The notes beneath the pieces were generated by a model that had not been told where the DNA came from, ran no database searches, and saw only the letters and a list, made by a program, of their open reading frames with translations. Below, one piece after another: positions 1 through 45,426 of a stretch of 45,426 bases of DNA (within the stretch, counting starts at the first letter, position 1; the number at the start of each line of letters is the position of its first letter). The DNA lies in the IMG/VR virus record IMGVR_UViG_3300030329_001104, positions 1-45,426 of that record. The stretch is one strand, 5' to 3'. The stretch is from a virus. Position numbers and translations under genes: made by a program.

Positions 1-299
1 ACAATCTCTTCTTTAATATAAATAGGATCGTGTTCATGTGTATCTAATGTTAAGAGTATATCTGTTAGTTCAGTATTAACATGATCTTCTAAAGACCTTA
101 TATCCTCTCTATTATATAAAGTTACATCATTCACCTTATCTAATTTAGTATTAAGTTCATTTCTATTAGCATTTATTCTTTCATCTAAAAGTATTAATGC
201 AGTCTCTTGCTGATTATTTTGTTGGGATAATAAGTAAGAATTAATTACAATCCCTATTAAAATTACAGCTATTATTACAATGTCTAGTTTGTTTTTCAT
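1..299 (-). CDS. Partial membrane-anchored coiled-coil protein, C-terminus beyond left edge
   Basis: An ATG at 299 opens a frame with no stop to base 1, giving at least 99 residues. Residues 6-24 are a hydrophobic segment (IVIIAVILIGIVI core) followed by a Gln/Asn-rich and then charged, helical-looking stretch. An AGGA motif lies about 7 bases upstream, and the start overlaps the stop of the preceding 49-residue gene by ATGA, so it is translationally coupled. The layout (short N-terminal anchor plus coiled coil) would fit a spanin-like or other small phage membrane protein, but no family is recognised and the C-terminus is missing. Confidence 0.7.
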   Translation of the reverse strand, partial: MKNKLDIVIIAVILIGIVINSYLLSQQNNQQETALILLDERINANRNELNTKLDKVNDVTLYNREDIRSLEDHVNTELTDILLTLDTHEHDPIYIKEEI

Positions 300-445
300 T
301 TTCCTTGTCCTCTATATTTTTTATATGTAGATTTTTTTCTTTTAGGCATAGTGGCAAAGCCTACATTTCCTCTGCCAATATGTGTTTTCTTTCCTCGTGT
401 ACCTGTTATCCTCTTATGTGGTACTTTAATTGTTGCTCTTCTCAT
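296..445 (-). CDS. Very basic 49-residue protein
   Basis: A 49-codon frame starts at ATG 445 and ends in a TGA that overlaps the next start. The product is very rich in Lys and Arg (MRRATIKVPHKRITGTRGKK at the N-terminus), with glycines and almost no acidic residues, as expected for a nucleic-acid-binding or virion-packaged small protein. The Shine-Dalgarno is weak. The frame sits exactly between two coupled genes and fills the gap left by them, which supports it more than its composition does. Function is unknown. Confidence 0.6.
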   Translation of the reverse strand: MRRATIKVPHKRITGTRGKKTHIGRGNVGFATMPKRKKSTYKKYRGQGK

Positions 446-449
446 ATTA

Positions 450-671
450 TCATCTTCTCAGTTTATAAATTCCTTTCTTAGTTTCTTTCTTTGGATGCTC
501 AATATTCATTATCTCTCTATGTATTTTATTTCTAACTTCAATAGTAGAATCAATAACTTTTAAGTCTGTGGCCTTCGGCTTCCAAGTTTTCCAATACTGT
601 TTCTCTTGATCTACCCAATACCACTCTACATTTACACCATTATTATTATATCCAAATATAATTTTACTCAT
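450..671 (-). CDS. Small hypothetical protein, 73 residues
   Basis: The start at ATG 671 is chosen over one 18 bases upstream because GAGAGG lies at normal distance and the shorter version overlaps the upstream stop by only 8 bases. The protein begins MSKIIFGYNNNGVNVEWYW, is aromatic-rich in its first half and ends in a Lys-rich tail (KKETKKGIYKLRR). No family is recognised. It belongs to the run of small coupled genes at the left end typical of phage accessory regions. Confidence 0.65.
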   Translation of the reverse strand: MSKIIFGYNNNGVNVEWYWVDQEKQYWKTWKPKATDLKVIDSTIEVRNKIHREIMNIEHPKKETKKGIYKLRR

Positions 672-840
672 TAAATATTTTCCTCTCATGTTTTAATTGT
701 AAATCATTCTTCTCTCGCCTATCATCATGTACTAGAACAAGGTTCAATGCTGACTCTTGATTGTTACAGATATAATTAACACACTCTTTTGTTGTGCCTT
801 CAAAGACTACCTGCTTAGTATTCTTTATTACTTTAGGCAT
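664..840 (-). CDS. Small hypothetical protein, 58 residues
   Basis: ATG 840 overlaps the stop of the upstream gene as TAATG and has GGAGGG at suitable distance, so it is preferred to the longer frame that opens at 906. The protein (MPKVIKNTKQVVFEGTTKE at the start) looks like a compact soluble domain; no known family. It is translationally coupled on both sides. Confidence 0.65.
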   Translation of the reverse strand: MPKVIKNTKQVVFEGTTKECVNYICNNQESALNLVLVHDDRREKNDLQLKHERKIFNE

Positions 841-1097
841 TAGTTCAATCCCTCCACTAAATCCCAATCTTCTGTAAATATACCTTCTCGTGCTGACCAC
901 TTCCAATCAGTCTCACCTTGATCTCCCTCATGTTGTTCTGAACTTCCATCTTTAAACTCAACATACAAAGTACCATACTTTATGTAGTAGTCTTCAACAT
1001 TTTCCCAATCAATACCTAGTTCTTCTAAATCAAAAGTAATAGGTGCTTCATAGATACACTCTATGTATCTTGGTTTGTGGTTATCAACATTCATCAT
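840..1097 (-). CDS. Acidic hypothetical protein, 85 residues
   Basis: Strong ribosome site GGAGGAGGTG lies just ahead of ATG 1097 (a second ATG follows directly). The protein is markedly acidic with many aromatic residues (DWENVEDYYIKYGTLYVEF in the middle) and three Trp in the C-terminal third. Small acidic, Trp-rich phage proteins often act as inhibitors or DNA mimics, but nothing here proves that. Overlaps its upstream neighbour by 14 bases. Confidence 0.7.
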   Translation of the reverse strand: MMNVDNHKPRYIECIYEAPITFDLEELGIDWENVEDYYIKYGTLYVEFKDGSSEQHEGDQGETDWKWSAREGIFTEDWDLVEGLN

Positions 1098-1323
1098 TCA
1101 CCTCCTCCTCTATAACTCTATACTTTGCTATTGGTGTAGTAGCATTAGTTTCTCTCCACTCTTTATGGTTAGTAAAGGTCGGATAGAAAGCTATATACTG
1201 TCTACCAGACTTGTCATCTGTCCAAAAGTTAACATCAACTGTTATACCTTCTTCTAATTCTAAGTCGCTCCAATTATCCTCTTGCCATTTAAAGTCTATG
1301 TAGTCTTTGATATTACTCATCAT
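1084..1323 (-). CDS. Acidic hypothetical protein, 79 residues
   Basis: Two ATG codons in tandem (1323 and 1320) follow AAAGGAGGAG; the second has the better spacing. The product is acidic and Trp-rich (FKWQEDNWSDLELEEG near residue 12) and resembles in style, though not clearly in sequence, the next gene at 840-1097. No recognised domain. Coupled to both neighbours by overlap. Confidence 0.7.
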   Translation of the reverse strand: MMSNIKDYIDFKWQEDNWSDLELEEGITVDVNFWTDDKSGRQYIAFYPTFTNHKEWRETNATTPIAKYRVIEEEVNDEC

Positions 1324-1513
1324 TCTCCTCCTTTAAATATCTAACATCATAGTTAGCTACAAATCCGTCTTTACCAAATTTATAATAGTGTCTAGTAATT
1401 TCTCTAGTTCTAAAATAAGGAATCGCATTAAGTTTGTTGTAGGCTGATTTAGGATTAGAGGCATCTACTTCTGCCTTCCATCCGTCTTTAGTTATAAATG
1501 CATATTTATCCAT
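1313..1513 (-). CDS. Small hypothetical protein, 66 residues
   Basis: ATG 1513 is preferred to an upstream ATG at 1531 because AAGGAG lies five bases before it. The product begins MDKYAFITKDGWKAEVDA and continues with a helix-forming stretch and several aromatic residues. No family recognised. Overlaps the stop of the upstream coiled-coil gene by 8 bases and the following start by 11. Confidence 0.7.
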   Translation of the reverse strand: MDKYAFITKDGWKAEVDASNPKSAYNKLNAIPYFRTREITRHYYKFGKDGFVANYDVRYLKEENDE

Positions 1514-1754
1514 CACGTTCTCCTTCATCATTCACCCAATCCGATTGCTTTTTATTGCCTAAATTGGAGACAACATCAACGATATGTTGTTGTCCCTGTA
1601 TTATAGCGATTTTAGCTTCGGCTTCACGCAATCGCTTAGCTAATAACTCGTTAGCTTCTAACTGTGCCTGCATAAATTCTGCAGTGCTTTTTTGAAACTC
1701 TACAAGCTTCGACATATTCTCCACAACTTGGAGTAAGTTCTTTTCTACGGTCAT
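1506..1754 (-). CDS. Small coiled-coil protein, 82 residues
   Basis: First gene of the leftmost transcription unit. Nearly the whole product is predicted-helix sequence rich in Ala, Glu, Gln, Lys and Leu (FQKSTAEFMQAQLEANELLA, then AKRLREAEAKIAI), typical of a coiled coil; the last 20 residues are polar. A strong leader GAAAGGAG precedes the ATG. A promoter at 1847-1874 and a leader hairpin at 1786-1821 lie directly upstream. Function unknown; a scaffold or partner-binding role is only a guess. Confidence 0.75.
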   Translation of the reverse strand: MTVEKNLLQVVENMSKLVEFQKSTAEFMQAQLEANELLAKRLREAEAKIAIIQGQQHIVDVVSNLGNKKQSDWVNDEGERDG

Positions 1755-1785
1755 AATATTCTCCTTTCTTTAGTTTGTTAGTTTG

Positions 1786-1821
1786 CCACTAAGCGATAAA
1801 CTATAAAAATTCGCTTAGTGG
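1786..1821 (-). promoter_or_regulatory. Perfect 10-bp inverted repeat in the mRNA leader
   Basis: CCACTAAGCG and its exact complement CGCTTAGTGG flank a 16-base AT-rich loop. On the minus strand it lies between a -10 box and the ribosome site of the gene at 1506-1754, so it should form a hairpin in the leader. There is no U-tract after it in that direction, which argues against a terminator for the leftward transcript. Could be a protein-binding operator or an mRNA stability element. Confidence 0.6.
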
Positions 1822-1846
1822 ACTTAAATTTTTTATAACTATATTA

Positions 1847-1874
1847 ATTATAGCTATAGGTTGGCGAATGTAAA
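1847..1874 (-). promoter_or_regulatory. Sigma-70-type promoter P1
   Basis: On the minus strand TTTACA (1869-1874) and a perfect TATAAT (1847-1852) are separated by 16 bases. The bases upstream (CTCG before TTTAC) match P2 and P3. It drives the gene at 1506-1754. One of seven similar sites in the left half of the window. Confidence 0.7.
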
Positions 1875-1880
1875 CGAGTA

Positions 1881-2081
1881 TCACAGCTCCCTCACTATTG
1901 CTAATTTTTTACTACGACGATAAATAGAGCGACCACATTTAGGATCCAGGAATATGGTAGAATCTCGGTGTTCATTACCTTGATGGTCTTTATGTATTCG
2001 CTGCACGTGCTTAGTTTCTCTCCAGTCCACGTTGCTCGTTTTTAGTGTTTTTCGCAGTAGTTTGGCTTTTTTCGCGTTCAT
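1881..2081 (-). CDS. Basic hypothetical protein, 66 residues
   Basis: Product starts MNAKKAKLLRKTLKTSNVDW and is rich in Lys, Arg and His throughout (IYRRSKKLAIVREL at the C-terminus). It probably binds nucleic acid, by composition only. The stop lies a few bases before the -35 box of P1, so this gene ends the preceding unit. No known family. Confidence 0.65.
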   Translation of the reverse strand: MNAKKAKLLRKTLKTSNVDWRETKHVQRIHKDHQGNEHRDSTIFLDPKCGRSIYRRSKKLAIVREL

Positions 2082-2096
2082 TAGTGAATCTTTTCC

Positions 2097-2285
2097 TTAT
2101 AAATCTAATTTTCTATAGATGCTTATTGCTAGTGTTCTAGCCTTATCCCTATCTAAATCTTTGATGTGATCTTCTCCTTCCTCAGCAAAATACTGACTAT
2201 GGTGAATCAATCCTTCAGGGTCGTCAGCTACTAAGGTCGTAGCATAGGCTATTAGGTATTTTTCTTCTTGAGTTAGTTTTCTCAT
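2097..2285 (-). CDS. Small helical hypothetical protein, 62 residues
   Basis: ATG 2285 overlaps the stop of the upstream YubB-like gene (TAATG), giving translational coupling. The product is mostly helical (LTQEEKYLIAYATTLVADD near the start) and ends LAISIYRKLDL. No recognised domain. Confidence 0.65.
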   Translation of the reverse strand: MRKLTQEEKYLIAYATTLVADDPEGLIHHSQYFAEEGEDHIKDLDRDKARTLAISIYRKLDL

Positions 2286-2713
2286 TATAAATAACCTGCA
2301 AGTTCTAGTCCAGGCTCGTCATAAAATGCGGTAATATCTACCTCTGGATAGAGTTCTCGCAATTTATAAATAATAGGTACTGGTGGTCCCCAAGCTGTCT
2401 CAAAACCATAGGTAATGCTATCCTCGTTTTCGTAACTCTCTATCTGGTCTGAGTAAGAATTCCATTTAGTTCCCCAGTTCTCCAAACGCCAGTCGTACCA
2501 GTTATCATGCCCGTGTTGTTTGCGTAAGCGTTTCGCTTCAAACGAATCAGGGTCTCGAGTGGGAGCGTCAGTTCCCTCTAGCTCTTTAGGCATGGGGATA
2601 ATACTATTAAAATCAAAGCAAGTTTGTTTGCTCTCCAATTTTTCCTTAATTTCTTTTATTTGGTCTGGATCATCTCCGTAGATCTCGACCCTGTTGTAAC
2701 AATGATTTGGCAT
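2285..2713 (-). CDS. DUF1281/YubB ferredoxin-like domain protein
   Basis: The 142-residue product has the features of the family of plasmid and phage proteins with the YubB ferredoxin-like domain: N-terminal MPNHCYNRVEIYG, a central FNSIIPMPKEL segment, then a WYDWRLENWGTKWNS block and FETAWGPP near the C-terminus. The family is common on mobile elements but has no firm biochemical role. It is the first gene after promoter P2, with AGAAAGGAGAA immediately before the ATG. Family assignment is by motif recognition; function stays unknown. Confidence 0.75.
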   Translation of the reverse strand: MPNHCYNRVEIYGDDPDQIKEIKEKLESKQTCFDFNSIIPMPKELEGTDAPTRDPDSFEAKRLRKQHGHDNWYDWRLENWGTKWNSYSDQIESYENEDSITYGFETAWGPPVPIIYKLRELYPEVDITAFYDEPGLELAGYL

Positions 2714-2743
2714 ATTTCTCCTTTCTTTTAGTTATACTTTTTT

Positions 2744-2772
2744 ATTATAGTTACCAAACACGACAAAGTAAA
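2744..2772 (-). promoter_or_regulatory. Sigma-70-type promoter P2
   Basis: Minus-strand TTTACT (2767-2772) continuing into TTG, a 17-base spacer, and perfect TATAAT (2744-2749). The upstream context TATACTCG before TTTAC matches P3 exactly. Leader ends AAAAGAAAGGAGAAAT before the start of the YubB-like gene. Confidence 0.8.
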
Positions 2773-2791
2773 CGAGTATAATAGTAATACA

Positions 2792-2983
2792 TTATGTCGC
2801 TTCGTCTGTTTTCTGTTCAATAAGTTGTTCAACAGCATCCATAACCCCGTTTATAAAATCTGTTTCCAATGAGTAATGGTACGAGCTGTCTGCTGTCACA
2901 TGCGGATATATCGCTTTTGCAAGAGTGGTCACGTTTGTTTTAAGAGTTGTGCCGTCTCTTTTTTCTATATATATTGTTTGCAT
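2792..2983 (-). CDS. Small hypothetical protein, 63 residues
   Basis: ATG 2983 is chosen because GGGAGA lies six bases upstream; an earlier ATG at 2995 would overlap that ribosome site. The product begins MQTIYIEKRDGTTLKTN and has a helical C-terminal half (FINGVMDAVEQLIEQK). It ends just before P2, so it closes its unit. No family recognised. Confidence 0.65.
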   Translation of the reverse strand: MQTIYIEKRDGTTLKTNVTTLAKAIYPHVTADSSYHYSLETDFINGVMDAVEQLIEQKTDEAT

Positions 2984-3011
2984 AGTATCTCCCATTTATT
3001 ATTTGAAATAA

Positions 3012-3051
3012 GTGCATAGAGCAGAAATTACTAAAAAACTCCCCTATGCAC
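3012..3051 (-). promoter_or_regulatory. Inverted repeat in leader, 8-bp stem
   Basis: GTGCATAG at 3012-3019 pairs with CTATGCAC at 3044-3051 across a 24-base loop. It lies in the 78-base space upstream of the gene at 2792-2983. No T-tract follows the stem on the minus strand, so it is not a classical terminator; a regulatory or processing hairpin is possible. Confidence 0.4.
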
Positions 3052-3061
3052 CTATCCATCA

Positions 3062-3418
3062 TTATACCTTAGAAAAGTAGCCTTCATCCACCAATCTTTT
3101 CGCATAGAATCGAAAAATTCTAAGCGGATCTTGACCAGTAGTTAAAGTGCCGTTCTTCACAGCAAGAGCTACTAAATCTTGGGCAGTGAAGCTTTTAGAG
3201 TCTAATTCGCTCTTTTTAGCCTCAGCCGCTGTAAGAATCAGCGCTCTCATCTGTGGAGTAAACCCTTTCGCTTCAGGCACAGTTCCAATGAACTTGTACA
3301 AAGTTCTTGCAGACCCTTTGCCTGTTTTGACAGGTTTAGGTATTGCAGTAACCTTTGCCTTGCTTATAGGTTTGCTCACTTTTTTTCTAGGTGTAGTCGT
3401 TGCAGTTTGTACTTGCAT
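3062..3418 (-). CDS. Basic N-terminal tail plus winged-helix-like small protein
   Basis: 118 residues. The first 38 are low-complexity and very basic (TTTPRKKVSKPISKAKVTAI), then a compact helical domain follows, ending IFRFYAKRLVDEGYFSKV, which reads like the last helix and wing of a small DNA-binding domain. A basic, flexible tail in front of such a domain suggests a DNA-associated protein, but no family is recognised. It follows promoter P3 and the conserved leader AGAAAGGAGAA. Confidence 0.7.
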   Translation of the reverse strand: MQVQTATTTPRKKVSKPISKAKVTAIPKPVKTGKGSARTLYKFIGTVPEAKGFTPQMRALILTAAEAKKSELDSKSFTAQDLVALAVKNGTLTTGQDPLRIFRFYAKRLVDEGYFSKV

Positions 3419-3470
3419 CTCTTTCTCCTTTCTTTGTTAATATTCTGCGTTTTAAAGCAGTCCAATATAC

Positions 3471-3499
3471 ATTATGCCCTTAAAGTTTACCAAAGTAAA
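3471..3499 (-). promoter_or_regulatory. Sigma-70-type promoter P3
   Basis: Minus-strand TTTACT (3494-3499) followed by TTGG, 17-base spacer, CATAAT (3471-3476). Upstream sequence TATACTCG matches P2. The leader can fold CTGC against GCAG with flanking AATAT and ATATT arms. Drives the gene at 3062-3418. Confidence 0.75.
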
Positions 3500-3517
3500 C
3501 GAGTATAAGAGTATAAC

Positions 3518-3730
3518 TTAGTCTTGGTCAACATACGCTAGAGTTGGACCAGCAGTTATCTCATTTGCTTCGTCTATACACGCCCACAAATGTTTGCTAC
3601 CTTCATTTCTAGGTATATCTTCCTCAACATGTTGTATCAACTCTCCGAGTATTTTTGAATGCGCAGAAAGTTGAGTTACATGGTCTTCTAAATTTTTAAT
3701 ATAAACGTCCTTGTCTAATTCCTTGACCAC
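3518..3730 (-). CDS. Small hypothetical protein, 70 residues, GTG start
   Basis: The frame has no ATG near its beginning. GTG at 3730 follows GGAGGAAGGAATA and overlaps the upstream TAG stop as TAGTG, so it is the likely start (a TTG lies further up). The product is acidic and helical (NLEDHVTQLSAHSKILGEL in the first half). No known family. Confidence 0.6.
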   Translation of the reverse strand: MVKELDKDVYIKNLEDHVTQLSAHSKILGELIQHVEEDIPRNEGSKHLWACIDEANEITAGPTLAYVDQD

Positions 3731-4029
3731 TATTCCTTCCTCCAAATACGAACACCTGAAATTTCATTCTCTAGTCTGTAACGCAGAATGAATTTTTGTT
3801 CAGGGGTTTGTTTTTTACCGAAAGTTCTACTAGCTTGAGCTAGTCTGTTTTTCAACCTTTCCCCACTATCTCCTTCCTTCAATATTATAAAGATAGAGTC
3901 GCCTATCTCCATTTTCCCAAAAGGGTATTTAGTGCTAGATCGAGTGTCCTCTGGAAAGGGTACGTTTGAATCAACCATGATACCTGTTTCGACATCATAT
4001 TGTTGTGTTATTAATTTTTCTTCGTTCAT
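3730..4029 (-). CDS. Phage small protein of the YPFG..GDS / GVRIWR type
   Basis: 99 residues. The C-terminal two thirds follow a pattern common in small phage and bacterial proteins of unknown function: KYPFGKMEIGDSIFI, a helical segment with RLAQASRTFGKKQ, then FILRYRLENEISGVRIWR at the end. The pattern suggests one small alpha/beta domain. The start at 4029 overlaps the upstream stop by one base (TAATG). Function unknown. Confidence 0.7.
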   Translation of the reverse strand: MNEEKLITQQYDVETGIMVDSNVPFPEDTRSSTKYPFGKMEIGDSIFIILKEGDSGERLKNRLAQASRTFGKKQTPEQKFILRYRLENEISGVRIWRKE

Positions 4030-4280
4030 TAGTGTAGTTCCTCGTCTTCGTCCTTAAAGGCAACAATATTGTTGTCCTCAAGAAAATGTTTCCAAAACAT
4101 CAGGATAAGAGACTTATCTATAGTCCCTTCTAATTCCTGACAACCTTGATCAATCATCGTGTTTGAGAGTACTCGAGCCAGTTCATGATGACCTGACTCG
4201 AATAATCTCACCCAAATAAGACCACAGAGCTCTGAATCCAGAACATATCCTTTAGGATTATTTTCTGGTGTCTCCGCCAT
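4029..4280 (-). CDS. Small acidic hypothetical protein, 83 residues
   Basis: Coupled to the DUF932 gene by a one-base overlap (TAATG). The product is mainly helical (LCGLIWVRLFESGHHELAR in the first half) with an acidic end (FKDEDEELH). No family recognised. Its position directly behind DUF932 suggests the two are made together. Confidence 0.65.
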   Translation of the reverse strand: MAETPENNPKGYVLDSELCGLIWVRLFESGHHELARVLSNTMIDQGCQELEGTIDKSLILMFWKHFLEDNNIVAFKDEDEELH

Positions 4281-5308
4281 TAGGCTGCCCTCTGTAGAGC
4301 TAGGTCTAAGGCTTTACTCTTACGATTAGCCGCAGCACCGAACCATGCACTATGTAGAGCGTTTCCTTCGGTTTGAGACTCGCGCAAATGATCTTCCACA
4401 TAGGTAACTGCATTTAATGCTCCCCACCAAGTACCTTTAGAAGACTTCAGATTCGCTCCTGGAGAGCGTTCTAAGGCTTCTACTACTAAATTAGGGAAGG
4501 AATTAAACTGCTCTTTTAAAGGCGTTAATTCGCCTATAAGTTTACCTTCAGCTTTGAGTTGTTGATCACGCCTATAGTCAGCGATCATAGTGGGTTGATA
4601 TATTTCCCCAATATAATCAAGAACATCTGCGTGTTTTGCTTTCTTTTTAGAAAGTAGAGTTGCAGCTTCTCTAAACTCGGTCATACGTTCTGCAGATAGA
4701 CCTAGAGCCTCCTCCGCAGCCTGCATAACGTCATCACCGAACACTTTAACATGAGGCATACGGAAAGATGCCGTACCACCGTGTTGTAACGCCATTGTTA
4801 AAGTGTTATTACAAACAACTCTAACAGGTGTTAACTTAATGGTCATAGACCTACCAACAATATGTGGTTGGTTTATTAAAAGATAACCTTTTATTTGGTC
4901 GTCACCTGCCAACTCGAAATCCTCCGAGATTTTAGCTAACCCCCAAATTTCTCCGCCATCCTTTAAACTACCTGCAGTTTCCATAGTCATATGTCCTGCT
5001 TCGGTAAAACGTTTAAAGAATTTAAAGATATCTGAGTTTTGAATAGGTATGTAATCCCTACCGCAGTGGCTCAGTATTCGGTTATCAGAATCACGAACGA
5101 TGTGAAAAGTATTCTCCGCTTGGATAATACCTACATCTTCGCTCCACTCAGGTGCGTCTAAAGTATAACTGGGTCGTTTACTAACAGTCCAGTTTAACTG
5201 TGCCGCCTCCTGCATTTCTAATGGCGTTAGGTTAGGGTCGACTTCGACACCCAATCCGTGCCAAGGTTTTTCCCCCGTCCAAGCCATTGTTTCTACTTGA
5301 TGTGCCAT
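4280..5308 (-). CDS. DUF932 / phage-plasmid-like protein (TIGR03299 type)
   Basis: 342 residues, full length for this family, which is common in phages and plasmids and has no settled function. Recognisable family features are the N-terminal WTGEKPWHGLGVEVD segment, the IPIQNSDIFKFF block near residue 87, the GGEIWGLAKIS strand, and the LTPVRVVCNNTLTMAL motif near residue 160. It is the first gene after promoter P4 and leader hairpin 5335-5352 and has the AGAAAGGAGAAAT ribosome leader, which points to high early expression. Confidence 0.85.
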   Translation of the reverse strand: MAHQVETMAWTGEKPWHGLGVEVDPNLTPLEMQEAAQLNWTVSKRPSYTLDAPEWSEDVGIIQAENTFHIVRDSDNRILSHCGRDYIPIQNSDIFKFFKRFTEAGHMTMETAGSLKDGGEIWGLAKISEDFELAGDDQIKGYLLINQPHIVGRSMTIKLTPVRVVCNNTLTMALQHGGTASFRMPHVKVFGDDVMQAAEEALGLSAERMTEFREAATLLSKKKAKHADVLDYIGEIYQPTMIADYRRDQQLKAEGKLIGELTPLKEQFNSFPNLVVEALERSPGANLKSSKGTWWGALNAVTYVEDHLRESQTEGNALHSAWFGAAANRKSKALDLALQRAA

Positions 5309-5334
5309 ATAATTTCTCCTTTCTAAATATGGTT

Positions 5335-5352
5335 AGTAGCACCATTGCTACT
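5335..5352 (-). promoter_or_regulatory. Hairpin at the predicted 5' end of the DUF932 mRNA
   Basis: AGTAGCA and TGCTACT form a perfect 7-bp stem with a 4-base loop. The -10 box of P4 ends at 5359, so transcription should begin near 5352, putting this hairpin at or very close to the 5' end of the message, where it could slow 5'-end-dependent decay. It could also be a dyad operator. Confidence 0.5.
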
Positions 5353-5358
5353 TTTACC

Positions 5359-5387
5359 ATTATAGTGCCCAAAATTAAGAAAGTAAA
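5359..5387 (-). promoter_or_regulatory. Sigma-70-type promoter P4
   Basis: Minus-strand TTTACT (5382-5387) followed by TTC, 17-base spacer, perfect TATAAT (5359-5364). The -35 box lies inside the last codons of the VRR-NUC gene. Drives the DUF932 gene. Confidence 0.75.
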
Positions 5388-5764
5388 GCAGTAGCAAGAG
5401 CCTCCCAGTCGTAAGGAATGGTCATTGTTAAAAGAGCCTTCGACTTATATCCTTCATCAACAAGGTCTTTAATCCCGCTTAATCCATCTACATGGTAGAG
5501 TTTGATTTCATCATTTTTACGAGCCATTACGAAGACTTGTCCACCGTGTGATGCTCGTTTAGCAAGCCAGGATATTTGCATAGGGCGTAGAGTGAGTTTA
5601 TTTCCCGAGTGGATTTCTTTTAATTCTACCCAAAACTCTTTGCCTTTAGAACAACCATTAACATCAGGAACTCCTGCTCCTGTCATTCCTGTTTCAATTC
5701 TTTGTAAATGTATCTGAGGTAGATTCTTCCTCATCAACAACCATAGATTCTTTTCTTTTGCCAT
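5375..5764 (-). CDS. VRR-NUC / PD-(D/E)XK-type nuclease
   Basis: With the start at ATG 5764 the product is 129 residues. It opens with a helix leading to LQRIETG (residues 20-26), then GAGVPDVNGC with the metal-binding Asp34, then FWVELKE with the Glu47-x-Lys49 pair, and RPMQISWLAKRASHGG with the typical Gln. These are the motifs of small VRR-NUC nucleases, which cut branched or structured DNA and in phages are thought to process replication intermediates. The frame is open further upstream inside the zinc-ribbon gene; the chosen start matches family length and still overlaps that gene by 71 bases. Confidence 0.8.
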   Translation of the reverse strand: MAKEKNLWLLMRKNLPQIHLQRIETGMTGAGVPDVNGCSKGKEFWVELKEIHSGNKLTLRPMQISWLAKRASHGGQVFVMARKNDEIKLYHVDGLSGIKDLVDEGYKSKALLTMTIPYDWEALATALLS

Positions 5765-6203
5765 TAATAAATATTCCTCGCTGATAACGTTTTCCATTAG
5801 CATATCTAGCTTTAGGGAGTTCTGTTGCAATAATCATATTTAACTCTCGAATGTCTTCTACTATACGAGGAGTATCAGGTAGAGTGTCAACTATTGATGC
5901 AACATTATTAGGTAGAGTGGTTATGTTAACTGAGTTCTGGTTTCCAGAGGCGTCATTTATAGGATTATAGAAGTGATTCTTATTATTTTCATAAGTAAAT
6001 AATTTCTTACAATCGGTAGAGCAGAAGTTTTCTTTTCCTATAAATAAATCCCCACAATGAGCACATGTTCTTCCGTGATTATCGTAAGCATAGAGAGGAT
6101 AAAAAACAGCGTTTCTACATTCAACATCGCAATATAATCGTTTTCGACCATATAATTCTTTTTTACAAGATTTACAATACCCTTTTATCTCTTTATAAGA
6201 CAT
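5694..6203 (-). CDS. Double zinc-ribbon protein
   Basis: 169 residues with two cysteine quartets: C10, C13, C25, C29 and C47, C50, C61, C65, each of the CxxC...CxxxC type, spaced as in small treble-clef or ribbon zinc fingers. The second half is Asn/Thr-rich and then basic (ARYANGKRYQRGIFINGKRK), without a catalytic motif. Zinc fingers plus a basic tail suggest a nucleic-acid-binding factor or an HNH-remnant recognition module; no HNH catalytic histidines are seen. Start at 6203 has AGGAG close by and lies right behind P5. Confidence 0.75.
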   Translation of the reverse strand: MSYKEIKGYCKSCKKELYGRKRLYCDVECRNAVFYPLYAYDNHGRTCAHCGDLFIGKENFCSTDCKKLFTYENNKNHFYNPINDASGNQNSVNITTLPNNVASIVDTLPDTPRIVEDIRELNMIIATELPKARYANGKRYQRGIFINGKRKESMVVDEEESTSDTFTKN

Positions 6204-6209
6204 ACTCCT

Positions 6210-6238
6210 ATCCTATAGGCGACCCCTCCTGAAGTAAA
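6210..6238 (-). promoter_or_regulatory. Possible promoter P5
   Basis: Minus-strand TTTACT (6233-6238), 17-base spacer and TAGGAT (6210-6215). The -35 matches the family, the -10 is poor, and the distance to the ATG at 6203 is so short that the message would have almost no leader. It contains the palindrome CCTATAGG. Weakest member of the set together with P6. Confidence 0.45.
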
Positions 6239-6250
6239 GCAGTAAAACAA

Positions 6251-6589
6251 TCACCAATCCCACCCAGTATGTGGTGCCACCTTTTGATTATCCGCTGCTA
6301 ACTTCACATCACGATCAGCTAACCATTCATCGAATGCTCTTTTTGTTTGGTCTGTGTCTTGGTAGAGTGCTTTGAGTTCTGTCCATTTATTACGAGCCAC
6401 GTGAGTGCCATAATAATAGTCGCCCTCGCCAAGCTTACAACGTGTGATTATTTGCCACATGCGTTGTTTAGTAATGTCGTACTCTTTGCCTAATTCTTCG
6501 AGAGTTACTTCTTGTGTTATCCATTTGTCGTACATACTCCTGTATTTAATGGAGTTTTCTTTAGCTTTTTGTTCTGATATACCTTTCAT
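6251..6589 (-). CDS. Helix-turn-helix protein, 112 residues
   Basis: ATG 6589 overlaps the DNA polymerase stop (ATGA) and has AAAGGA six bases upstream; a longer frame reaching 6613 is less likely. Around residues 24-50 the sequence TLEELGKEYDITKQRMWQII reads as a helix-turn-helix of the sigma region 4 or TrfB kind, with the tight turn at YDITKQ. The C-terminal half is polar with several Trp. It could be a phage transcriptional regulator acting on the promoter family seen around it, which is inference only. Confidence 0.7.
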   Translation of the reverse strand: MKGISEQKAKENSIKYRSMYDKWITQEVTLEELGKEYDITKQRMWQIITRCKLGEGDYYYGTHVARNKWTELKALYQDTDQTKRAFDEWLADRDVKLAADNQKVAPHTGWDW

Positions 6590-8448
6590 TTTATTTCCTT
6601 TGTTTCGCCCCACGACTTACCTAGTTCTTGGTCCACTAATAGGGGAACTGCAAGCTCTACACAGTTCTCCATTATTCTTGCTACTGTGTTGGCTTGTTCA
6701 GTGTTCTCTATCGAAATATCTACTTCATCGTGAACTTGTAAGTGAGGAACTATTCCTTCCTCCCATAGGTCTAGCATAGCTAACTTTGTCATGTCAGCCG
6801 CAGAGCCTTGTATTAAACGATTTAATGCTTTGTAAGTGTATGCCCGTTTAAGGTCATCACCGTATTTTTCTCTTGCCTCCTCTAAGGGTAGAGGAGGAGT
6901 TCTTTCATAACGACTCTCCCATAAATCAAAACGGCATCGCCTGCCTGCAAAAGTTCTTATATATCCACGATCTATCGCTACTCTGGCACATTGATCTTGT
7001 AGAGCACGGATAAACGGAACCTTAGCGTGATACTTTTGAAACAGTTTTTCTGCGTCCAGATCATCTAGTCCGAGTTCTTTAATAAGTTTTTCCTTACCCA
7101 TTCCGTAGCTAAGTCCTAGATTAATCGTTTTAGCCTGTTTACGAGGGATATTAGCCATGTCTGCTACTATCTGGTGGAAGTCTGCCCCGTGTTGCCTATA
7201 CTCCTCTACGGCTTCCTTAGCCCCCGTTAAATGCATTTGGTTAGCGTAGTGTACGGTTAGTCTAGGCTCTTGTTGAGAGTAATCGAATACACCCCATTGA
7301 CACCCTTCCTCAGGAATGAATAGAGAGCGAATTAAATTACCTATCTCTGGATCTCTTGCAGGCACCTGTTGTAGATTAGGGTTGCTATAACTAAACCTAC
7401 CACTAACTGTGCCTCCACGATCGTTACGCATAGGATGTGCTTCCGCATGTATTCTCCCATTAAAAGAGTGTTCCATGATCATCTTATCAATAAATGTAGT
7501 CCTTGCCTTATTTAATTTCCTTGCCCTAACTATAAGTTGAGGCAATTCATGTTCATGAGACTCTAACCAATTCTTTTGGAAACTAGCCATACCTTTAGGA
7601 GTTCTAGGGTACCAAAGATCGTTTTTATCAAAAATATTTTGTAGAGAGGCATTTGCCCAAAGATTAACTTCAGCTCCGTACTTGCGTTTAATCTCTACTT
7701 GTATTTTTTGTTCTTCTTTTGATAGTTGCTCACTAACCTGTTCTGCTTTGTTTTCATCGACTCTCACCCCCCTCCATCTCATCTCAATAAGTAAAGGGAT
7801 TAACCTAGATTCCATTGTGAGTATTTTGTCTAGGTTTTGTTCCTGGATTTCGATTTTTAATTTATTCCAAAGTTTTAAAGTAAGTGCTGCATCCTGCTCG
7901 CCGTAAGGTCCAACATATTTTGCGGGTAGTTTATACATCTCTGACTTAGGGTTGATTCCGTAAGCAAGTGCTGCATCTTGTAATAATGATTCATCTTTTT
8001 GTTCATCACAATAGGCGCTTCCTAAATTGTCTAAAGAATAAGAGAATCTGTTTTCATCAATTAAAGGTGCGGCAATAATCGTGTCTTGTATTGTACCTTT
8101 TACATCGATTCCTTCCCTCCGTAACCATCCCACATCATAGAGTGCGTTATGAAAAATAACTTCTCGAGTGTTAGAAGAAAGTAAAGTCTTCAACCAACGT
8201 AAAACAATAGTCTCGTCTAAATTCCCTCCGCCTTCGTGCCGAATAGGAAAATAACCAGACCAGTTTTTAGTTGCTACGCCTACTCCTACAACATGTCCTC
8301 GACCTGTAGCCCATCCTGGACCACACGTCGTTAGATAAGGATCATAAGTTTCTAAATCTATAGCCACTGTTTCATTCTCAGGAAACTGAGGAAAAACATC
8401 GGGCACAGACCACGAACTTTCTGGAGTAAACATAGGTTTTTGAAACAT
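6586..8448 (-). CDS. polA: DNA polymerase, family A, with 3'-5' exonuclease domain
   Basis: 620 residues, without a 5'-nuclease domain, as usual for phage PolA. Exonuclease domain: DLE at 31-33 (Asp31, Glu33), HNALYD ending at Asp105, and YGEQD with Tyr182 and Asp186. Polymerase domain: motif A FDYSQQEPRLTVHYA with Asp389, motif B (O-helix) RKQAKTINLGLSYG at 436-449, and motif C VHDEVD with His573, Asp574, Glu575. All catalytic residues are present. The position equal to E. coli Phe762 is Leu444. The start overlaps the upstream stop (TAATG). It is the replicative polymerase of this phage and sits with nucleotide-metabolism genes. Confidence 0.97.
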   Translation of the reverse strand: MFQKPMFTPESSWSVPDVFPQFPENETVAIDLETYDPYLTTCGPGWATGRGHVVGVGVATKNWSGYFPIRHEGGGNLDETIVLRWLKTLLSSNTREVIFHNALYDVGWLRREGIDVKGTIQDTIIAAPLIDENRFSYSLDNLGSAYCDEQKDESLLQDAALAYGINPKSEMYKLPAKYVGPYGEQDAALTLKLWNKLKIEIQEQNLDKILTMESRLIPLLIEMRWRGVRVDENKAEQVSEQLSKEEQKIQVEIKRKYGAEVNLWANASLQNIFDKNDLWYPRTPKGMASFQKNWLESHEHELPQLIVRARKLNKARTTFIDKMIMEHSFNGRIHAEAHPMRNDRGGTVSGRFSYSNPNLQQVPARDPEIGNLIRSLFIPEEGCQWGVFDYSQQEPRLTVHYANQMHLTGAKEAVEEYRQHGADFHQIVADMANIPRKQAKTINLGLSYGMGKEKLIKELGLDDLDAEKLFQKYHAKVPFIRALQDQCARVAIDRGYIRTFAGRRCRFDLWESRYERTPPLPLEEAREKYGDDLKRAYTYKALNRLIQGSAADMTKLAMLDLWEEGIVPHLQVHDEVDISIENTEQANTVARIMENCVELAVPLLVDQELGKSWGETKEIK

Positions 8449-8762
8449 TATTTCTTTTTAACTCTCGTAACCTTAGTTTTCTTTTGCTTTGGTTTTTTGG
8501 ATTTTGCTTTAGGAGCTTTGCCGCCTACCCATGCTTCGTTCACGTCTGGAGTAGATTTATCATCTGCTACATACGTTCCTTTCTTAGTTCTAGCACGTTT
8601 TGGCTTAGCCTTAATAACAGGAGCGGTTTCAAACTTATCTAGTTCTACCTCTCCTGATTTTATAGCTTCCTCAATAATTTCCTCGTTCTTTTGTTTTTTA
8701 ACAGGTTTATCGTTGGCTACTGCCCACTTAAAGAACCCTGTAACTTTTTTCCATAAAGACAT
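8448..8762 (-). CDS. Lys-rich low-complexity protein, 104 residues
   Basis: The N-terminus MSLWKKVTGFFKWAVAND is an amphipathic helix; the rest is low complexity and strongly basic, ending KSKKPKQKKTKVTRVKKK. There is no folded domain to recognise. Basic tails like this commonly bind DNA or RNA. It lies directly ahead of the polymerase gene and is coupled to it, so a role at the replication site is possible but unproven. Confidence 0.65.
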   Translation of the reverse strand: MSLWKKVTGFFKWAVANDKPVKKQKNEEIIEEAIKSGEVELDKFETAPVIKAKPKRARTKKGTYVADDKSTPDVNEAWVGGKAPKAKSKKPKQKKTKVTRVKKK

Positions 8763-8764
8763 AA

Positions 8765-9121
8765 TTATATAACCTCCTCTCTGTTGTCTTCCACAGAATA
8801 ATCAACGTCGTCAACTGTTTCAGCAGAACCAGTTACTGTATTTGCTAATATTTCGTTCTCTACCAGAAGTAAATATCTGCGTAGATCTCTTATATCATCA
8901 AGTAGACCTGCCTCGCCAATGTAGACTTCGCCCGCTTCAAAGATATCCCAACCATGCTTTTCAGACTGGTGTTCAATTCTATCGAACTTACGTGCCAACA
9001 TCATAAAAGCACCGACGCCACCACGACGTTTCCAAGAGTCGCCATACGAGGTCTCAGCTTTTTGTAAAGCGTGTAGATCGTTTTGGGCAACCTCTTTCAT
9101 TGTTTCCCATTTATTGCTCAT
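8765..9121 (-). CDS. Phage YGDSWKRRGG-type protein, possibly nucleotide-modification associated
   Basis: 118 residues, mostly helical. The block SYGDSWKRRGGVGAFMMLAR (residues 25-44) and IRDLRRYLLLVENEIL belong to a family often found near phage nucleotide metabolism and DNA modification genes; it resembles DUF1599 (nucleotide modification associated domain 1), which is a tentative assignment. It overlaps the thymidylate-synthase-like gene by 11 bases, with AAAGGAGA before the ATG. The context supports a role with modified nucleotides. Confidence 0.65.
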   Translation of the reverse strand: MSNKWETMKEVAQNDLHALQKAETSYGDSWKRRGGVGAFMMLARKFDRIEHQSEKHGWDIFEAGEVYIGEAGLLDDIRDLRRYLLLVENEILANTVTGSAETVDDVDYSVEDNREEVI

Positions 9122-10163
9122 GAGTTTCTCCTTTTTCCGCGTTATTTAAAGTGTACGAAGTGTCTCGTTTGCGGATCCAGTCGAAACACGCCGTCATCCA
9201 ATCAAGCGCTTTTATTTTACTAACGGCTTGATATGAATCCATATAATTCCTTTGTTTGTGTTTAGTATAAGCAACCGTCATCGGTACCGCAATATCTTTA
9301 AACACAGGGTTCTCCCAAGTTGTATCGATTTGTATATCGTTGGGGTGATAATTAAAATACCTATATAATTCCCAGTGGAAAGTGTCTATATTAGTTATTA
9401 ATGGGAAAGGCTTATATCCGTCTATAAGCAGGTCGTAGGGGTTCTTTTTATAGCTAAAGGTATAGGGATCTATCTCTAACACCTTTAAACGCTCCCAGAC
9501 GTCGTTTAAATAGACGTGAAAGCTATCGCTAATCTGCCTATAGGTACCTATTTCTACGCCTATTGCTGTAGCTAAATACTCCTGTAAAACTGACATATGA
9601 ACCACGTTAGCTCCATAGGCTCCCCAAACCATATCGTTAGAGCGACAACATACAGTCATGTTTAATTTGCCCTCTCGTATTTTGAAATAAATATTAGTAT
9701 TACAAGGCACGTCTTTGCCGACCTTATTTAGATCCAAAACAGGATCCCACATTTGCAACACGCATCTCCTGTCTTCAGGATTTGTTTTTAACATCTGTAT
9801 AATAATATCGAGTTGGTCTTTATTAAAATAACTTTTCCAACGCCAACCGTAAGCTCCCCATAAAGTCTCCCCATCGTCTGAGAAGTCTTCCATGCTTTTA
9901 ACAAAATAGGTTAAGGGAGGTAGTTTATTACTGCCCTGCAACATCCATAGACTTTCTATGAGGTGAAAGAAAGGGTTAGCGTCTCTTTCTTTCAATAAAC
10001 ACACCCTCTCAAAAGGTTTGTTATAAACAGTGGTTACGGGTTCCAACGCCTCGTAAGTTGTGCCGTTTCTGCTCTCTTGTTCTCTAAAATTTGAAGAGTC
10101 TTGAAATAAATCAATGCCTAATAACAAGGCATCGTTTACATTTCTAGCATTTATAACTTTCAT
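9111..10163 (-). CDS. Thymidylate synthase-fold enzyme, possible dUMP hydroxymethylase
   Basis: 350 residues, longer than bacterial ThyA (about 264). The core aligns with ThyA: DRRCVLQMWDP, catalytic Cys154 in DVPCNT, the phosphate-binding Arg-Ser at 174-175, the nucleotide-recognition Asn186 in GANVVHMS, and ISDSFHVY. The Asn fits a uracil rather than cytosine substrate. The His usually after the catalytic Cys is Asn155, and the WGAYG context after RSND differs from LGLPFN of housekeeping ThyA. It may make dTMP or 5-hydroxymethyl-dUMP. The neighbouring thymine pyrophosphorylase homologue favours the second, but sequence alone cannot decide. Confidence 0.85.
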   Translation of the reverse strand: MKVINARNVNDALLLGIDLFQDSSNFREQESRNGTTYEALEPVTTVYNKPFERVCLLKERDANPFFHLIESLWMLQGSNKLPPLTYFVKSMEDFSDDGETLWGAYGWRWKSYFNKDQLDIIIQMLKTNPEDRRCVLQMWDPVLDLNKVGKDVPCNTNIYFKIREGKLNMTVCCRSNDMVWGAYGANVVHMSVLQEYLATAIGVEIGTYRQISDSFHVYLNDVWERLKVLEIDPYTFSYKKNPYDLLIDGYKPFPLITNIDTFHWELYRYFNYHPNDIQIDTTWENPVFKDIAVPMTVAYTKHKQRNYMDSYQAVSKIKALDWMTACFDWIRKRDTSYTLNNAEKGETHEQ

Positions 10164-10402
10164 AAAGTGTCCTGATACGCACCTACTAATTCATAGACCA
10201 TAGACTGTATATCTTCTTGGCTCAGTTGTGGAAGTTTCCTTTTTATAAAAGCAACCGCCATTTGTTCATTTGCTGCCACCTTTAAAAAGAAAGCCACTTC
10301 TAAAAACTGAGTGTAATAAATATCTATCAAATCTCCATGTTCTTCTAATAAAGAAACAATTCTTTCTTGCTCCTCTAGCGCTAGTTGGTTCATCTTGCCC
10401 AT
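10160..10402 (-). CDS. Small helical protein between base-modification genes, 80 residues
   Basis: Start ATG 10402 has AAGGAG seven bases upstream and overlaps the upstream gene by 13 bases; the stop overlaps the next start (ATGA). The product is all-helical in appearance (LALEEQERIVSLLEEHGDL, later EDIQSMVYELVGAYQDTL). No family recognised. Tight coupling on both sides suggests a partner subunit of one of its neighbours. Confidence 0.7.
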   Translation of the reverse strand: MGKMNQLALEEQERIVSLLEEHGDLIDIYYTQFLEVAFFLKVAANEQMAVAFIKRKLPQLSQEDIQSMVYELVGAYQDTL

Positions 10403-11316
10403 TTGCTTACTCCTTCTTCTAAATCTTCAACCAATGGAAGATCAGTATGTTTATAAATAGACCTTGTTCTTCCTTCTTTTTTATAAATACGTGAATATTT
10501 ATCAAATTCACAAAGTCCCCCTTCTACTTCTCTCATCTCAAATTTGCTATGAGGTATGAGAGAGCCGTTTAATCTTTCTTCTGTTGCTATTTTCCATAGC
10601 TTCTGCATTTCCTCGTTCCAGTTATGAGTTTTCTTAGAAAAACCTAAGTCTCTCCTTGTTAAACGATTAAGTCCTCGCATGGCTCCTGGACCTGCATTTG
10701 CCCAAGTAAGTATGTCTTTAGCGTCTTCTAATAAATAGGTGTGTCTTAGGTCGGTTACGACTTCATAAGACATAAAAGGACCCATGTAAGGATAATCTTT
10801 TAAAAGACTCCAAGTATGTTCTAAAGAAGCATTACCTTCTTCTCGTCTAGTTTCTAGTACATCGATTAAATACTGCCTATCTTTCCACATGTGGGAGACA
10901 CACTCAGCGACTCCTGTTACCTTATCCATTCGATTAGGTGTTTTAATGATGTAGGAACCAGTTACCCATTTATCCTGTTTAATTATTTCTTCTATAGCCT
11001 TCTTTCTATCCCATTCTAAATGCAGGTTATGTTTAAGTAATGTTCTTCCTGTTTCTATGTAGTTAAACCATCTAAATATGACAGTAGCCATTAAAACTTC
11101 ATGGCTATCTCTTAACGGTTCTCGTATATGCGTTTTAAACCAACGAGTAGTTCTATCATCTTCTCGAAACACTTGACAAAATTTAAACTCTTGAAGTATT
11201 GGGTCCTCTGTCCAAGGGGATTCTTCTTCAAGTTCCTCTTTTAGAACACGAATGTTCTCCCGTTCATGGAGCCAATAAAAGTATCGGTCTAATTCTTCTT
11301 CGTAGAACTCAGTCAT
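10390..11316 (-). CDS. Alpha-glutamyl/putrescinyl thymine pyrophosphorylase-like protein
   Basis: 308 residues. It carries hallmark blocks of the aGPT-pyrophosphorylase superfamily (clade 2/3 type): FKFCQVFREDDRTTRWF at residues 45-60, VIFRWFNYIETGRTLL, a GPFMSYEVVTDL block near residue 180, and a final TWANAGPGAMRGLNRL. In phages this family was linked by comparative genomics to hypermodified thymines such as alpha-putrescinyl- or alpha-glutamyl-thymine, made from 5-hydroxymethyl-uracil through a pyrophosphate intermediate. It is in an overlapping run with the ThyA-like enzyme and a methyltransferase. The hydroxymethyluracil DNA kinase expected in such a pathway is not in this window. Confidence 0.8.
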   Translation of the reverse strand: MTEFYEEELDRYFYWLHERENIRVLKEELEEESPWTEDPILQEFKFCQVFREDDRTTRWFKTHIREPLRDSHEVLMATVIFRWFNYIETGRTLLKHNLHLEWDRKKAIEEIIKQDKWVTGSYIIKTPNRMDKVTGVAECVSHMWKDRQYLIDVLETRREEGNASLEHTWSLLKDYPYMGPFMSYEVVTDLRHTYLLEDAKDILTWANAGPGAMRGLNRLTRRDLGFSKKTHNWNEEMQKLWKIATEERLNGSLIPHSKFEMREVEGGLCEFDKYSRIYKKEGRTRSIYKHTDLPLVEDLEEGVSKWAR

Positions 11317-12170
11317 TACTTCTTAATTAATCTCCATGCGCAGTTGTTAGCGTATTCTGGAAAAAATACTGCTGCCGCCATTCTAAAAAACTGTCTGCCA
11401 TACCTTTCCTGTAACATAAGTAACTGTTCAGTGGTCCAAACAGGACTACCACCAGAGTGTTCCAAGTTTTTCATAGCTTTCTTTAAATTAGGCAGTTGTA
11501 TAAACGTTCCTGTTACTGACTCTATGTGGAAGTTTCTTTCTAGTTCTTCTTTAAGCTCTTGAAAGCCCCACTCATACACATGGTCTTCTGGTAGTTTATC
11601 GTTTGACCCGTCGTGGTTAGGGGTGGAGACATACCCTATAGCGTTGGGTCGCATAACCCTAGCTACATCATCTAACCACGCAGGTACAAACTCTCGACCC
11701 ATGTGTTCGATAACTTCAGTAGACCAGAAAAAGTCTATACTTTCGTCCTCTAAATCAAACACAGGATTAACTGTTAAATCTTGTATTCTTATTTCACCAT
11801 TAAAATTCTTAAACCATGTTGCATCTTTTAATGGTTCTCCTCCTGTAGACCAGAAGGGATTTTCTAATTCACACGCAGGATCTATATCATATCCATAATA
11901 CGAACGGATAATATCCGACTTCTTGACCACATACGCCTTATATAAATTTCTAAGTGCCCAACACTCTCCGCAACCAACTTCTAAAGTATCGAGAGGTCTA
12001 CCTAAGACTTTCGCTTCTGTTATGCACATAGAAGAAATCTTATCGAAACGGCTCATGTGAGCGAGTTCGTCAGGTCTCCAATTTCCTAACACCCCTGCCG
12101 AAGCAAGATCCATTCTAGTATTTTTACTGTCGTTTTCGTTGACAGTTAATTTTTTTCTTATAGATGACAT
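11316..12170 (-). CDS. Class I SAM-dependent methyltransferase
   Basis: 284 residues with a Rossmann methyltransferase core: motif I LDTLEVGCGECWAL near residue 60, an acidic end of strand 2 (YYGYDIDPACE), and motif IV-like FFWSTEVIEHMGREFVP followed by ARVMRPNAIGYVSTPNHDG. There is no NPPY or PC motif, so it is not a standard adenine or cytosine DNA methylase. A small-molecule, tail-sugar or modified-base substrate fits better. It is the first gene behind promoter P6 and leads into the thymine-modification run. Confidence 0.8.
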   Translation of the reverse strand: MSSIRKKLTVNENDSKNTRMDLASAGVLGNWRPDELAHMSRFDKISSMCITEAKVLGRPLDTLEVGCGECWALRNLYKAYVVKKSDIIRSYYGYDIDPACELENPFWSTGGEPLKDATWFKNFNGEIRIQDLTVNPVFDLEDESIDFFWSTEVIEHMGREFVPAWLDDVARVMRPNAIGYVSTPNHDGSNDKLPEDHVYEWGFQELKEELERNFHIESVTGTFIQLPNLKKAMKNLEHSGGSPVWTTEQLLMLQERYGRQFFRMAAAVFFPEYANNCAWRLIKK

Positions 12171-12205
12171 TTTTTTCTCCTTTCTTTTAAAAAATTACCA
12201 ATTTA

Positions 12206-12234
12206 CTTTATCTTACAAGTATATGCAAAGTAAA
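12206..12234 (-). promoter_or_regulatory. Possible promoter P6
   Basis: Minus-strand TTTACT (12229-12234) followed by TTG, then ATAAAG or GATAAA at 16-17 bases. The -35 and the downstream leader AAAAGAAAGGAGAA match the family; the -10 is only moderate. It would drive the methyltransferase and the modification genes. Confidence 0.5.
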
Positions 12235-12240
12235 GAACTT

Positions 12241-13737
12241 TTACATCTGATAGCAGCGCGTTGTTTTGGGCTCTATTAGATATAAGTTTTTCTTAGTTCG
12301 CGTTACACCTACATAGAAAACTCTGTTTTCATCATCAGGGTTTTCTTGATAGTTTTTATAAACTCTTGTTGTTATATCGGTCAGCAACACTACGTTGGTT
12401 GCTTCCCCTCCTTTAGCGGCATGTATAGTGGATAGCCGTATTCTAGGTTGCTTAGTGATTTTTTCTCCTCGTCTAAGCATGGCTCGTATGTAGCTAAGTT
12501 CTTTAGGACTTAATAATGTAAAAACATCGTACCAGTGTCCGTCGGGTAAATCAGGAAACTGGTTCTTTAAATCTTGATACTGTAGTGTTATATCATTATC
12601 TAATAGATCGAGTTGTTTAGAGTTTTCTACCTTAATGTATTTGATAATATTAACACACTCATTTAAAGGTATTGCTTGTCCTTTTCGTAGTCTTTCCCAG
12701 TAAATCACAGCCCTCACCTTACTTTCTGGAATACTTGGTCTGCCTTTCACCTCAAAAAACCACCCCTCATTTCTACAATATTCGTCTACGCCCTCTAACA
12801 AATAATTAGTTCTTGCTAAAACTAACCACTCCCCGTGTTCCATGTTAACTAATTCTATGTTCGGCTCCCACCTAACCATGCCCTCCTCCTTTCTAGGGTT
12901 CCACTCTTTGTATATCCTGGACCTTACTTGTCCAATACATTGTTTGGCTACCTTGTGAACAGAAGAAGGTACACGGTAGGACTGCTTTAAGACAAGAGCA
13001 TTTTTAGAATTATTTATTAAATAATCTACATCGGCTCCTGCCCATTTATAAATGGCTTGGTCATCATCCCCCGCCACATAAATACGATCAGCTTTCTCTG
13101 CTAACTTACGCACAACCTTCCACTGTAATGGAGAAAGATCTTGAGCTTCATCAACAAACATAACATCTAATTTAGGCACGTCGCCTTTTTCAATAAACAT
13201 CTCAAGCATATCCGTATAATCAACTAGCAATCTATCTTCTTTAAATAACTTTAACCCTCTAGCATAACGTTCTAATTCAAACCAACCGACAGCGTCTTCT
13301 ACTTCGTGCCATTGATCTTCTAAAGGAACATTTCTCATACGGGCAAGGTTTTCTATAAAAGCCAAACGATCATCATGCGTCATGCCAAAGATATGCCCTT
13401 CGTCTGAGGTAGTTCTACCTGTTAACCTTAAATTAAGTTTCTCATTTAGATCGGTTATGTCTGATCTACTTATTACGCTTTCCCTCGTGAGACCTAATTG
13501 TCTAAACGCTAAAGAATGTAGAGTTCTAAAGAAAGGTAGGTCTTTGTTGGAGATATTAAACTTACGCATAGCTCTTTCTTTTCCCTCATTAACTGCCTTT
13601 TTAGTGAAGGTAAAAAATCCAATTCTATCAGGTTCTGTACCTTTTTCTAATTCATCTTCGATTAAACCAAGTAAGGTACTGGTTTTTCCAGTTCCAGGAG
13701 GTCCAAGAATAACTTGTGTGTGAATAGGAAGCGTCAT
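12241..13737 (-). CDS. UvrD/PcrA-like superfamily 1 DNA helicase
   Basis: 498 residues, shorter than cellular UvrD (about 720). Motifs in order: Walker A GPPGTGKT (12-19), Ia FFTFTKKAVNEG, II VDEAQD (DEAQD 196-200), III GDDDQAIYKWAGA, IV LKQSYRVP, V LSTIHAAKGGEATNVVL, and VI FYVGVTRTKKNLYL. All motifs needed for ATP hydrolysis and 3'-5' translocation are present, so it is likely active. It is coupled to the AlkB-like gene by a 4-base overlap. It may act as the replicative or recombination helicase, as no DnaB-type helicase is visible. Confidence 0.93.
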   Translation of the reverse strand: MTLPIHTQVILGPPGTGKTSTLLGLIEDELEKGTEPDRIGFFTFTKKAVNEGKERAMRKFNISNKDLPFFRTLHSLAFRQLGLTRESVISRSDITDLNEKLNLRLTGRTTSDEGHIFGMTHDDRLAFIENLARMRNVPLEDQWHEVEDAVGWFELERYARGLKLFKEDRLLVDYTDMLEMFIEKGDVPKLDVMFVDEAQDLSPLQWKVVRKLAEKADRIYVAGDDDQAIYKWAGADVDYLINNSKNALVLKQSYRVPSSVHKVAKQCIGQVRSRIYKEWNPRKEEGMVRWEPNIELVNMEHGEWLVLARTNYLLEGVDEYCRNEGWFFEVKGRPSIPESKVRAVIYWERLRKGQAIPLNECVNIIKYIKVENSKQLDLLDNDITLQYQDLKNQFPDLPDGHWYDVFTLLSPKELSYIRAMLRRGEKITKQPRIRLSTIHAAKGGEATNVVLLTDITTRVYKNYQENPDDENRVFYVGVTRTKKNLYLIEPKTTRCYQM

Positions 13738-14318
13738 AGTCCCGTTCTAAATGTCAAATTAATTCTCTGTCCTGTATTCTCCATCGCAGGGATTGAGTGG
13801 GTGCTGTTCATTTGTGAATGACCATCAAATATATAAACGTCTCCATGTTCTATCATGTAGTCTGTTTGATTCATGCAATCGTCCATTCCCTGTGTGTCTA
13901 TCTCGCTTGTATTACTTTCTTTTTTAATATCTTTATCGAACTGTCGCCACTGTAATATTCTAGCTGAGCCAAAAGAAACACCGACTACTAAATCATTTAA
14001 GGTGGGAACTGTATCAGAGTGGTGGGGTATACTAGAATCACCGCCCTCGTATAAACCACACAAACAAAAATTAAATCGTACAACTCTTTCAAGTTCTTTG
14101 GAGACCAGTAGTTCTGTCGCCATTTTTATGAGTTTCATTTCTTGTGTCCAAGCTTCGGGCTCATATTTTTTACCTGCATAATCAAAGGTTGCCGTGCCAT
14201 AACCTTTAGTGGGTCTTCCTTGTACTTCTCTACCGTCGAATACTCGGATAGTCGGTTCGTCCCAATCGGTTATCTCCACGTTATACTCTTTCAGAGCACC
14301 TTTTATAATTTTCATCAT
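13734..14318 (-). CDS. AlkB-like 2OG-Fe(II) dioxygenase
   Basis: Start taken at the tandem ATG 14318/14315, which overlaps the upstream stop; this gives 194 residues. The iron ligands are His100 and Asp102 (HHSD) and His174 (STHSIP). The 2-oxoglutarate end carries RINLTFR (185-191), which fits the AlkB hallmark RxNxTxR. An aromatic-rich substrate loop precedes it. AlkB proteins remove alkyl groups from nucleic acid bases by oxidation. In this DNA module, repair of phage DNA is the simple reading; action on a modified base is also possible. Confidence 0.88.
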   Translation of the reverse strand: MMKIIKGALKEYNVEITDWDEPTIRVFDGREVQGRPTKGYGTATFDYAGKKYEPEAWTQEMKLIKMATELLVSKELERVVRFNFCLCGLYEGGDSSIPHHSDTVPTLNDLVVGVSFGSARILQWRQFDKDIKKESNTSEIDTQGMDDCMNQTDYMIEHGDVYIFDGHSQMNSTHSIPAMENTGQRINLTFRTGL

Positions 14319-14602
14319 TTGTTTTTTGCTTGTTCCTCTAGCCAAGCATGAATTCCCTTGTCCCAAACCTCTTTAGTTACTCTCACTCCGTTAAAACGAT
14401 AAATCATTCCTTCGTCAGCCATGTTTTGAGTAACGTCTTTAAAGTTCCCTACGTCCTTATCCAGAAGATCGTAAATCAGTTGTTGTACTAACTCTTTAAG
14501 TTCGTTACGCGTTAGTAGTTGTTTAGAGTGTTTATTGTGATAAATATTACTTAAATGATTTCTTTCATCATCGTTTAACTCTATAGATACATTGGTTTTC
14601 AT
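14315..14602 (-). CDS. Hypothetical protein, possibly ribbon-helix-helix, 95 residues
   Basis: The first 45 residues (KTNVSIELNDDERNHLSNI, then a helix ending LLTRNELKELVQQLIYDLL) have the strand-helix-helix pattern of a ribbon-helix-helix DNA-binding domain. The C-terminal part contains DEGMIYRFNGVRVTKE and ends in Lys-rich residues. Overlaps the primase stop by 4 bases and the AlkB start by 4, so it is made with both. Domain call is tentative. Confidence 0.6.
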   Translation of the reverse strand: MKTNVSIELNDDERNHLSNIYHNKHSKQLLTRNELKELVQQLIYDLLDKDVGNFKDVTQNMADEGMIYRFNGVRVTKEVWDKGIHAWLEEQAKNK

Positions 14603-16122
14603 AATAAATTATCCTTAAATTCAGGTAAATCGTGGGGCTCGTCTTGAGCTTTAAATTCTTCAATAAACCAAACGTTAACGCCTCGTCCTTTAATATTAAA
14701 GAAATGAGGCTCACCGTGTAGCTGTTTAAGTTTAGAAGTTAGCCTATTTCTTTGATATTCTTTAAAATTATTTCTATGTAAATACTCCATCAAATCCCCT
14801 AGTCTAAAATAAGTTTTTCCGTTATCTGTCCAAGGTTTGTGGAGCAATAACTCATCCCTTTCCCTAGCGGGTCGTTCAGTACAAAAGTTTTCTAATAACT
14901 CTAAGAAATGTCCTTCAGTAGAGCTTTCTTTTGGTACTTCTACCACCGTTAGAGAATCTAAAAGTTGTTGAATAATTTGTCGCCAAACATTTTCCTTAAC
15001 CTTCGGTGGGATTTTATTTAAAGCGTCCATACATTTGCGTTGAAATCTATTTTGGTTTAGTAGGTCATCTGTTTCTAATTCTAATCGACCTCCCTCTACA
15101 TCCAGGAACCAAATAGGTGGATCACTATCCTGTTTAGTTAAGTTACTAAACAAGGGTGTTCCGCCATTGGCTCCTATACCAAACTTACGCGTTCGACATA
15201 GAGAACTGTTACAAAAACTAGCTATAGGTTGATCGTTACATCTATAAAAATAATCTTTTCTCTGTAACTGTTTACCTATCGTTAAAACCTCTTGCGCTCC
15301 TAATGGGGGTTGCATATATTTAATGTTCATTTCCTCTAAACGTTTTTCCCAATCGTCTGGAAATTTCTTTCTAAGGAACACTCCTAAATTAAATAATCCT
15401 GAGTTCCTCGTTCCTTTAGGAAAGCCTTGTACAACTAAATGCTGTAAACAAGGAGGAGCTTGGTCTAACCACTCCATAGTCTCGTTCAAAGGACTTGCCT
15501 CTAATGCTTCTAGTGCAGTAGGGGTTAGTTCTAATTCTTTAGCGTAGTTTAAAAATTCTTCTGGTGTTAACGCCTCTCCTTCCTTACCGTAGGCGTATCG
15601 TGTAGAGTTTTCTCCGCCAAAATAAGGCATATTAAGGGTACTCCCTCTATCTCCCCGCTCTAATAATAGTTGTGTTTGTTTCGGAAATATCTCTGCCTGT
15701 CCGTAACTTATTGCAGCAGCAATTTGGCGTAGTTTTCTTTGTAGCATAGAAGCAGCAACGGGTTCAGTTATAAAGATATAAATATGCGCCCCGCCACTTT
15801 TGCTTCTACAAACTATGAGCGGTAAGTTTTGTTTTGCTATTCTTACTGCAAGGTCTTTTAAATCTAGTTGATATTCATCAACGTCTACAGCTCCCCAGAC
15901 ACAGCTATTGTTTTCATCTATGGGTACAATACCCACACTTTGATGACCAGACAAGTGGTCTTCCCATAACTTTAGAACATCTTTGTCGGATAGTTCCTTA
16001 GATATAGTAATATTTTTTCCACTTGCCTTGCCGTCTTCTCTAGTTTCATTATTAGCTGTGAAGGTTCCGTACGCTTTGCGTAATCCTGCATACCGTGCAG
16101 CAAACTCCTCCGCTAACGACAT
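14599..16122 (-). CDS. Archaeo-eukaryotic-type primase / primase-polymerase (TOTE-like)
   Basis: 507 residues. The N-terminal 210 residues show the AEP catalytic pattern: WGAVDVDEY with Asp80 and Asp82, then SKSGGAHIYIF (107-117) with His113, followed by QAEIFPKQ and the RGSTLNMPYFGG segment typical of primases related to those of TOTE conflict systems. The middle holds a Cys-containing segment (CNDQPIASFCNSSLC), a possible metal site, and the C-terminal 170 residues look helical like a PriCT or winged-helix part. It probably primes phage DNA synthesis, taking the place of a DnaG or T7-type primase. Strong start near 16122 after AAGGAGA. Confidence 0.82.
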   Translation of the reverse strand: MSLAEEFAARYAGLRKAYGTFTANNETREDGKASGKNITISKELSDKDVLKLWEDHLSGHQSVGIVPIDENNSCVWGAVDVDEYQLDLKDLAVRIAKQNLPLIVCRSKSGGAHIYIFITEPVAASMLQRKLRQIAAAISYGQAEIFPKQTQLLLERGDRGSTLNMPYFGGENSTRYAYGKEGEALTPEEFLNYAKELELTPTALEALEASPLNETMEWLDQAPPCLQHLVVQGFPKGTRNSGLFNLGVFLRKKFPDDWEKRLEEMNIKYMQPPLGAQEVLTIGKQLQRKDYFYRCNDQPIASFCNSSLCRTRKFGIGANGGTPLFSNLTKQDSDPPIWFLDVEGGRLELETDDLLNQNRFQRKCMDALNKIPPKVKENVWRQIIQQLLDSLTVVEVPKESSTEGHFLELLENFCTERPARERDELLLHKPWTDNGKTYFRLGDLMEYLHRNNFKEYQRNRLTSKLKQLHGEPHFFNIKGRGVNVWFIEEFKAQDEPHDLPEFKDNLL

Positions 16123-16133
16123 TTAATTTCTCC

Positions 16134-16922
16134 TTAAATAATGTCGTCAACTGTTCTGTCAGGAGTTACTTCATCGCGTTGTTGTTCTTCCTTGACTTGA
16201 ACATCACCTGCTCTAGCCGCCGCCATGAAATCTCTAGCAACTTTAGCAACTTCAATGCTCGTTGGACCCTCTTGGTTAATAGAATAGCCGTTCCATGTAC
16301 CTTTATCATTAGACTGCGTAGTAGTAGTTAAACGATAAGTGTAAGCGAACATAGGAGCTTCAACTGATTCTCCTTTGCCATTTAATACCCTAGCCATTCT
16401 AAGCATAGTTAGCCACTTCCTCGATACTCCTAATTGGGTGGAGGTAAAAGTAAGCACTGCCTGTTGTGGTTCGGGAGCTAAAACCAACACAAAATATTGT
16501 GCTGTCTCTACTATCTCGTTACCGTCAGCTGTGTAGAATCTCCTAGATTCTTCGTCTCTGGTACACTTAGAAAGTATAGAAATATTATGATTTGCGTTAA
16601 CAAAGCCTCCTCCTTTTTCTCTAGGAATCCATTCTATGAACTTCTTATTATAAGCACATGGAACTATGGAGATTCCCTCTTCTCCTGGATAGACCTCATT
16701 AGTAACGGTGTTATACAGGTCTCCTGCACTCGCACCTTCAACATATTTTCCATCTTGTTTTAGTAATTGTGGAGACATTGGTTGAAGAACTCTAATAAAG
16801 GGGATCGCAAAATCCTCAGTTGTAGTTTCTTCTAACCCTGTACCACTTGACAGTAAACTATCATCAAAGGTAGATACTGCGGTTGCCTTTTTCTCGGCTA
16901 TTTCTTTTTTATCTTCTGCCAT
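16134..16922 (-). CDS. Probable phage ssDNA-binding-type protein
   Basis: 262 residues. After a charged, flexible N-terminus comes the block EDFAIPFIRVLQPMSPQLLK and then DLYNTVTNEVYPGEEGI, VPCAYNKKFIEWIPREKGGG, a pattern shared by many marine phage proteins found next to the polymerase and primase genes and often described as ssDNA-binding. The end is acidic (DEVTPDRTVDDII), as in T7 gp2.5-like proteins. The family is recognised by pattern only; the biochemical role is inferred from position and the acidic tail. Confidence 0.6.
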   Translation of the reverse strand: MAEDKKEIAEKKATAVSTFDDSLLSSGTGLEETTTEDFAIPFIRVLQPMSPQLLKQDGKYVEGASAGDLYNTVTNEVYPGEEGISIVPCAYNKKFIEWIPREKGGGFVNANHNISILSKCTRDEESRRFYTADGNEIVETAQYFVLVLAPEPQQAVLTFTSTQLGVSRKWLTMLRMARVLNGKGESVEAPMFAYTYRLTTTTQSNDKGTWNGYSINQEGPTSIEVAKVARDFMAAARAGDVQVKEEQQRDEVTPDRTVDDII

Positions 16923-16924
16923 AA

Positions 16925-17500
16925 TTAATCCTTCTTAATAACTGCTTTAGTACCTATATAGATACCAAAGGGCTCGGTTGGTATATCGTTCCCCGAAGTA
17001 AACTGCTCTTTTACAAAAGCTTTTAATGTACTCGGATGAACACTCTGACGTACTTCTGGGGATAGTCCACGAGATTGCAAAGCTGATACGGTTTGCTCAA
17101 CCACTTCACTTTCCTCACGACCAAACTTTAAAGAAACTTCATTCTTTATTAGTCCTTCGTGTCCGTTTTTCATTAACCAGTTATACGCTGTTTCTTGATT
17201 CGCCTTCGATATGTGAGCGTTATAAAACTCATTAATAGTGATATTCTCACCAGTGCTAAGTTTTATTTGAGTAAGTCCTGCCGCTTGCATAGCGTCAGGT
17301 AACTCTTGCTCTGAAGTTGTGCGAAACTCTTCTTTCTTAGCTTTTAATGCAGCTTCTAAATCCGCTACTTCTGTAGCAAGTTGAAGTTGTTTATTAGCTA
17401 ATGCAGAAACAATAGAAAGTTCTCCATCAGAAACTTCGTTTGTCCATTCTTGGACATCTCCGCTTCCGACTAGATCTTCAAAGGTTGGTTTTTCATTCAT
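16925..17500 (-). CDS. Phage protein of unknown function with N-terminal coiled coil
   Basis: 191 residues. Residues 30-65 form a coiled coil (LQLATEVADLEAALKAKKEE), followed by a domain with ITINEFYNAHISKANQETAY, GHEGLIKNEVSLKFGR and SVHPSTLKAFVKEQ. This arrangement recurs in phages directly beside ssDNA-binding-like genes. No activity is known. Coupled upstream by an 8-base overlap. Confidence 0.75.
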   Translation of the reverse strand: MNEKPTFEDLVGSGDVQEWTNEVSDGELSIVSALANKQLQLATEVADLEAALKAKKEEFRTTSEQELPDAMQAAGLTQIKLSTGENITINEFYNAHISKANQETAYNWLMKNGHEGLIKNEVSLKFGREESEVVEQTVSALQSRGLSPEVRQSVHPSTLKAFVKEQFTSGNDIPTEPFGIYIGTKAVIKKD

Positions 17501-17819
17501 CTATTTCTCCTTTCTGATGTAGGTCAATATCTACAGGATAATAAAGTCCTTCCTGTCTATCCCATTTAAGAATACTATATCGACCTCGATTATAAAATGC
17601 AGCGATAGAACACGCTACTCCAATGGCGGCGGGATCGCCTATTAATAATAAGTAATCCTCCTCCTTATAGTCCTGAAGAATACTCTTCATTCGTCTTATA
17701 GAAGGAGCAGCACTTAACATTATTTGTGTGTTAGAAGGTAAAAGAACTTCAAAATCTCCGAACTGACGTGCAGAGGCGATATTGCGTCCTGGAACTTCTT
17801 GTACGACATATACTGTCAC
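17493..17819 (-). CDS. Conserved small phage protein (VVQEVPGRNI type), GTG start
   Basis: 108 residues. The N-terminal VYVVQEVPGRNIASARQFG, the middle DYLLLIGDPAAIGVACSIAA and the end KWDRQEGLYYPVDIDLH are typical of a small family seen at the start of phage replication modules. The start codon is GTG 17819 after AAGAAAGGAG. It is the first gene of the leftward DNA module and follows promoter P7. Function unknown. Confidence 0.8.
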   Translation of the reverse strand: MTVYVVQEVPGRNIASARQFGDFEVLLPSNTQIMLSAAPSIRRMKSILQDYKEEDYLLLIGDPAAIGVACSIAAFYNRGRYSILKWDRQEGLYYPVDIDLHQKGEIDE

Positions 17820-17850
17820 TTTTTTCTCCTTTCTTATTTCTAGCTATATA

Positions 17851-17879
17851 AATATATATACCAATTCCGTCAAAGTAAA
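17851..17879 (-). promoter_or_regulatory. Sigma-70-type promoter P7
   Basis: Minus-strand TTTACT (17874-17879) followed by TTG, 17-base spacer, TATATT (17851-17856). It should drive the whole replication module. The leader ends AATAAGAAAGGAGAAA, as at the other sites. Confidence 0.7.
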
Positions 17880-18143
17880 GGATATTATTTATATATAGTT
17901 TTTTAAAAGAAAAATTTTATCTCAAAAATTTTTCAAAAACTACTAATATCGGTAATAATCTAATAGAATTAGAAGAAATCTCAGTGTTTTAGAGGGTTGC
18001 AATCTATTAGTTTTCAAAACAAATCTATTAGAAATGGTTAATTCTATTAGAGGGCACGAGAAAAAGATTTAGTTTGGGCTATATTTTACCTAGTTTGTAA
18101 TATATCCTACGTTATTAGAAATAGAAATTAGAAAGCAAATTAC
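17880..18143. promoter_or_regulatory. Divergent intergenic region with repeated CTATTAG words
   Basis: This is the only long gene-free stretch and the only place where transcription diverges. It is very AT-rich. AATCTATTAG at 18001, AATCTATTAGAAAT at 18022 and AATTCTATTAGAG at 18040 are direct copies; the inverse TCTAATAGAATT is at 17959-17970, and GTTATTAGAAAT at 18111 is a looser copy. A plus-strand promoter for the helicase must lie here, but candidates are ambiguous (for example TTTAGT at 18068, or TTTACC at 18085). It may be an operator cluster or a replication origin. Confidence 0.55.
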
Positions 18144-19586
18144 ATGCAGTATAAGTTTAAAACAAAACCTTATAAGCACCAACTTGAATCCTTAAAAAGG
18201 TCGTGGAATAAGCATGAGTACGCATATTTCATGGAAATGGGGACAGGTAAGTCTAAGGTTCTTATAGATAATATTGCTCTATTATATGATAGAGGAGGTA
18301 TTAATGCGGCTATTATTGTTGCTCCAAAAGGGGTTTACAGAAATTGGTCAGAGAAAGAAATACCTGCTCATATGCCTGACCATGTGTTAAGGCACGTGGC
18401 AGTATGGAATCCCGCACCAACTAAAGCTCAGAAGAACGAATTGGTAAAGCTTTTTGATCCAACACAAGACCTTAAAATATTGGTTATTAATGTAGAAGCG
18501 TTTAGCACTAAGAAAGGAGTAGCTTTTGTTGAGAGATTTATCTTAGCTCACAATGCTTTATTAGCGGTTGATGAGTCAACAACTATTAAAAACCCCAAAG
18601 CACAGCGCACCAAGAACCTATTAAAATTAGCGATTAATACTAAATACCGTCGAATTTTAACAGGTTTCCCTGTTACGCGATCTCCTTTAGATTTATATAG
18701 TCAATGTTCTTTCTTGTCTCCACAACTATTGGGACATGCTTCGTACTATTCTTTTCAAAATAGATACGCACAACTAATCAATAGGAAAATGGGAACTAGA
18801 TCATTTAGACAGGTTGTTGGTTATCAGAATTTAGAAGAACTTACAACAGCATTAGATTCTTTTTCATACAGGGTTTTAAAGAAAGAATGTTTAGATCTCC
18901 CCGATAAAATATATCAACGTAGGGAAGTGGAGTTAACTCCTGAACAAAGGAAAGTTTATAAAGAACTTAAAGAGTATGCTATGGCGGAGTTGGAATCTCA
19001 CGAAACGGTTAGTGTTACTTCTGTTCTTACTCAAATACTTAGGCTACATCAAGTAGTCTGCGGTTTTGTCAAACACGACAACGGCGAAGAAGTAGAAATT
19101 AAAAACAACCGTTTAGATGAATTAATTGATATTTTACAAGAAGTACAAGGCAAAACTATTATTTGGGCAAACTATCAATACGATATTAAACGCATATTAA
19201 AGACACTTCACAACATAACAGGAGTTAATAGTGTAGCTACTTATTACGGAGAAACACCTGACGAAGAACGACAAGAAATAATTCGTCGTTTTCAGGATCC
19301 TAATTCAGAACTACAGTATTTAATCAGTAACGTTCAAACAGGGGGTTATGGTATTACTTTGACAGCAGCGAGTAATGTTATTTATTACTCTAACAACTAT
19401 GATTTAGAAAAACGTTTACAGTCAGAGGATCGTGCACACCGTATAGGTCAAGACAATAAAGTTACTTATATTGATTTAGTGGCTAAAGGAACTGTTGATG
19501 AAAAGATTGTAAAAGCTTTACGCAACAAACTTAATTTAGCTCAAGAAGTTCTTGGCGATGAGAAGTGGAAAGATTGGATAGGCTAA
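18144..19586 (+). CDS. SNF2-type (superfamily 2) DNA helicase/translocase
   Basis: 480 residues, only the helicase core. Motifs: Q-like PYKHQLESL, Walker A MGTGKSK (GTGKS 33-37), Ia IIVAPKGVYRNW, II AVDESTTIKNP with DEST at 143-146 in place of DEAH, III ILTGFPVTRSPLDLYSQ, IV/V ISNVQTGGYGITLTAAS, and VI QSEDRAHRIGQDNKVTYIDL. Walker A, the acidic pair and arginine fingers are present, so it is probably an active ATP-dependent DNA translocase. It is the only plus-strand gene and its stop overlaps the facing gene's stop by 4 bases, with no room for a terminator. Confidence 0.93.
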   Translation: MQYKFKTKPYKHQLESLKRSWNKHEYAYFMEMGTGKSKVLIDNIALLYDRGGINAAIIVAPKGVYRNWSEKEIPAHMPDHVLRHVAVWNPAPTKAQKNELVKLFDPTQDLKILVINVEAFSTKKGVAFVERFILAHNALLAVDESTTIKNPKAQRTKNLLKLAINTKYRRILTGFPVTRSPLDLYSQCSFLSPQLLGHASYYSFQNRYAQLINRKMGTRSFRQVVGYQNLEELTTALDSFSYRVLKKECLDLPDKIYQRREVELTPEQRKVYKELKEYAMAELESHETVSVTSVLTQILRLHQVVCGFVKHDNGEEVEIKNNRLDELIDILQEVQGKTIIWANYQYDIKRILKTLHNITGVNSVATYYGETPDEERQEIIRRFQDPNSELQYLISNVQTGGYGITLTAASNVIYYSNNYDLEKRLQSEDRAHRIGQDNKVTYIDLVAKGTVDEKIVKALRNKLNLAQEVLGDEKWKDWIG

Positions 19587-20407
19587 AGCATCTTAAACTT
19601 CATAACATCAGACATAGCTTTATTTCTAGCTTTTATCTCATCATCAATAGTATCTATGACTCGACTAGTAAAATCTATTGTTTTGTCTTTATCAGAAACA
19701 GCTCTACCCGTTTGACCGTGTAACATGGAACTGATTAAATCTAAATTAGCCATAATCTCATCCTCTGGTAACCCCGATGTAGGTACACCCCCTGTAAGCT
19801 TCTCCGCTCCCTGTGCTCTTAAATCTTCTAATCTAGTTTGGTGTCTCTCATAATCTGCTTGTTCTCTTAGCATTGTTTTATAAAATTCTATGTCTTTATC
19901 AGAAACAGCTCTACCCGTTTGACCGTGTAACTTAGCCGCAGCCTCAGCTAATCCTTGTTCTTGTATCTCAGGTTTTTGTAGATTTTCCATAATCATCTGT
20001 CTTAATACGTCTGCGTCTGAAATAGTTCCACCATTTTCTCTATATAGATAACGACCGTCTTTAGCGGGGACAGGAGCACTTTCCGCACTTGATATTAATA
20101 ATTGTTTAGCTGTGTCTAAGATAGCTACTGCTGTTGCTATATCTCCCTGTGCTCTACCTACAACCGCTTCCGCTAACGCCATTGAATCTTGTTCAATAGA
20201 CATGCCTCCTTCCTCAGGCATGGGGGCTTCTTGTGGAGGCATTCCTCCCGCAGGAGGCATGGGGGCTTGCTCAGCCATTGTTGGTGGCATGGGGGGAGTT
20301 GAAGGAGGAAGCATAGGGGTACCTCCTCCTCCTTGTGGTTGAGGCATAGGGACATCTGGTCTACCTCCTGCCATCATAATATTTGTTAAGTCTTCTATTC
20401 CTGCCAT
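19583..20407 (-). CDS. Pro/Met-rich virion-associated protein with duplicated GQTGRAVSDKD motif
   Basis: 274 residues. The N-terminal 75 are low complexity, rich in Pro, Met and Gly. The rest is helical and contains LHGQTGRAVSDKD twice (around residues 160 and 230). A related GQTGRTLSDKD occurs in the protein at 25320-26990, so it likely belongs to the same virion assembly. The last gene of the late unit, facing the plus-strand helicase. No catalytic motif seen. Confidence 0.75.
   Translation of the reverse strand: MAGIEDLTNIMMAGGRPDVPMPQPQGGGGTPMLPPSTPPMPPTMAEQAPMPPAGGMPPQEAPMPEEGGMSIEQDSMALAEAVVGRAQGDIATAVAILDTAKQLLISSAESAPVPAKDGRYLYRENGGTISDADVLRQMIMENLQKPEIQEQGLAEAAAKLHGQTGRAVSDKDIEFYKTMLREQADYERHQTRLEDLRAQGAEKLTGGVPTSGLPEDEIMANLDLISSMLHGQTGRAVSDKDKTIDFTSRVIDTIDDEIKARNKAMSDVMKFKML
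19684..19931 (-). repeat. 41-bp exact direct repeat, two copies within one gene
   Basis: Copies at 19684-19724 and 19891-19931 are identical and encode LHGQTGRAVSDKD. The intervening sequence is not repeated, so the identity beyond the protein motif suggests recent duplication, gene conversion or selection on the DNA itself. Confidence 0.85.
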
Positions 20408-20409
20408 TA

Positions 20410-21915
20410 TTATCTCCTTGGTCTAAATCCTCTTTGAAAGATTTGGGTTGTTAGTGTATCTTGTTGTGGGGTTGTTGGCAACTGACCTATACCTTTATTT
20501 AAAGGACTGTTGCTCAAATACATTCCATGTTTAGCTCCATAAGCTATGGGTCGAAACTCAGGAGAAACTTTTAATTTTTCCTCTCTAGTAGGCTGTATTA
20601 TAGGCGGTCTTTTATTATCTTCGGGAGGAGGAATAATTTGTGGTAATGGGGGTGGTCTTGTAAATCCAGGAGCCTGTCCAAACCTATCTGCACTCATTGC
20701 TTTTAATAAAGGCTCTGTTCCGCTTTCTGTTGAATACGGGGTATAAGGATTTTTTAGTCCCTTACCTGTGTATATGTTGATTGGTCCTGTAGGGTCTTGA
20801 GGCGGCGGAGGCGGCGGAGGCGGCGGAGGCGGAGGCGGAGTATCGTCTATAGGAGGATTAGCTATCCTACCGTCATCCCATGGAGGTTCAAAGCCATACT
20901 CTCCGTTACCTGCAACTCCCTCAAACACATCAGCATAAACATTAGTGTTGGCAGGTGGTGTTGGTAGATCAATGACCGCATTAGGAGGACCTTGCTCAAT
21001 AGAAAATCTTTCCTCATTAAATACATCTTTTTTAAAATCAGGAAGAATACCAACACTCGGTAAAGAAGCGATCCCTTGCTCTGCTTCCGTAGCCATTATA
21101 TCTTTATAATCCGCTACATCAGCCTCATACTGATCCGTCGCATTATTAAGTGCTTCGTTAGCATCTTTTCTTAATGCAACTGCGTCTGTTAAAGCAGGAG
21201 TTATACCCTCATCTGGTTGAGACGAAGCAGTCATTCCTTCTATTTGTTCTTGAAGATCTCTTATCATCTCTCTAAGACCTGAATCATCATATTCAGAAAT
21301 GCTTCCTATTCCTTGTTGGTTTTGAGCGATCAAATCTCTAATTTCACTATCATCATATTGAGGAATTTGAGGAATATCCCCTATCATTTGTCTTAATTCT
21401 GAATCATCATATCCAGGAATGTTCCCTATTAAATCTCTGTTAGCTTGTATTTGTTGTTGTAGACCAGACGGATCAAATTCAGGTATTTCTCTGCCTTCTA
21501 ATACTCTTAATCTATCCTGTAAAGCAGAGTCATCAAACTGTGGGATGTTGCCCAATAAATCTCTGTTAGCTTCGATTTGAGATTGTAGATCGCTAGGATC
21601 AAATGTAGGTATTTCTCTGCCTTCAAGTGCTGATAATCTATCCCTCACTCCAGAATCATCATAGCTAGGTATATTAGATATACGATCACTCAATCCAGCA
21701 ATACCCGCTTGTAACTGTGATGGATCGAATTCAGGTATTTCTCTACTTTCAAGGTCTAAAAGTCTATTTTGCAAAGCTGAATCGTCATATCCAGGAATGT
21801 TTGCTATCATTTCTCTTAATTCTGAATCGTCATAAGTCATTGGAGTATTGTACATCCTAATAGATGGGCTATCTTCCATTAACCTTCCGATCCCTCCCTT
21901 CACTCTAATCACCAT
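20410..21915 (-). CDS. Repeat-containing virion protein with polyproline linker
   Basis: 501 residues. Residues 25-225 hold seven YDDS or FDDS words with helical spacers, in part as an approximately 38-residue unit (REIPEFDPS, ANRDLIGNIP, YDDS, LEGR). The middle is helical (ALRKDANEALNNATDQYEAD), followed by an uninterrupted run of 13 prolines, then a Pro-rich end. It looks like an extended coiled-coil or fibrous part of the virion; a tail-internal or ejection role is possible. It is 3 bases from the gene upstream. No family recognised. Confidence 0.75.
   Translation of the reverse strand: MVIRVKGGIGRLMEDSPSIRMYNTPMTYDDSELREMIANIPGYDDSALQNRLLDLESREIPEFDPSQLQAGIAGLSDRISNIPSYDDSGVRDRLSALEGREIPTFDPSDLQSQIEANRDLLGNIPQFDDSALQDRLRVLEGREIPEFDPSGLQQQIQANRDLIGNIPGYDDSELRQMIGDIPQIPQYDDSEIRDLIAQNQQGIGSISEYDDSGLREMIRDLQEQIEGMTASSQPDEGITPALTDAVALRKDANEALNNATDQYEADVADYKDIMATEAEQGIASLPSVGILPDFKKDVFNEERFSIEQGPPNAVIDLPTPPANTNVYADVFEGVAGNGEYGFEPPWDDGRIANPPIDDTPPPPPPPPPPPPPQDPTGPINIYTGKGLKNPYTPYSTESGTEPLLKAMSADRFGQAPGFTRPPPLPQIIPPPEDNKRPPIIQPTREEKLKVSPEFRPIAYGAKHGMYLSNSPLNKGIGQLPTTPQQDTLTTQIFQRGFRPRR
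20801..20840 (-). repeat. GC-rich 9-bp tandem microsatellite coding for polyproline
   Basis: The unit GGCGGCGGA repeats three times and then shortens to GGCGGA copies on the plus strand. It encodes consecutive Pro codons on the minus strand. It is a sharp GC-rich island in AT-rich DNA and should be prone to slippage in steps of whole codons. Confidence 0.85.
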
Positions 21916-24900
21916 TTAGTTAGCTCCTCCCATTACTGCGTTTTGTAACTTTAATGCATCTTTATACAGGTCTTTTTCTTCTGGAGTTTTTTGTTTCTTT
22001 TCTACAGTGTCGTAATATTGTAATTCGTCTCCGATATCTTGCAGTGTTCCAGAAGGGTCTCGACCTGTGGCTAAGCCATAAGACGTGAAAAAACGAATCA
22101 TACTTTTCATACTTTCTCTGCCTCGCATCATATTCATCACTCGATTAAAAACGTCTTGATCTAATAACATCTCTCCTAGTAGTGTTTTTGAATTGTTTGA
22201 TTGTCTGTTTGTAAGAGCCGTTATTCGTCTACCTGTTTGGGTTAATGGAGCAATTAACATTCTTTGTAAAAACCTAGCTCCCTCTATATTTGAACCTAAA
22301 CCATATTCCCCTGCTTGCAGTTCTTTAATAATTTTTTCAGACGGTTCTGCTCCCAATTCTCTTTGAACCATACTATTTAACACTTTTAGATTTTTTATAA
22401 ACTCAGGTCCTTCTTTCCCTAATAAAGGGTTCATAAAACTTTCAAAAGTTAATCGCTCACCTACAACATCTTCGGGACCAAAACCGTCAGTTAATAATCT
22501 ATTTAAGTCGTCCGCCTCAAGTGCCCAACCGCCCCCTCTTCTCGGTTTTATCATGTTTTGCATAACATATCTTTTAGTAACTTGAGCGATTTGTTTTTGT
22601 AGTTCAGGGTTATCTTTTACTAAATTTCTTAAATACTCAACATCTTCTAAAACACGCCCAGATTGTTTTGTAGTTCTTCCTGTCGCTAATATACTTTCAA
22701 CAATATTAGTTACTCTTTTATCAGGATCTACCGTAGCTAAACCAAAACGCGCTTCTATCCTTGCTATGTCTGTTTCTATATTATCTAAGGTTTTTATAAC
22801 CTTATTATTAAAAGATTTTACAGTTCCGAAGCGAGACGTAAACTTCTCTTCTCCAAAAACTGATTTTAACGTTCCTTCGTGATCTTTAATAAATTGCCTG
22901 TAATCTTTAGCTATTTGGAACGGTGTTTTATTAGGCGCATCTAAAACTTCTCGTTGTATGTGTGCTGCCAAACCCTCTTGTAACTGTAAAACCTCATCAG
23001 AACCTTCTTTTTCTAATACTTTCATTAAATCAGTCATAGGAGTGTTTGTTCTACTGCCTTTTGCTGTTGTGTTAAATACATACTCAACAATCTTTTCAGG
23101 TCGCTGCTGCTGTATGATTGATCGTATAGCCTCACTGTTAGAAAGTCTTAAAGCTTCGGTTTGATTTTTCCAAGCAGCTATTAAATCTTCTCCATAGTCA
23201 TTTGCTCTCATCCAATCTCTTAATGCTTTAGTTTGAGTAATCTTTATTCCTGATTCCGCAGAAGCTCCTTCTTTTAGAAGTTGATTCATTTGTTTTTCTA
23301 ATCCGCGTTCAAGCCCTCTTGCATATTTTGCTATTCCTTTTTTATGTTCAGGTAAATTACTAGCAAAATCATTTAATGCAACTCTAGCATCGTTTAATTC
23401 TTGTAAAGTAAAACTAGGGGATTCAAATTGTCCTTTTTTCCCTATTCCTCTTAATCTATTTAAGATGGATTTAGCTCCTGTTGGTAGTTGTTGGAATAAA
23501 CTATCAACAGCTTCATCCCCATCAATACTTTTGAAAAGTTTAGTGGCGTCTCCTTTGTTAGCGCTTAACCAATCTTGAGTGGGTTTTCTTGTATAGCCTG
23601 CTCCTGTTTTTAGATTAGTGTACCGTTCATTATTTAACGCTTTTTGCCAATCTTCGTTAAACGGTTTAACATATGATTTTCTAATCTCATTTAATCTGGT
23701 TTGGAATCTCTCAAATATAGGACCACTAGACGCTTCTGGATTATCTACTTGTTTAATTATCGCGCCAGCAGCAGCGGCATCTTCCGCCCCGCCTACTTGT
23801 AATCTTACTTTATCGATCATCTCATAAGCTTCGTCAGTAAAAGCGTCTACATCTTTTTGTGCTAATACCCTAAGACCTTCTGAAACAGTTGCTCCTGTGG
23901 CGGGTCCTGTAGGAGACGGACCAATTTTTTCCCCTAAGACTCTAACAAACTCATCGATAACCTTTTTATTTCCTCTCTTTATTTGCTCATATAATTTGCG
24001 TAATCCAGGATCATCAGCGTATTTTAAAAATAATGTTTCTAAATCAGCTCCTGATTGAGTTCCTGCTTGTGCGGGCATCGTAGGGTTATACCCTTCTTTT
24101 GGAAATTGTGCTCCGTATCTATCCACTAAGTCTTGTATTTGACTTCTTATTTCTTTTACAGAAACTTCGTCTCCGTATAACATTCCTGGACTAACAACGT
24201 CTTCTCCTTTTTCCCTCGCCGCAGCATCTCTATACGCCTGATCTATTTCCTTCATCATTGAGGGAGGAACATCAGTTTTAGTTACTGCTTTCCAAATTTT
24301 CATAATAGCATCCGCACTCAGACCTATTACAGCAGTTCCTGCAAACGCCCACGCTCCCACAACTCCTGCTTCTTTTAACATTTCATCAGGTTCCATATCG
24401 TGCGCACCCATTTTATAGCCTGCCACTAACCGTAGCCAGTCGCCTCCAGTTGCGCCCAATGCCGCCGCTCCTGAAAGTCCTAGAGTTTTTCCAGCTTTTT
24501 TAAAAATATTTTCCACAGTACCAGACGCAGCACCTGCAGGAGTAAATTTTCTTGCCGCCCAAACAGTTAAACCGATATCTCCTGCGATTGCAGGTGCTTC
24601 TTGTACTAGAAAGTTATAAACATCTTCTGAAGTAGCGTACGGCGTATTTATTAATTGGAAATCTTCCTCTCCCTCTGGTTTATAAAGCACACCTAAAGAA
24701 GGATCACTTGGACTTATATATCGATAGTCCCCCTTTAATCCATGTTGTTCTCCTACAAATTTAATTTGTTCTGGAGTCATGTTACGAGGACCAAAAGCTA
24801 ATTTAGTTCTAAAAGCAGCCCCTTCTCCAAAATCATCAAACTGTAATTCGTTTCGAGTATCAAAGCCAAGAGACGTTATTTTTCTTGCTCGGTCTACTCC

Positions 24901-25317
24901 ATAAGGCTCACTAGGAGGAGGTGATGGAGGTCGGTTATACCGTAATTGATCCATTTGTCTTCTTTCTACACCTTCAGGACTATTCCATTCATCTAATCTT
25001 TGCATATATTCGGGGTGAAACTCACGCATATCGTATTCGATAGGAGCTCGGTTATATGGTGCTACTCTTGTTTCAAACTGTTTTTTCATAGCTTGTTTTA
25101 TTTTATTTATATCTGAAGGAGTATACAGATTAAAAGATAAAGCTAAGTCGTTTAAAGAAGGATCCGCTAAATGAGCCGCCAGTTCTAGTTCTTTAGGTGA
25201 TAACAAATCACCGTAAGTAACATTAGGATTATCCTTTAGTCCACGAGCAGCTAATTGGTCTGCCACGCGCCTTCTTTCTTCGTAAAATTGATTTTCTTGT
25301 TCTTGTGGGGTTGCCAT
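21916..25317 (-). CDS. Large virion protein, likely internal or DNA-ejection protein
   Basis: 1133 residues. The N-terminal 150 residues are charged and helical, with a Pro-rich patch (NRPPSPPPSEPYG). Residues about 240-345 contain several hydrophobic segments (IAGDIGLTVWAARKF, LGLSGAAALGATGGDWL, GVVGAWAFAGTAVIGLSADA) that could insert in a membrane. The rest is long amphipathic helix. Size, order in the late operon and membrane-active segments match podovirus internal proteins that form a channel for DNA entry, but no homology is claimed. Confidence 0.75.
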   Translation of the reverse strand: MATPQEQENQFYEERRRVADQLAARGLKDNPNVTYGDLLSPKELELAAHLADPSLNDLALSFNLYTPSDINKIKQAMKKQFETRVAPYNRAPIEYDMREFHPEYMQRLDEWNSPEGVERRQMDQLRYNRPPSPPPSEPYGVDRARKITSLGFDTRNELQFDDFGEGAAFRTKLAFGPRNMTPEQIKFVGEQHGLKGDYRYISPSDPSLGVLYKPEGEEDFQLINTPYATSEDVYNFLVQEAPAIAGDIGLTVWAARKFTPAGAASGTVENIFKKAGKTLGLSGAAALGATGGDWLRLVAGYKMGAHDMEPDEMLKEAGVVGAWAFAGTAVIGLSADAIMKIWKAVTKTDVPPSMMKEIDQAYRDAAAREKGEDVVSPGMLYGDEVSVKEIRSQIQDLVDRYGAQFPKEGYNPTMPAQAGTQSGADLETLFLKYADDPGLRKLYEQIKRGNKKVIDEFVRVLGEKIGPSPTGPATGATVSEGLRVLAQKDVDAFTDEAYEMIDKVRLQVGGAEDAAAAGAIIKQVDNPEASSGPIFERFQTRLNEIRKSYVKPFNEDWQKALNNERYTNLKTGAGYTRKPTQDWLSANKGDATKLFKSIDGDEAVDSLFQQLPTGAKSILNRLRGIGKKGQFESPSFTLQELNDARVALNDFASNLPEHKKGIAKYARGLERGLEKQMNQLLKEGASAESGIKITQTKALRDWMRANDYGEDLIAAWKNQTEALRLSNSEAIRSIIQQQRPEKIVEYVFNTTAKGSRTNTPMTDLMKVLEKEGSDEVLQLQEGLAAHIQREVLDAPNKTPFQIAKDYRQFIKDHEGTLKSVFGEEKFTSRFGTVKSFNNKVIKTLDNIETDIARIEARFGLATVDPDKRVTNIVESILATGRTTKQSGRVLEDVEYLRNLVKDNPELQKQIAQVTKRYVMQNMIKPRRGGGWALEADDLNRLLTDGFGPEDVVGERLTFESFMNPLLGKEGPEFIKNLKVLNSMVQRELGAEPSEKIIKELQAGEYGLGSNIEGARFLQRMLIAPLTQTGRRITALTNRQSNNSKTLLGEMLLDQDVFNRVMNMMRGRESMKSMIRFFTSYGLATGRDPSGTLQDIGDELQYYDTVEKKQKTPEEKDLYKDALKLQNAVMGGAN

Positions 25318-25319
25318 TA

Positions 25320-26990
25320 TTAATACAGACTCTCTAGTTCGTCTAAATCCTTTTGAAGTTGTTTACGAGGCTCAGTTCTTTCAGTACCCATTTCCCTTAA
25401 CTCTTTACGTCTTGTGTGTTGTTGGTATTTTTTAATATCTGGAATATCTCCAAAACGTTTATAAAAGTCTTTAAATTCATAGTTTGCAGCGTCTAACCAA
25501 TTAGGTTTTCCATTAACCGTAGGAGGGATCCAATAACCCGCGATAATTTGCGTGAATTTTTCGTCATCCAATGGATAGCGCCCCGTTGTTAATCTATTTT
25601 GAGAAATTGCTCCCCTTATTGTATTATCTGTTGAGTTTACTAAGTTATCTACAAAACCCAATAAATTATCTTTAGCGGTTTGTGCGTCTTGCGTAGCGCC
25701 AAAACCTACCATTTCTAAATGGAAGGCTAAATCTTTATCGGATAATGTTCTGCCCGTTTGACCATTAGCCGCCGCAGCCATATAAGCTAACTGTAGCATA
25801 GTTGCTCTAGTTCTTACGTTGTTATACGCCATATCTCCTAAAGAAGCTTTGAAGTTAGTTCCTGGATTACCTTCTTCGAAAGCTTGCATAGCGGCTTTCA
25901 TTTGTGCGTCATCCCCAGACTGTATCGCTTGATACAAACGTTTAGCTAGTTGACCAGAACCCTCTCTACCTATAGACCCTGCTGTTCCATCCCTTAAATC
26001 ATCCGCATCAGCAAAAGCATTTAATACATTACCTCCCCCCATTAGTGCACCTATTTGTTCAAAATTAGCTGTTGCACTGTTAAGTAAATTTCCTATACTG
26101 GTTACTACCGTTAATGGTTCTTGAGTTGGATCTGCTATACCCGCATCAAACATTTTAATAGCCTCGTTTGCTAAGGTTACCGTTGATATTAAAGCTGTGT
26201 CTTTTGCATTAAGTTCTACGTCATATTTCATCAGCTCTTGTAAGCGTGGGTCTTTTAATTCTGAAGCTAAACTCATACTTGGTTGATATTTTTGTTCTAT
26301 CCAATTACCCTCCAATGCTTTTATATTGGTATACCCTGTTTTATCATCGTTCATTACCCAGACATCCCCTCTAGGGTCAGCAAACCCACTACGACGATCA
26401 GTTACCCCTAGTCGAGCTTTATCGGCATCTTCAAAAACTTTATAAGTTAAATTATCTACGTCTTCAAGAGCACTTGTTAGAAAAGTTCCTCTACTGGCTC
26501 CTTTAGCCAGTCGAGCGTCTTCTTTTCCTTTTCTAATTCTCATATATGTGTCTGCGTAATCTTTAGCTCCCCTATCCATAGACCCTGCAGCTAGAATATG
26601 TGCAATCTCGCCTAAACCAAAACTGTCCTTTTCTTCAGGAGGTCCGAATTGTTTATACGTTTCTAGCATAGCTAATTTTTTTCTATTATCTTCCGCCGCT
26701 GCTAAAGTTGGTTCTTGTGATAATCCGCCTAATGAAGATAAATATTCTTCGTCACTCAATATTTCAGGGTCTTTATCAAAAAGACTAAGTAATCCTTCTA
26801 CAGCAATAGGTGCAAGAGAAGCGTATTTTTCTTTAGTTGTGGGCTCAGGTGCTCTCCTAACAGGTCCACGAGGAGTTGGAAAACGCACAGGAGACGGTTG
26901 TAGTGTTACAGGAGTGATTCCAGGAGATTGTTGTCCCCCGAACGTTGGGAAAGGCAAAAAACCTCCTATTCCTTTATTTCCATTTGCCAT
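25320..26990 (-). CDS. Virion protein with GQTGRTLSDKD motif
   Basis: 556 residues. Low-complexity Gly/Pro-rich N-terminus (GFLPFPTFGGQQSPGITPV), then a helical body. Near residue 415 lies AAAANGQTGRTLSDKDLAFH, a pattern met in several marine phage structural proteins and shared with the product of 19583-20407. The C-terminus is highly charged (KQLQKDLDELESLY). No enzymatic motif is seen. It probably works with its neighbours inside the particle. Confidence 0.75.
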   Translation of the reverse strand: MANGNKGIGGFLPFPTFGGQQSPGITPVTLQPSPVRFPTPRGPVRRAPEPTTKEKYASLAPIAVEGLLSLFDKDPEILSDEEYLSSLGGLSQEPTLAAAEDNRKKLAMLETYKQFGPPEEKDSFGLGEIAHILAAGSMDRGAKDYADTYMRIRKGKEDARLAKGASRGTFLTSALEDVDNLTYKVFEDADKARLGVTDRRSGFADPRGDVWVMNDDKTGYTNIKALEGNWIEQKYQPSMSLASELKDPRLQELMKYDVELNAKDTALISTVTLANEAIKMFDAGIADPTQEPLTVVTSIGNLLNSATANFEQIGALMGGGNVLNAFADADDLRDGTAGSIGREGSGQLAKRLYQAIQSGDDAQMKAAMQAFEEGNPGTNFKASLGDMAYNNVRTRATMLQLAYMAAAANGQTGRTLSDKDLAFHLEMVGFGATQDAQTAKDNLLGFVDNLVNSTDNTIRGAISQNRLTTGRYPLDDEKFTQIIAGYWIPPTVNGKPNWLDAANYEFKDFYKRFGDIPDIKKYQQHTRRKELREMGTERTEPRKQLQKDLDELESLY

Positions 26991-26999
26991 TTTATTCTC

Positions 27000-28163
27000 C
27001 TATAGGAATGATCCATAATTACCTAATCCATAATTTTGGGAAGTGCTAAAATAACCTCCCAAACCACCACCATATCCTGGACCGCCAGGTCCAGTTCCAG
27101 GATTACCTCCAACGCCTCCATATCCAGGAGGAGGGGGTCCTCCTACTGCTGTTCCACCGATTGTTCCTCCTGCGGGAGTGTAGTTAGCATAATTCGAGGG
27201 AGCTCCCCCTGCATAACCATAGCCTCCTGCTAACGGTCCAAGAGACGCTGTAAGCGCTCCTACGTTTTGTAATGTTTGCATTGGTAAATTATATTGACCA
27301 ACAAAGTTTTGGTAATTAAGATCCATTAAGGATTGTTGTCTACCTCTACCTAATCCACCCATACCCATCATGCGTTGAATATCTTGTCCTTGTAATCCTT
27401 GTAAAGCAGGTGCCATTCCTCCATAAGCGCCTCCAAAGCCTGCTAAGCCTTGACCACCTTGTAATCCCATTCCAAAATAACCTTGTCCTAGTTGTGATTG
27501 AAGCCCTGCTAATCCTCCTAATCTACCCATTCTTGATTCAAAAGCTTGTTGGGCTCTATTAGCGGCGTCTTGATAGCCTCCACTACGGATAGCTCCTATC
27601 GCTTCAGTTGCGCCTCTAGCTGTGTCTGCGGCTAAATCTTCTCGTCTTAATCGAGACCTAGCGCCTCCAAACGCTCCACCTCCAACGGCTTCATCTCTGA
27701 GAGCCATGTCGCCTTTAGATAAGCCTTCTCGCACATCCCTAAGTGTTTGTTGTACAACGTCTTCTTCATAGGGGTTGTAATAACTACCTATACCTCTTGG
27801 GTCAAAACCAGCAGTAGACGCATAACCAGTGTCTTCTGATCTACCGTATAGCCCTCGTCCTAACTCCTGTCCTGCCCTAACACTTCTACCTGCTTCATCT
27901 AGTAACGATGATTGTTGTCTTAGATACGGTCTATAACTACCGATCGCAGCATCAGAAAGTTGCATACCATACAACTCTCTGGGATCAAAATCAGCTACTC
28001 GTTGTCCTGTATAAGTAAAAGGACTAGAATCCGCTTCGCCATACTTAGCAAACTGATCGTGTAAAAAAGTAGAAGCGTAAGGAAAAATCCCTTGCTGTAA
28101 AAATTGCCCTATATAGGGGGCGGGGGCTTGACTCGAATATTCTTGATCTTCTCTACTAGCCAT
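27000..28163 (-). CDS. Gly-rich virion protein of the NPY..DVV / GAFGGAR type
   Basis: 387 residues. The N-terminal half has YYNPYEEDVVQQTLRDVREG and VGGGAFGGARSRLRREDLA, blocks shared by a family of phage structural proteins. The C-terminal half is very rich in Gly, Gln, Tyr and Pro (GGVGGNPGTGPGGPGYGGGL) and probably unstructured. An 8-base overlap joins it to the upstream gene. Likely a tail or internal component; exact role unknown. Confidence 0.75.
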   Translation of the reverse strand: MASREDQEYSSQAPAPYIGQFLQQGIFPYASTFLHDQFAKYGEADSSPFTYTGQRVADFDPRELYGMQLSDAAIGSYRPYLRQQSSLLDEAGRSVRAGQELGRGLYGRSEDTGYASTAGFDPRGIGSYYNPYEEDVVQQTLRDVREGLSKGDMALRDEAVGGGAFGGARSRLRREDLAADTARGATEAIGAIRSGGYQDAANRAQQAFESRMGRLGGLAGLQSQLGQGYFGMGLQGGQGLAGFGGAYGGMAPALQGLQGQDIQRMMGMGGLGRGRQQSLMDLNYQNFVGQYNLPMQTLQNVGALTASLGPLAGGYGYAGGAPSNYANYTPAGGTIGGTAVGGPPPPGYGGVGGNPGTGPGGPGYGGGLGGYFSTSQNYGLGNYGSFL

Positions 28164-29055
28164 ATCTCATATTTCCTAATTTATTAAACTTAGTTAAAGC
28201 GGCTATACCTTTAGCATGGTTTCCGCCTCCCGCTTGATCAACAGCGGCTTTAGAAAGCATAAACTCTCCATTACTCGCCATAACAGGTATTAAATCGTCT
28301 TTCGGTCCTCCTGGACCGCGCATAGCTCCTCCGTTAGGCATAAACATAGGTCGCTGTAAAACACCACCATCAGCGTACGATGAACCCTCAATAGGTTTAA
28401 ATTGTACTTGCCTTCTCCTGTTTGCGTTTCCTGGAAGTGTTTGTGTTTTTGATACGCGAGCCGCAGGTGTTCCTTTTCCACTTATTAACCTTTTTATCCC
28501 CGCACTTCCTACACTAGTTATTCCTCCCATAATGGCTGATTGAACTTCTGGAGGTTGACTTTCTATCCACTCTTTTATTTTTTCTAAACGACTGGGCTCA
28601 GGTAATTCAGGAGCAGGAATATCAGGTTCTATTTCTAAATCAGGTTCAGGTGTTTCTAAGGGCATATCTACGGCAAAATCGGCTTCCGTTAATAAATCCA
28701 TAATACCTAGTCCTCCTCCAAGAGAACGATTTAAGTACCCTCCTAGATACATTCCCGCTATTCCATAATTCTCTAATTCAGAAGGATCCACGCCTGCCGC
28801 ATTTAGTTGCTCCATAATCATTGCGTATTGATCAGGGTTTGTTGGTTGAGTAGGATCGTCTGTTGTAAACTCTCCAAAACTTTGAACTTCACTTCCTTCC
28901 ACAGGATCAATAGCCATTTCTGCTCCTGCTTCTGGTTTAGGAACAGTTCCACTACCTATCTGTGCAGGAGCTTCGGGGTCTCCTAAAATTTTATGAGTTA
29001 AAACATTAGAAACTGTTTTAACTGCTACTGCTGTGGCTATTGCTGCAAGTGCCAT
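28156..29055 (-). CDS. Virion-associated protein with C-terminal DDLIPVMASNGEFMLS domain
   Basis: 299 residues. The N-terminus is a hydrophobic helix (LAAIATAVAVKTVSNVL). An acidic Pro/Glu-rich linker occupies the middle. The C-terminal 60 residues (GGAMRGPGGPKDDLIPVM, then SNGEFMLSKAAVDQAGGG) match a small motif found at the ends of many tape-measure and internal virion proteins. It is joined to the cupin-like gene by a TAATG overlap. Confidence 0.78.
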   Translation of the reverse strand: MALAAIATAVAVKTVSNVLTHKILGDPEAPAQIGSGTVPKPEAGAEMAIDPVEGSEVQSFGEFTTDDPTQPTNPDQYAMIMEQLNAAGVDPSELENYGIAGMYLGGYLNRSLGGGLGIMDLLTEADFAVDMPLETPEPDLEIEPDIPAPELPEPSRLEKIKEWIESQPPEVQSAIMGGITSVGSAGIKRLISGKGTPAARVSKTQTLPGNANRRRQVQFKPIEGSSYADGGVLQRPMFMPNGGAMRGPGGPKDDLIPVMASNGEFMLSKAAVDQAGGGNHAKGIAALTKFNKLGNMRYG

Positions 29056-29600
29056 TATATTTTCTCCAATACTTTATCTATCTGTTCTATATCAAAACCT
29101 TTTAATTCTAATTTAGAAAAATCATCAACGGTTACTTCATTTACAACTTCGTCAATAGTTAAACAATCTGTTCTATGCACTGTTATAAATGTACATTCTT
29201 CATGTATATATAAAACTCTTTTTGTACCTGCTTCGGTTATTCCATGAAATGGTGCTTTTATACGTTCTACGCCTTTATCGCTATAAATAGATGCTTCGCC
29301 TTTCATAATAAAGAACGGATGATTTTTAGCATGTATCTTAGTTGAAACTAATAGGTTTTTAGGCATAACAATTTGTCTTATATACTGTCCATCTGCAAAA
29401 TTATGTGTAACGGCTCCTTCTGTTTGACCCGTTATTTGGCTGTTTAAATCTTGATTATTGTTTTCTTCACAATGTTGCCTAATAGCTTCTTCAAATTCTT
29501 TTATTTTATTTTGAAATTTTATTTTATTTTCTTTATGATCAAAGAATTCCTGTACTTCTTGATATTTAATATCAGGACTTTTAATTAAAGCAAGACTCAT
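29055..29600 (-). CDS. Cupin-like phage protein
   Basis: 181 residues. After a helical N-terminus, residues 75-150 read as a small double-stranded beta-helix: IRQIVMPKNLLVSTKIHAK, HPFFIMKGEASIYSDKG, then ITEAGTKRVLYIHEECTFITVH, with histidines at the usual ends of cupin motifs 1 and 2. Such proteins occur beside phage virion genes, with unknown substrate. A capsid-decorating or sugar-binding role is possible. The fold call rests on pattern. Confidence 0.65.
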   Translation of the reverse strand: MSLALIKSPDIKYQEVQEFFDHKENKIKFQNKIKEFEEAIRQHCEENNNQDLNSQITGQTEGAVTHNFADGQYIRQIVMPKNLLVSTKIHAKNHPFFIMKGEASIYSDKGVERIKAPFHGITEAGTKRVLYIHEECTFITVHRTDCLTIDEVVNEVTVDDFSKLELKGFDIEQIDKVLEKI

Positions 29601-29794
29601 TAGAAACGGCTCCTTGTTTTTATTCTTTTTCCGTTAGCCGTGTATATATAGAAGTCTGAACGACTTCCTTTCTTGCCTGCGTAAGCTTTTTTATCAACTC
29701 CAACCATGTCTCTCCTGCGTATTTTAACGTTTTGCGGGTTAAAGCCCTTCCCGTAAGCTGCAGCACAAGGTCTGGTCCCTTGATTATATATCAA
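29600..29794 (-). CDS. Small basic protein, start uncertain
   Basis: 64 residues from TTG 29794, which overlaps the cyclase stop, or 35 residues from ATG 29707, which has AGGAG close by. The longer frame looks coding (PCAAAYGKGFNPQNVKIRRR). Both versions end SDFYIYTANGKRIKTRSRF and are strongly basic. No family recognised. It is the last gene of the curli-cyclase block or the first of the next virion block. Confidence 0.55.
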   Translation of the reverse strand: MIYNQGTRPCAAAYGKGFNPQNVKIRRRDMVGVDKKAYAGKKGSRSDFYIYTANGKRIKTRSRF

Positions 29795-31581
29795 AAAGTG
29801 AAAATTTTTAAAGGTTTTTCTTTACCTTTTACTTGTATCGGGGAAAGTGGTTTTAAAGTATATCCACAAAAAAGTTCGGTTTGTTCACCAATTAAAACAG
29901 AAACTCCCGCTTCTTTAGTTCCTGATTCAAGTCTTGCAGCGGTATTTACTGCATCTCCAATAGCTGTATAATCAAATCTTGATGAGGAACCCATATTACC
30001 TATTACTGCTTCTCCTGTGTTTATTCCTATCCCTATTGCTATACTTGGTAAACTTTTACTTTCTAATTCTTTATTAAGTTCTTCCATATTCTTTATAATA
30101 TCTTTAGCGCAATCTACCGCTATTTTTGGGTGATTTAACAAGTCTAATGGAGCATTAAATATAGCCATCATTGCATCTCCAATGTACTTATCCACCATAC
30201 CACCGTGTTTTTGCACGGCTTCTTGTTGTGCGGTAAGGGCTTTGTTCATAATAAACGTAACTTCTTGAGGGTCCAATGCTTCAGACATGGCGGTGAAGCC
30301 TCGCACGTCTGTAAATAAGAAGGTAGCTTCTTTCTTTTCTCCTCCTAATTTTAGAAGATCAGGGTTCTTTTGTAGTTCTTTTACCTGTCTGGGGTCTAAA
30401 TAATGCTCAAATTGCTTCTTAATCTGTTGTCTTAGCTTATACTGTTCTCTAAATCTAAGGTAAAAAGCCGTAGTTCCTGTAATAAATTGGCTAATTAATG
30501 CCCAAGTAACGTCTATTAAAACCCCAGAACCTATCGTATAGACGCCGTAAGACGCCGTAAGCGCCAGTATAAGCCCCGCAGAGGTTACCCCTAGAGTTAT
30601 CCCAAAAAGGTTAATAAACGCCCATATAAGCGCTACAGAGGCTAAAAATATACCCAGTTCTAAGGCTAACGCATAATCAGGTATTTTGGGACTATCCTGG
30701 ATTAAAATAGACTCGGCTAATGCTGCCTGAATCTTATGTGGCTCAAGCAATCCAGCAGGAGTGGCAACCTGAGGCATAATGCCTTTAGCGGTGATACCCA
30801 CAAATACAAATCTTCCTTCAATATCAGGAGCTTCGTTATACAGCTCATTTAATGTAAATTCAGGAGTATCTACCCAACTAATCCATTTTCTACCTAATGA
30901 ATCCGTAGGAACAGGAGGAATACCACGAACACGAACTTCTTCTACTCCGTTGGGATTGGTTTTAATTACATAAGTGTCTGCGTTAGCTAAAACTTTTAAC
31001 ACTTCTGTACCATACGCGGAAACCCAACCGTCAGGTGTTCTCATTAATAACGGCATTCTTCTAACTAATTGATCAACATCTGTAGGAGCAATAGCTATTC
31101 CTTGTGTTGCATTGTTTTTAAGAAGATCTATATTTTCTATAACCCCCTGAGCCTTAAATCCTCCTACGTCATCCCCCATAACAACAGTTCCTGTTGTGGG
31201 AGGGTATTCTCCGTTATCGTTTTCAAACATAGCTAGAACACTAGGCGCGTACGACAAGACTTGGGCAAATTCAGCATCTCCTCCAAATCTATCTGGTTGT
31301 GGAAAGGCTATAACCCAACCCACACCTAGTGCTCCACTATTTAAAAGTTCTAAATGTATTTCAGCTAATCTTTGTCTTGGTAAAGGATAGCCGCCTTCTC
31401 TTGCTATATCTTCTTCGTTTATAGAAAGAATAGAAAAATAATTAGAAGGTTGTTGTTCCGCAACAAAAGAATCAAATACTTTAAGCTTAATAATTTCTAA
31501 AGGAGTCCACTGTTGCACTAGCGGTACTGCTAATAAAACAAGCAAACAAAGAAGTTGGAAAAACCTAATCACCTTGATCAA
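29791..31581 (-). CDS. CHASE2-domain class III adenylate cyclase
   Basis: 596 residues. Residues 7-24 are a membrane anchor, 26-300 an extracytoplasmic CHASE2 sensor, followed by the three membrane helices usual for CHASE2 (about 305-325, 328-350, 356-376), a coiled linker, and a cyclase domain from 415. Catalytic residues: metal-binding Asp425 (FTDVRGFT) and Asp469 (YIGDAMMAIF), ATP-selecting Lys465 and Thr539 (DYTAIGD), and transition-state Asn546 and Arg550 (NTAAR). All are intact, so cAMP synthesis is predicted. The frame has no ATG; TTG 31581 or GTG 31572 are the options, inside the curlin gene's 3' end, implying coupling. Highly unusual in a phage. Confidence 0.92.
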   Translation of the reverse strand: MIKVIRFFQLLCLLVLLAVPLVQQWTPLEIIKLKVFDSFVAEQQPSNYFSILSINEEDIAREGGYPLPRQRLAEIHLELLNSGALGVGWVIAFPQPDRFGGDAEFAQVLSYAPSVLAMFENDNGEYPPTTGTVVMGDDVGGFKAQGVIENIDLLKNNATQGIAIAPTDVDQLVRRMPLLMRTPDGWVSAYGTEVLKVLANADTYVIKTNPNGVEEVRVRGIPPVPTDSLGRKWISWVDTPEFTLNELYNEAPDIEGRFVFVGITAKGIMPQVATPAGLLEPHKIQAALAESILIQDSPKIPDYALALELGIFLASVALIWAFINLFGITLGVTSAGLILALTASYGVYTIGSGVLIDVTWALISQFITGTTAFYLRFREQYKLRQQIKKQFEHYLDPRQVKELQKNPDLLKLGGEKKEATFLFTDVRGFTAMSEALDPQEVTFIMNKALTAQQEAVQKHGGMVDKYIGDAMMAIFNAPLDLLNHPKIAVDCAKDIIKNMEELNKELESKSLPSIAIGIGINTGEAVIGNMGSSSRFDYTAIGDAVNTAARLESGTKEAGVSVLIGEQTELFCGYTLKPLSPIQVKGKEKPLKIFTF

Positions 31582-32278
31582 TGGTTATGGTTTTATTGCA
31601 ATTAGTCGTGCAATTATAATTAACGGTGATGCTCTTATTGGTGCTTCCTGATTGACTAGCCGTTACGTTATAGTCATCAGTATAAAAATTTAACCTCATA
31701 TAGTGATCTCCGCTCCCTGTTTGCGTTATCGTTGCTTCGTTATTGTCCGCTGAATTACTAGCATATATCTTTGCGTAATGCTCTCCCGAACCTGACTGAG
31801 TAATACTAAATTCCGAACTATCTCCAAAAGCCCTTATTTCTCCTTCCTTATCGTCGCCTGTTTGCGTAATAGTGTACACATTATTGTCCCCCTGCATATA
31901 AATCTCAGCGTCATTATTATTACCATTTTGAATTATATCCATGTCGTTACCATCATCGTCCGCGTCTATATAGCCAAAATTATCGTTGCCGTCTTGGTCT
32001 ATTTTGTATTTATTGCCTGTGTGATTTGCTACTTGGCTATAGGCTCTAGCGGTGTTGCTTGTACCTTCTTGATCTATATCTATTTCAGCGTTACTACAGT
32101 TATGGGTAGTGTAAGTGCCTTGCGATAAACCACACCACACCCTAGCAGTATTGCCTGTTCCTATTTGATCAATATGAATAAGAGAAGAACTCCCTTTTGT
32201 TCTAATCTCTGTGGAGTTGTCTCCCGCATACGCAAGAACAGAAATAAAACTAATCAGACTGATTGATAATAATTTCAT
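31565..32278 (-). CDS. Secreted curlin-repeat protein (second)
   Basis: 237 residues from ATG 32278, which follows GGAGGTGAAA. Signal peptide MKLLSISLISFISVLAYAG. The mature part is built of curlin-like units with the QxGxxN pattern: IHIDQIGTGNTARV, IDIDQEGTSNTARA, YKIDQDGNDN, YTITQTGDDK, FSITQSGSGEHYAK, ATITQTGSGDHYMR, KTITIDQGD. Four cysteines sit in pairs (VWCG...NCSN and NCTTNC), unlike standard CsgA. It should be exported and form beta-solenoid amyloid. It overlaps FecR upstream by 29 bases and the cyclase downstream by 17. Confidence 0.85.
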   Translation of the reverse strand: MKLLSISLISFISVLAYAGDNSTEIRTKGSSSLIHIDQIGTGNTARVWCGLSQGTYTTHNCSNAEIDIDQEGTSNTARAYSQVANHTGNKYKIDQDGNDNFGYIDADDDGNDMDIIQNGNNNDAEIYMQGDNNVYTITQTGDDKEGEIRAFGDSSEFSITQSGSGEHYAKIYASNSADNNEATITQTGSGDHYMRLNFYTDDYNVTASQSGSTNKSITVNYNCTTNCNKTITIDQGD

Positions 32279-33353
32279 TTTCACCTCCTCCATTTATCAT
32301 AACGTTTATTAATCTTCCAGCAGATAATATCTGTATATTATACCCTGCTCCTTTGTCTAATTCTAAATCTATAGTGTTTTCAACTTGTCTAACTAAAGTA
32401 AAAATCTCACCTTCGACAAACGTATAAACTTGAGCGTTTGGATCAAATCTAGGAATAATGCCCTCTATTCGTACTCCGTCTATTTCTCCTTCAGCTCCCT
32501 CATCTCTGCCTCCCGCAGATACTTCTTCTAAAATTTCTAATAAGTCTTGTAAAAAATCAACAGAAAGTAAGTCTATATCTAATCGGGTTATTTCTTCTTG
32601 TAGTTCATCTTTAGAAAGATCACTGTCATCGTCTAAATCATTTTCTTCTAAAAAATCAACGTCTAAAACATTACTTGAAACTTGGCTTTGTTCATCTATG
32701 GCGACTTTTACTTCTTCGGGAGGGTTCACTATTAATAAATTATCTATAAAATTTAAAGTAAGATTATTTATAACTACGGGCTTAGTGGGAGGGGCTTCAG
32801 AAACACTAACCATTGTTGCTTGGTACGGTTGATTAAGTATCTCTATGCCTGCCATTGTTTCTACCGTAATTTCTCCTGAAGAAGTTCCATCAGCTTGAGG
32901 CAATAGAATCACAAGAGAACGACCTAATTCATCTACAGTTGTGGTGAAATCAGTGCCACGAATAGCAATCGTAGCACTCGGAGTACGAATAGAAATGTTT
33001 TCTTTATCTATTCTTCCAAGCGCTCCAGTAATAAAACGGGCGGTTCCGCTTGCCATTTGAAGCGCCATTTTGCTTTTGCTTGGATCAGGATCATAGATAT
33101 ATTCATCGATAACAATTTTAGAATGTTCAGTAAGGCGAATAACAGATGAGTCAAGAAACTCAATACCAATACGACCATTCCCAGTACGCACGTCATCATA
33201 GCTAAGAATATCCAAATTAGCCGTTGCCAGTAATTTATCTGACTGATTTCCGCGAAGAACTTCTCCATTTCCCCTTAACTCAGAGATCTTCCCTATCTCA
33301 GAATAAATATTATTAAACGGTATTAATACTAATATTAACAGCCACTTGTGCAT
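32250..33353 (-). CDS. Secreted FecR-domain protein
   Basis: 367 residues. Signal peptide at residues 1-18 (MHKWLLILVLIPFNNIYS). Residues 22-150 form a FecR-type domain: GEVLRGNQ, DDVRTGNGRIGIEF, SVIRLTEHSKIVIDEY, ALQMASGTARFITG, then ISIRTPSATIAIRGTDF. An acidic helical linker follows (DVDFLEENDLDDDSDLSKDE), then a C-terminal beta part ending NGGGENEIIINQSD, which itself looks like half a curlin repeat. FecR-domain proteins and CHASE2 cyclases often occur together in bacteria. It may sense envelope or curlin state and pass it to the cyclase; this is inference. Confidence 0.88.
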   Translation of the reverse strand: MHKWLLILVLIPFNNIYSEIGKISELRGNGEVLRGNQSDKLLATANLDILSYDDVRTGNGRIGIEFLDSSVIRLTEHSKIVIDEYIYDPDPSKSKMALQMASGTARFITGALGRIDKENISIRTPSATIAIRGTDFTTTVDELGRSLVILLPQADGTSSGEITVETMAGIEILNQPYQATMVSVSEAPPTKPVVINNLTLNFIDNLLIVNPPEEVKVAIDEQSQVSSNVLDVDFLEENDLDDDSDLSKDELQEEITRLDIDLLSVDFLQDLLEILEEVSAGGRDEGAEGEIDGVRIEGIIPRFDPNAQVYTFVEGEIFTLVRQVENTIDLELDKGAGYNIQILSAGRLINVMINGGGENEIIINQSD

Positions 33354-34024
33354 TGGTCTACGTCGATAGTACCGTTGCTAGTTGTAGCGGTTATAACAAC
33401 CACACCCGAAGTGCTACCAGTGCTATTTGTCTGGTCTATGTCTACATCATTAGTGTTTCCTGTAAGTTCCACCGTAATTGAATGATCAGCGTTTCCTGTT
33501 TGAGTTGTATCAATATCATTAGAATCACCATCAATGTCCCAATTATTAATGCACCCAACCACTTCACAAGTTGCATTCAAGTTATTAGAGGTACCTGCAA
33601 TAACTATGTCTTGATTACCTGCTGTTGCTGTAGCTGCAGCACCTTGAGTAAACGAAACTACGTTTGAATCTCCTGTTGCCGCATAATCAAAATCAGTATT
33701 AGCAACGTCTCCTGTTGCACCAAAAGCTAACGTCGTTTGGTTACTATCTCCTGTATGTGTGGTTGTAAATGAAGTGCTATTACCTTGAGCCACCGAGGCA
33801 GCCATTGTATTGCTATCTCCTATTTGATCTATATCAACAGTCATAGAAGTCCCTGTAAAGGTCGCTCTAGTTTGAGACGTACCTACTACGTTTGTGTCTC
33901 CTATTTGGTCAACATTCATAGTTAGTCCTGTTCCAGACTGAGTAATATAAATATCATTGTTTCCTGCAAAGAGTATTGGGGTAAACAATAACCCCAAGAA
34001 AGCTAATTTACAAAGTTTTTTCAT
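33335..34024 (-). CDS. Secreted curlin-repeat protein (first)
   Basis: 229 residues with signal peptide MKKLCKLAFLGLLFTPILFAG and RBS AGGAGG. Repeat units include IYITQSGTGLTMNVDQIGDT, VDIDQIGDSNTMAA, HTGDSNQTTLAF, ATGDSNVVSFTQ, WDIDGDSNDIDTTQTGN and NTNDVDIDQTN, all in the alternating beta and QxGxxN style of curlin. Cysteine pairs occur at TCEVVGC and at the extreme C-terminus (QCTSGC). It directly follows CsgG with a 4-base overlap, so it is a likely secretion substrate of that pore. Confidence 0.85.
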   Translation of the reverse strand: MKKLCKLAFLGLLFTPILFAGNNDIYITQSGTGLTMNVDQIGDTNVVGTSQTRATFTGTSMTVDIDQIGDSNTMAASVAQGNSTSFTTTHTGDSNQTTLAFGATGDVANTDFDYAATGDSNVVSFTQGAAATATAGNQDIVIAGTSNNLNATCEVVGCINNWDIDGDSNDIDTTQTGNADHSITVELTGNTNDVDIDQTNSTGSTSGVVVITATTSNGTIDVDQCTSGC

Positions 34025-34869
34025 TTTTCCTCCTGACTTGGCTCAAGTTTGGAATAGTCAAAATCCCATAATTCTTTCTCCAAGCCTTTTATAATTAAAG
34101 TATAAACTGCTTCTTCAATCGCTGCTCGAGTTGCGTAACCTACTGCTTCATTTTCAGTATACCCAGTCTCAAGTTCAACAAGTTCGGTGCCCATTTCTAT
34201 AAAACGAAACACGTCTCTACTTATCCCTGCGCTCAAAACAGTTTTACTTACCGTACAGTTTACCATAACTTCACCTGTTTGTACTAATATAGCACGCAAA
34301 GAAACAGTTATCTCATCTCTACGGTATTGCCCACTAGACCCAATCCCTAAGTATCTAGCTCCATTTCCCCCTGTTTCTATATTGGTATCATATTGCACTA
34401 TGCCACCTTCTATAAGAATTCCTGCAAAAAGAAGGGGCTTTAACGTATTCCCACTCTCTCCGTTATAGGTTTGTCTTGTTTGTTTTATAAGTTGTCTTTC
34501 TCTTGTTAATGCGTCTAAGCCTTTTCTTTCTACAACCACGAACCAATTACCGTTTCCTGCGCTTCTTAATGCGTCTATTAGATAATTATCTGCTCCTTGA
34601 GTAACTGCTGTACTAAATAAAGCCATCTTCTGTGAACTTTTACGCTGACCTGTTAAGTCTTGGAAATTATAGATAGCTACAACAGCTTTTTGATTAGGGT
34701 ATGGAAGATTAACTAATTTTTCGTGAGTGGGTCTTACTATCTTTGCCTTTTCTATACACTCTATGAAACTTGCGCACCCTGTATCGTTTATATCAGGAGC
34801 AAAACTTGCACAACCTTGAAACAAAGGAAGTAAGAGAACAGCTACTATATGCCACAGTCTTCTGAACAT
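34021..34869 (-). CDS. csgG: CsgG-like curli secretion lipoprotein
   Basis: 282 residues, about the length of E. coli CsgG (277). Signal and lipobox LLPLFQGC with lipidated Cys20. The body has CsgG family blocks: NQKAVVAIYNFQDLTGQRK, FSTAVTQGADNYLIDAL, WFVVVERKGLDALTRERQLI, ILIEGGIVQYDTN, GARYLGIG and VSLRAILVQTGEVM. CsgG makes a nonameric outer-membrane pore that exports curlin subunits. The gene lies between CsgF and the first curlin gene, as expected for a working system. A role of the pore in virion release is also imaginable. Confidence 0.92.
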   Translation of the reverse strand: MFRRLWHIVAVLLLPLFQGCASFAPDINDTGCASFIECIEKAKIVRPTHEKLVNLPYPNQKAVVAIYNFQDLTGQRKSSQKMALFSTAVTQGADNYLIDALRSAGNGNWFVVVERKGLDALTRERQLIKQTRQTYNGESGNTLKPLLFAGILIEGGIVQYDTNIETGGNGARYLGIGSSGQYRRDEITVSLRAILVQTGEVMVNCTVSKTVLSAGISRDVFRFIEMGTELVELETGYTENEAVGYATRAAIEEAVYTLIIKGLEKELWDFDYSKLEPSQEEK

Positions 34870-35375
34870 ATTCCAAATATCCCCACTGGGATAATTATAG
34901 TAGTAACATTGCCATCAGCGTCTGTTACTGTTAACGTAATATTAATTCCATCGTTTACAAAAGTTATGGTGCTTCCCTCTAACTCTATACTGCCCCCCGT
35001 TCCTCCTTTTTCAGAATCAAATAAACTCTCAGCAATATCTCTTGATAATTGACTATAGATTCTACTTTCTAAATTTCTTAAAAATTTAGCTAGTGTGGTG
35101 TTTTCTGCTTCTCTTTCTGCTTCTTTTAGTGCGTCTTCAACTTTTTGAGCTTCTTCATCTCGCCTAGTTTTTTCTTGTTCGTCAATAGTTAAGTAATGTG
35201 AAGACGTTGCCACCCCATTAAAAGAAGGGCTTTTAAATTCATGAACTATTTCATCAGCAGGTAGAATTCCTACATAAAAGAACAACATTAAATAAAATAT
35301 TGTACATAAAGCAATAGACGAGAAAAAAAGTCCTAGACTTCCTTCATTCTTTTCTGTTCTTTTGTTCTTGCTCAT
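34845..35375 (-). CDS. csgF: CsgF-like curli assembly protein
   Basis: 176 residues. Residues 13-40 form a signal or anchor (FFSSIALCTIFYLMLFFYVG). The mature part aligns in order with CsgF: EFKSPSFNG (the RNPNFGG block that enters the CsgG pore), an added charged helix, LRNLESRIYSQLSRDIAESL (the FTQAIQSQILGGLL helix), then ITFVNDGINITLTVTDADGN (the C-terminal beta part). Length exceeds E. coli CsgF (138) because of a longer N-terminus and an inserted helix. Overlaps CsgG by 25 bases. Confidence 0.83.
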   Translation of the reverse strand: MSKNKRTEKNEGSLGLFFSSIALCTIFYLMLFFYVGILPADEIVHEFKSPSFNGVATSSHYLTIDEQEKTRRDEEAQKVEDALKEAEREAENTTLAKFLRNLESRIYSQLSRDIAESLFDSEKGGTGGSIELEGSTITFVNDGINITLTVTDADGNVTTIIIPVGIFGICSEDCGI

Positions 35376-35607
35376 TTTCTTCTTCCTTTAACTCAAGTAC
35401 AGTATTTACCTTCTCCTGTAGTCGTATCATGTCCTGATCTAAAAGTCTTAATTGATCGGTTAGCCGTATAATAGTGATTTTCATTTGCTCTACTGCAGGG
35501 TCTATTTTGTTCGTTACGGTTTGCCATACAAAATAAACGAAATAACCAAGTCCAACTACCATTACCACAGGAAAACCAAACTCCGAGACTAATTGGACTA
35601 TATCCAT
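35344..35607 (-). CDS. Membrane-anchored coiled-coil protein, 87 residues
   Basis: N-terminal membrane helix (FPVVMVVGLGYFVYFVWQTV) followed by a coiled coil (ITIIRLTDQLRLLDQDMIRL) and a Glu/Lys tail. It resembles in layout its upstream neighbour, which also begins with a short GLPV or GFPV helix. It could be a holin accessory, spanin-like or membrane-organising protein. Coupled to that neighbour by a one-base overlap. Confidence 0.7.
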   Translation of the reverse strand: MDIVQLVSEFGFPVVMVVGLGYFVYFVWQTVTNKIDPAVEQMKITIIRLTDQLRLLDQDMIRLQEKVNTVLELKEEENEQEQKNRKE

Positions 35608-35903
35608 TAATCTCTCCTAGCATCTATTTTCCCGTCTTCTACAAAATTTTCTGCTCTAGCTATCCTGGATAAATCAGGAGGTAAGTTTAGTGCGCTAGAA
35701 ACACTTGTATCTATGCGGATAATATCATTATTCATTATAGACGCTCTAGTTATAAGCATTTTAGAAATACCCTCTACTTCTTTAATATCATCAACTAATC
35801 CATTCATTAGTTGTTTCATGATAAGAAAAATGAAATAAGCCATAATTAGCCCCCCTGCAACAGGTAAACCTAACTCAGCTATTAATGCAAAACTCTCTTC
35901 CAT
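35607..35903 (-). CDS. Membrane-anchored coiled-coil protein, 98 residues
   Basis: Begins MEESFALIAELGLPVAGGLI and has one membrane helix near residues 12-32, then a charged helical stretch and a polar end. The shared ELGLPV / EFGFPV start and layout suggest it is an old paralogue of the product of 35344-35607. Function unknown. Confidence 0.7.
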   Translation of the reverse strand: MEESFALIAELGLPVAGGLIMAYFIFLIMKQLMNGLVDDIKEVEGISKMLITRASIMNNDIIRIDTSVSSALNLPPDLSRIARAENFVEDGKIDARRD

Positions 35904-36067
35904 TCTTCTTCACCGTCTTCTAGTATAACGGATTCCAGTATTCCTACAACGGTCCCGCCAAAAAGCGCTGCTTCTTCTTCAGCCTGTTCGAAGCTTTCTG
36001 CTTCAATCACAGGTCCTGAATGTGTTATGTTTCCTACTGTAAACTGCGTTATAAAAATTTTTATCAT
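35882..36067 (-). CDS. Small hypothetical protein, 61 residues
   Basis: Starts at ATG 36067 with an ATGA overlap to the upstream stop. A beta strand (IKIFITQFTVGNITHSG) leads into an acidic helix (EAESFEQAEEEAALFGG). This looks like a small alpha/beta domain; no family recognised. Confidence 0.65.
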   Translation of the reverse strand: MIKIFITQFTVGNITHSGPVIEAESFEQAEEEAALFGGTVVGILESVILEDGEEEWKRVLH

Positions 36068-36456
36068 TTACTAAACGCTTTCCCTGCTTCTGATATTCCA
36101 AAAGCTCCTAAAGTAACCACAACAAAAGAAGTGTAAATTGTATCGGAGATAAGTAAGTCTTGCCCCATAAAGGCGGTAATTAAATCACAAACTCCAAAAA
36201 CCGTCATTAAAAAGAAGGAGACAAACCCTATTATTGCTTTTTCATTAATATCGTTTTCATCTCTAAACAAGGCACCAAACGTAAACTTTTCTTTGGGTTG
36301 GGCGGCATTAGTGGCTATTTTTAATTCTTTTTGCAACTTCTGCATTTCTTTTATCTTATCCTGCGCTTCGTCTAATTTAAGAACAAGATCGGTATATTTA
36401 TCAAGGTCCATTTCAACCTCGTTCTTACCAGTGTCTATTATCTGTTTATCAGTCAT
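36064..36456 (-). CDS. Membrane protein with cytoplasmic coiled coil, holin-like layout
   Basis: 130 residues: a coiled coil at about 20-50 (LVLKLDEAQDKIKEMQKLQK), then two membrane helices (IIGFVSFFLMTVFGVCDLIT and IYTSFVVVTLGAFGIS). Start has GGAGGG at good distance. Two helices with short ends would fit a class II-type holin, but other roles are as likely. Confidence 0.7.
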   Translation of the reverse strand: MTDKQIIDTGKNEVEMDLDKYTDLVLKLDEAQDKIKEMQKLQKELKIATNAAQPKEKFTFGALFRDENDINEKAIIGFVSFFLMTVFGVCDLITAFMGQDLLISDTIYTSFVVVTLGAFGISEAGKAFSK

Positions 36457-36559
36457 TTATAACCCTCCATATTTTTTCCTCTAAAAGAGGTATTTCACCA
36501 AAACCGCAAGTGTGTCCAATACCGTTCATGATATTTAATGCTATTTCTATTTCATCCAT
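36449..36559 (-). CDS. Mini-protein, 36 residues
   Basis: ATG 36559 overlaps the TAA of the preceding gene (TAATG), and the TGA stop overlaps the following gene. Product MDEIEIALNIMNGIGHTCGF and a further 16 residues. Accepted because it exactly bridges two genes by translational coupling, but it is very short. Confidence 0.5.
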   Translation of the reverse strand: MDEIEIALNIMNGIGHTCGFGEIPLLEEKIWRVIND

Positions 36560-36690
36560 TATTTTTTCTCCCAAGGCAGAATAATTCTCTTACCTGTCTT
36601 TTGTTCTTCTAATATGACGCAGGAGTAAAATGCAAATACCCCCATAAAAAGAGTAAATATAATACCAATAAAAATTTCCATTTGAGTCAT
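36559..36690 (-). CDS. Single-span membrane mini-protein, 43 residues
   Basis: ATG 36690 overlaps the TAA of the nuclease gene. One membrane helix (EIFIGIIFTLFMGVFAFYSC) is followed by a short basic tail ending ILPWEKK. Small phage membrane proteins of this sort are common near lysis genes. Function unknown. Confidence 0.6.
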   Translation of the reverse strand: MTQMEIFIGIIFTLFMGVFAFYSCVILEEQKTGKRIILPWEKK

Positions 36691-37121
36691 TATTTTCCTA
36701 TTGTTTCTGTGTCAAATTTACCAAGCTCTATAAGCTTTTCCCTATTAACAAGATGTTCCGCCTCCACTTCAGCTTTAGATTGTCCAAAATACGCTACAGC
36801 TAAGAAATTTTCTATCATGCTTTGATTAATATTTACTTCATCAACAATAACGTTTCCTAATACTCGTCCAAACTTACCTCTGGAGTCTTTTAGTTTAGTT
36901 TGTATTATTACTTTTTTACCTTTGTCTATCGCTTCTTTTAAGAAAGCCCCTGCCATTTTTCCTCTAGCCTTCTCATCCAAGTTACGAGTGCGTGACTCGG
37001 GAGTATCAATACCATATAAACGAACGCGAGACTTATAAAGAATATCAAACCCAAGATCAAGCACAACATCGATAGTATCTCCATCAACGACTCTTTCAAC
37101 TTTGCAACTATATTCATACAT
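36690..37121 (-). CDS. Staphylococcal-nuclease-like (thermonuclease) endonuclease
   Basis: 143 residues, the SNase domain alone. Key residues line up: Asp13 and Asp15 in VDGDT, Arg34 in RVRLYG, Asp39 and Glu42 in GIDTPES, and Arg86 in KFGRVLG. All are intact, so a calcium-dependent nuclease is predicted. There is no signal peptide, so it should work in the cytoplasm or be packaged. Lies next to lysozyme; a role in host DNA breakdown is possible. Confidence 0.9.
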   Translation of the reverse strand: MYEYSCKVERVVDGDTIDVVLDLGFDILYKSRVRLYGIDTPESRTRNLDEKARGKMAGAFLKEAIDKGKKVIIQTKLKDSRGKFGRVLGNVIVDEVNINQSMIENFLAVAYFGQSKAEVEAEHLVNREKLIELGKFDTETIGK

Positions 37122-37249
37122 TATTTTTTCTTTTTCTTATACCCAGAAGCGTAAATAGCTCGTCCTTGCTTCTTAGCTTTTGTTTTTGATTTGTAAGTCT
37201 TTCCTGACTTACCCCATTTATATCCGCCTTTAACTTTTCGTACTGGCAC
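37121..37249 (-). CDS. Small basic phage protein of the YKWGKSGKTY..GRAIYASGYK type, GTG start
   Basis: 42 residues from GTG 37249, six bases after AAGGAG. The product (VPVRKVKGGYKWGKSGKTYK, then KKQGRAIYASGYKKK) matches a small conserved protein family common in phages. An ATG two bases upstream is out of this frame and encodes an unrelated peptide. The stop overlaps the nuclease start (TAATG). Function unknown. Confidence 0.8.
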   Translation of the reverse strand: MPVRKVKGGYKWGKSGKTYKSKTKAKKQGRAIYASGYKKKKK

Positions 37250-37250
37250 A

Positions 37251-37697
37251 TTAATCTCCTTGTAAGACCCTGTCTCTTAGTCTAACTGCCCTGTCTCCAA
37301 CCTGTTCCGCCCATTTTGAATCCATCATTTCAATAGCCGATTTTTCCCAGTCCTTATTTTCTAAAGCAATTAAAAACTTTTTAAATTTTAATAATCTGTT
37401 GATGCCTAGATTAAAACACATATTAGCAACAACTCGTTGTAAGTCTTCTGATAAATCTCTCCACCAAGAAATATTTCTATCTAAATCGTTAAAAACATTT
37501 TCTATATCCTGTTCGAAACACTCTATTACTCTTTCTTCAGAAACAGGTGTTCCTATTTCTTTTCCAAATTCGGCATCACTATCTAAAACTAAATGACCAA
37601 TTCCAAAAGTAGCATAGCCTAAATGATCTTCGTAAATCTCGTAGAGACATCCCTCGTCAAAAGTTAGTTCTTCTCTTAATTTATCTATATTTATCAT
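37251..37697 (-). CDS. T4-type lysozyme (endolysin, GH24)
   Basis: 148 residues. The catalytic triad of T4 lysozyme is present: Glu15 (FDEGCL), Asp24 (YEDHLGY) and Thr30 (ATFGIGHL). The C-terminal helices carry the conserved AVRLRDRVLQ end. It cuts peptidoglycan at the end of infection. There is no signal or SAR sequence, so it needs a holin; candidates lie at 40096-40272 and 36064-36456. Confidence 0.93.
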   Translation of the reverse strand: MINIDKLREELTFDEGCLYEIYEDHLGYATFGIGHLVLDSDAEFGKEIGTPVSEERVIECFEQDIENVFNDLDRNISWWRDLSEDLQRVVANMCFNLGINRLLKFKKFLIALENKDWEKSAIEMMDSKWAEQVGDRAVRLRDRVLQGD

Positions 37698-38017
37698 AGG
37701 CTTATTGTTGTCGCTCCGTTTGTAGATACGCTTAGAGTACCTAGCGCACTTACCCCCTCAACCCCTCTTTCGGTTCCTGTGTATATATCAATCCATTGTT
37801 TACCATTCCACAACTGTAATTGGCTAGTAGAAAGATTCCAAATAAAATCTCCTGTTTGAAATTTATTTTCGTTTCGTTGAGTTTCATTAACATTTAAAGT
37901 AGCGTTTACATCTACTGTGTTTAAACTTAACTCTAAAACCCTTACTAAACGGTTAAATGTTTCTGGTGAAATCTCTCCTATTGCAGTAGGAAGCTTAGTT
38001 TCTAATAACTTACCCAT
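37694..38017 (-). CDS. Small virion-associated protein, 107 residues
   Basis: N-terminal helical region (ETFNRLVRVLELSLNTVDV), then FIWNLSTSQLQLWNGKQW and a Gly/Ser/Thr-rich end. The QLQLWNGKQW block is typical of short tail-fibre-associated or adaptor proteins. Overlaps the tail nozzle gene by one base. Exact role unknown. Confidence 0.65.
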   Translation of the reverse strand: MGKLLETKLPTAIGEISPETFNRLVRVLELSLNTVDVNATLNVNETQRNENKFQTGDFIWNLSTSQLQLWNGKQWIDIYTGTERGVEGVSALGTLSVSTNGATTISL

Positions 38018-39909
38018 TAACGTCTTCCATCAGGTTGAATAGCTAGTCTCATCGCACCTACTCTGAAACTCATACCTGTTACATTGGTATCATCATCGTT
38101 AGATTGTATGCGTAATACTGCTTGTCGTCCACGTACTCTTGTATCTATTTTAGTAGTTACTGAAGTGCAAGAACCTGTTAATGCAGTAGTTAAACTTTCT
38201 CCAGGATAATTTCTTCGTTTTAAGACAACTTCAGCAGTCTGCCCATCACTTCCTGTACTTGCGGTTCCTGTAAATTTTATATCGGGAATAATTTTACTAA
38301 TGAATGAAAAGTCCTCACCATCACCTAAATCAAAATCACTAGACTCTATAAACACATTCGTCATAGCAGATCCATCATCATCGTCTCCTGTTTCATGGTC
38401 GTATAGATAGCCCGTGTCAGAGCTTGAATACGTTCCCATAGGCACACTAAAAATTCCCTCATCTATCCATGAGGTTCTTGTAAGCTGCCCTATTGTCCAA
38501 ACATTTTCTTCGTAATTGTACACAACATATCTATCAATTACCGTTTCTCCATCAGAACAATAAAACCAACCCACTTCATTAAAGGCTTTATTAACAAAAC
38601 CAAAAATTTGGTGTGTTTGTGTGTCGTTAATATCATCAAACACATGAGAGTCTACTGTGCAGGGAAGTTGTTGTATAGCTCCTGTATAGGAGTAAAATCC
38701 TTTTTTGTCCATCCAAAAAACTCCTTTAGGAGTATTAATCATGGCGTTGGGTCCAACTAATCCCACACCTTCATTAACTAAATTTACACTAAACGTAAAC
38801 GGCTGTCCAACAAAAGTCATTGAATATAATGAAGTATCTGTCCAAACTAAAGTTTCTTGTCTTGCCCTAGTCGCACCTATAATAGAAGACCCTGCCGACA
38901 GTTTAAAAGAACCTGCGGTATTTGTCGATTTTGGCTCCCACTCCGTTATATTTTCCTGGTCGCACCAAGCTATATTTAGAGGATCAACACTTCCTGTCCT
39001 AGATGTTCCTGAAATAGGATCTGCTCCAAGACAAATTACGTGTCTATCTACATCACTAACTAAAGTTTGTAATGCTACGGTAGGGGCTAAATTCGCACCA
39101 CTTAAATCACTTAAAGCTACTGCTCTATCTGTTCCTAATGTTTTAGTGCTAGTTTCCCAATAATAAATTCCTCCTGCTCTGGGATTTATTATTAAATCCT
39201 CTCCAAAATTATCTTGGCTCCACAATCTTAATTGATTAGTTAATCCCAAAGTACCCGCAGAACCAAAACCTCCTGCGCCCCATGTTCCAATACCCCAACC
39301 TGTAGAAGGAACATAAACATCTAACCCCACATTGATCTGATAAGCGCCTACAACTGAAGAACCTCCGTTACCGCTGTCGCTAGCGTTTGCTGTAACAGTA
39401 GCTCCAGAAGTATCTTTTGCTTCGATAGTGTAGCTGTTTACATTAACAACAGTTGCTATTTGATATTCTTGATTAAGAACATTGGCTGTGATATTTCCAC
39501 CTAAAGTAGCAGCACCGCTGAAAGTAACAAAATCATTTTGAACTGCTCCGTGACTTGAATCTGTAACAGTTATTGTTGCATCTCCATTAGTAGCAGAAAA
39601 TGTAACGTCTCCCGCAGATGTTGTTGTCCTTAAAGGAGTTATATCATAAAAATTTGCTCCCTCTTTTATATAGTATTTCCAAGTAGTCCCTATTCCTAAA
39701 AACTTAGTTCCCGCTAAAGAAACCCAAGCATGCAAAGCTCTTGAGGTGGATTTAAACGTATTTGTAGTATTTTTAACCCACCCTCCAATTTTTTCAGGGA
39801 GTCCTTTGCGGAATCGAATTAAATTAGAGTTAAACCAACCCCCTTCATTAGAGTAATCAGTCCCCTCTCTATTAATTCCTGGTCTAAATAAAATTTTTTG
39901 TAAGGGCAT
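38017..39909 (-). CDS. Tail nozzle/hub-type protein (gp10/gp12-like family)
   Basis: 630 residues. The N-terminus FRPGINREGTDYSNEGGW followed by NLIRFRKGLPEKIGGW is the signature of a large family of podovirus structural proteins, often called stabilisation or tail nozzle proteins. The body shows beta-propeller-like repeats (ICLGADPISG, YYWETSTKTLG, FWMDKKGFYSYTG, DRYVVYNYEENVWTIGQL) and an insertion of Ig-like style near residues 100-190 (GDATITVTDSSHGAVQND). It most likely forms the distal tube of a short tail. Confidence 0.82.
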   Translation of the reverse strand: MPLQKILFRPGINREGTDYSNEGGWFNSNLIRFRKGLPEKIGGWVKNTTNTFKSTSRALHAWVSLAGTKFLGIGTTWKYYIKEGANFYDITPLRTTTSAGDVTFSATNGDATITVTDSSHGAVQNDFVTFSGAATLGGNITANVLNQEYQIATVVNVNSYTIEAKDTSGATVTANASDSGNGGSSVVGAYQINVGLDVYVPSTGWGIGTWGAGGFGSAGTLGLTNQLRLWSQDNFGEDLIINPRAGGIYYWETSTKTLGTDRAVALSDLSGANLAPTVALQTLVSDVDRHVICLGADPISGTSRTGSVDPLNIAWCDQENITEWEPKSTNTAGSFKLSAGSSIIGATRARQETLVWTDTSLYSMTFVGQPFTFSVNLVNEGVGLVGPNAMINTPKGVFWMDKKGFYSYTGAIQQLPCTVDSHVFDDINDTQTHQIFGFVNKAFNEVGWFYCSDGETVIDRYVVYNYEENVWTIGQLTRTSWIDEGIFSVPMGTYSSSDTGYLYDHETGDDDDGSAMTNVFIESSDFDLGDGEDFSFISKIIPDIKFTGTASTGSDGQTAEVVLKRRNYPGESLTTALTGSCTSVTTKIDTRVRGRQAVLRIQSNDDDTNVTGMSFRVGAMRLAIQPDGRR

Positions 39910-39918
39910 TTTACGCTC

Positions 39919-40095
39919 CTACAAAAGCATTTGAGATAATATGCCCCCCATCCCACCAATAACCGCTAATAGGGTTCCGATTACAAAGCGTTCTAAACGC
40001 TGAACTCTGTGTAGAATTTCTAACCAACGCTCAGCACACACAGCTTCGTGCTTAGATAGGTCTGCTTTAACTTCGTTGGTGGAAACTGAAGACAT
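39919..40095 (-). CDS. XhlA-like coiled-coil plus membrane helix protein, 58 residues
   Basis: From ATG 40095: a short coiled coil (EAVCAERWLEILHRVQRLER) followed directly by a C-terminal membrane helix (FVIGTLLAVIGGMGGIL). This is the layout of XhlA-type haemolysin/lysis proteins. It is one base after the preceding holin-like gene. Supports a lysis cluster here. Confidence 0.7.
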   Translation of the reverse strand: MSSVSTNEVKADLSKHEAVCAERWLEILHRVQRLERFVIGTLLAVIGGMGGILSQMLL

Positions 40096-40272
40096 CTATT
40101 TATCGCCTGCTTTATTTTTAGCTTTACCAATATTCAATGCAAAAAGATCAATAAGCTTATACAACTTACCAATCCACACATCATCTTTAGGAGTTGGCGT
40201 AATAGCCGCAACAATAGATGATACTGTTACTATTAAAGTTATTAAGCCAATAATATTTGAAATTGCTTCCAT
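40096..40272 (-). CDS. Holin-like small membrane protein, 58 residues
   Basis: ATG 40272 overlaps the dioxygenase stop (TAATG) and is preferred to an upstream start. The N-terminal membrane helix IIGLITLIVTVSSIVAAITP is followed by TPKDDVWIGKLYKLIDLFAL and a Lys tail. This pattern is very common in marine phages near lysis genes. A role as holin is likely but not shown. Confidence 0.75.
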   Translation of the reverse strand: MEAISNIIGLITLIVTVSSIVAAITPTPKDDVWIGKLYKLIDLFALNIGKAKNKAGDK

Positions 40273-40982
40273 TATTCTTCCTCGTTTGTTGTTAGTTCTT
40301 GTTCGGTCATATCCCAACAATTAAGATTGGAAGCGACTGTTCTTCTTTCGCCTTCTCCCTTAAATGGATATACCATATGTTGCAACCACGAAGGGAAAAC
40401 TAACAACTTTCCTACTTCTGGTTGAATAACAAAAGACTGCGGAGGTCTTAGTCTTTCTTGATTCATCAACTCATTTCTACCGTACTGAAATGCTATATAA
40501 CCATCGCAATCACCAGATGTGTTATATAAAGAATACTCAGGGGATCCCGCAACAGGTTGATCTAGTATTTGTTGTGGAACTTTTGTCCAACCAGTCGTAG
40601 ATATACCCATTACGGTTTTAGTGCCGTGATCATGTATCGGGTTGTAATCACCCTCATAACTATGCACTGACCAAGTTTCATCAACCGCCACAGCTTTAGG
40701 ACTTTTAAGTTTAGCTCCCGTATTTTGAGCAAAGAAATTAATATAATCTGCGCCTAACCCACAAATAAAGTTTGTATATTCTTTTACTCTAGGATCATCA
40801 TTGTCCATAAGTAATTGTTCACCTTGCGCTATTTGCCCCACTAATGTATCAGCTAATGACTTTTTATTTTTATCCTTAACGTATTCATCAAGATAGTCAT
40901 TCAAATCACTAACCATGTCCATAGGCATTTGGGTCTCCATAACATACACACTAGGCATGTTATGCACTGTAACTTCAGCCAT
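40272..40982 (-). CDS. 2OG-Fe(II) oxygenase family protein (TIGR02466 type)
   Basis: 236 residues. Iron site IHDHG (His117, His119 with Asp118 between), then the C-terminal block FPSWLQHMVYPFKGEGERR with His202 and the 2-oxoglutarate Arg at 213-214. Members are frequent in marine phages beside tail-fibre genes; the substrate is not known, possibly a virion or host protein. It is the second dioxygenase of the window and not AlkB-like. Confidence 0.82.
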   Translation of the reverse strand: MAEVTVHNMPSVYVMETQMPMDMVSDLNDYLDEYVKDKNKKSLADTLVGQIAQGEQLLMDNDDPRVKEYTNFICGLGADYINFFAQNTGAKLKSPKAVAVDETWSVHSYEGDYNPIHDHGTKTVMGISTTGWTKVPQQILDQPVAGSPEYSLYNTSGDCDGYIAFQYGRNELMNQERLRPPQSFVIQPEVGKLLVFPSWLQHMVYPFKGEGERRTVASNLNCWDMTEQELTTNEEE

Positions 40983-40984
40983 CT

Positions 40985-41317
40985 TTAACTAGGTACGCTA
41001 AATGCTTCGTCAGGTACTGGGTCGCTAACGGGATTAGTAATAACTGAATCCACTTGACTAGCAAATACTGTGTCCCAATGAGAAACAGGACATAGCTTCA
41101 CTAAATCTGCATTACTATATGTACCTTTTGCTGCTTTAGTAAAGTTAGTTGCTCCTGAATCAGGGTCAACTGCCTCTACGTCTATAGCAAAGGTAGTAGT
41201 ATAGTAAGTAGCATCGCCATCGCTATCGTTCTCGTATTGCATTTCCAAATGCCATTTTTCCACTTTACTGGATTTGACATAAGGAACGGTTTTTACAAGT
41301 TTTTTGCTTACTGCCAT
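40985..41317 (-). CDS. Virion-associated hypothetical protein, 110 residues
   Basis: The product is mostly beta in appearance (KWHLEMQYENDSDGDATYYT) with acidic loops and a polar end. It is 3-4 bases from both neighbours, between the tail fibre and the dioxygenase. No family recognised. Confidence 0.65.
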   Translation of the reverse strand: MAVSKKLVKTVPYVKSSKVEKWHLEMQYENDSDGDATYYTTTFAIDVEAVDPDSGATNFTKAAKGTYSNADLVKLCPVSHWDTVFASQVDSVITNPVSDPVPDEAFSVPS

Positions 41318-41320
41318 TTT

Positions 41321-44300
41321 TTACTCCTTATTAAGTTTACTTTCTAATTCTTCGACTTTTGCCGAAAGTTCTTGCACTGCTTTAACCATCATTGGCATTA
41401 AATTACCAAAGGCTATTTGCTGTGTTCCATCTGGGTCTTCGCTCCAAATATTATTACCGTCTGCGATTTCATCAGAATGTTTGTCTATTATAGCCTTTAC
41501 TTCTTGAGCTACAAAACCATGATTAACTTTTCCAAAACCTTTACATGGCTCCTCTGAATCAGCTTCATATTGAGACATATCTTCTGGAACATCTTTCTTA
41601 GCTTTCCATTTATATGTAACAGGCCTTAACTCGTTTATAAAAGATAATCCTGCAGTTGAATCTTTTATGTTATCTTTTAATCGTTCATCTGAAGCTGCTG
41701 CCCATGAAGTATCAGATCCGTCTATGCTTAAAGTAGCTGAATTAGTTGCTTGTCCAAAACGTACTGTATTTGCTCCACCCGCACTAAAATTATATCCAAT
41801 AGCTATTTCATTACTTACTGTCGCTCCACTACCTCTAACAGCAGAACCTATGCACACATTATAATTTCCTGTAGTCATTGATACAGTGTTATAACCCGCC
41901 TGATACCCGATCAGGGTATTTTCTCCGCCTGTACTAACACTTTTACCTGTGTCTATTCCTACAGCTACATTATTACTTCCTGCTGCTACTACGAGCGCTT
42001 CACTTCCTACAGCTGTATTTCCTGCTCCTGTTGTTACGTCTCTTAGTGCTTCTGAACCAAAGGCTGTATTGTCGCTGCCTGTTGTTATATTAGTTCCCGC
42101 TAAATACCCTACAGCCGTACTATATGAAGCAGTAGTTACTGCTTCACCTGCATCTTTACCTACAGCCACGTTTCCACTACCTGAAGTATTTGCTGTTAAA
42201 GCATTATGACCTACGGCTGTATTAGATGAGGCAGTTGTAGCTGTAGCTAGAGCATTTGTTCCAACCGCAACATTAACTGTACCTGTAGTATTAACTTTTA
42301 AAGCATTTCTACCAACCGCAACATTGTTATCGGCTGTAGTATTTCCACCTAAAGCACTTCTTCCAACAGCAGTATTAGATGAGCCTGTTGTGTTAGCATC
42401 TAAAGAGTATGACCCCATAGCTACGTTGTAACTTCCTGTGGTATTAGCACCCATAGTTTCATAACCAAAGGCGTCATTACCTTCACCAGTTGTATTAGCG
42501 TCTAAAGCATTTACTCCGAAAGCGTTATTTTGATCTCCTGTTGTGTTACTAAGTAATGCGTTTCTACCAACAGCAACGCTAGATCCACCAGTTGTGTTTG
42601 CAGCTAATGCTGCATAGCCAAGTCCTGTATTATTAGCTCCTGTTGTATTAGCCTCTAATGCGAAAGCTCCCATTGCTGAATTGTCTGAACCAGTTGTATT
42701 TGCTGTTAACGTATTATGTCCAACAGCTGTATTATTACTAGCTGTTGTAGCAGCGTCTAATGCTAAAGCACCTAAAGCAGTATTTTGCGCCCCTGTTGTG
42801 TTGCTCATTAAAGCTTGCATACCTACAGCTGTATTATTATTAGCTGTTGTATTACCATTTAAAGCATTATGCCCAACTGCGACATTTTGCGTCCCTGTTG
42901 TATTATCTCCTAGAGCTCCATACCCAAATGCGTTATTGTTTGAAGCTGTCGTGTTTGCTTTTAAAGCATGCCTACCTACCGCAGTATTATTTGATCCTGT
43001 CGTGTTTGCTCCTAAAGCATTATCACCTAACCCTGTGTTGTAACTACCAGTGGTATTAGCATCTAAAGAGCTTTGACCTAAAGCAGTATTGTTTGATCCT
43101 GTTGTATTTGATAATAAGGCTTGTGTTCCTATTGCTGTATTATCTCCAACAGTGGTGGCTGCTAGAGCATTATATCCAAAAGCAGTTCCGTTGTTTCCTG
43201 TTGTGATTGCACCAAGTGCATTATAACCTATAGCTGTATGCCAAGTCCCTGTTGTGTTAGCGTCTAAGGCTTGGTAGCCTACAGCAATGTTTGAGCCTCC
43301 TGTTGTGTTGGCAGCTAAAGCATCTCTACCTACTGCTACGTTATTACTACCTGTTTCGTTTAATTCTAAAGCATCTCTACCTATAGCAGTATTATTTGAT
43401 GCTGTGGTATTTGTTTTTAGAGTTCCATAACCTAGTGTCGTATTGCTCGCACCTGTAGTATTAGCGTTCATAGCTAAACCACCCACAGCAGTATTAGCTG
43501 TTCCTGTTGTGGTTGCTCCTGCTGCGTTATAGCCAACTGCCACATTATAAGCATCTGTATTACTATCAGGATTGTAAGCTGTTAATGCGTTATAACCGAC
43601 TGCAACATTTCTGTCACCTACTGTATTTGCATCTAAGGCATAGTTACCTACAGCGACATTTAAGTCCCCTGTAGTATTAGCAGTCATTGTATTATATCCA
43701 ATCGCTAAATTATTAGAGGCAGTTGTACTAGCTGCGAGTGCTACCCTACCTATTGCAGTATTATAACCACCTGTAGTATTACCTCCTAAAGAATCATTAC
43801 CTACAGCTATGTTGGCAGTTCCTGTGGTGTTAGCGTCTAAAGCTGCATATCCTAGTGCAGTGTTATGGTCAGCTGTAGTGTTCTTTCTTAATGCCTGCAT
43901 ACCTACAGCAGTGTTGTAATCACCAGTAGTAGAATCTTCTAAAGCTTCTTTACCTAATGCAGTATTACCTCCTCCTGTAGTTACACTCTTACCTGCTTCA
44001 TTACCGACTGCAGTATTAGAGTCTCCTGTAGTGTTTGCCTTTAATGCATCATTACCTACTGCTGTGTTGTTAGATGCTGTAGTGTTTGCATACAAAGCAT
44101 TTCTACCAACAGCTGTATTACTAGCACCTGTAATATTAGTACCTAAAGAACTTTTACCTACGGCTGTGTTGTAACTAGCTGTTGTATTCGCATCTAAAGA
44201 TAAACCACCAACTGCCACGTTATCTATACCTGTGGTGTTTGCTGCTAAAGAATTATAACCAACAGCTACGTTATTATCACCAGTTGTAACTGCTGTACCT

Positions 44301-45426
44301 GCATTAATACCTAGGGCAGCATTGTAATTACCACTTGAGGCTGTTAAAGAATCTAATGCTCCTGACCCTAAACCTATGTTACTTGTAGCAGTTGTAATAG
44401 CATCTGTTAATTCTGCTATAGCTGCTGCACCTCCACTAGCTGCATTAGTTTCCCAAGTTACTGTACCACTTCCATCAGTTGTTAAAACTTGGTTAGCTGA
44501 ACCATCTGCTGTAGGTAAGGTATATGCTGAATTTATTGTTAATGCACCGAGATGACCTAGTAATAATCTTTGGTCCATTGTCTGCGTTGATGCTGAACTG
44601 TCTGATGTATAAAATCCTATACCCATATGATCTGCATCTGAACCTGTTTGTACTGAAGCTATAGCTGAACCAGAACGAAAATTTGAACCATCAGCTTTAC
44701 CAAAAGCTAAAACAGCCTGTACATTATTAGTACCTGCTGTACCACCTGATCTTAAGAATAGTGCCTCTCCTGCGTGTGTATCGGTATCAAATGTTGGTGC
44801 TGTTGAATTAACTGCTGTGATTGTTCCTTTAGCAGAAGTTACTCCAATAGTTAAGTTTCCATTAGTATCAAATCTAGCCATTTCGTTAGCTGAACCATTT
44901 AAAAACTGTAAGTTTCCAGAATCTGTACCTAAATAGTTTCCACCTGAACCATCTACTATTCTTATATATGCACCAGTACCTGAAGCTCTATTTATGTGAA
45001 GCATTTCTGAAGGTGAAACTGTCCCTATACCTACTCTTTTATCTGCTGTAACTCCAAAATATCCACCACTTGAATCTTCTACTCTTATAGCTGTACCTGA
45101 ATCTTGTCTAATGTCTAATTTAGCAGCAGCACTTGTGTTACCTATTGCTAAGTTTCCTGACGAATCCACCCTTAATGCTTCTGAACCTCCTGTTACAACT
45201 CTCCATGTATCTGCAGATGGAAACCCAATGTATGTATCTGTATCTCCTATGTGTCTAATAATACTTGCTATATCAACGTCAGCACCATTAATAGTAACAT
45301 TTCCATTAAAGGTTGCTGCACCTGCATTAGACATATCAAGTGTAAGGGCAGTAATATTTGATGAATTATCTACACCTTTGAATACTAAGTCTTGGTCGTT
45401 TATTTCTGATTTAATTACAAAATCAT
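41321..45426 (-). CDS. Tail fibre/spike with YadA-head-like repeats and S74 chaperone, N-terminus beyond right edge
   Basis: At least 1367 residues, open to the right edge. An ATG at 45334 is internal: the frame upstream reads VIKSEINDQDLVFKGVDNSS and ITALTLDMSNAGAATFNG, a usual tail-fibre segment. After about 360 residues of beta-rich fibre come about 50 tandem 17-residue repeats (consensus NTAVGxxALxANTTGxx), a beta-roll seen in YadA heads. The C-terminus is an S74 intramolecular chaperone (SDERLKDNIKDSTAGLSFI, VTYKWKAK, HGFVAQEVKAII) with a final coiled coil. S74 domains trimerise and cut themselves off at the Ser before DERLK. It is the likely receptor-binding protein. Confidence 0.92.
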   Translation of the reverse strand, partial: DFVIKSEINDQDLVFKGVDNSSNITALTLDMSNAGAATFNGNVTINGADVDIASIIRHIGDTDTYIGFPSADTWRVVTGGSEALRVDSSGNLAIGNTSAAAKLDIRQDSGTAIRVEDSSGGYFGVTADKRVGIGTVSPSEMLHINRASGTGAYIRIVDGSGGNYLGTDSGNLQFLNGSANEMARFDTNGNLTIGVTSAKGTITAVNSTAPTFDTDTHAGEALFLRSGGTAGTNNVQAVLAFGKADGSNFRSGSAIASVQTGSDADHMGIGFYTSDSSASTQTMDQRLLLGHLGALTINSAYTLPTADGSANQVLTTDGSGTVTWETNAASGGAAAIAELTDAITTATSNIGLGSGALDSLTASSGNYNAALGINAGTAVTTGDNNVAVGYNSLAANTTGIDNVAVGGLSLDANTTASYNTAVGKSSLGTNITGASNTAVGRNALYANTTASNNTAVGNDALKANTTGDSNTAVGNEAGKSVTTGGGNTALGKEALEDSTTGDYNTAVGMQALRKNTTADHNTALGYAALDANTTGTANIAVGNDSLGGNTTGGYNTAIGRVALAASTTASNNLAIGYNTMTANTTGDLNVAVGNYALDANTVGDRNVAVGYNALTAYNPDSNTDAYNVAVGYNAAGATTTGTANTAVGGLAMNANTTGASNTTLGYGTLKTNTTASNNTAIGRDALELNETGSNNVAVGRDALAANTTGGSNIAVGYQALDANTTGTWHTAIGYNALGAITTGNNGTAFGYNALAATTVGDNTAIGTQALLSNTTGSNNTALGQSSLDANTTGSYNTGLGDNALGANTTGSNNTAVGRHALKANTTASNNNAFGYGALGDNTTGTQNVAVGHNALNGNTTANNNTAVGMQALMSNTTGAQNTALGALALDAATTASNNTAVGHNTLTANTTGSDNSAMGAFALEANTTGANNTGLGYAALAANTTGGSSVAVGRNALLSNTTGDQNNAFGVNALDANTTGEGNDAFGYETMGANTTGSYNVAMGSYSLDANTTGSSNTAVGRSALGGNTTADNNVAVGRNALKVNTTGTVNVAVGTNALATATTASSNTAVGHNALTANTSGSGNVAVGKDAGEAVTTASYSTAVGYLAGTNITTGSDNTAFGSEALRDVTTGAGNTAVGSEALVVAAGSNNVAVGIDTGKSVSTGGENTLIGYQAGYNTVSMTTGNYNVCIGSAVRGSGATVSNEIAIGYNFSAGGANTVRFGQATNSATLSIDGSDTSWAAASDERLKDNIKDSTAGLSFINELRPVTYKWKAKKDVPEDMSQYEADSEEPCKGFGKVNHGFVAQEVKAIIDKHSDEIADGNNIWSEDPDGTQQIAFGNLMPMMVKAVQELSAKVEELESKLNKE
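41770..44335 (-). repeat. About 50 tandem 51-bp coding repeats
   Basis: Each 51-bp unit encodes 17 residues of the NTAVG..AL.ANTTG type. Roughly 50 units were counted in the translation; a few have 1-4 residue changes in length (one NPDSNTDA insert, one 16-residue unit). Copies differ from each other at DNA level, so it is an old array, but it is a good substrate for expansion and contraction. Confidence 0.88.

Follow-up and report, generated by a model that had tools for sequence, protein, structure and literature searches.

In the phages M6, PaMx11 and ViI, hydroxymethyluracil (hmU) is phosphorylated and then subjected to amino-acid transfer, the roles of the enzymes being assigned partly from Pfam names. 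The Pseudomonas phage M6/YuA cluster (5-NedU) shares with the stretch of viral DNA analysed here (IMGVR_UViG_3300030329_001104, 45,426 nt, hereafter the window) a PF18723 helical protein (HEL, 36% identity), a dUMP hydroxymethylase (44%) and a family A DNA polymerase (PolA), with the same gene order upstream of the polymerase. M6 encodes a P-loop 5-hmdU kinase, an amino acid:DNA transferase, a PLP enzyme, a radical SAM protein and Nmad5; of these, neither kinase nor transferase is present in the window lineage, whose cassette contains a SAM methyltransferase (MT) instead. Pseudomonas phage PaMx11 likewise encodes a HEL (gp50, 42% identical to that of the window), and cyanophage Pam3 shares a 118-aa protein and gp32-34-like genes; unlike the window, both possess kinase and transferase genes, and neither was matched in the MT search. 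HTVC023P-type pelagiphages resemble the window in having a thymidylate synthase (TS)-like gene and aG/PT-PPlase1 beside PolA, together with a curli T8SS with FecR and adenylate cyclase (PMC9599517). This gene pair is already published and was read as DNA hypermodification by Wittmers et al. (2022), whose main text does not mention a methyltransferase or the missing kinase and transferase (PMC9599517). In Brevibacterium phage LuckyBarnes, HEL also adjoins a ThyA-fold hydroxymethylase in a genome without PF18748 or PF18724, but its partners are two TET-associated glycosyltransferases (PF20691). The Stenotrophomonas phage AXL3/PW916 cluster has a distant MT homologue (AXL3_31 kin) beside a ThyA-fold hydroxymethylase; unlike that of the window, this hydroxymethylase is of the cytosine type (Thr147, Asp177), a dNMP kinase and an NTP-PPase are present and HEL is absent. 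Finally, the 5hmC carbamoyltransferase systems found by MetaGPA pair a group-transfer enzyme with a ThyA-fold hydroxymethylase, as the window does, but transfer carbamoyl onto 5hmC rather than, as proposed here, methyl onto 5hmU; the carbamoyltransferase was predicted through co-occurrence and later proven (PMC8670742).

The cassette in the window consists of five overlapping ORFs on the minus strand (positions 8765-12170), as the initial annotation had proposed: MT, the first gene (11316..12170, 284 aa), HEL (10390..11316, 308 aa), a coupled 80-aa protein (10160..10402), a ThyA-fold enzyme (9111..10163, 350 aa) and a 118-aa YGDSW protein (8765..9121), with successive overlaps of 1, 13, 4 and 11 bp. 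Since homologues repeat this gene order in dozens of contigs, many of them marine viral, and dN (0.09-0.36 across all five genes) lies far below a near-saturated dS, these are not chance ORFs. The cassette lies between a UvrD-like helicase gene (12241..13737, minus strand; PF00580, 3e-29) on the left and polA (6586..8448, minus strand; PF00476, 3e-63) on the right, in synteny with M6, PaMx11 and Pam3, and in the related phages DSL-LC04 and 023Pt_psg01 UvrD adjoins PolA directly, with both cassette and MT absent. By megablast, the window DNA matched no known phage. A strong Shine-Dalgarno sequence, AAAGGAGA, precedes the MT start; the promoter P6 earlier placed ahead of the run was not recovered, as a sigma-70-like scan found no site between UvrD and the MT gene and fewer sites overall (10) than in shuffled sequence (22.8). 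The 80-aa protein, which has homologues in 57 of 85 loci and is under purifying selection, is replaced or absent in some relatives and matched nothing in Pfam, PHROG or NCBIfam profile searches. Between the cassette and polA lies a gene for a 104-aa Lys-rich protein (8448..8762, minus strand) with no family match and homologues in 66/85 loci, whose membership in the cassette is uncertain. A neighbouring AlkB-like 2OG oxygenase (13734-14366) was considered as a thymine hydroxylase, but many MT-HEL loci (L056, L061-L063, L161, L163-L172) lack it, and it was therefore excluded from the cassette.

The 350-aa protein (PF00303, 6.5e-24; phrog_5131, 3e-112) is, with strong support from its sequence, a uracil-type dUMP hydroxymethylase predicted to make hmdUMP. 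In a tree with six true TS as comparison clade, it groups with the SPO1 gp29 dUMP hydroxymethylase and the M6, PaMx11 and Pam3 homologues, apart from the true TS (support 85/78 for the hydroxymethylase side and 99/93 for the TS clade). It retains Cys146 and Asn177, lacks the Trp80 of TS and carries Asn in place of His147; an independent study singled out positions 177 and 147 as the most discriminating (PMC8670742). The scores of the protein fell below the cut-offs of all NCBIfam thymidylate-synthase equivalogs (97.1 versus a cut-off of 174.55 bits and 55.5 versus 108.35 bits). The uracil-type assignment made previously is thus supported, and the placement among normal dTMP synthases that would have refuted it was not observed. 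The adjacent 118-aa protein aligns with Pam3_54 (57.7% over 52 aa), and its gene adjoins the TS-like gene in MT, FkbM/GT and GT/rSAM cassettes. Its suggested link to nucleotide modification found no match among the Pfam Nmad families, but the homologue in Pam3 carries the annotation 'nucleotide modification', and the protein tracks the cassette. M6 gp61 and PaMx11 gp53, candidate homologues by position, were discarded on account of poor alignment (19-21%); two members of the alignment of these proteins match DUF3310.

The 308-aa protein belongs to PF18723 (2e-41, far past the cut-off), the family formerly called aGPT-Pplase1. The earlier assignment to the alpha-glutamyl/putrescinyl thymine pyrophosphorylase family therefore holds as regards membership, while 'pyrophosphorylase' was a predicted activity that is now superseded. 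The present Pfam name of the family is "5-hmdU DNA kinase, helical domain" (HMUDK_hel). The AF2 model of HEL is all-helical (pLDDT 95.6), and its best fold matches, HhH-GPD glycosylases and the PaMx11 gp46 PUGT (8z2n), are weak and below significance (E >= 0.74). Kinase-less HEL genes have varied partners: an FkbM MTase and a GT4 in loci L175-179, a GT and a radical SAM protein in L183, 184, 188 and 199, and TAGT in LuckyBarnes and L174; among the records searched, none of these contained PF18748 or PF18724. The HEL tree implies at least four kinase gains or losses; L088, tagged as kinase-bearing in the first tree, proved to have a genome in which no kinase was found and was excluded from the second. 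On the basis of its modelled fold and its company, we propose that HEL may be a module for recognizing and presenting hmU in DNA.

MT is a class I SAM methyltransferase (Methyltransf_23, 5e-08) whose AF2 model (pLDDT 83) is closest to the small-molecule methyltransferases TleD, RebM and AtmM. The DNA-methyltransferase motif IV ([DNS]PP[YFW] or PC) occurs in 0/29 family members, and by this criterion MT falls outside the DNA N4/N6-adenine/cytosine and C5-cytosine methyltransferase classes. A HEN1-like RNA 2'-O-methyltransferase reading, raised by the motifs TEVIEHM and DHxYEW, was left as a lead, since HEN1 is absent from the PDB profile matches and from the 50 best fold matches. HEL adjoins MT, mostly overlapping it, in 226 of 227 MT loci, which do not represent 226 independent events, as most belong to one viral lineage and many are the same contig; the tree offers just three independent contrasts (sign test p 0.25). 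The 26-kb contig of locus L444 encodes MT but no ThyA homologue. Because of this neighbourhood, and because MT is absent where the cassette is absent, we regard MT as part of the cassette and likely its decorating enzyme rather than a bystander. Distant MT relatives in unrelated phages lie beside a C-T/Asp177-type hydroxymethylase in 25/27 loci, without HEL; the window MT matches AXL3 by tblastn at 4e-8 but shares just about 25% identity with the AXL3 branch. AXL3 DNA resists 35/37 restriction enzymes, the two cutters having A/T-only sites (PMC7504290), and together with the position of the relatives beside hydroxymethylases this points to action on hydroxymethylpyrimidines. We propose that MT is a hydroxymethylpyrimidine O-methyltransferase; the choice of oxygen is a guess from context, as the same fold class includes N- and C-methyltransferases (TleD).

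The hydroxymethylase and HEL identities uphold the thymine-modification cassette of the initial annotation, and we conclude from these predicted functions that a common ocean phage very probably has hmU in its DNA, by means of a conserved five-gene block. The ThyA-fold enzyme would convert dUMP into 5-hydroxymethyl-dUMP, host kinases would raise this to hmdUTP, and the phage PolA would insert it into DNA. With HEL presenting the base to its coupled enzyme, MT would then methylate the exposed 5-hydroxymethyl oxygen, the new element of the proposal, to give 5-methoxymethyl-deoxyuridine, the methyl cap replacing the phosphorylation and amino-acid transfer of M6, PaMx11 and ViI. The modification would serve as protection against host nucleases. 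Taken as a whole, we regard this route to O-methylated 5-methoxymethyluracil as evenly poised.

Two other accounts of MT, each rather unlikely in our judgment, have to be weighed against it. The DNA may simply contain plain 5hmdU, as in SPO1-type phages, which require no further enzyme; only the hydroxymethylase would then matter, HEL would bind or protect hmU-DNA and MT would act on RNA or a small molecule, as its fold might suggest. Such an account suits the putative status of the decorating activity and three Hyphomicrobium-type loci that contain HEL-TS-118 with no partner enzyme nearby, but it leaves unexplained why the MT gene is translationally coupled to that of HEL, evolves under strong purifying selection (dN 0.09-0.14) and is gained and lost with the cassette, why its distant relatives are likewise found beside hydroxymethylases and why HEL elsewhere mostly accompanies decorating enzymes. 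Alternatively, MT could act before replication, methylating hmdUMP or hmdUTP so that 5-methoxymethyl-dUTP is incorporated, with HEL having a separate role on DNA. The clustering of AXL3-type MT with an NTP-pyrophosphohydrolase and a dNMP kinase, without HEL, fits such a scheme, as does the acceptance of 5hmdCTP by the analogous 5hmC carbamoyltransferase (PMC8670742); in the window lineage, however, the coupling of MT to HEL suggests a joint step at the level of DNA, and no dNMP kinase was recognised within the window.

DNA-level methylation by MT would dispense with a hmU kinase, which had been noted as missing from the window and expected either outside it or not at all if the chemistry differs. 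Its absence from the window is confirmed, but a location beyond the edge is rejected: the Pfam profile for the 5-hmdU kinase (PF18748) gave no match to the window or to any of 33 longer contigs related to it, and a relative taken as complete because of its terminal repeats (DTR) matched neither purpose-built kinase nor transferase profiles. That the lack extends past the window edge is new here, and it supports the branch in which the chemistry differs. It is very unlikely that the M6/PaMx11 route nevertheless operates, using a kinase and a transferase that have diverged or come from the host, and with MT N-methylating hmU that has been phosphorylated and aminoacylated. HEL is known from that pathway, and a diverged kinase could escape detection, given that the PaMx11 kinase scores only 17 bits, below the Pfam cut-off, while PF18748 was found in the controls M6 and Sonora; in L445, moreover, a kinase-like (PF18748-like) gene overlaps MT, so that the two are not strictly exclusive. 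Against this route, a Walker-A scan found no kinase-like ORF in the window or the DTR-complete relative, and the transferase PF18724, detected in the controls M6, PaMx11 and Sonora, was absent from the 33 longer contigs and from every window relative tested. That the 350-aa protein is an ordinary thymidylate synthase in a cassette merely supplying dTMP is scarcely credible, for although Asn177 and the catalytic Cys are retained and many phages carry TS, the loss of Trp80, the change at His147, the grouping with SPO1 gp29, the missed NCBIfam cut-offs and the neighbouring HEL speak against it.

Returning to O-methylation, it is possible, if somewhat doubtful, that the phage MT family as a whole O-methylates hydroxymethylpyrimidines, yielding 5-methoxymethyluracil with HEL in abundant ocean phages and 5-methoxymethylcytosine in AXL3-type phages, and that PF18723 HEL is a general presenter of hmU-DNA rather than part of a kinase, reused across phages with differing partners (kinase, glycosyltransferase, methyltransferases). 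We found no description of methoxymethyl bases in phages in the literature searched; if the proposal is true, a methyl-capped hydroxymethylpyrimidine would join the known DNA bases. AXL3 would gain a concrete candidate for its unexplained restriction resistance, and the idea can be tested in this cultured phage now. The proposal would also account for aGPT-Pplase1 without a kinase in a common marine phage lineage, and the role of PF18723 would shift from a kinase part to an interchangeable adaptor.

The cassette comprises five overlapping genes on the minus strand, flanked by genes for a family A polymerase (PolA; 6586-8448, minus strand) and a UvrD-like helicase (12241-13737, minus strand), in a contig of 45.4 kb and 38% G+C in which no terminal repeat was found. 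It encodes a 284-aa SAM methyltransferase (MT; Pfam Methyltransf_23), a 308-aa helical protein (HEL; PF18723 HMUDK_hel, 2e-41), an 80-aa protein, a 350-aa ThyA-fold enzyme (PF00303; PHROGs phrog_5131, 3e-112) and a 118-aa YGDSW protein, with consecutive overlaps, in this order, of 1, 13, 4 and 11 bp. The gene run described in the initial annotation was borne out, as almost all of 80 IMG/VR loci keep its order and all five genes are under purifying selection; the promoter P6 placed before it found no support. An AlkB-like 2OG-Fe(II) oxygenase gene (13734-14366) adjoins the helicase and is missing from many cassette-keeping relatives. Two IMG/VR contigs from other samples (L006, L007) encode a HEL protein 100% identical to that of the window, and the L006 contig, at 65,177 bp, exceeds the window.

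In a tree that included six true thymidylate synthases (TS), T4 dCMP hydroxymethylase and SPO1 dUMP hydroxymethylase, the ThyA-fold protein grouped with SPO1 gp29 and its M6, PaMx11 and Pam3 counterparts, and the true synthases formed a separate group (support 99/93). The enzyme retains Glu58, Tyr94, Cys146, Arg166, Asn177, His207 and Tyr209, lacks Trp80, carries Asn for His147 and reaches none of the NCBIfam TS cut-offs; positions 177 and 147 are the best discriminators of modifying versus normal enzymes in MetaGPA (PMC8670742). Production of 5-hydroxymethyl-dUMP is thus a strongly supported prediction.

The kinase expected for M6-type chemistry had been proposed either to lie outside the window or to be dispensed with by a different chemistry. 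Neither PF18748 (5-hmdU kinase) nor PF18724 (amino acid:DNA transferase) was found in 33 longer relatives (40-84 kb) or in further kinase-less relatives, in a search in which the control phages M6, PaMx11 and Sonora scored, the PaMx11 kinase only below cut-off. One relative (G019, 61,952 bp, locus L047) is complete, as its two ends carry an exact repeat of 127 bp, yet among all its ORFs our own kinase and transferase profiles and a Walker A motif scan revealed no kinase-like gene; other relatives share 48-98 bp near both ends. These absences disfavor a location outside the window. Few of the sampled loci encode tailoring enzymes of the M6/PaMx11 types (PLP, radical SAM or FAD), and among the layouts examined those that do are kinase-bearing. 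M6 chemistry is therefore unavailable to this lineage, barring an unrecognised kinase, and the different chemistry is favored. M6 gp54 itself (L002:8366-8929) is annotated as 'terminase small subunit' in NC_007809, yet matches PF18748 (7.7e-18).

We surveyed HEL homologues in phages, IMG/VR and bacterial genomes, counting partners within 6 kb. A kinase lies near HEL in 14 phage-type loci, none with a glycosyltransferase or a surveyed methyltransferase, whereas 242 kinase-less loci have as partner MT (226), a glycosyltransferase, or an FkbM methyltransferase plus glycosyltransferase, some with radical SAM in addition. Pfam confirmed TAGT in LuckyBarnes and L174, FkbM in L085 and L257, and radical SAM/SPASM in L183 and L257; GT4-type partners matched below cut-off. 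Mapped on the HEL tree, the kinase/partner label must have changed four or more times, but, as only three fully independent contrasts are available, the case for partner exchange is suggestive and falls short of significance. The HEL structure is predicted with confidence (pLDDT 95.6). Its best PDB matches are HhH-GPD glycosylases together with the glycinyltransferase gp46 of PaMx11 (8z2n), and, as all E-values are non-significant, we infer only that HEL may be a base-presenting module.

Several HEL loci differ in their neighbors. In L085 and L175-L179, the UvrD-PolA site is again occupied by a related cassette, with an FkbM-type methyltransferase and a GT4-like glycosyltransferase in place of MT, possibly for a sugar-plus-methyl decoration of hmU. 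LuckyBarnes (L089) and L174, where TET-associated glycosyltransferases and a ThyA-type hydroxymethylase adjoin HEL with no TET, are candidates for glycosylated hmU. Kinase-less cassettes that include a SPASM radical SAM protein (L183, L184, L188, L199, L255 and L257, the last also with an acyl-carrier-like 97-aa protein) possibly represent further novel hmU chemistries. The Hyphomicrobium-type loci L258, L259 and L261 encode HEL, a ThyA-type hydroxymethylase and two copies of a 118-aa-type protein, with no decorating enzyme nearby. Chromosomal HEL homologues (L267-L334) gave at least 485 matches across numerous bacterial phyla. A ThyA-like gene and ~116-aa and ~290-aa proteins often accompany them, a P-loop protein sometimes does, and these loci may be related to the 5hmdU-kinase/TS defence systems of PMC13092281.

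MT lies directly upstream of HEL, mostly overlapping it, in 226 of 227 MT loci, which belong mostly to one lineage and include many repeats of the same contig. Its predicted structure is a class I fold nearest the natural-product methyltransferases TleD, RebM and AtmM, and the motif-IV signatures that mark DNA amino- and C5-methyltransferases are all absent from it. Distant homologues outside the lineage provide independent support: those of AXL3, PW916, an environmental podovirus, 22 IMG/VR loci, L445 and L447 adjoin a ThyA-fold enzyme of cytosine signature (Thr147, Asp177), usually with a dNMP kinase, and lack HEL, and only L444 and the truncated L466 are without such a ThyA-fold enzyme; any ThyA-family match occurs in 4,109 of 50,697 phage records. 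This dCMP-hydroxymethylase signature is found in L449 and in AXL3_28 (L448), annotated as thymidylate synthase. Of 37 enzymes tried on DNA of the Stenotrophomonas phage AXL3, only two cleaved it, both recognising A/T-only sites, and the phage has a ThyX-type synthase besides its ThyA-like protein (PMC7504290). Both would be expected if the ThyA-like protein produced hydroxymethyl-dCMP and the cytosines of AXL3 were decorated. Because its homologues adjoin uracil-type and cytosine-type hydroxymethylases alike, MT follows both kinds of hydroxymethylpyrimidine, and the simplest shared reaction would be O-methylation of the hydroxymethyl group. L445 (2-1230) holds a 5-hmdU DNA kinase-like gene that overlaps the MT homologue beside a cytosine-type hydroxymethylase, a warning that other chemistries exist.

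The window helicase is nearest to those of the environmental podovirus ct3Et533, 023Pt_psg01 and DSL-LC04 (about 39%). In the latter two, helicase and PolA genes adjoin or are only two small genes apart and the cassette is absent, which makes the cassette a discrete module at this site. The window also encodes (29791-35375) a CHASE2 adenylate/guanylate cyclase and a curli type VIII secretion module (CsgG, CsgF, two curlin-repeat proteins and FecR) of a make-up known from pelagiphages of the HTVC023P type, for which TS and aG/PT-PPlase1 have already been named as partner genes (PMC9599517); by analogy, the host is presumably Pelagibacter.

The broad thymine-modification reading is supported, and part of it was already published. 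The analysis documents gene content, homology, residue signatures and synteny, and shows that the relatives lack the known kinase and transferase families. The missing kinase points toward a different chemistry, for whose decorating step MT is the best candidate. Hydroxymethyl-dUMP would be incorporated into phage DNA, HEL would present the base and MT would methylate the hydroxymethyl group, yielding modified DNA that may protect the phage.

Follow-up and report, generated by a model that had tools for sequence, protein, structure and literature searches.

A curli-type gene cassette with FecR-domain and CHASE2-cyclase genes in a relative of pelagiphage HTVC023P

A published pelagiphage module and its copy in the window

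Curli-type genes have been described in pelagiphages before. In pelagimyophages, Zaragoza-Solas et al. 2020 (PMC7029224) noted csgF and csgG together with a gene associated with curli. Buchholz et al. 2022 (PMC9004378) found csgGF in phage Melnitz, stated that csgA/B was missing, saw no clumping in culture and proposed a lysis-related pore (pinholin/secretin). Wittmers et al. 2022 (PMC9599517) described a longer series of genes, CsgF-CsgG-CsgA/B-FecR-CsgA/B-adenylate cyclase, in SAR11 podoviral and myoviral pelagiphages; in marine metatranscriptomes they detected genes of the module, which they also reported from each of the 65 GOV2.0 stations. We found no measurement of fibers, amyloid or cAMP in the literature for any of these phages.

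The DNA analyzed here (“the window”) covers the 45,426 bases of an IMG/VR virus record. The DNA polymerase that it encodes shares 55% identity with that of phage 023Pt_psg01 and 51% with that of Pelagibacter phage HTVC023P; the virion protein encoded at 38017-39909 has matches in HTVC027P and its relatives as well. By sequence comparison the phage is related to pelagiphage HTVC023P and, to judge from these relatives, its host is probably SAR11.

Six overlapping frames lie on the minus strand exactly where the original prediction had placed them. They encode, from 5' to 3', a CsgF-like protein, CsgG, a curlin-repeat protein (curlin-1), a FecR-domain protein, a second curlin-repeat protein (curlin-2) and a CHASE2-cyclase (Table 1). 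Neighboring frames overlap by 4-44 nt, an arrangement consistent with one translationally coupled operon. All of the predicted family identities were matched in Pfam, that of curlin-1 by way of its relatives. The block proved larger than predicted, however, as one or two genes for small membrane proteins upstream of CsgF (h1 and h2) belong to it too.

Table 1. Genes of the cassette in the window, listed in the direction of the minus strand
Product	Position	Strand	Remarks	Profile match (E-value)
h2	35607..35903	-	98 aa, opens the conserved cassette	phrog_18771 (4.5e-21)
h1	35344..35607	-	87 aa, paralogue of h2	phrog_18771 (5.2e-27)
CsgF-like protein	34845..35375	-	52.3 bits (cut-off 25.8)	Pfam CsgF (8.3e-14)
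CsgG	34021..34869	-	outer-membrane lipoprotein pore	Pfam CsgG (4.3e-56)
Curlin-repeat protein 1	33335..34024	-	CsgA/B-like, signal peptide	Curlin_rpt (0.0012)
FecR-domain protein	32250..33353	-		Pfam FecR (1.4e-12); phrog_37870 (1.8e-78)
Curlin-repeat protein 2	31565..32293	-	CsgA/B-like, five repeats	Curlin_rpt (1.2e-16)
CHASE2 sensor and class III nucleotide cyclase	29791..31581	-	TTG start	CHASE2 (1.6e-26); Guanylate_cyc (1.7e-20)

These are the genes, in the same order, of the type VIII secretion (T8SS) module of Wittmers et al. (PMC9599517), which takes the form CsgF-CsgG-CsgA/B-FecR-(CsgA/B)-AC in HTVC023P-type podoviruses and pelagimyophages. All six are also present, again in this order, in the cultured phages HTVC008M and Melnitz, where the FecR, cyclase and CsgG proteins show 33-48% identity to those of the window. 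Unlike the window phage, both are T4-like myoviruses, and their second curlin protein is longer and, in HTVC008M, includes a PA14 domain. The original claim that no described phage system holds all six parts is thus incorrect; the block is an instance of the published pelagiphage module and is already known. The interest left in the module lies in its function and in corrections to its description, which concern the absence of a histidine kinase, the absence of an anti-sigma part in FecR and the presence of curlin genes in Melnitz, and which bear on two conflicting published explanations.

A CsgG scan yielded 80 viral loci, the genes of which were then annotated by profile. As the original prediction had suggested, the gene order was sought among viral contigs, and h(1-2)-CsgF-CsgG-curlin-FecR-(curlin)-cyclase was kept in all 80 loci, allowing for losses and contig ends, without any rearrangement. 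Where a locus departed from this pattern, genes were lacking, in many cases at the end of a contig, or, in a few cases, a call was split or additional. Because the order is conserved over these loci, HTVC008M and Melnitz, the cassette genes are maintained as a unit. The set is genuine, well conserved and probably functional in infected cells; its broad conservation makes the module a good target for direct test. Several virus contigs (L036-L040) carry h-CsgF-CsgG-curlin-FecR without a detected cyclase, and in at least two of them the locus lies well inside the contig.

The original prediction had also raised the possibility of an assembly chimera with bacterial DNA. We reject this because, in two other IMG/VR records, the block and the DNA on either side of it align colinearly with the window for 13.7-14.4 kb at 98.5-98.8%. 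With structural genes and an endolysin-like gene (37251-37697) as its neighbors, the block was fairly described as lying in a late virion/lysis region.

Pore, curlin-repeat and small upstream proteins

We think it fairly probable that the cassette is an auxiliary phage operon by which the infected cell secretes curli-like fibers through a CsgG/CsgF pore, with FecR and the CHASE2-cyclase as a linked envelope-sensing pair. The operon would derive from an alphaproteobacterium-like source and would have been passed among unrelated marine phages. Late in infection, its products would be exported by the host Sec system; CsgF would plug into the outer-membrane pore made by CsgG, and the two curlin-repeat proteins would pass through this pore and polymerize to surface fibers. 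In the periplasm, the FecR-domain protein would pair with the CHASE2 domain of the cyclase to sense the state of the envelope or of fiber assembly, and a cyclic nucleotide, probably cAMP, would be made as a result. Most likely, the phage would benefit because the infected cell or its debris is held near new hosts, or is shielded from competing phages. The genes, their order and overlapping frames, the export-type N-termini and the cyclase catalytic residues are established for the operon. As an idea, the full phage-borne curli program that had been predicted is supported; pore parts and fiber subunits are both present. Against it count the lack of clumping in Melnitz cultures, the absence of CsgE and CsgC from the operon, the divergence of curlin-1 and the want of an obvious cAMP receptor. 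Clumping of infected cells and receptor masking, which had been suggested too, are conjectural.

The lipobox cysteine of CsgG (Cys20) is invariant in the family alignment, and the window protein matched E. coli CsgG structures in the PDB (3.3e-47). The constriction segment of E. coli CsgG differs from that of the phage: of the E. coli constriction residues, the Y/N/F set, only the Phe was aligned. In CsgF, the N-terminal HxFxxPxFxG segment is invariant in the family alignment; a CsgF profile gave no match to a solved structure among PDB sequences. The window shares CsgG and CsgF homologues and curlin repeats with E. coli csgBAC/csgDEFG but has FecR and the CHASE2-cyclase in addition, while CsgD, CsgE and CsgC were not found among the cassette ORFs. 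The latter three are also absent from the published pelagiphage modules (PMC9599517), and CsgE is cited in PMC7029224 as raising export without being essential for it. A CsgG-like protein was also seen in a phage record of 1,499 bases (OR851715.1, “Salmonella phage S.Kent 1-2-1”), possibly a bacterial fragment.

Curlin-1 was the weakest call of the six, with a score (19.2 bits) just below the Pfam Curlin_rpt cut-off (20.7). Nine of 14 members of its family matched Curlin_rpt (best 4.8e-6), its position was identical in every full locus, and its Q/G/N pattern gives two curlin motifs where shuffled sequences predict 0.02 (four versus 0.02 for curlin-2). Its AlphaFold model is all-beta (mean pLDDT 85.6), and a Foldseek search of the PDB with this model returned nothing at E <= 0.001. 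By sequence, curlin-1 is a divergent repeat protein. Curlin-2 scored 60.7 bits with Curlin_rpt and also matched the NCBIfam models for CsgA (1.7e-14) and CsgB (3.8e-13), both under the curated cut-offs.

The PA14 domain on the second curlin-repeat protein of cultured HTVC008M (L082:10638-11960) suggests a ligand-binding fiber component. In other proteins PA14 domains are often sugar-binding, and the presence of one on this protein therefore fits the idea of an adhesive fiber.

In the Melnitz record, two curlin-repeat genes occur in the same order as in the window (L083:7881-10672). Both match Curlin_rpt, which contradicts the published statement that this phage is without csgA/csgB (PMC9004378).

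The small proteins h1 and h2 (87-98 aa in the window) have one hydrophobic segment each, and h2 has a coiled-coil-like tail. The h2 gene was directly upstream of CsgF or h1 in most loci, and h1 was present in about half of the 80. At this place, Wittmers et al. (PMC9599517) report one or two histidine kinases, whereas the window has these one-helix proteins. No match to a kinase family was obtained in relatives of h1 and h2, and a HATPase_c domain occurred in none of 15 phage records, which included complete HTVC008M and Melnitz. Judged by position, the kinase label was probably given to the h proteins by mistake.

It could be argued that the purpose of the cassette is the pore and not the fiber. 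Following the proposal made for Melnitz, which did not clump (PMC9004378), CsgG/CsgF would be a late membrane-permeabilizing or gating device for lysis and the one-helix h proteins its holin-like partners. The lysis-type genes nearby and a weak holin-family match of h1 (0.0017) are in keeping with this. However, the proposal rested on the supposed lack of csgA/csgB in Melnitz, no lysis gene is annotated within the HTVC008M region examined, and FecR and the cyclase are left unexplained. We therefore regard a lysis pore as unlikely.

The FecR-domain protein and the CHASE2-cyclase

According to its AlphaFold model and the alignment, the FecR-domain protein opens with a short export-type segment; the FecR domain follows, then an acidic disordered linker and, at the C-terminus, a conserved beta domain, with the folded part starting near residue 20. 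Its best fold matches in the PDB were an anti-sigma factor, the PupR signaling domain and a cell-surface anchoring domain; a FecR profile found no match among PDB sequences, and a search of plasmids returned only partial, generic FecR-domain matches.

In FecR anti-sigma regulators, the periplasmic FecR domain is preceded by an N-terminal cytoplasmic anti-sigma domain and a transmembrane helix. Neither the model nor the sequence of the phage protein contains a cytoplasmic anti-sigma part or a strong hydrophobic membrane segment, and a role as iron regulator is accordingly unsupported. This bears on the suggestion of Wittmers et al. (PMC9599517) that the module is a channel for nutrient import (cobalamin, siderophores) with FecR as an iron-signaling regulator. 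In its favor are the FecR name and the CsgG pore being open when CsgE is absent (PMC9599517). On the other hand, the N-terminus of the protein is of the export type, neither FecI nor FecA was annotated in the cassettes examined, and an import channel would make the conserved curlin genes pointless. We consider this explanation very improbable.

Alternatively, the FecR-domain protein might belong to the structure of the fiber, as an anchor or a nucleator, and not be a partner in sensing. Its gene has a curlin gene on either side, a portion of its model resembles the cell-surface anchoring domain 5ix9 (TM-score 0.72 to target), it has distant similarity to the surface adhesin Lsa33 (1.7e-6), and 31 of 80 relatives share a curlin-like QxGxxN motif whose position close to the C-terminus is constant. 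However, those 31 sequences are closely related and thus not independent, the window copy is without the motif, and the curlin-repeat profile did not reach significance on FecR relatives (best 0.33). The curlin-like tail is only a lead, and we doubt that FecR belongs to the fiber itself. A linked sensor pair of FecR and CHASE2-cyclase, as had been predicted, is plausible by analogy, because FecR-domain and CHASE2-cyclase genes also cluster in Campylobacterota (PMC9239204).

By its residues, the cyclase is a putative class III adenylate cyclase with a CHASE2 sensor. The metal-binding aspartates D425 and D469, the adenine-selecting lysine K465 and R550 were invariant in all 12 sequences compared; N546, which together with R550 makes up the transition-state residues, was conserved in 11.

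Less certain is the cAMP output in the infected cell that was originally proposed. The catalytic residues speak for it; against it, a cNMP-binding domain was found in only one of eight genomes of the sampled SAR11 genus and in none of the 15 phage records, so that there is no obvious cAMP receptor. For these small samples, and with the host assigned through relatives, a conventional CRP-type output looks unlikely, and an effect of cAMP on the host is doubtful. In the same eight genomes, the sole class III cyclase above the cut-off was on the phage contig of one MAG, and CsgG occurred on that contig only. It could be speculated that FecR and the CHASE2-cyclase are a checkpoint for fiber assembly, giving a cAMP-type signal in a host without a conventional receptor, and that the holin-like h proteins tie fiber export to the timing of lysis. 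Such a scheme is a long shot; if true, the phage would encode an envelope-sensing circuit that differs from the forms of lysis and curli control described so far.

Bacterial counterparts, transfer and other genes of the window

A search of genome collections for FecR relatives gave nine loci, of which only those of Caulobacteraceae were left as bacterial. Two MAGs of this family (L090 and L091) carry CsgF-CsgG-two curlin-like proteins-FecR-CHASE2-cyclase, the same six-gene set as the phage, with FecR 41% identical over nearly its full length. In contrast to the phage, in which the curlin genes lie on either side of FecR, both curlin-like genes precede it here; there are no small h proteins, and the flanks are bacterial (those of L091, read gene by gene, look like ordinary chromosomal genes). 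The curlin-like proteins of these MAGs matched a profile of phage curlin-1 and had no Pfam match.

This six-gene form is, on sequence evidence, a rare variant in bacteria, because samples of 385 genomes from the class and 299 from the family contained the full-length FecR type in one and two genomes, respectively, and five other alphaproteobacterial CsgF loci had CsgF-CsgG-curlins without such a FecR or cyclase nearby.

Loci from MAGs labeled Pelagibacter, Maricaulis, Neomarinimicrobiota, Sphingobacteriales and Flavobacteriaceae (L085-L089, L093) look like phage contigs and were not counted as bacterial, for they had phage-type h genes wherever the contig included the upstream part. These contigs with phage-type cassettes are probably phage DNA that was binned with the MAGs.

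Even modules nearest to that of the window, with CsgG identities of 75-80%, can sit in phages with a DNA polymerase only 24-30% identical, and this fits transfer of the cassette between phage lineages, as argued by Wittmers et al. (PMC9599517).

A DNA-level search of phage records with the window gave no match, and a promoter scan found no more sites than in shuffled sequences. Elsewhere in the window (9111-11316), a protein with a 5-hmdU DNA kinase helical domain adjoins thymidylate synthase, which suggests DNA base hypermodification; this pair resembles the hypermodification genes noted for several clades by Wittmers et al. 2022 (PMC9599517). The gene at 41321-45334 encodes a virion or tail-spike protein of 1,337 aa with dozens of NTAVG-type repeats.
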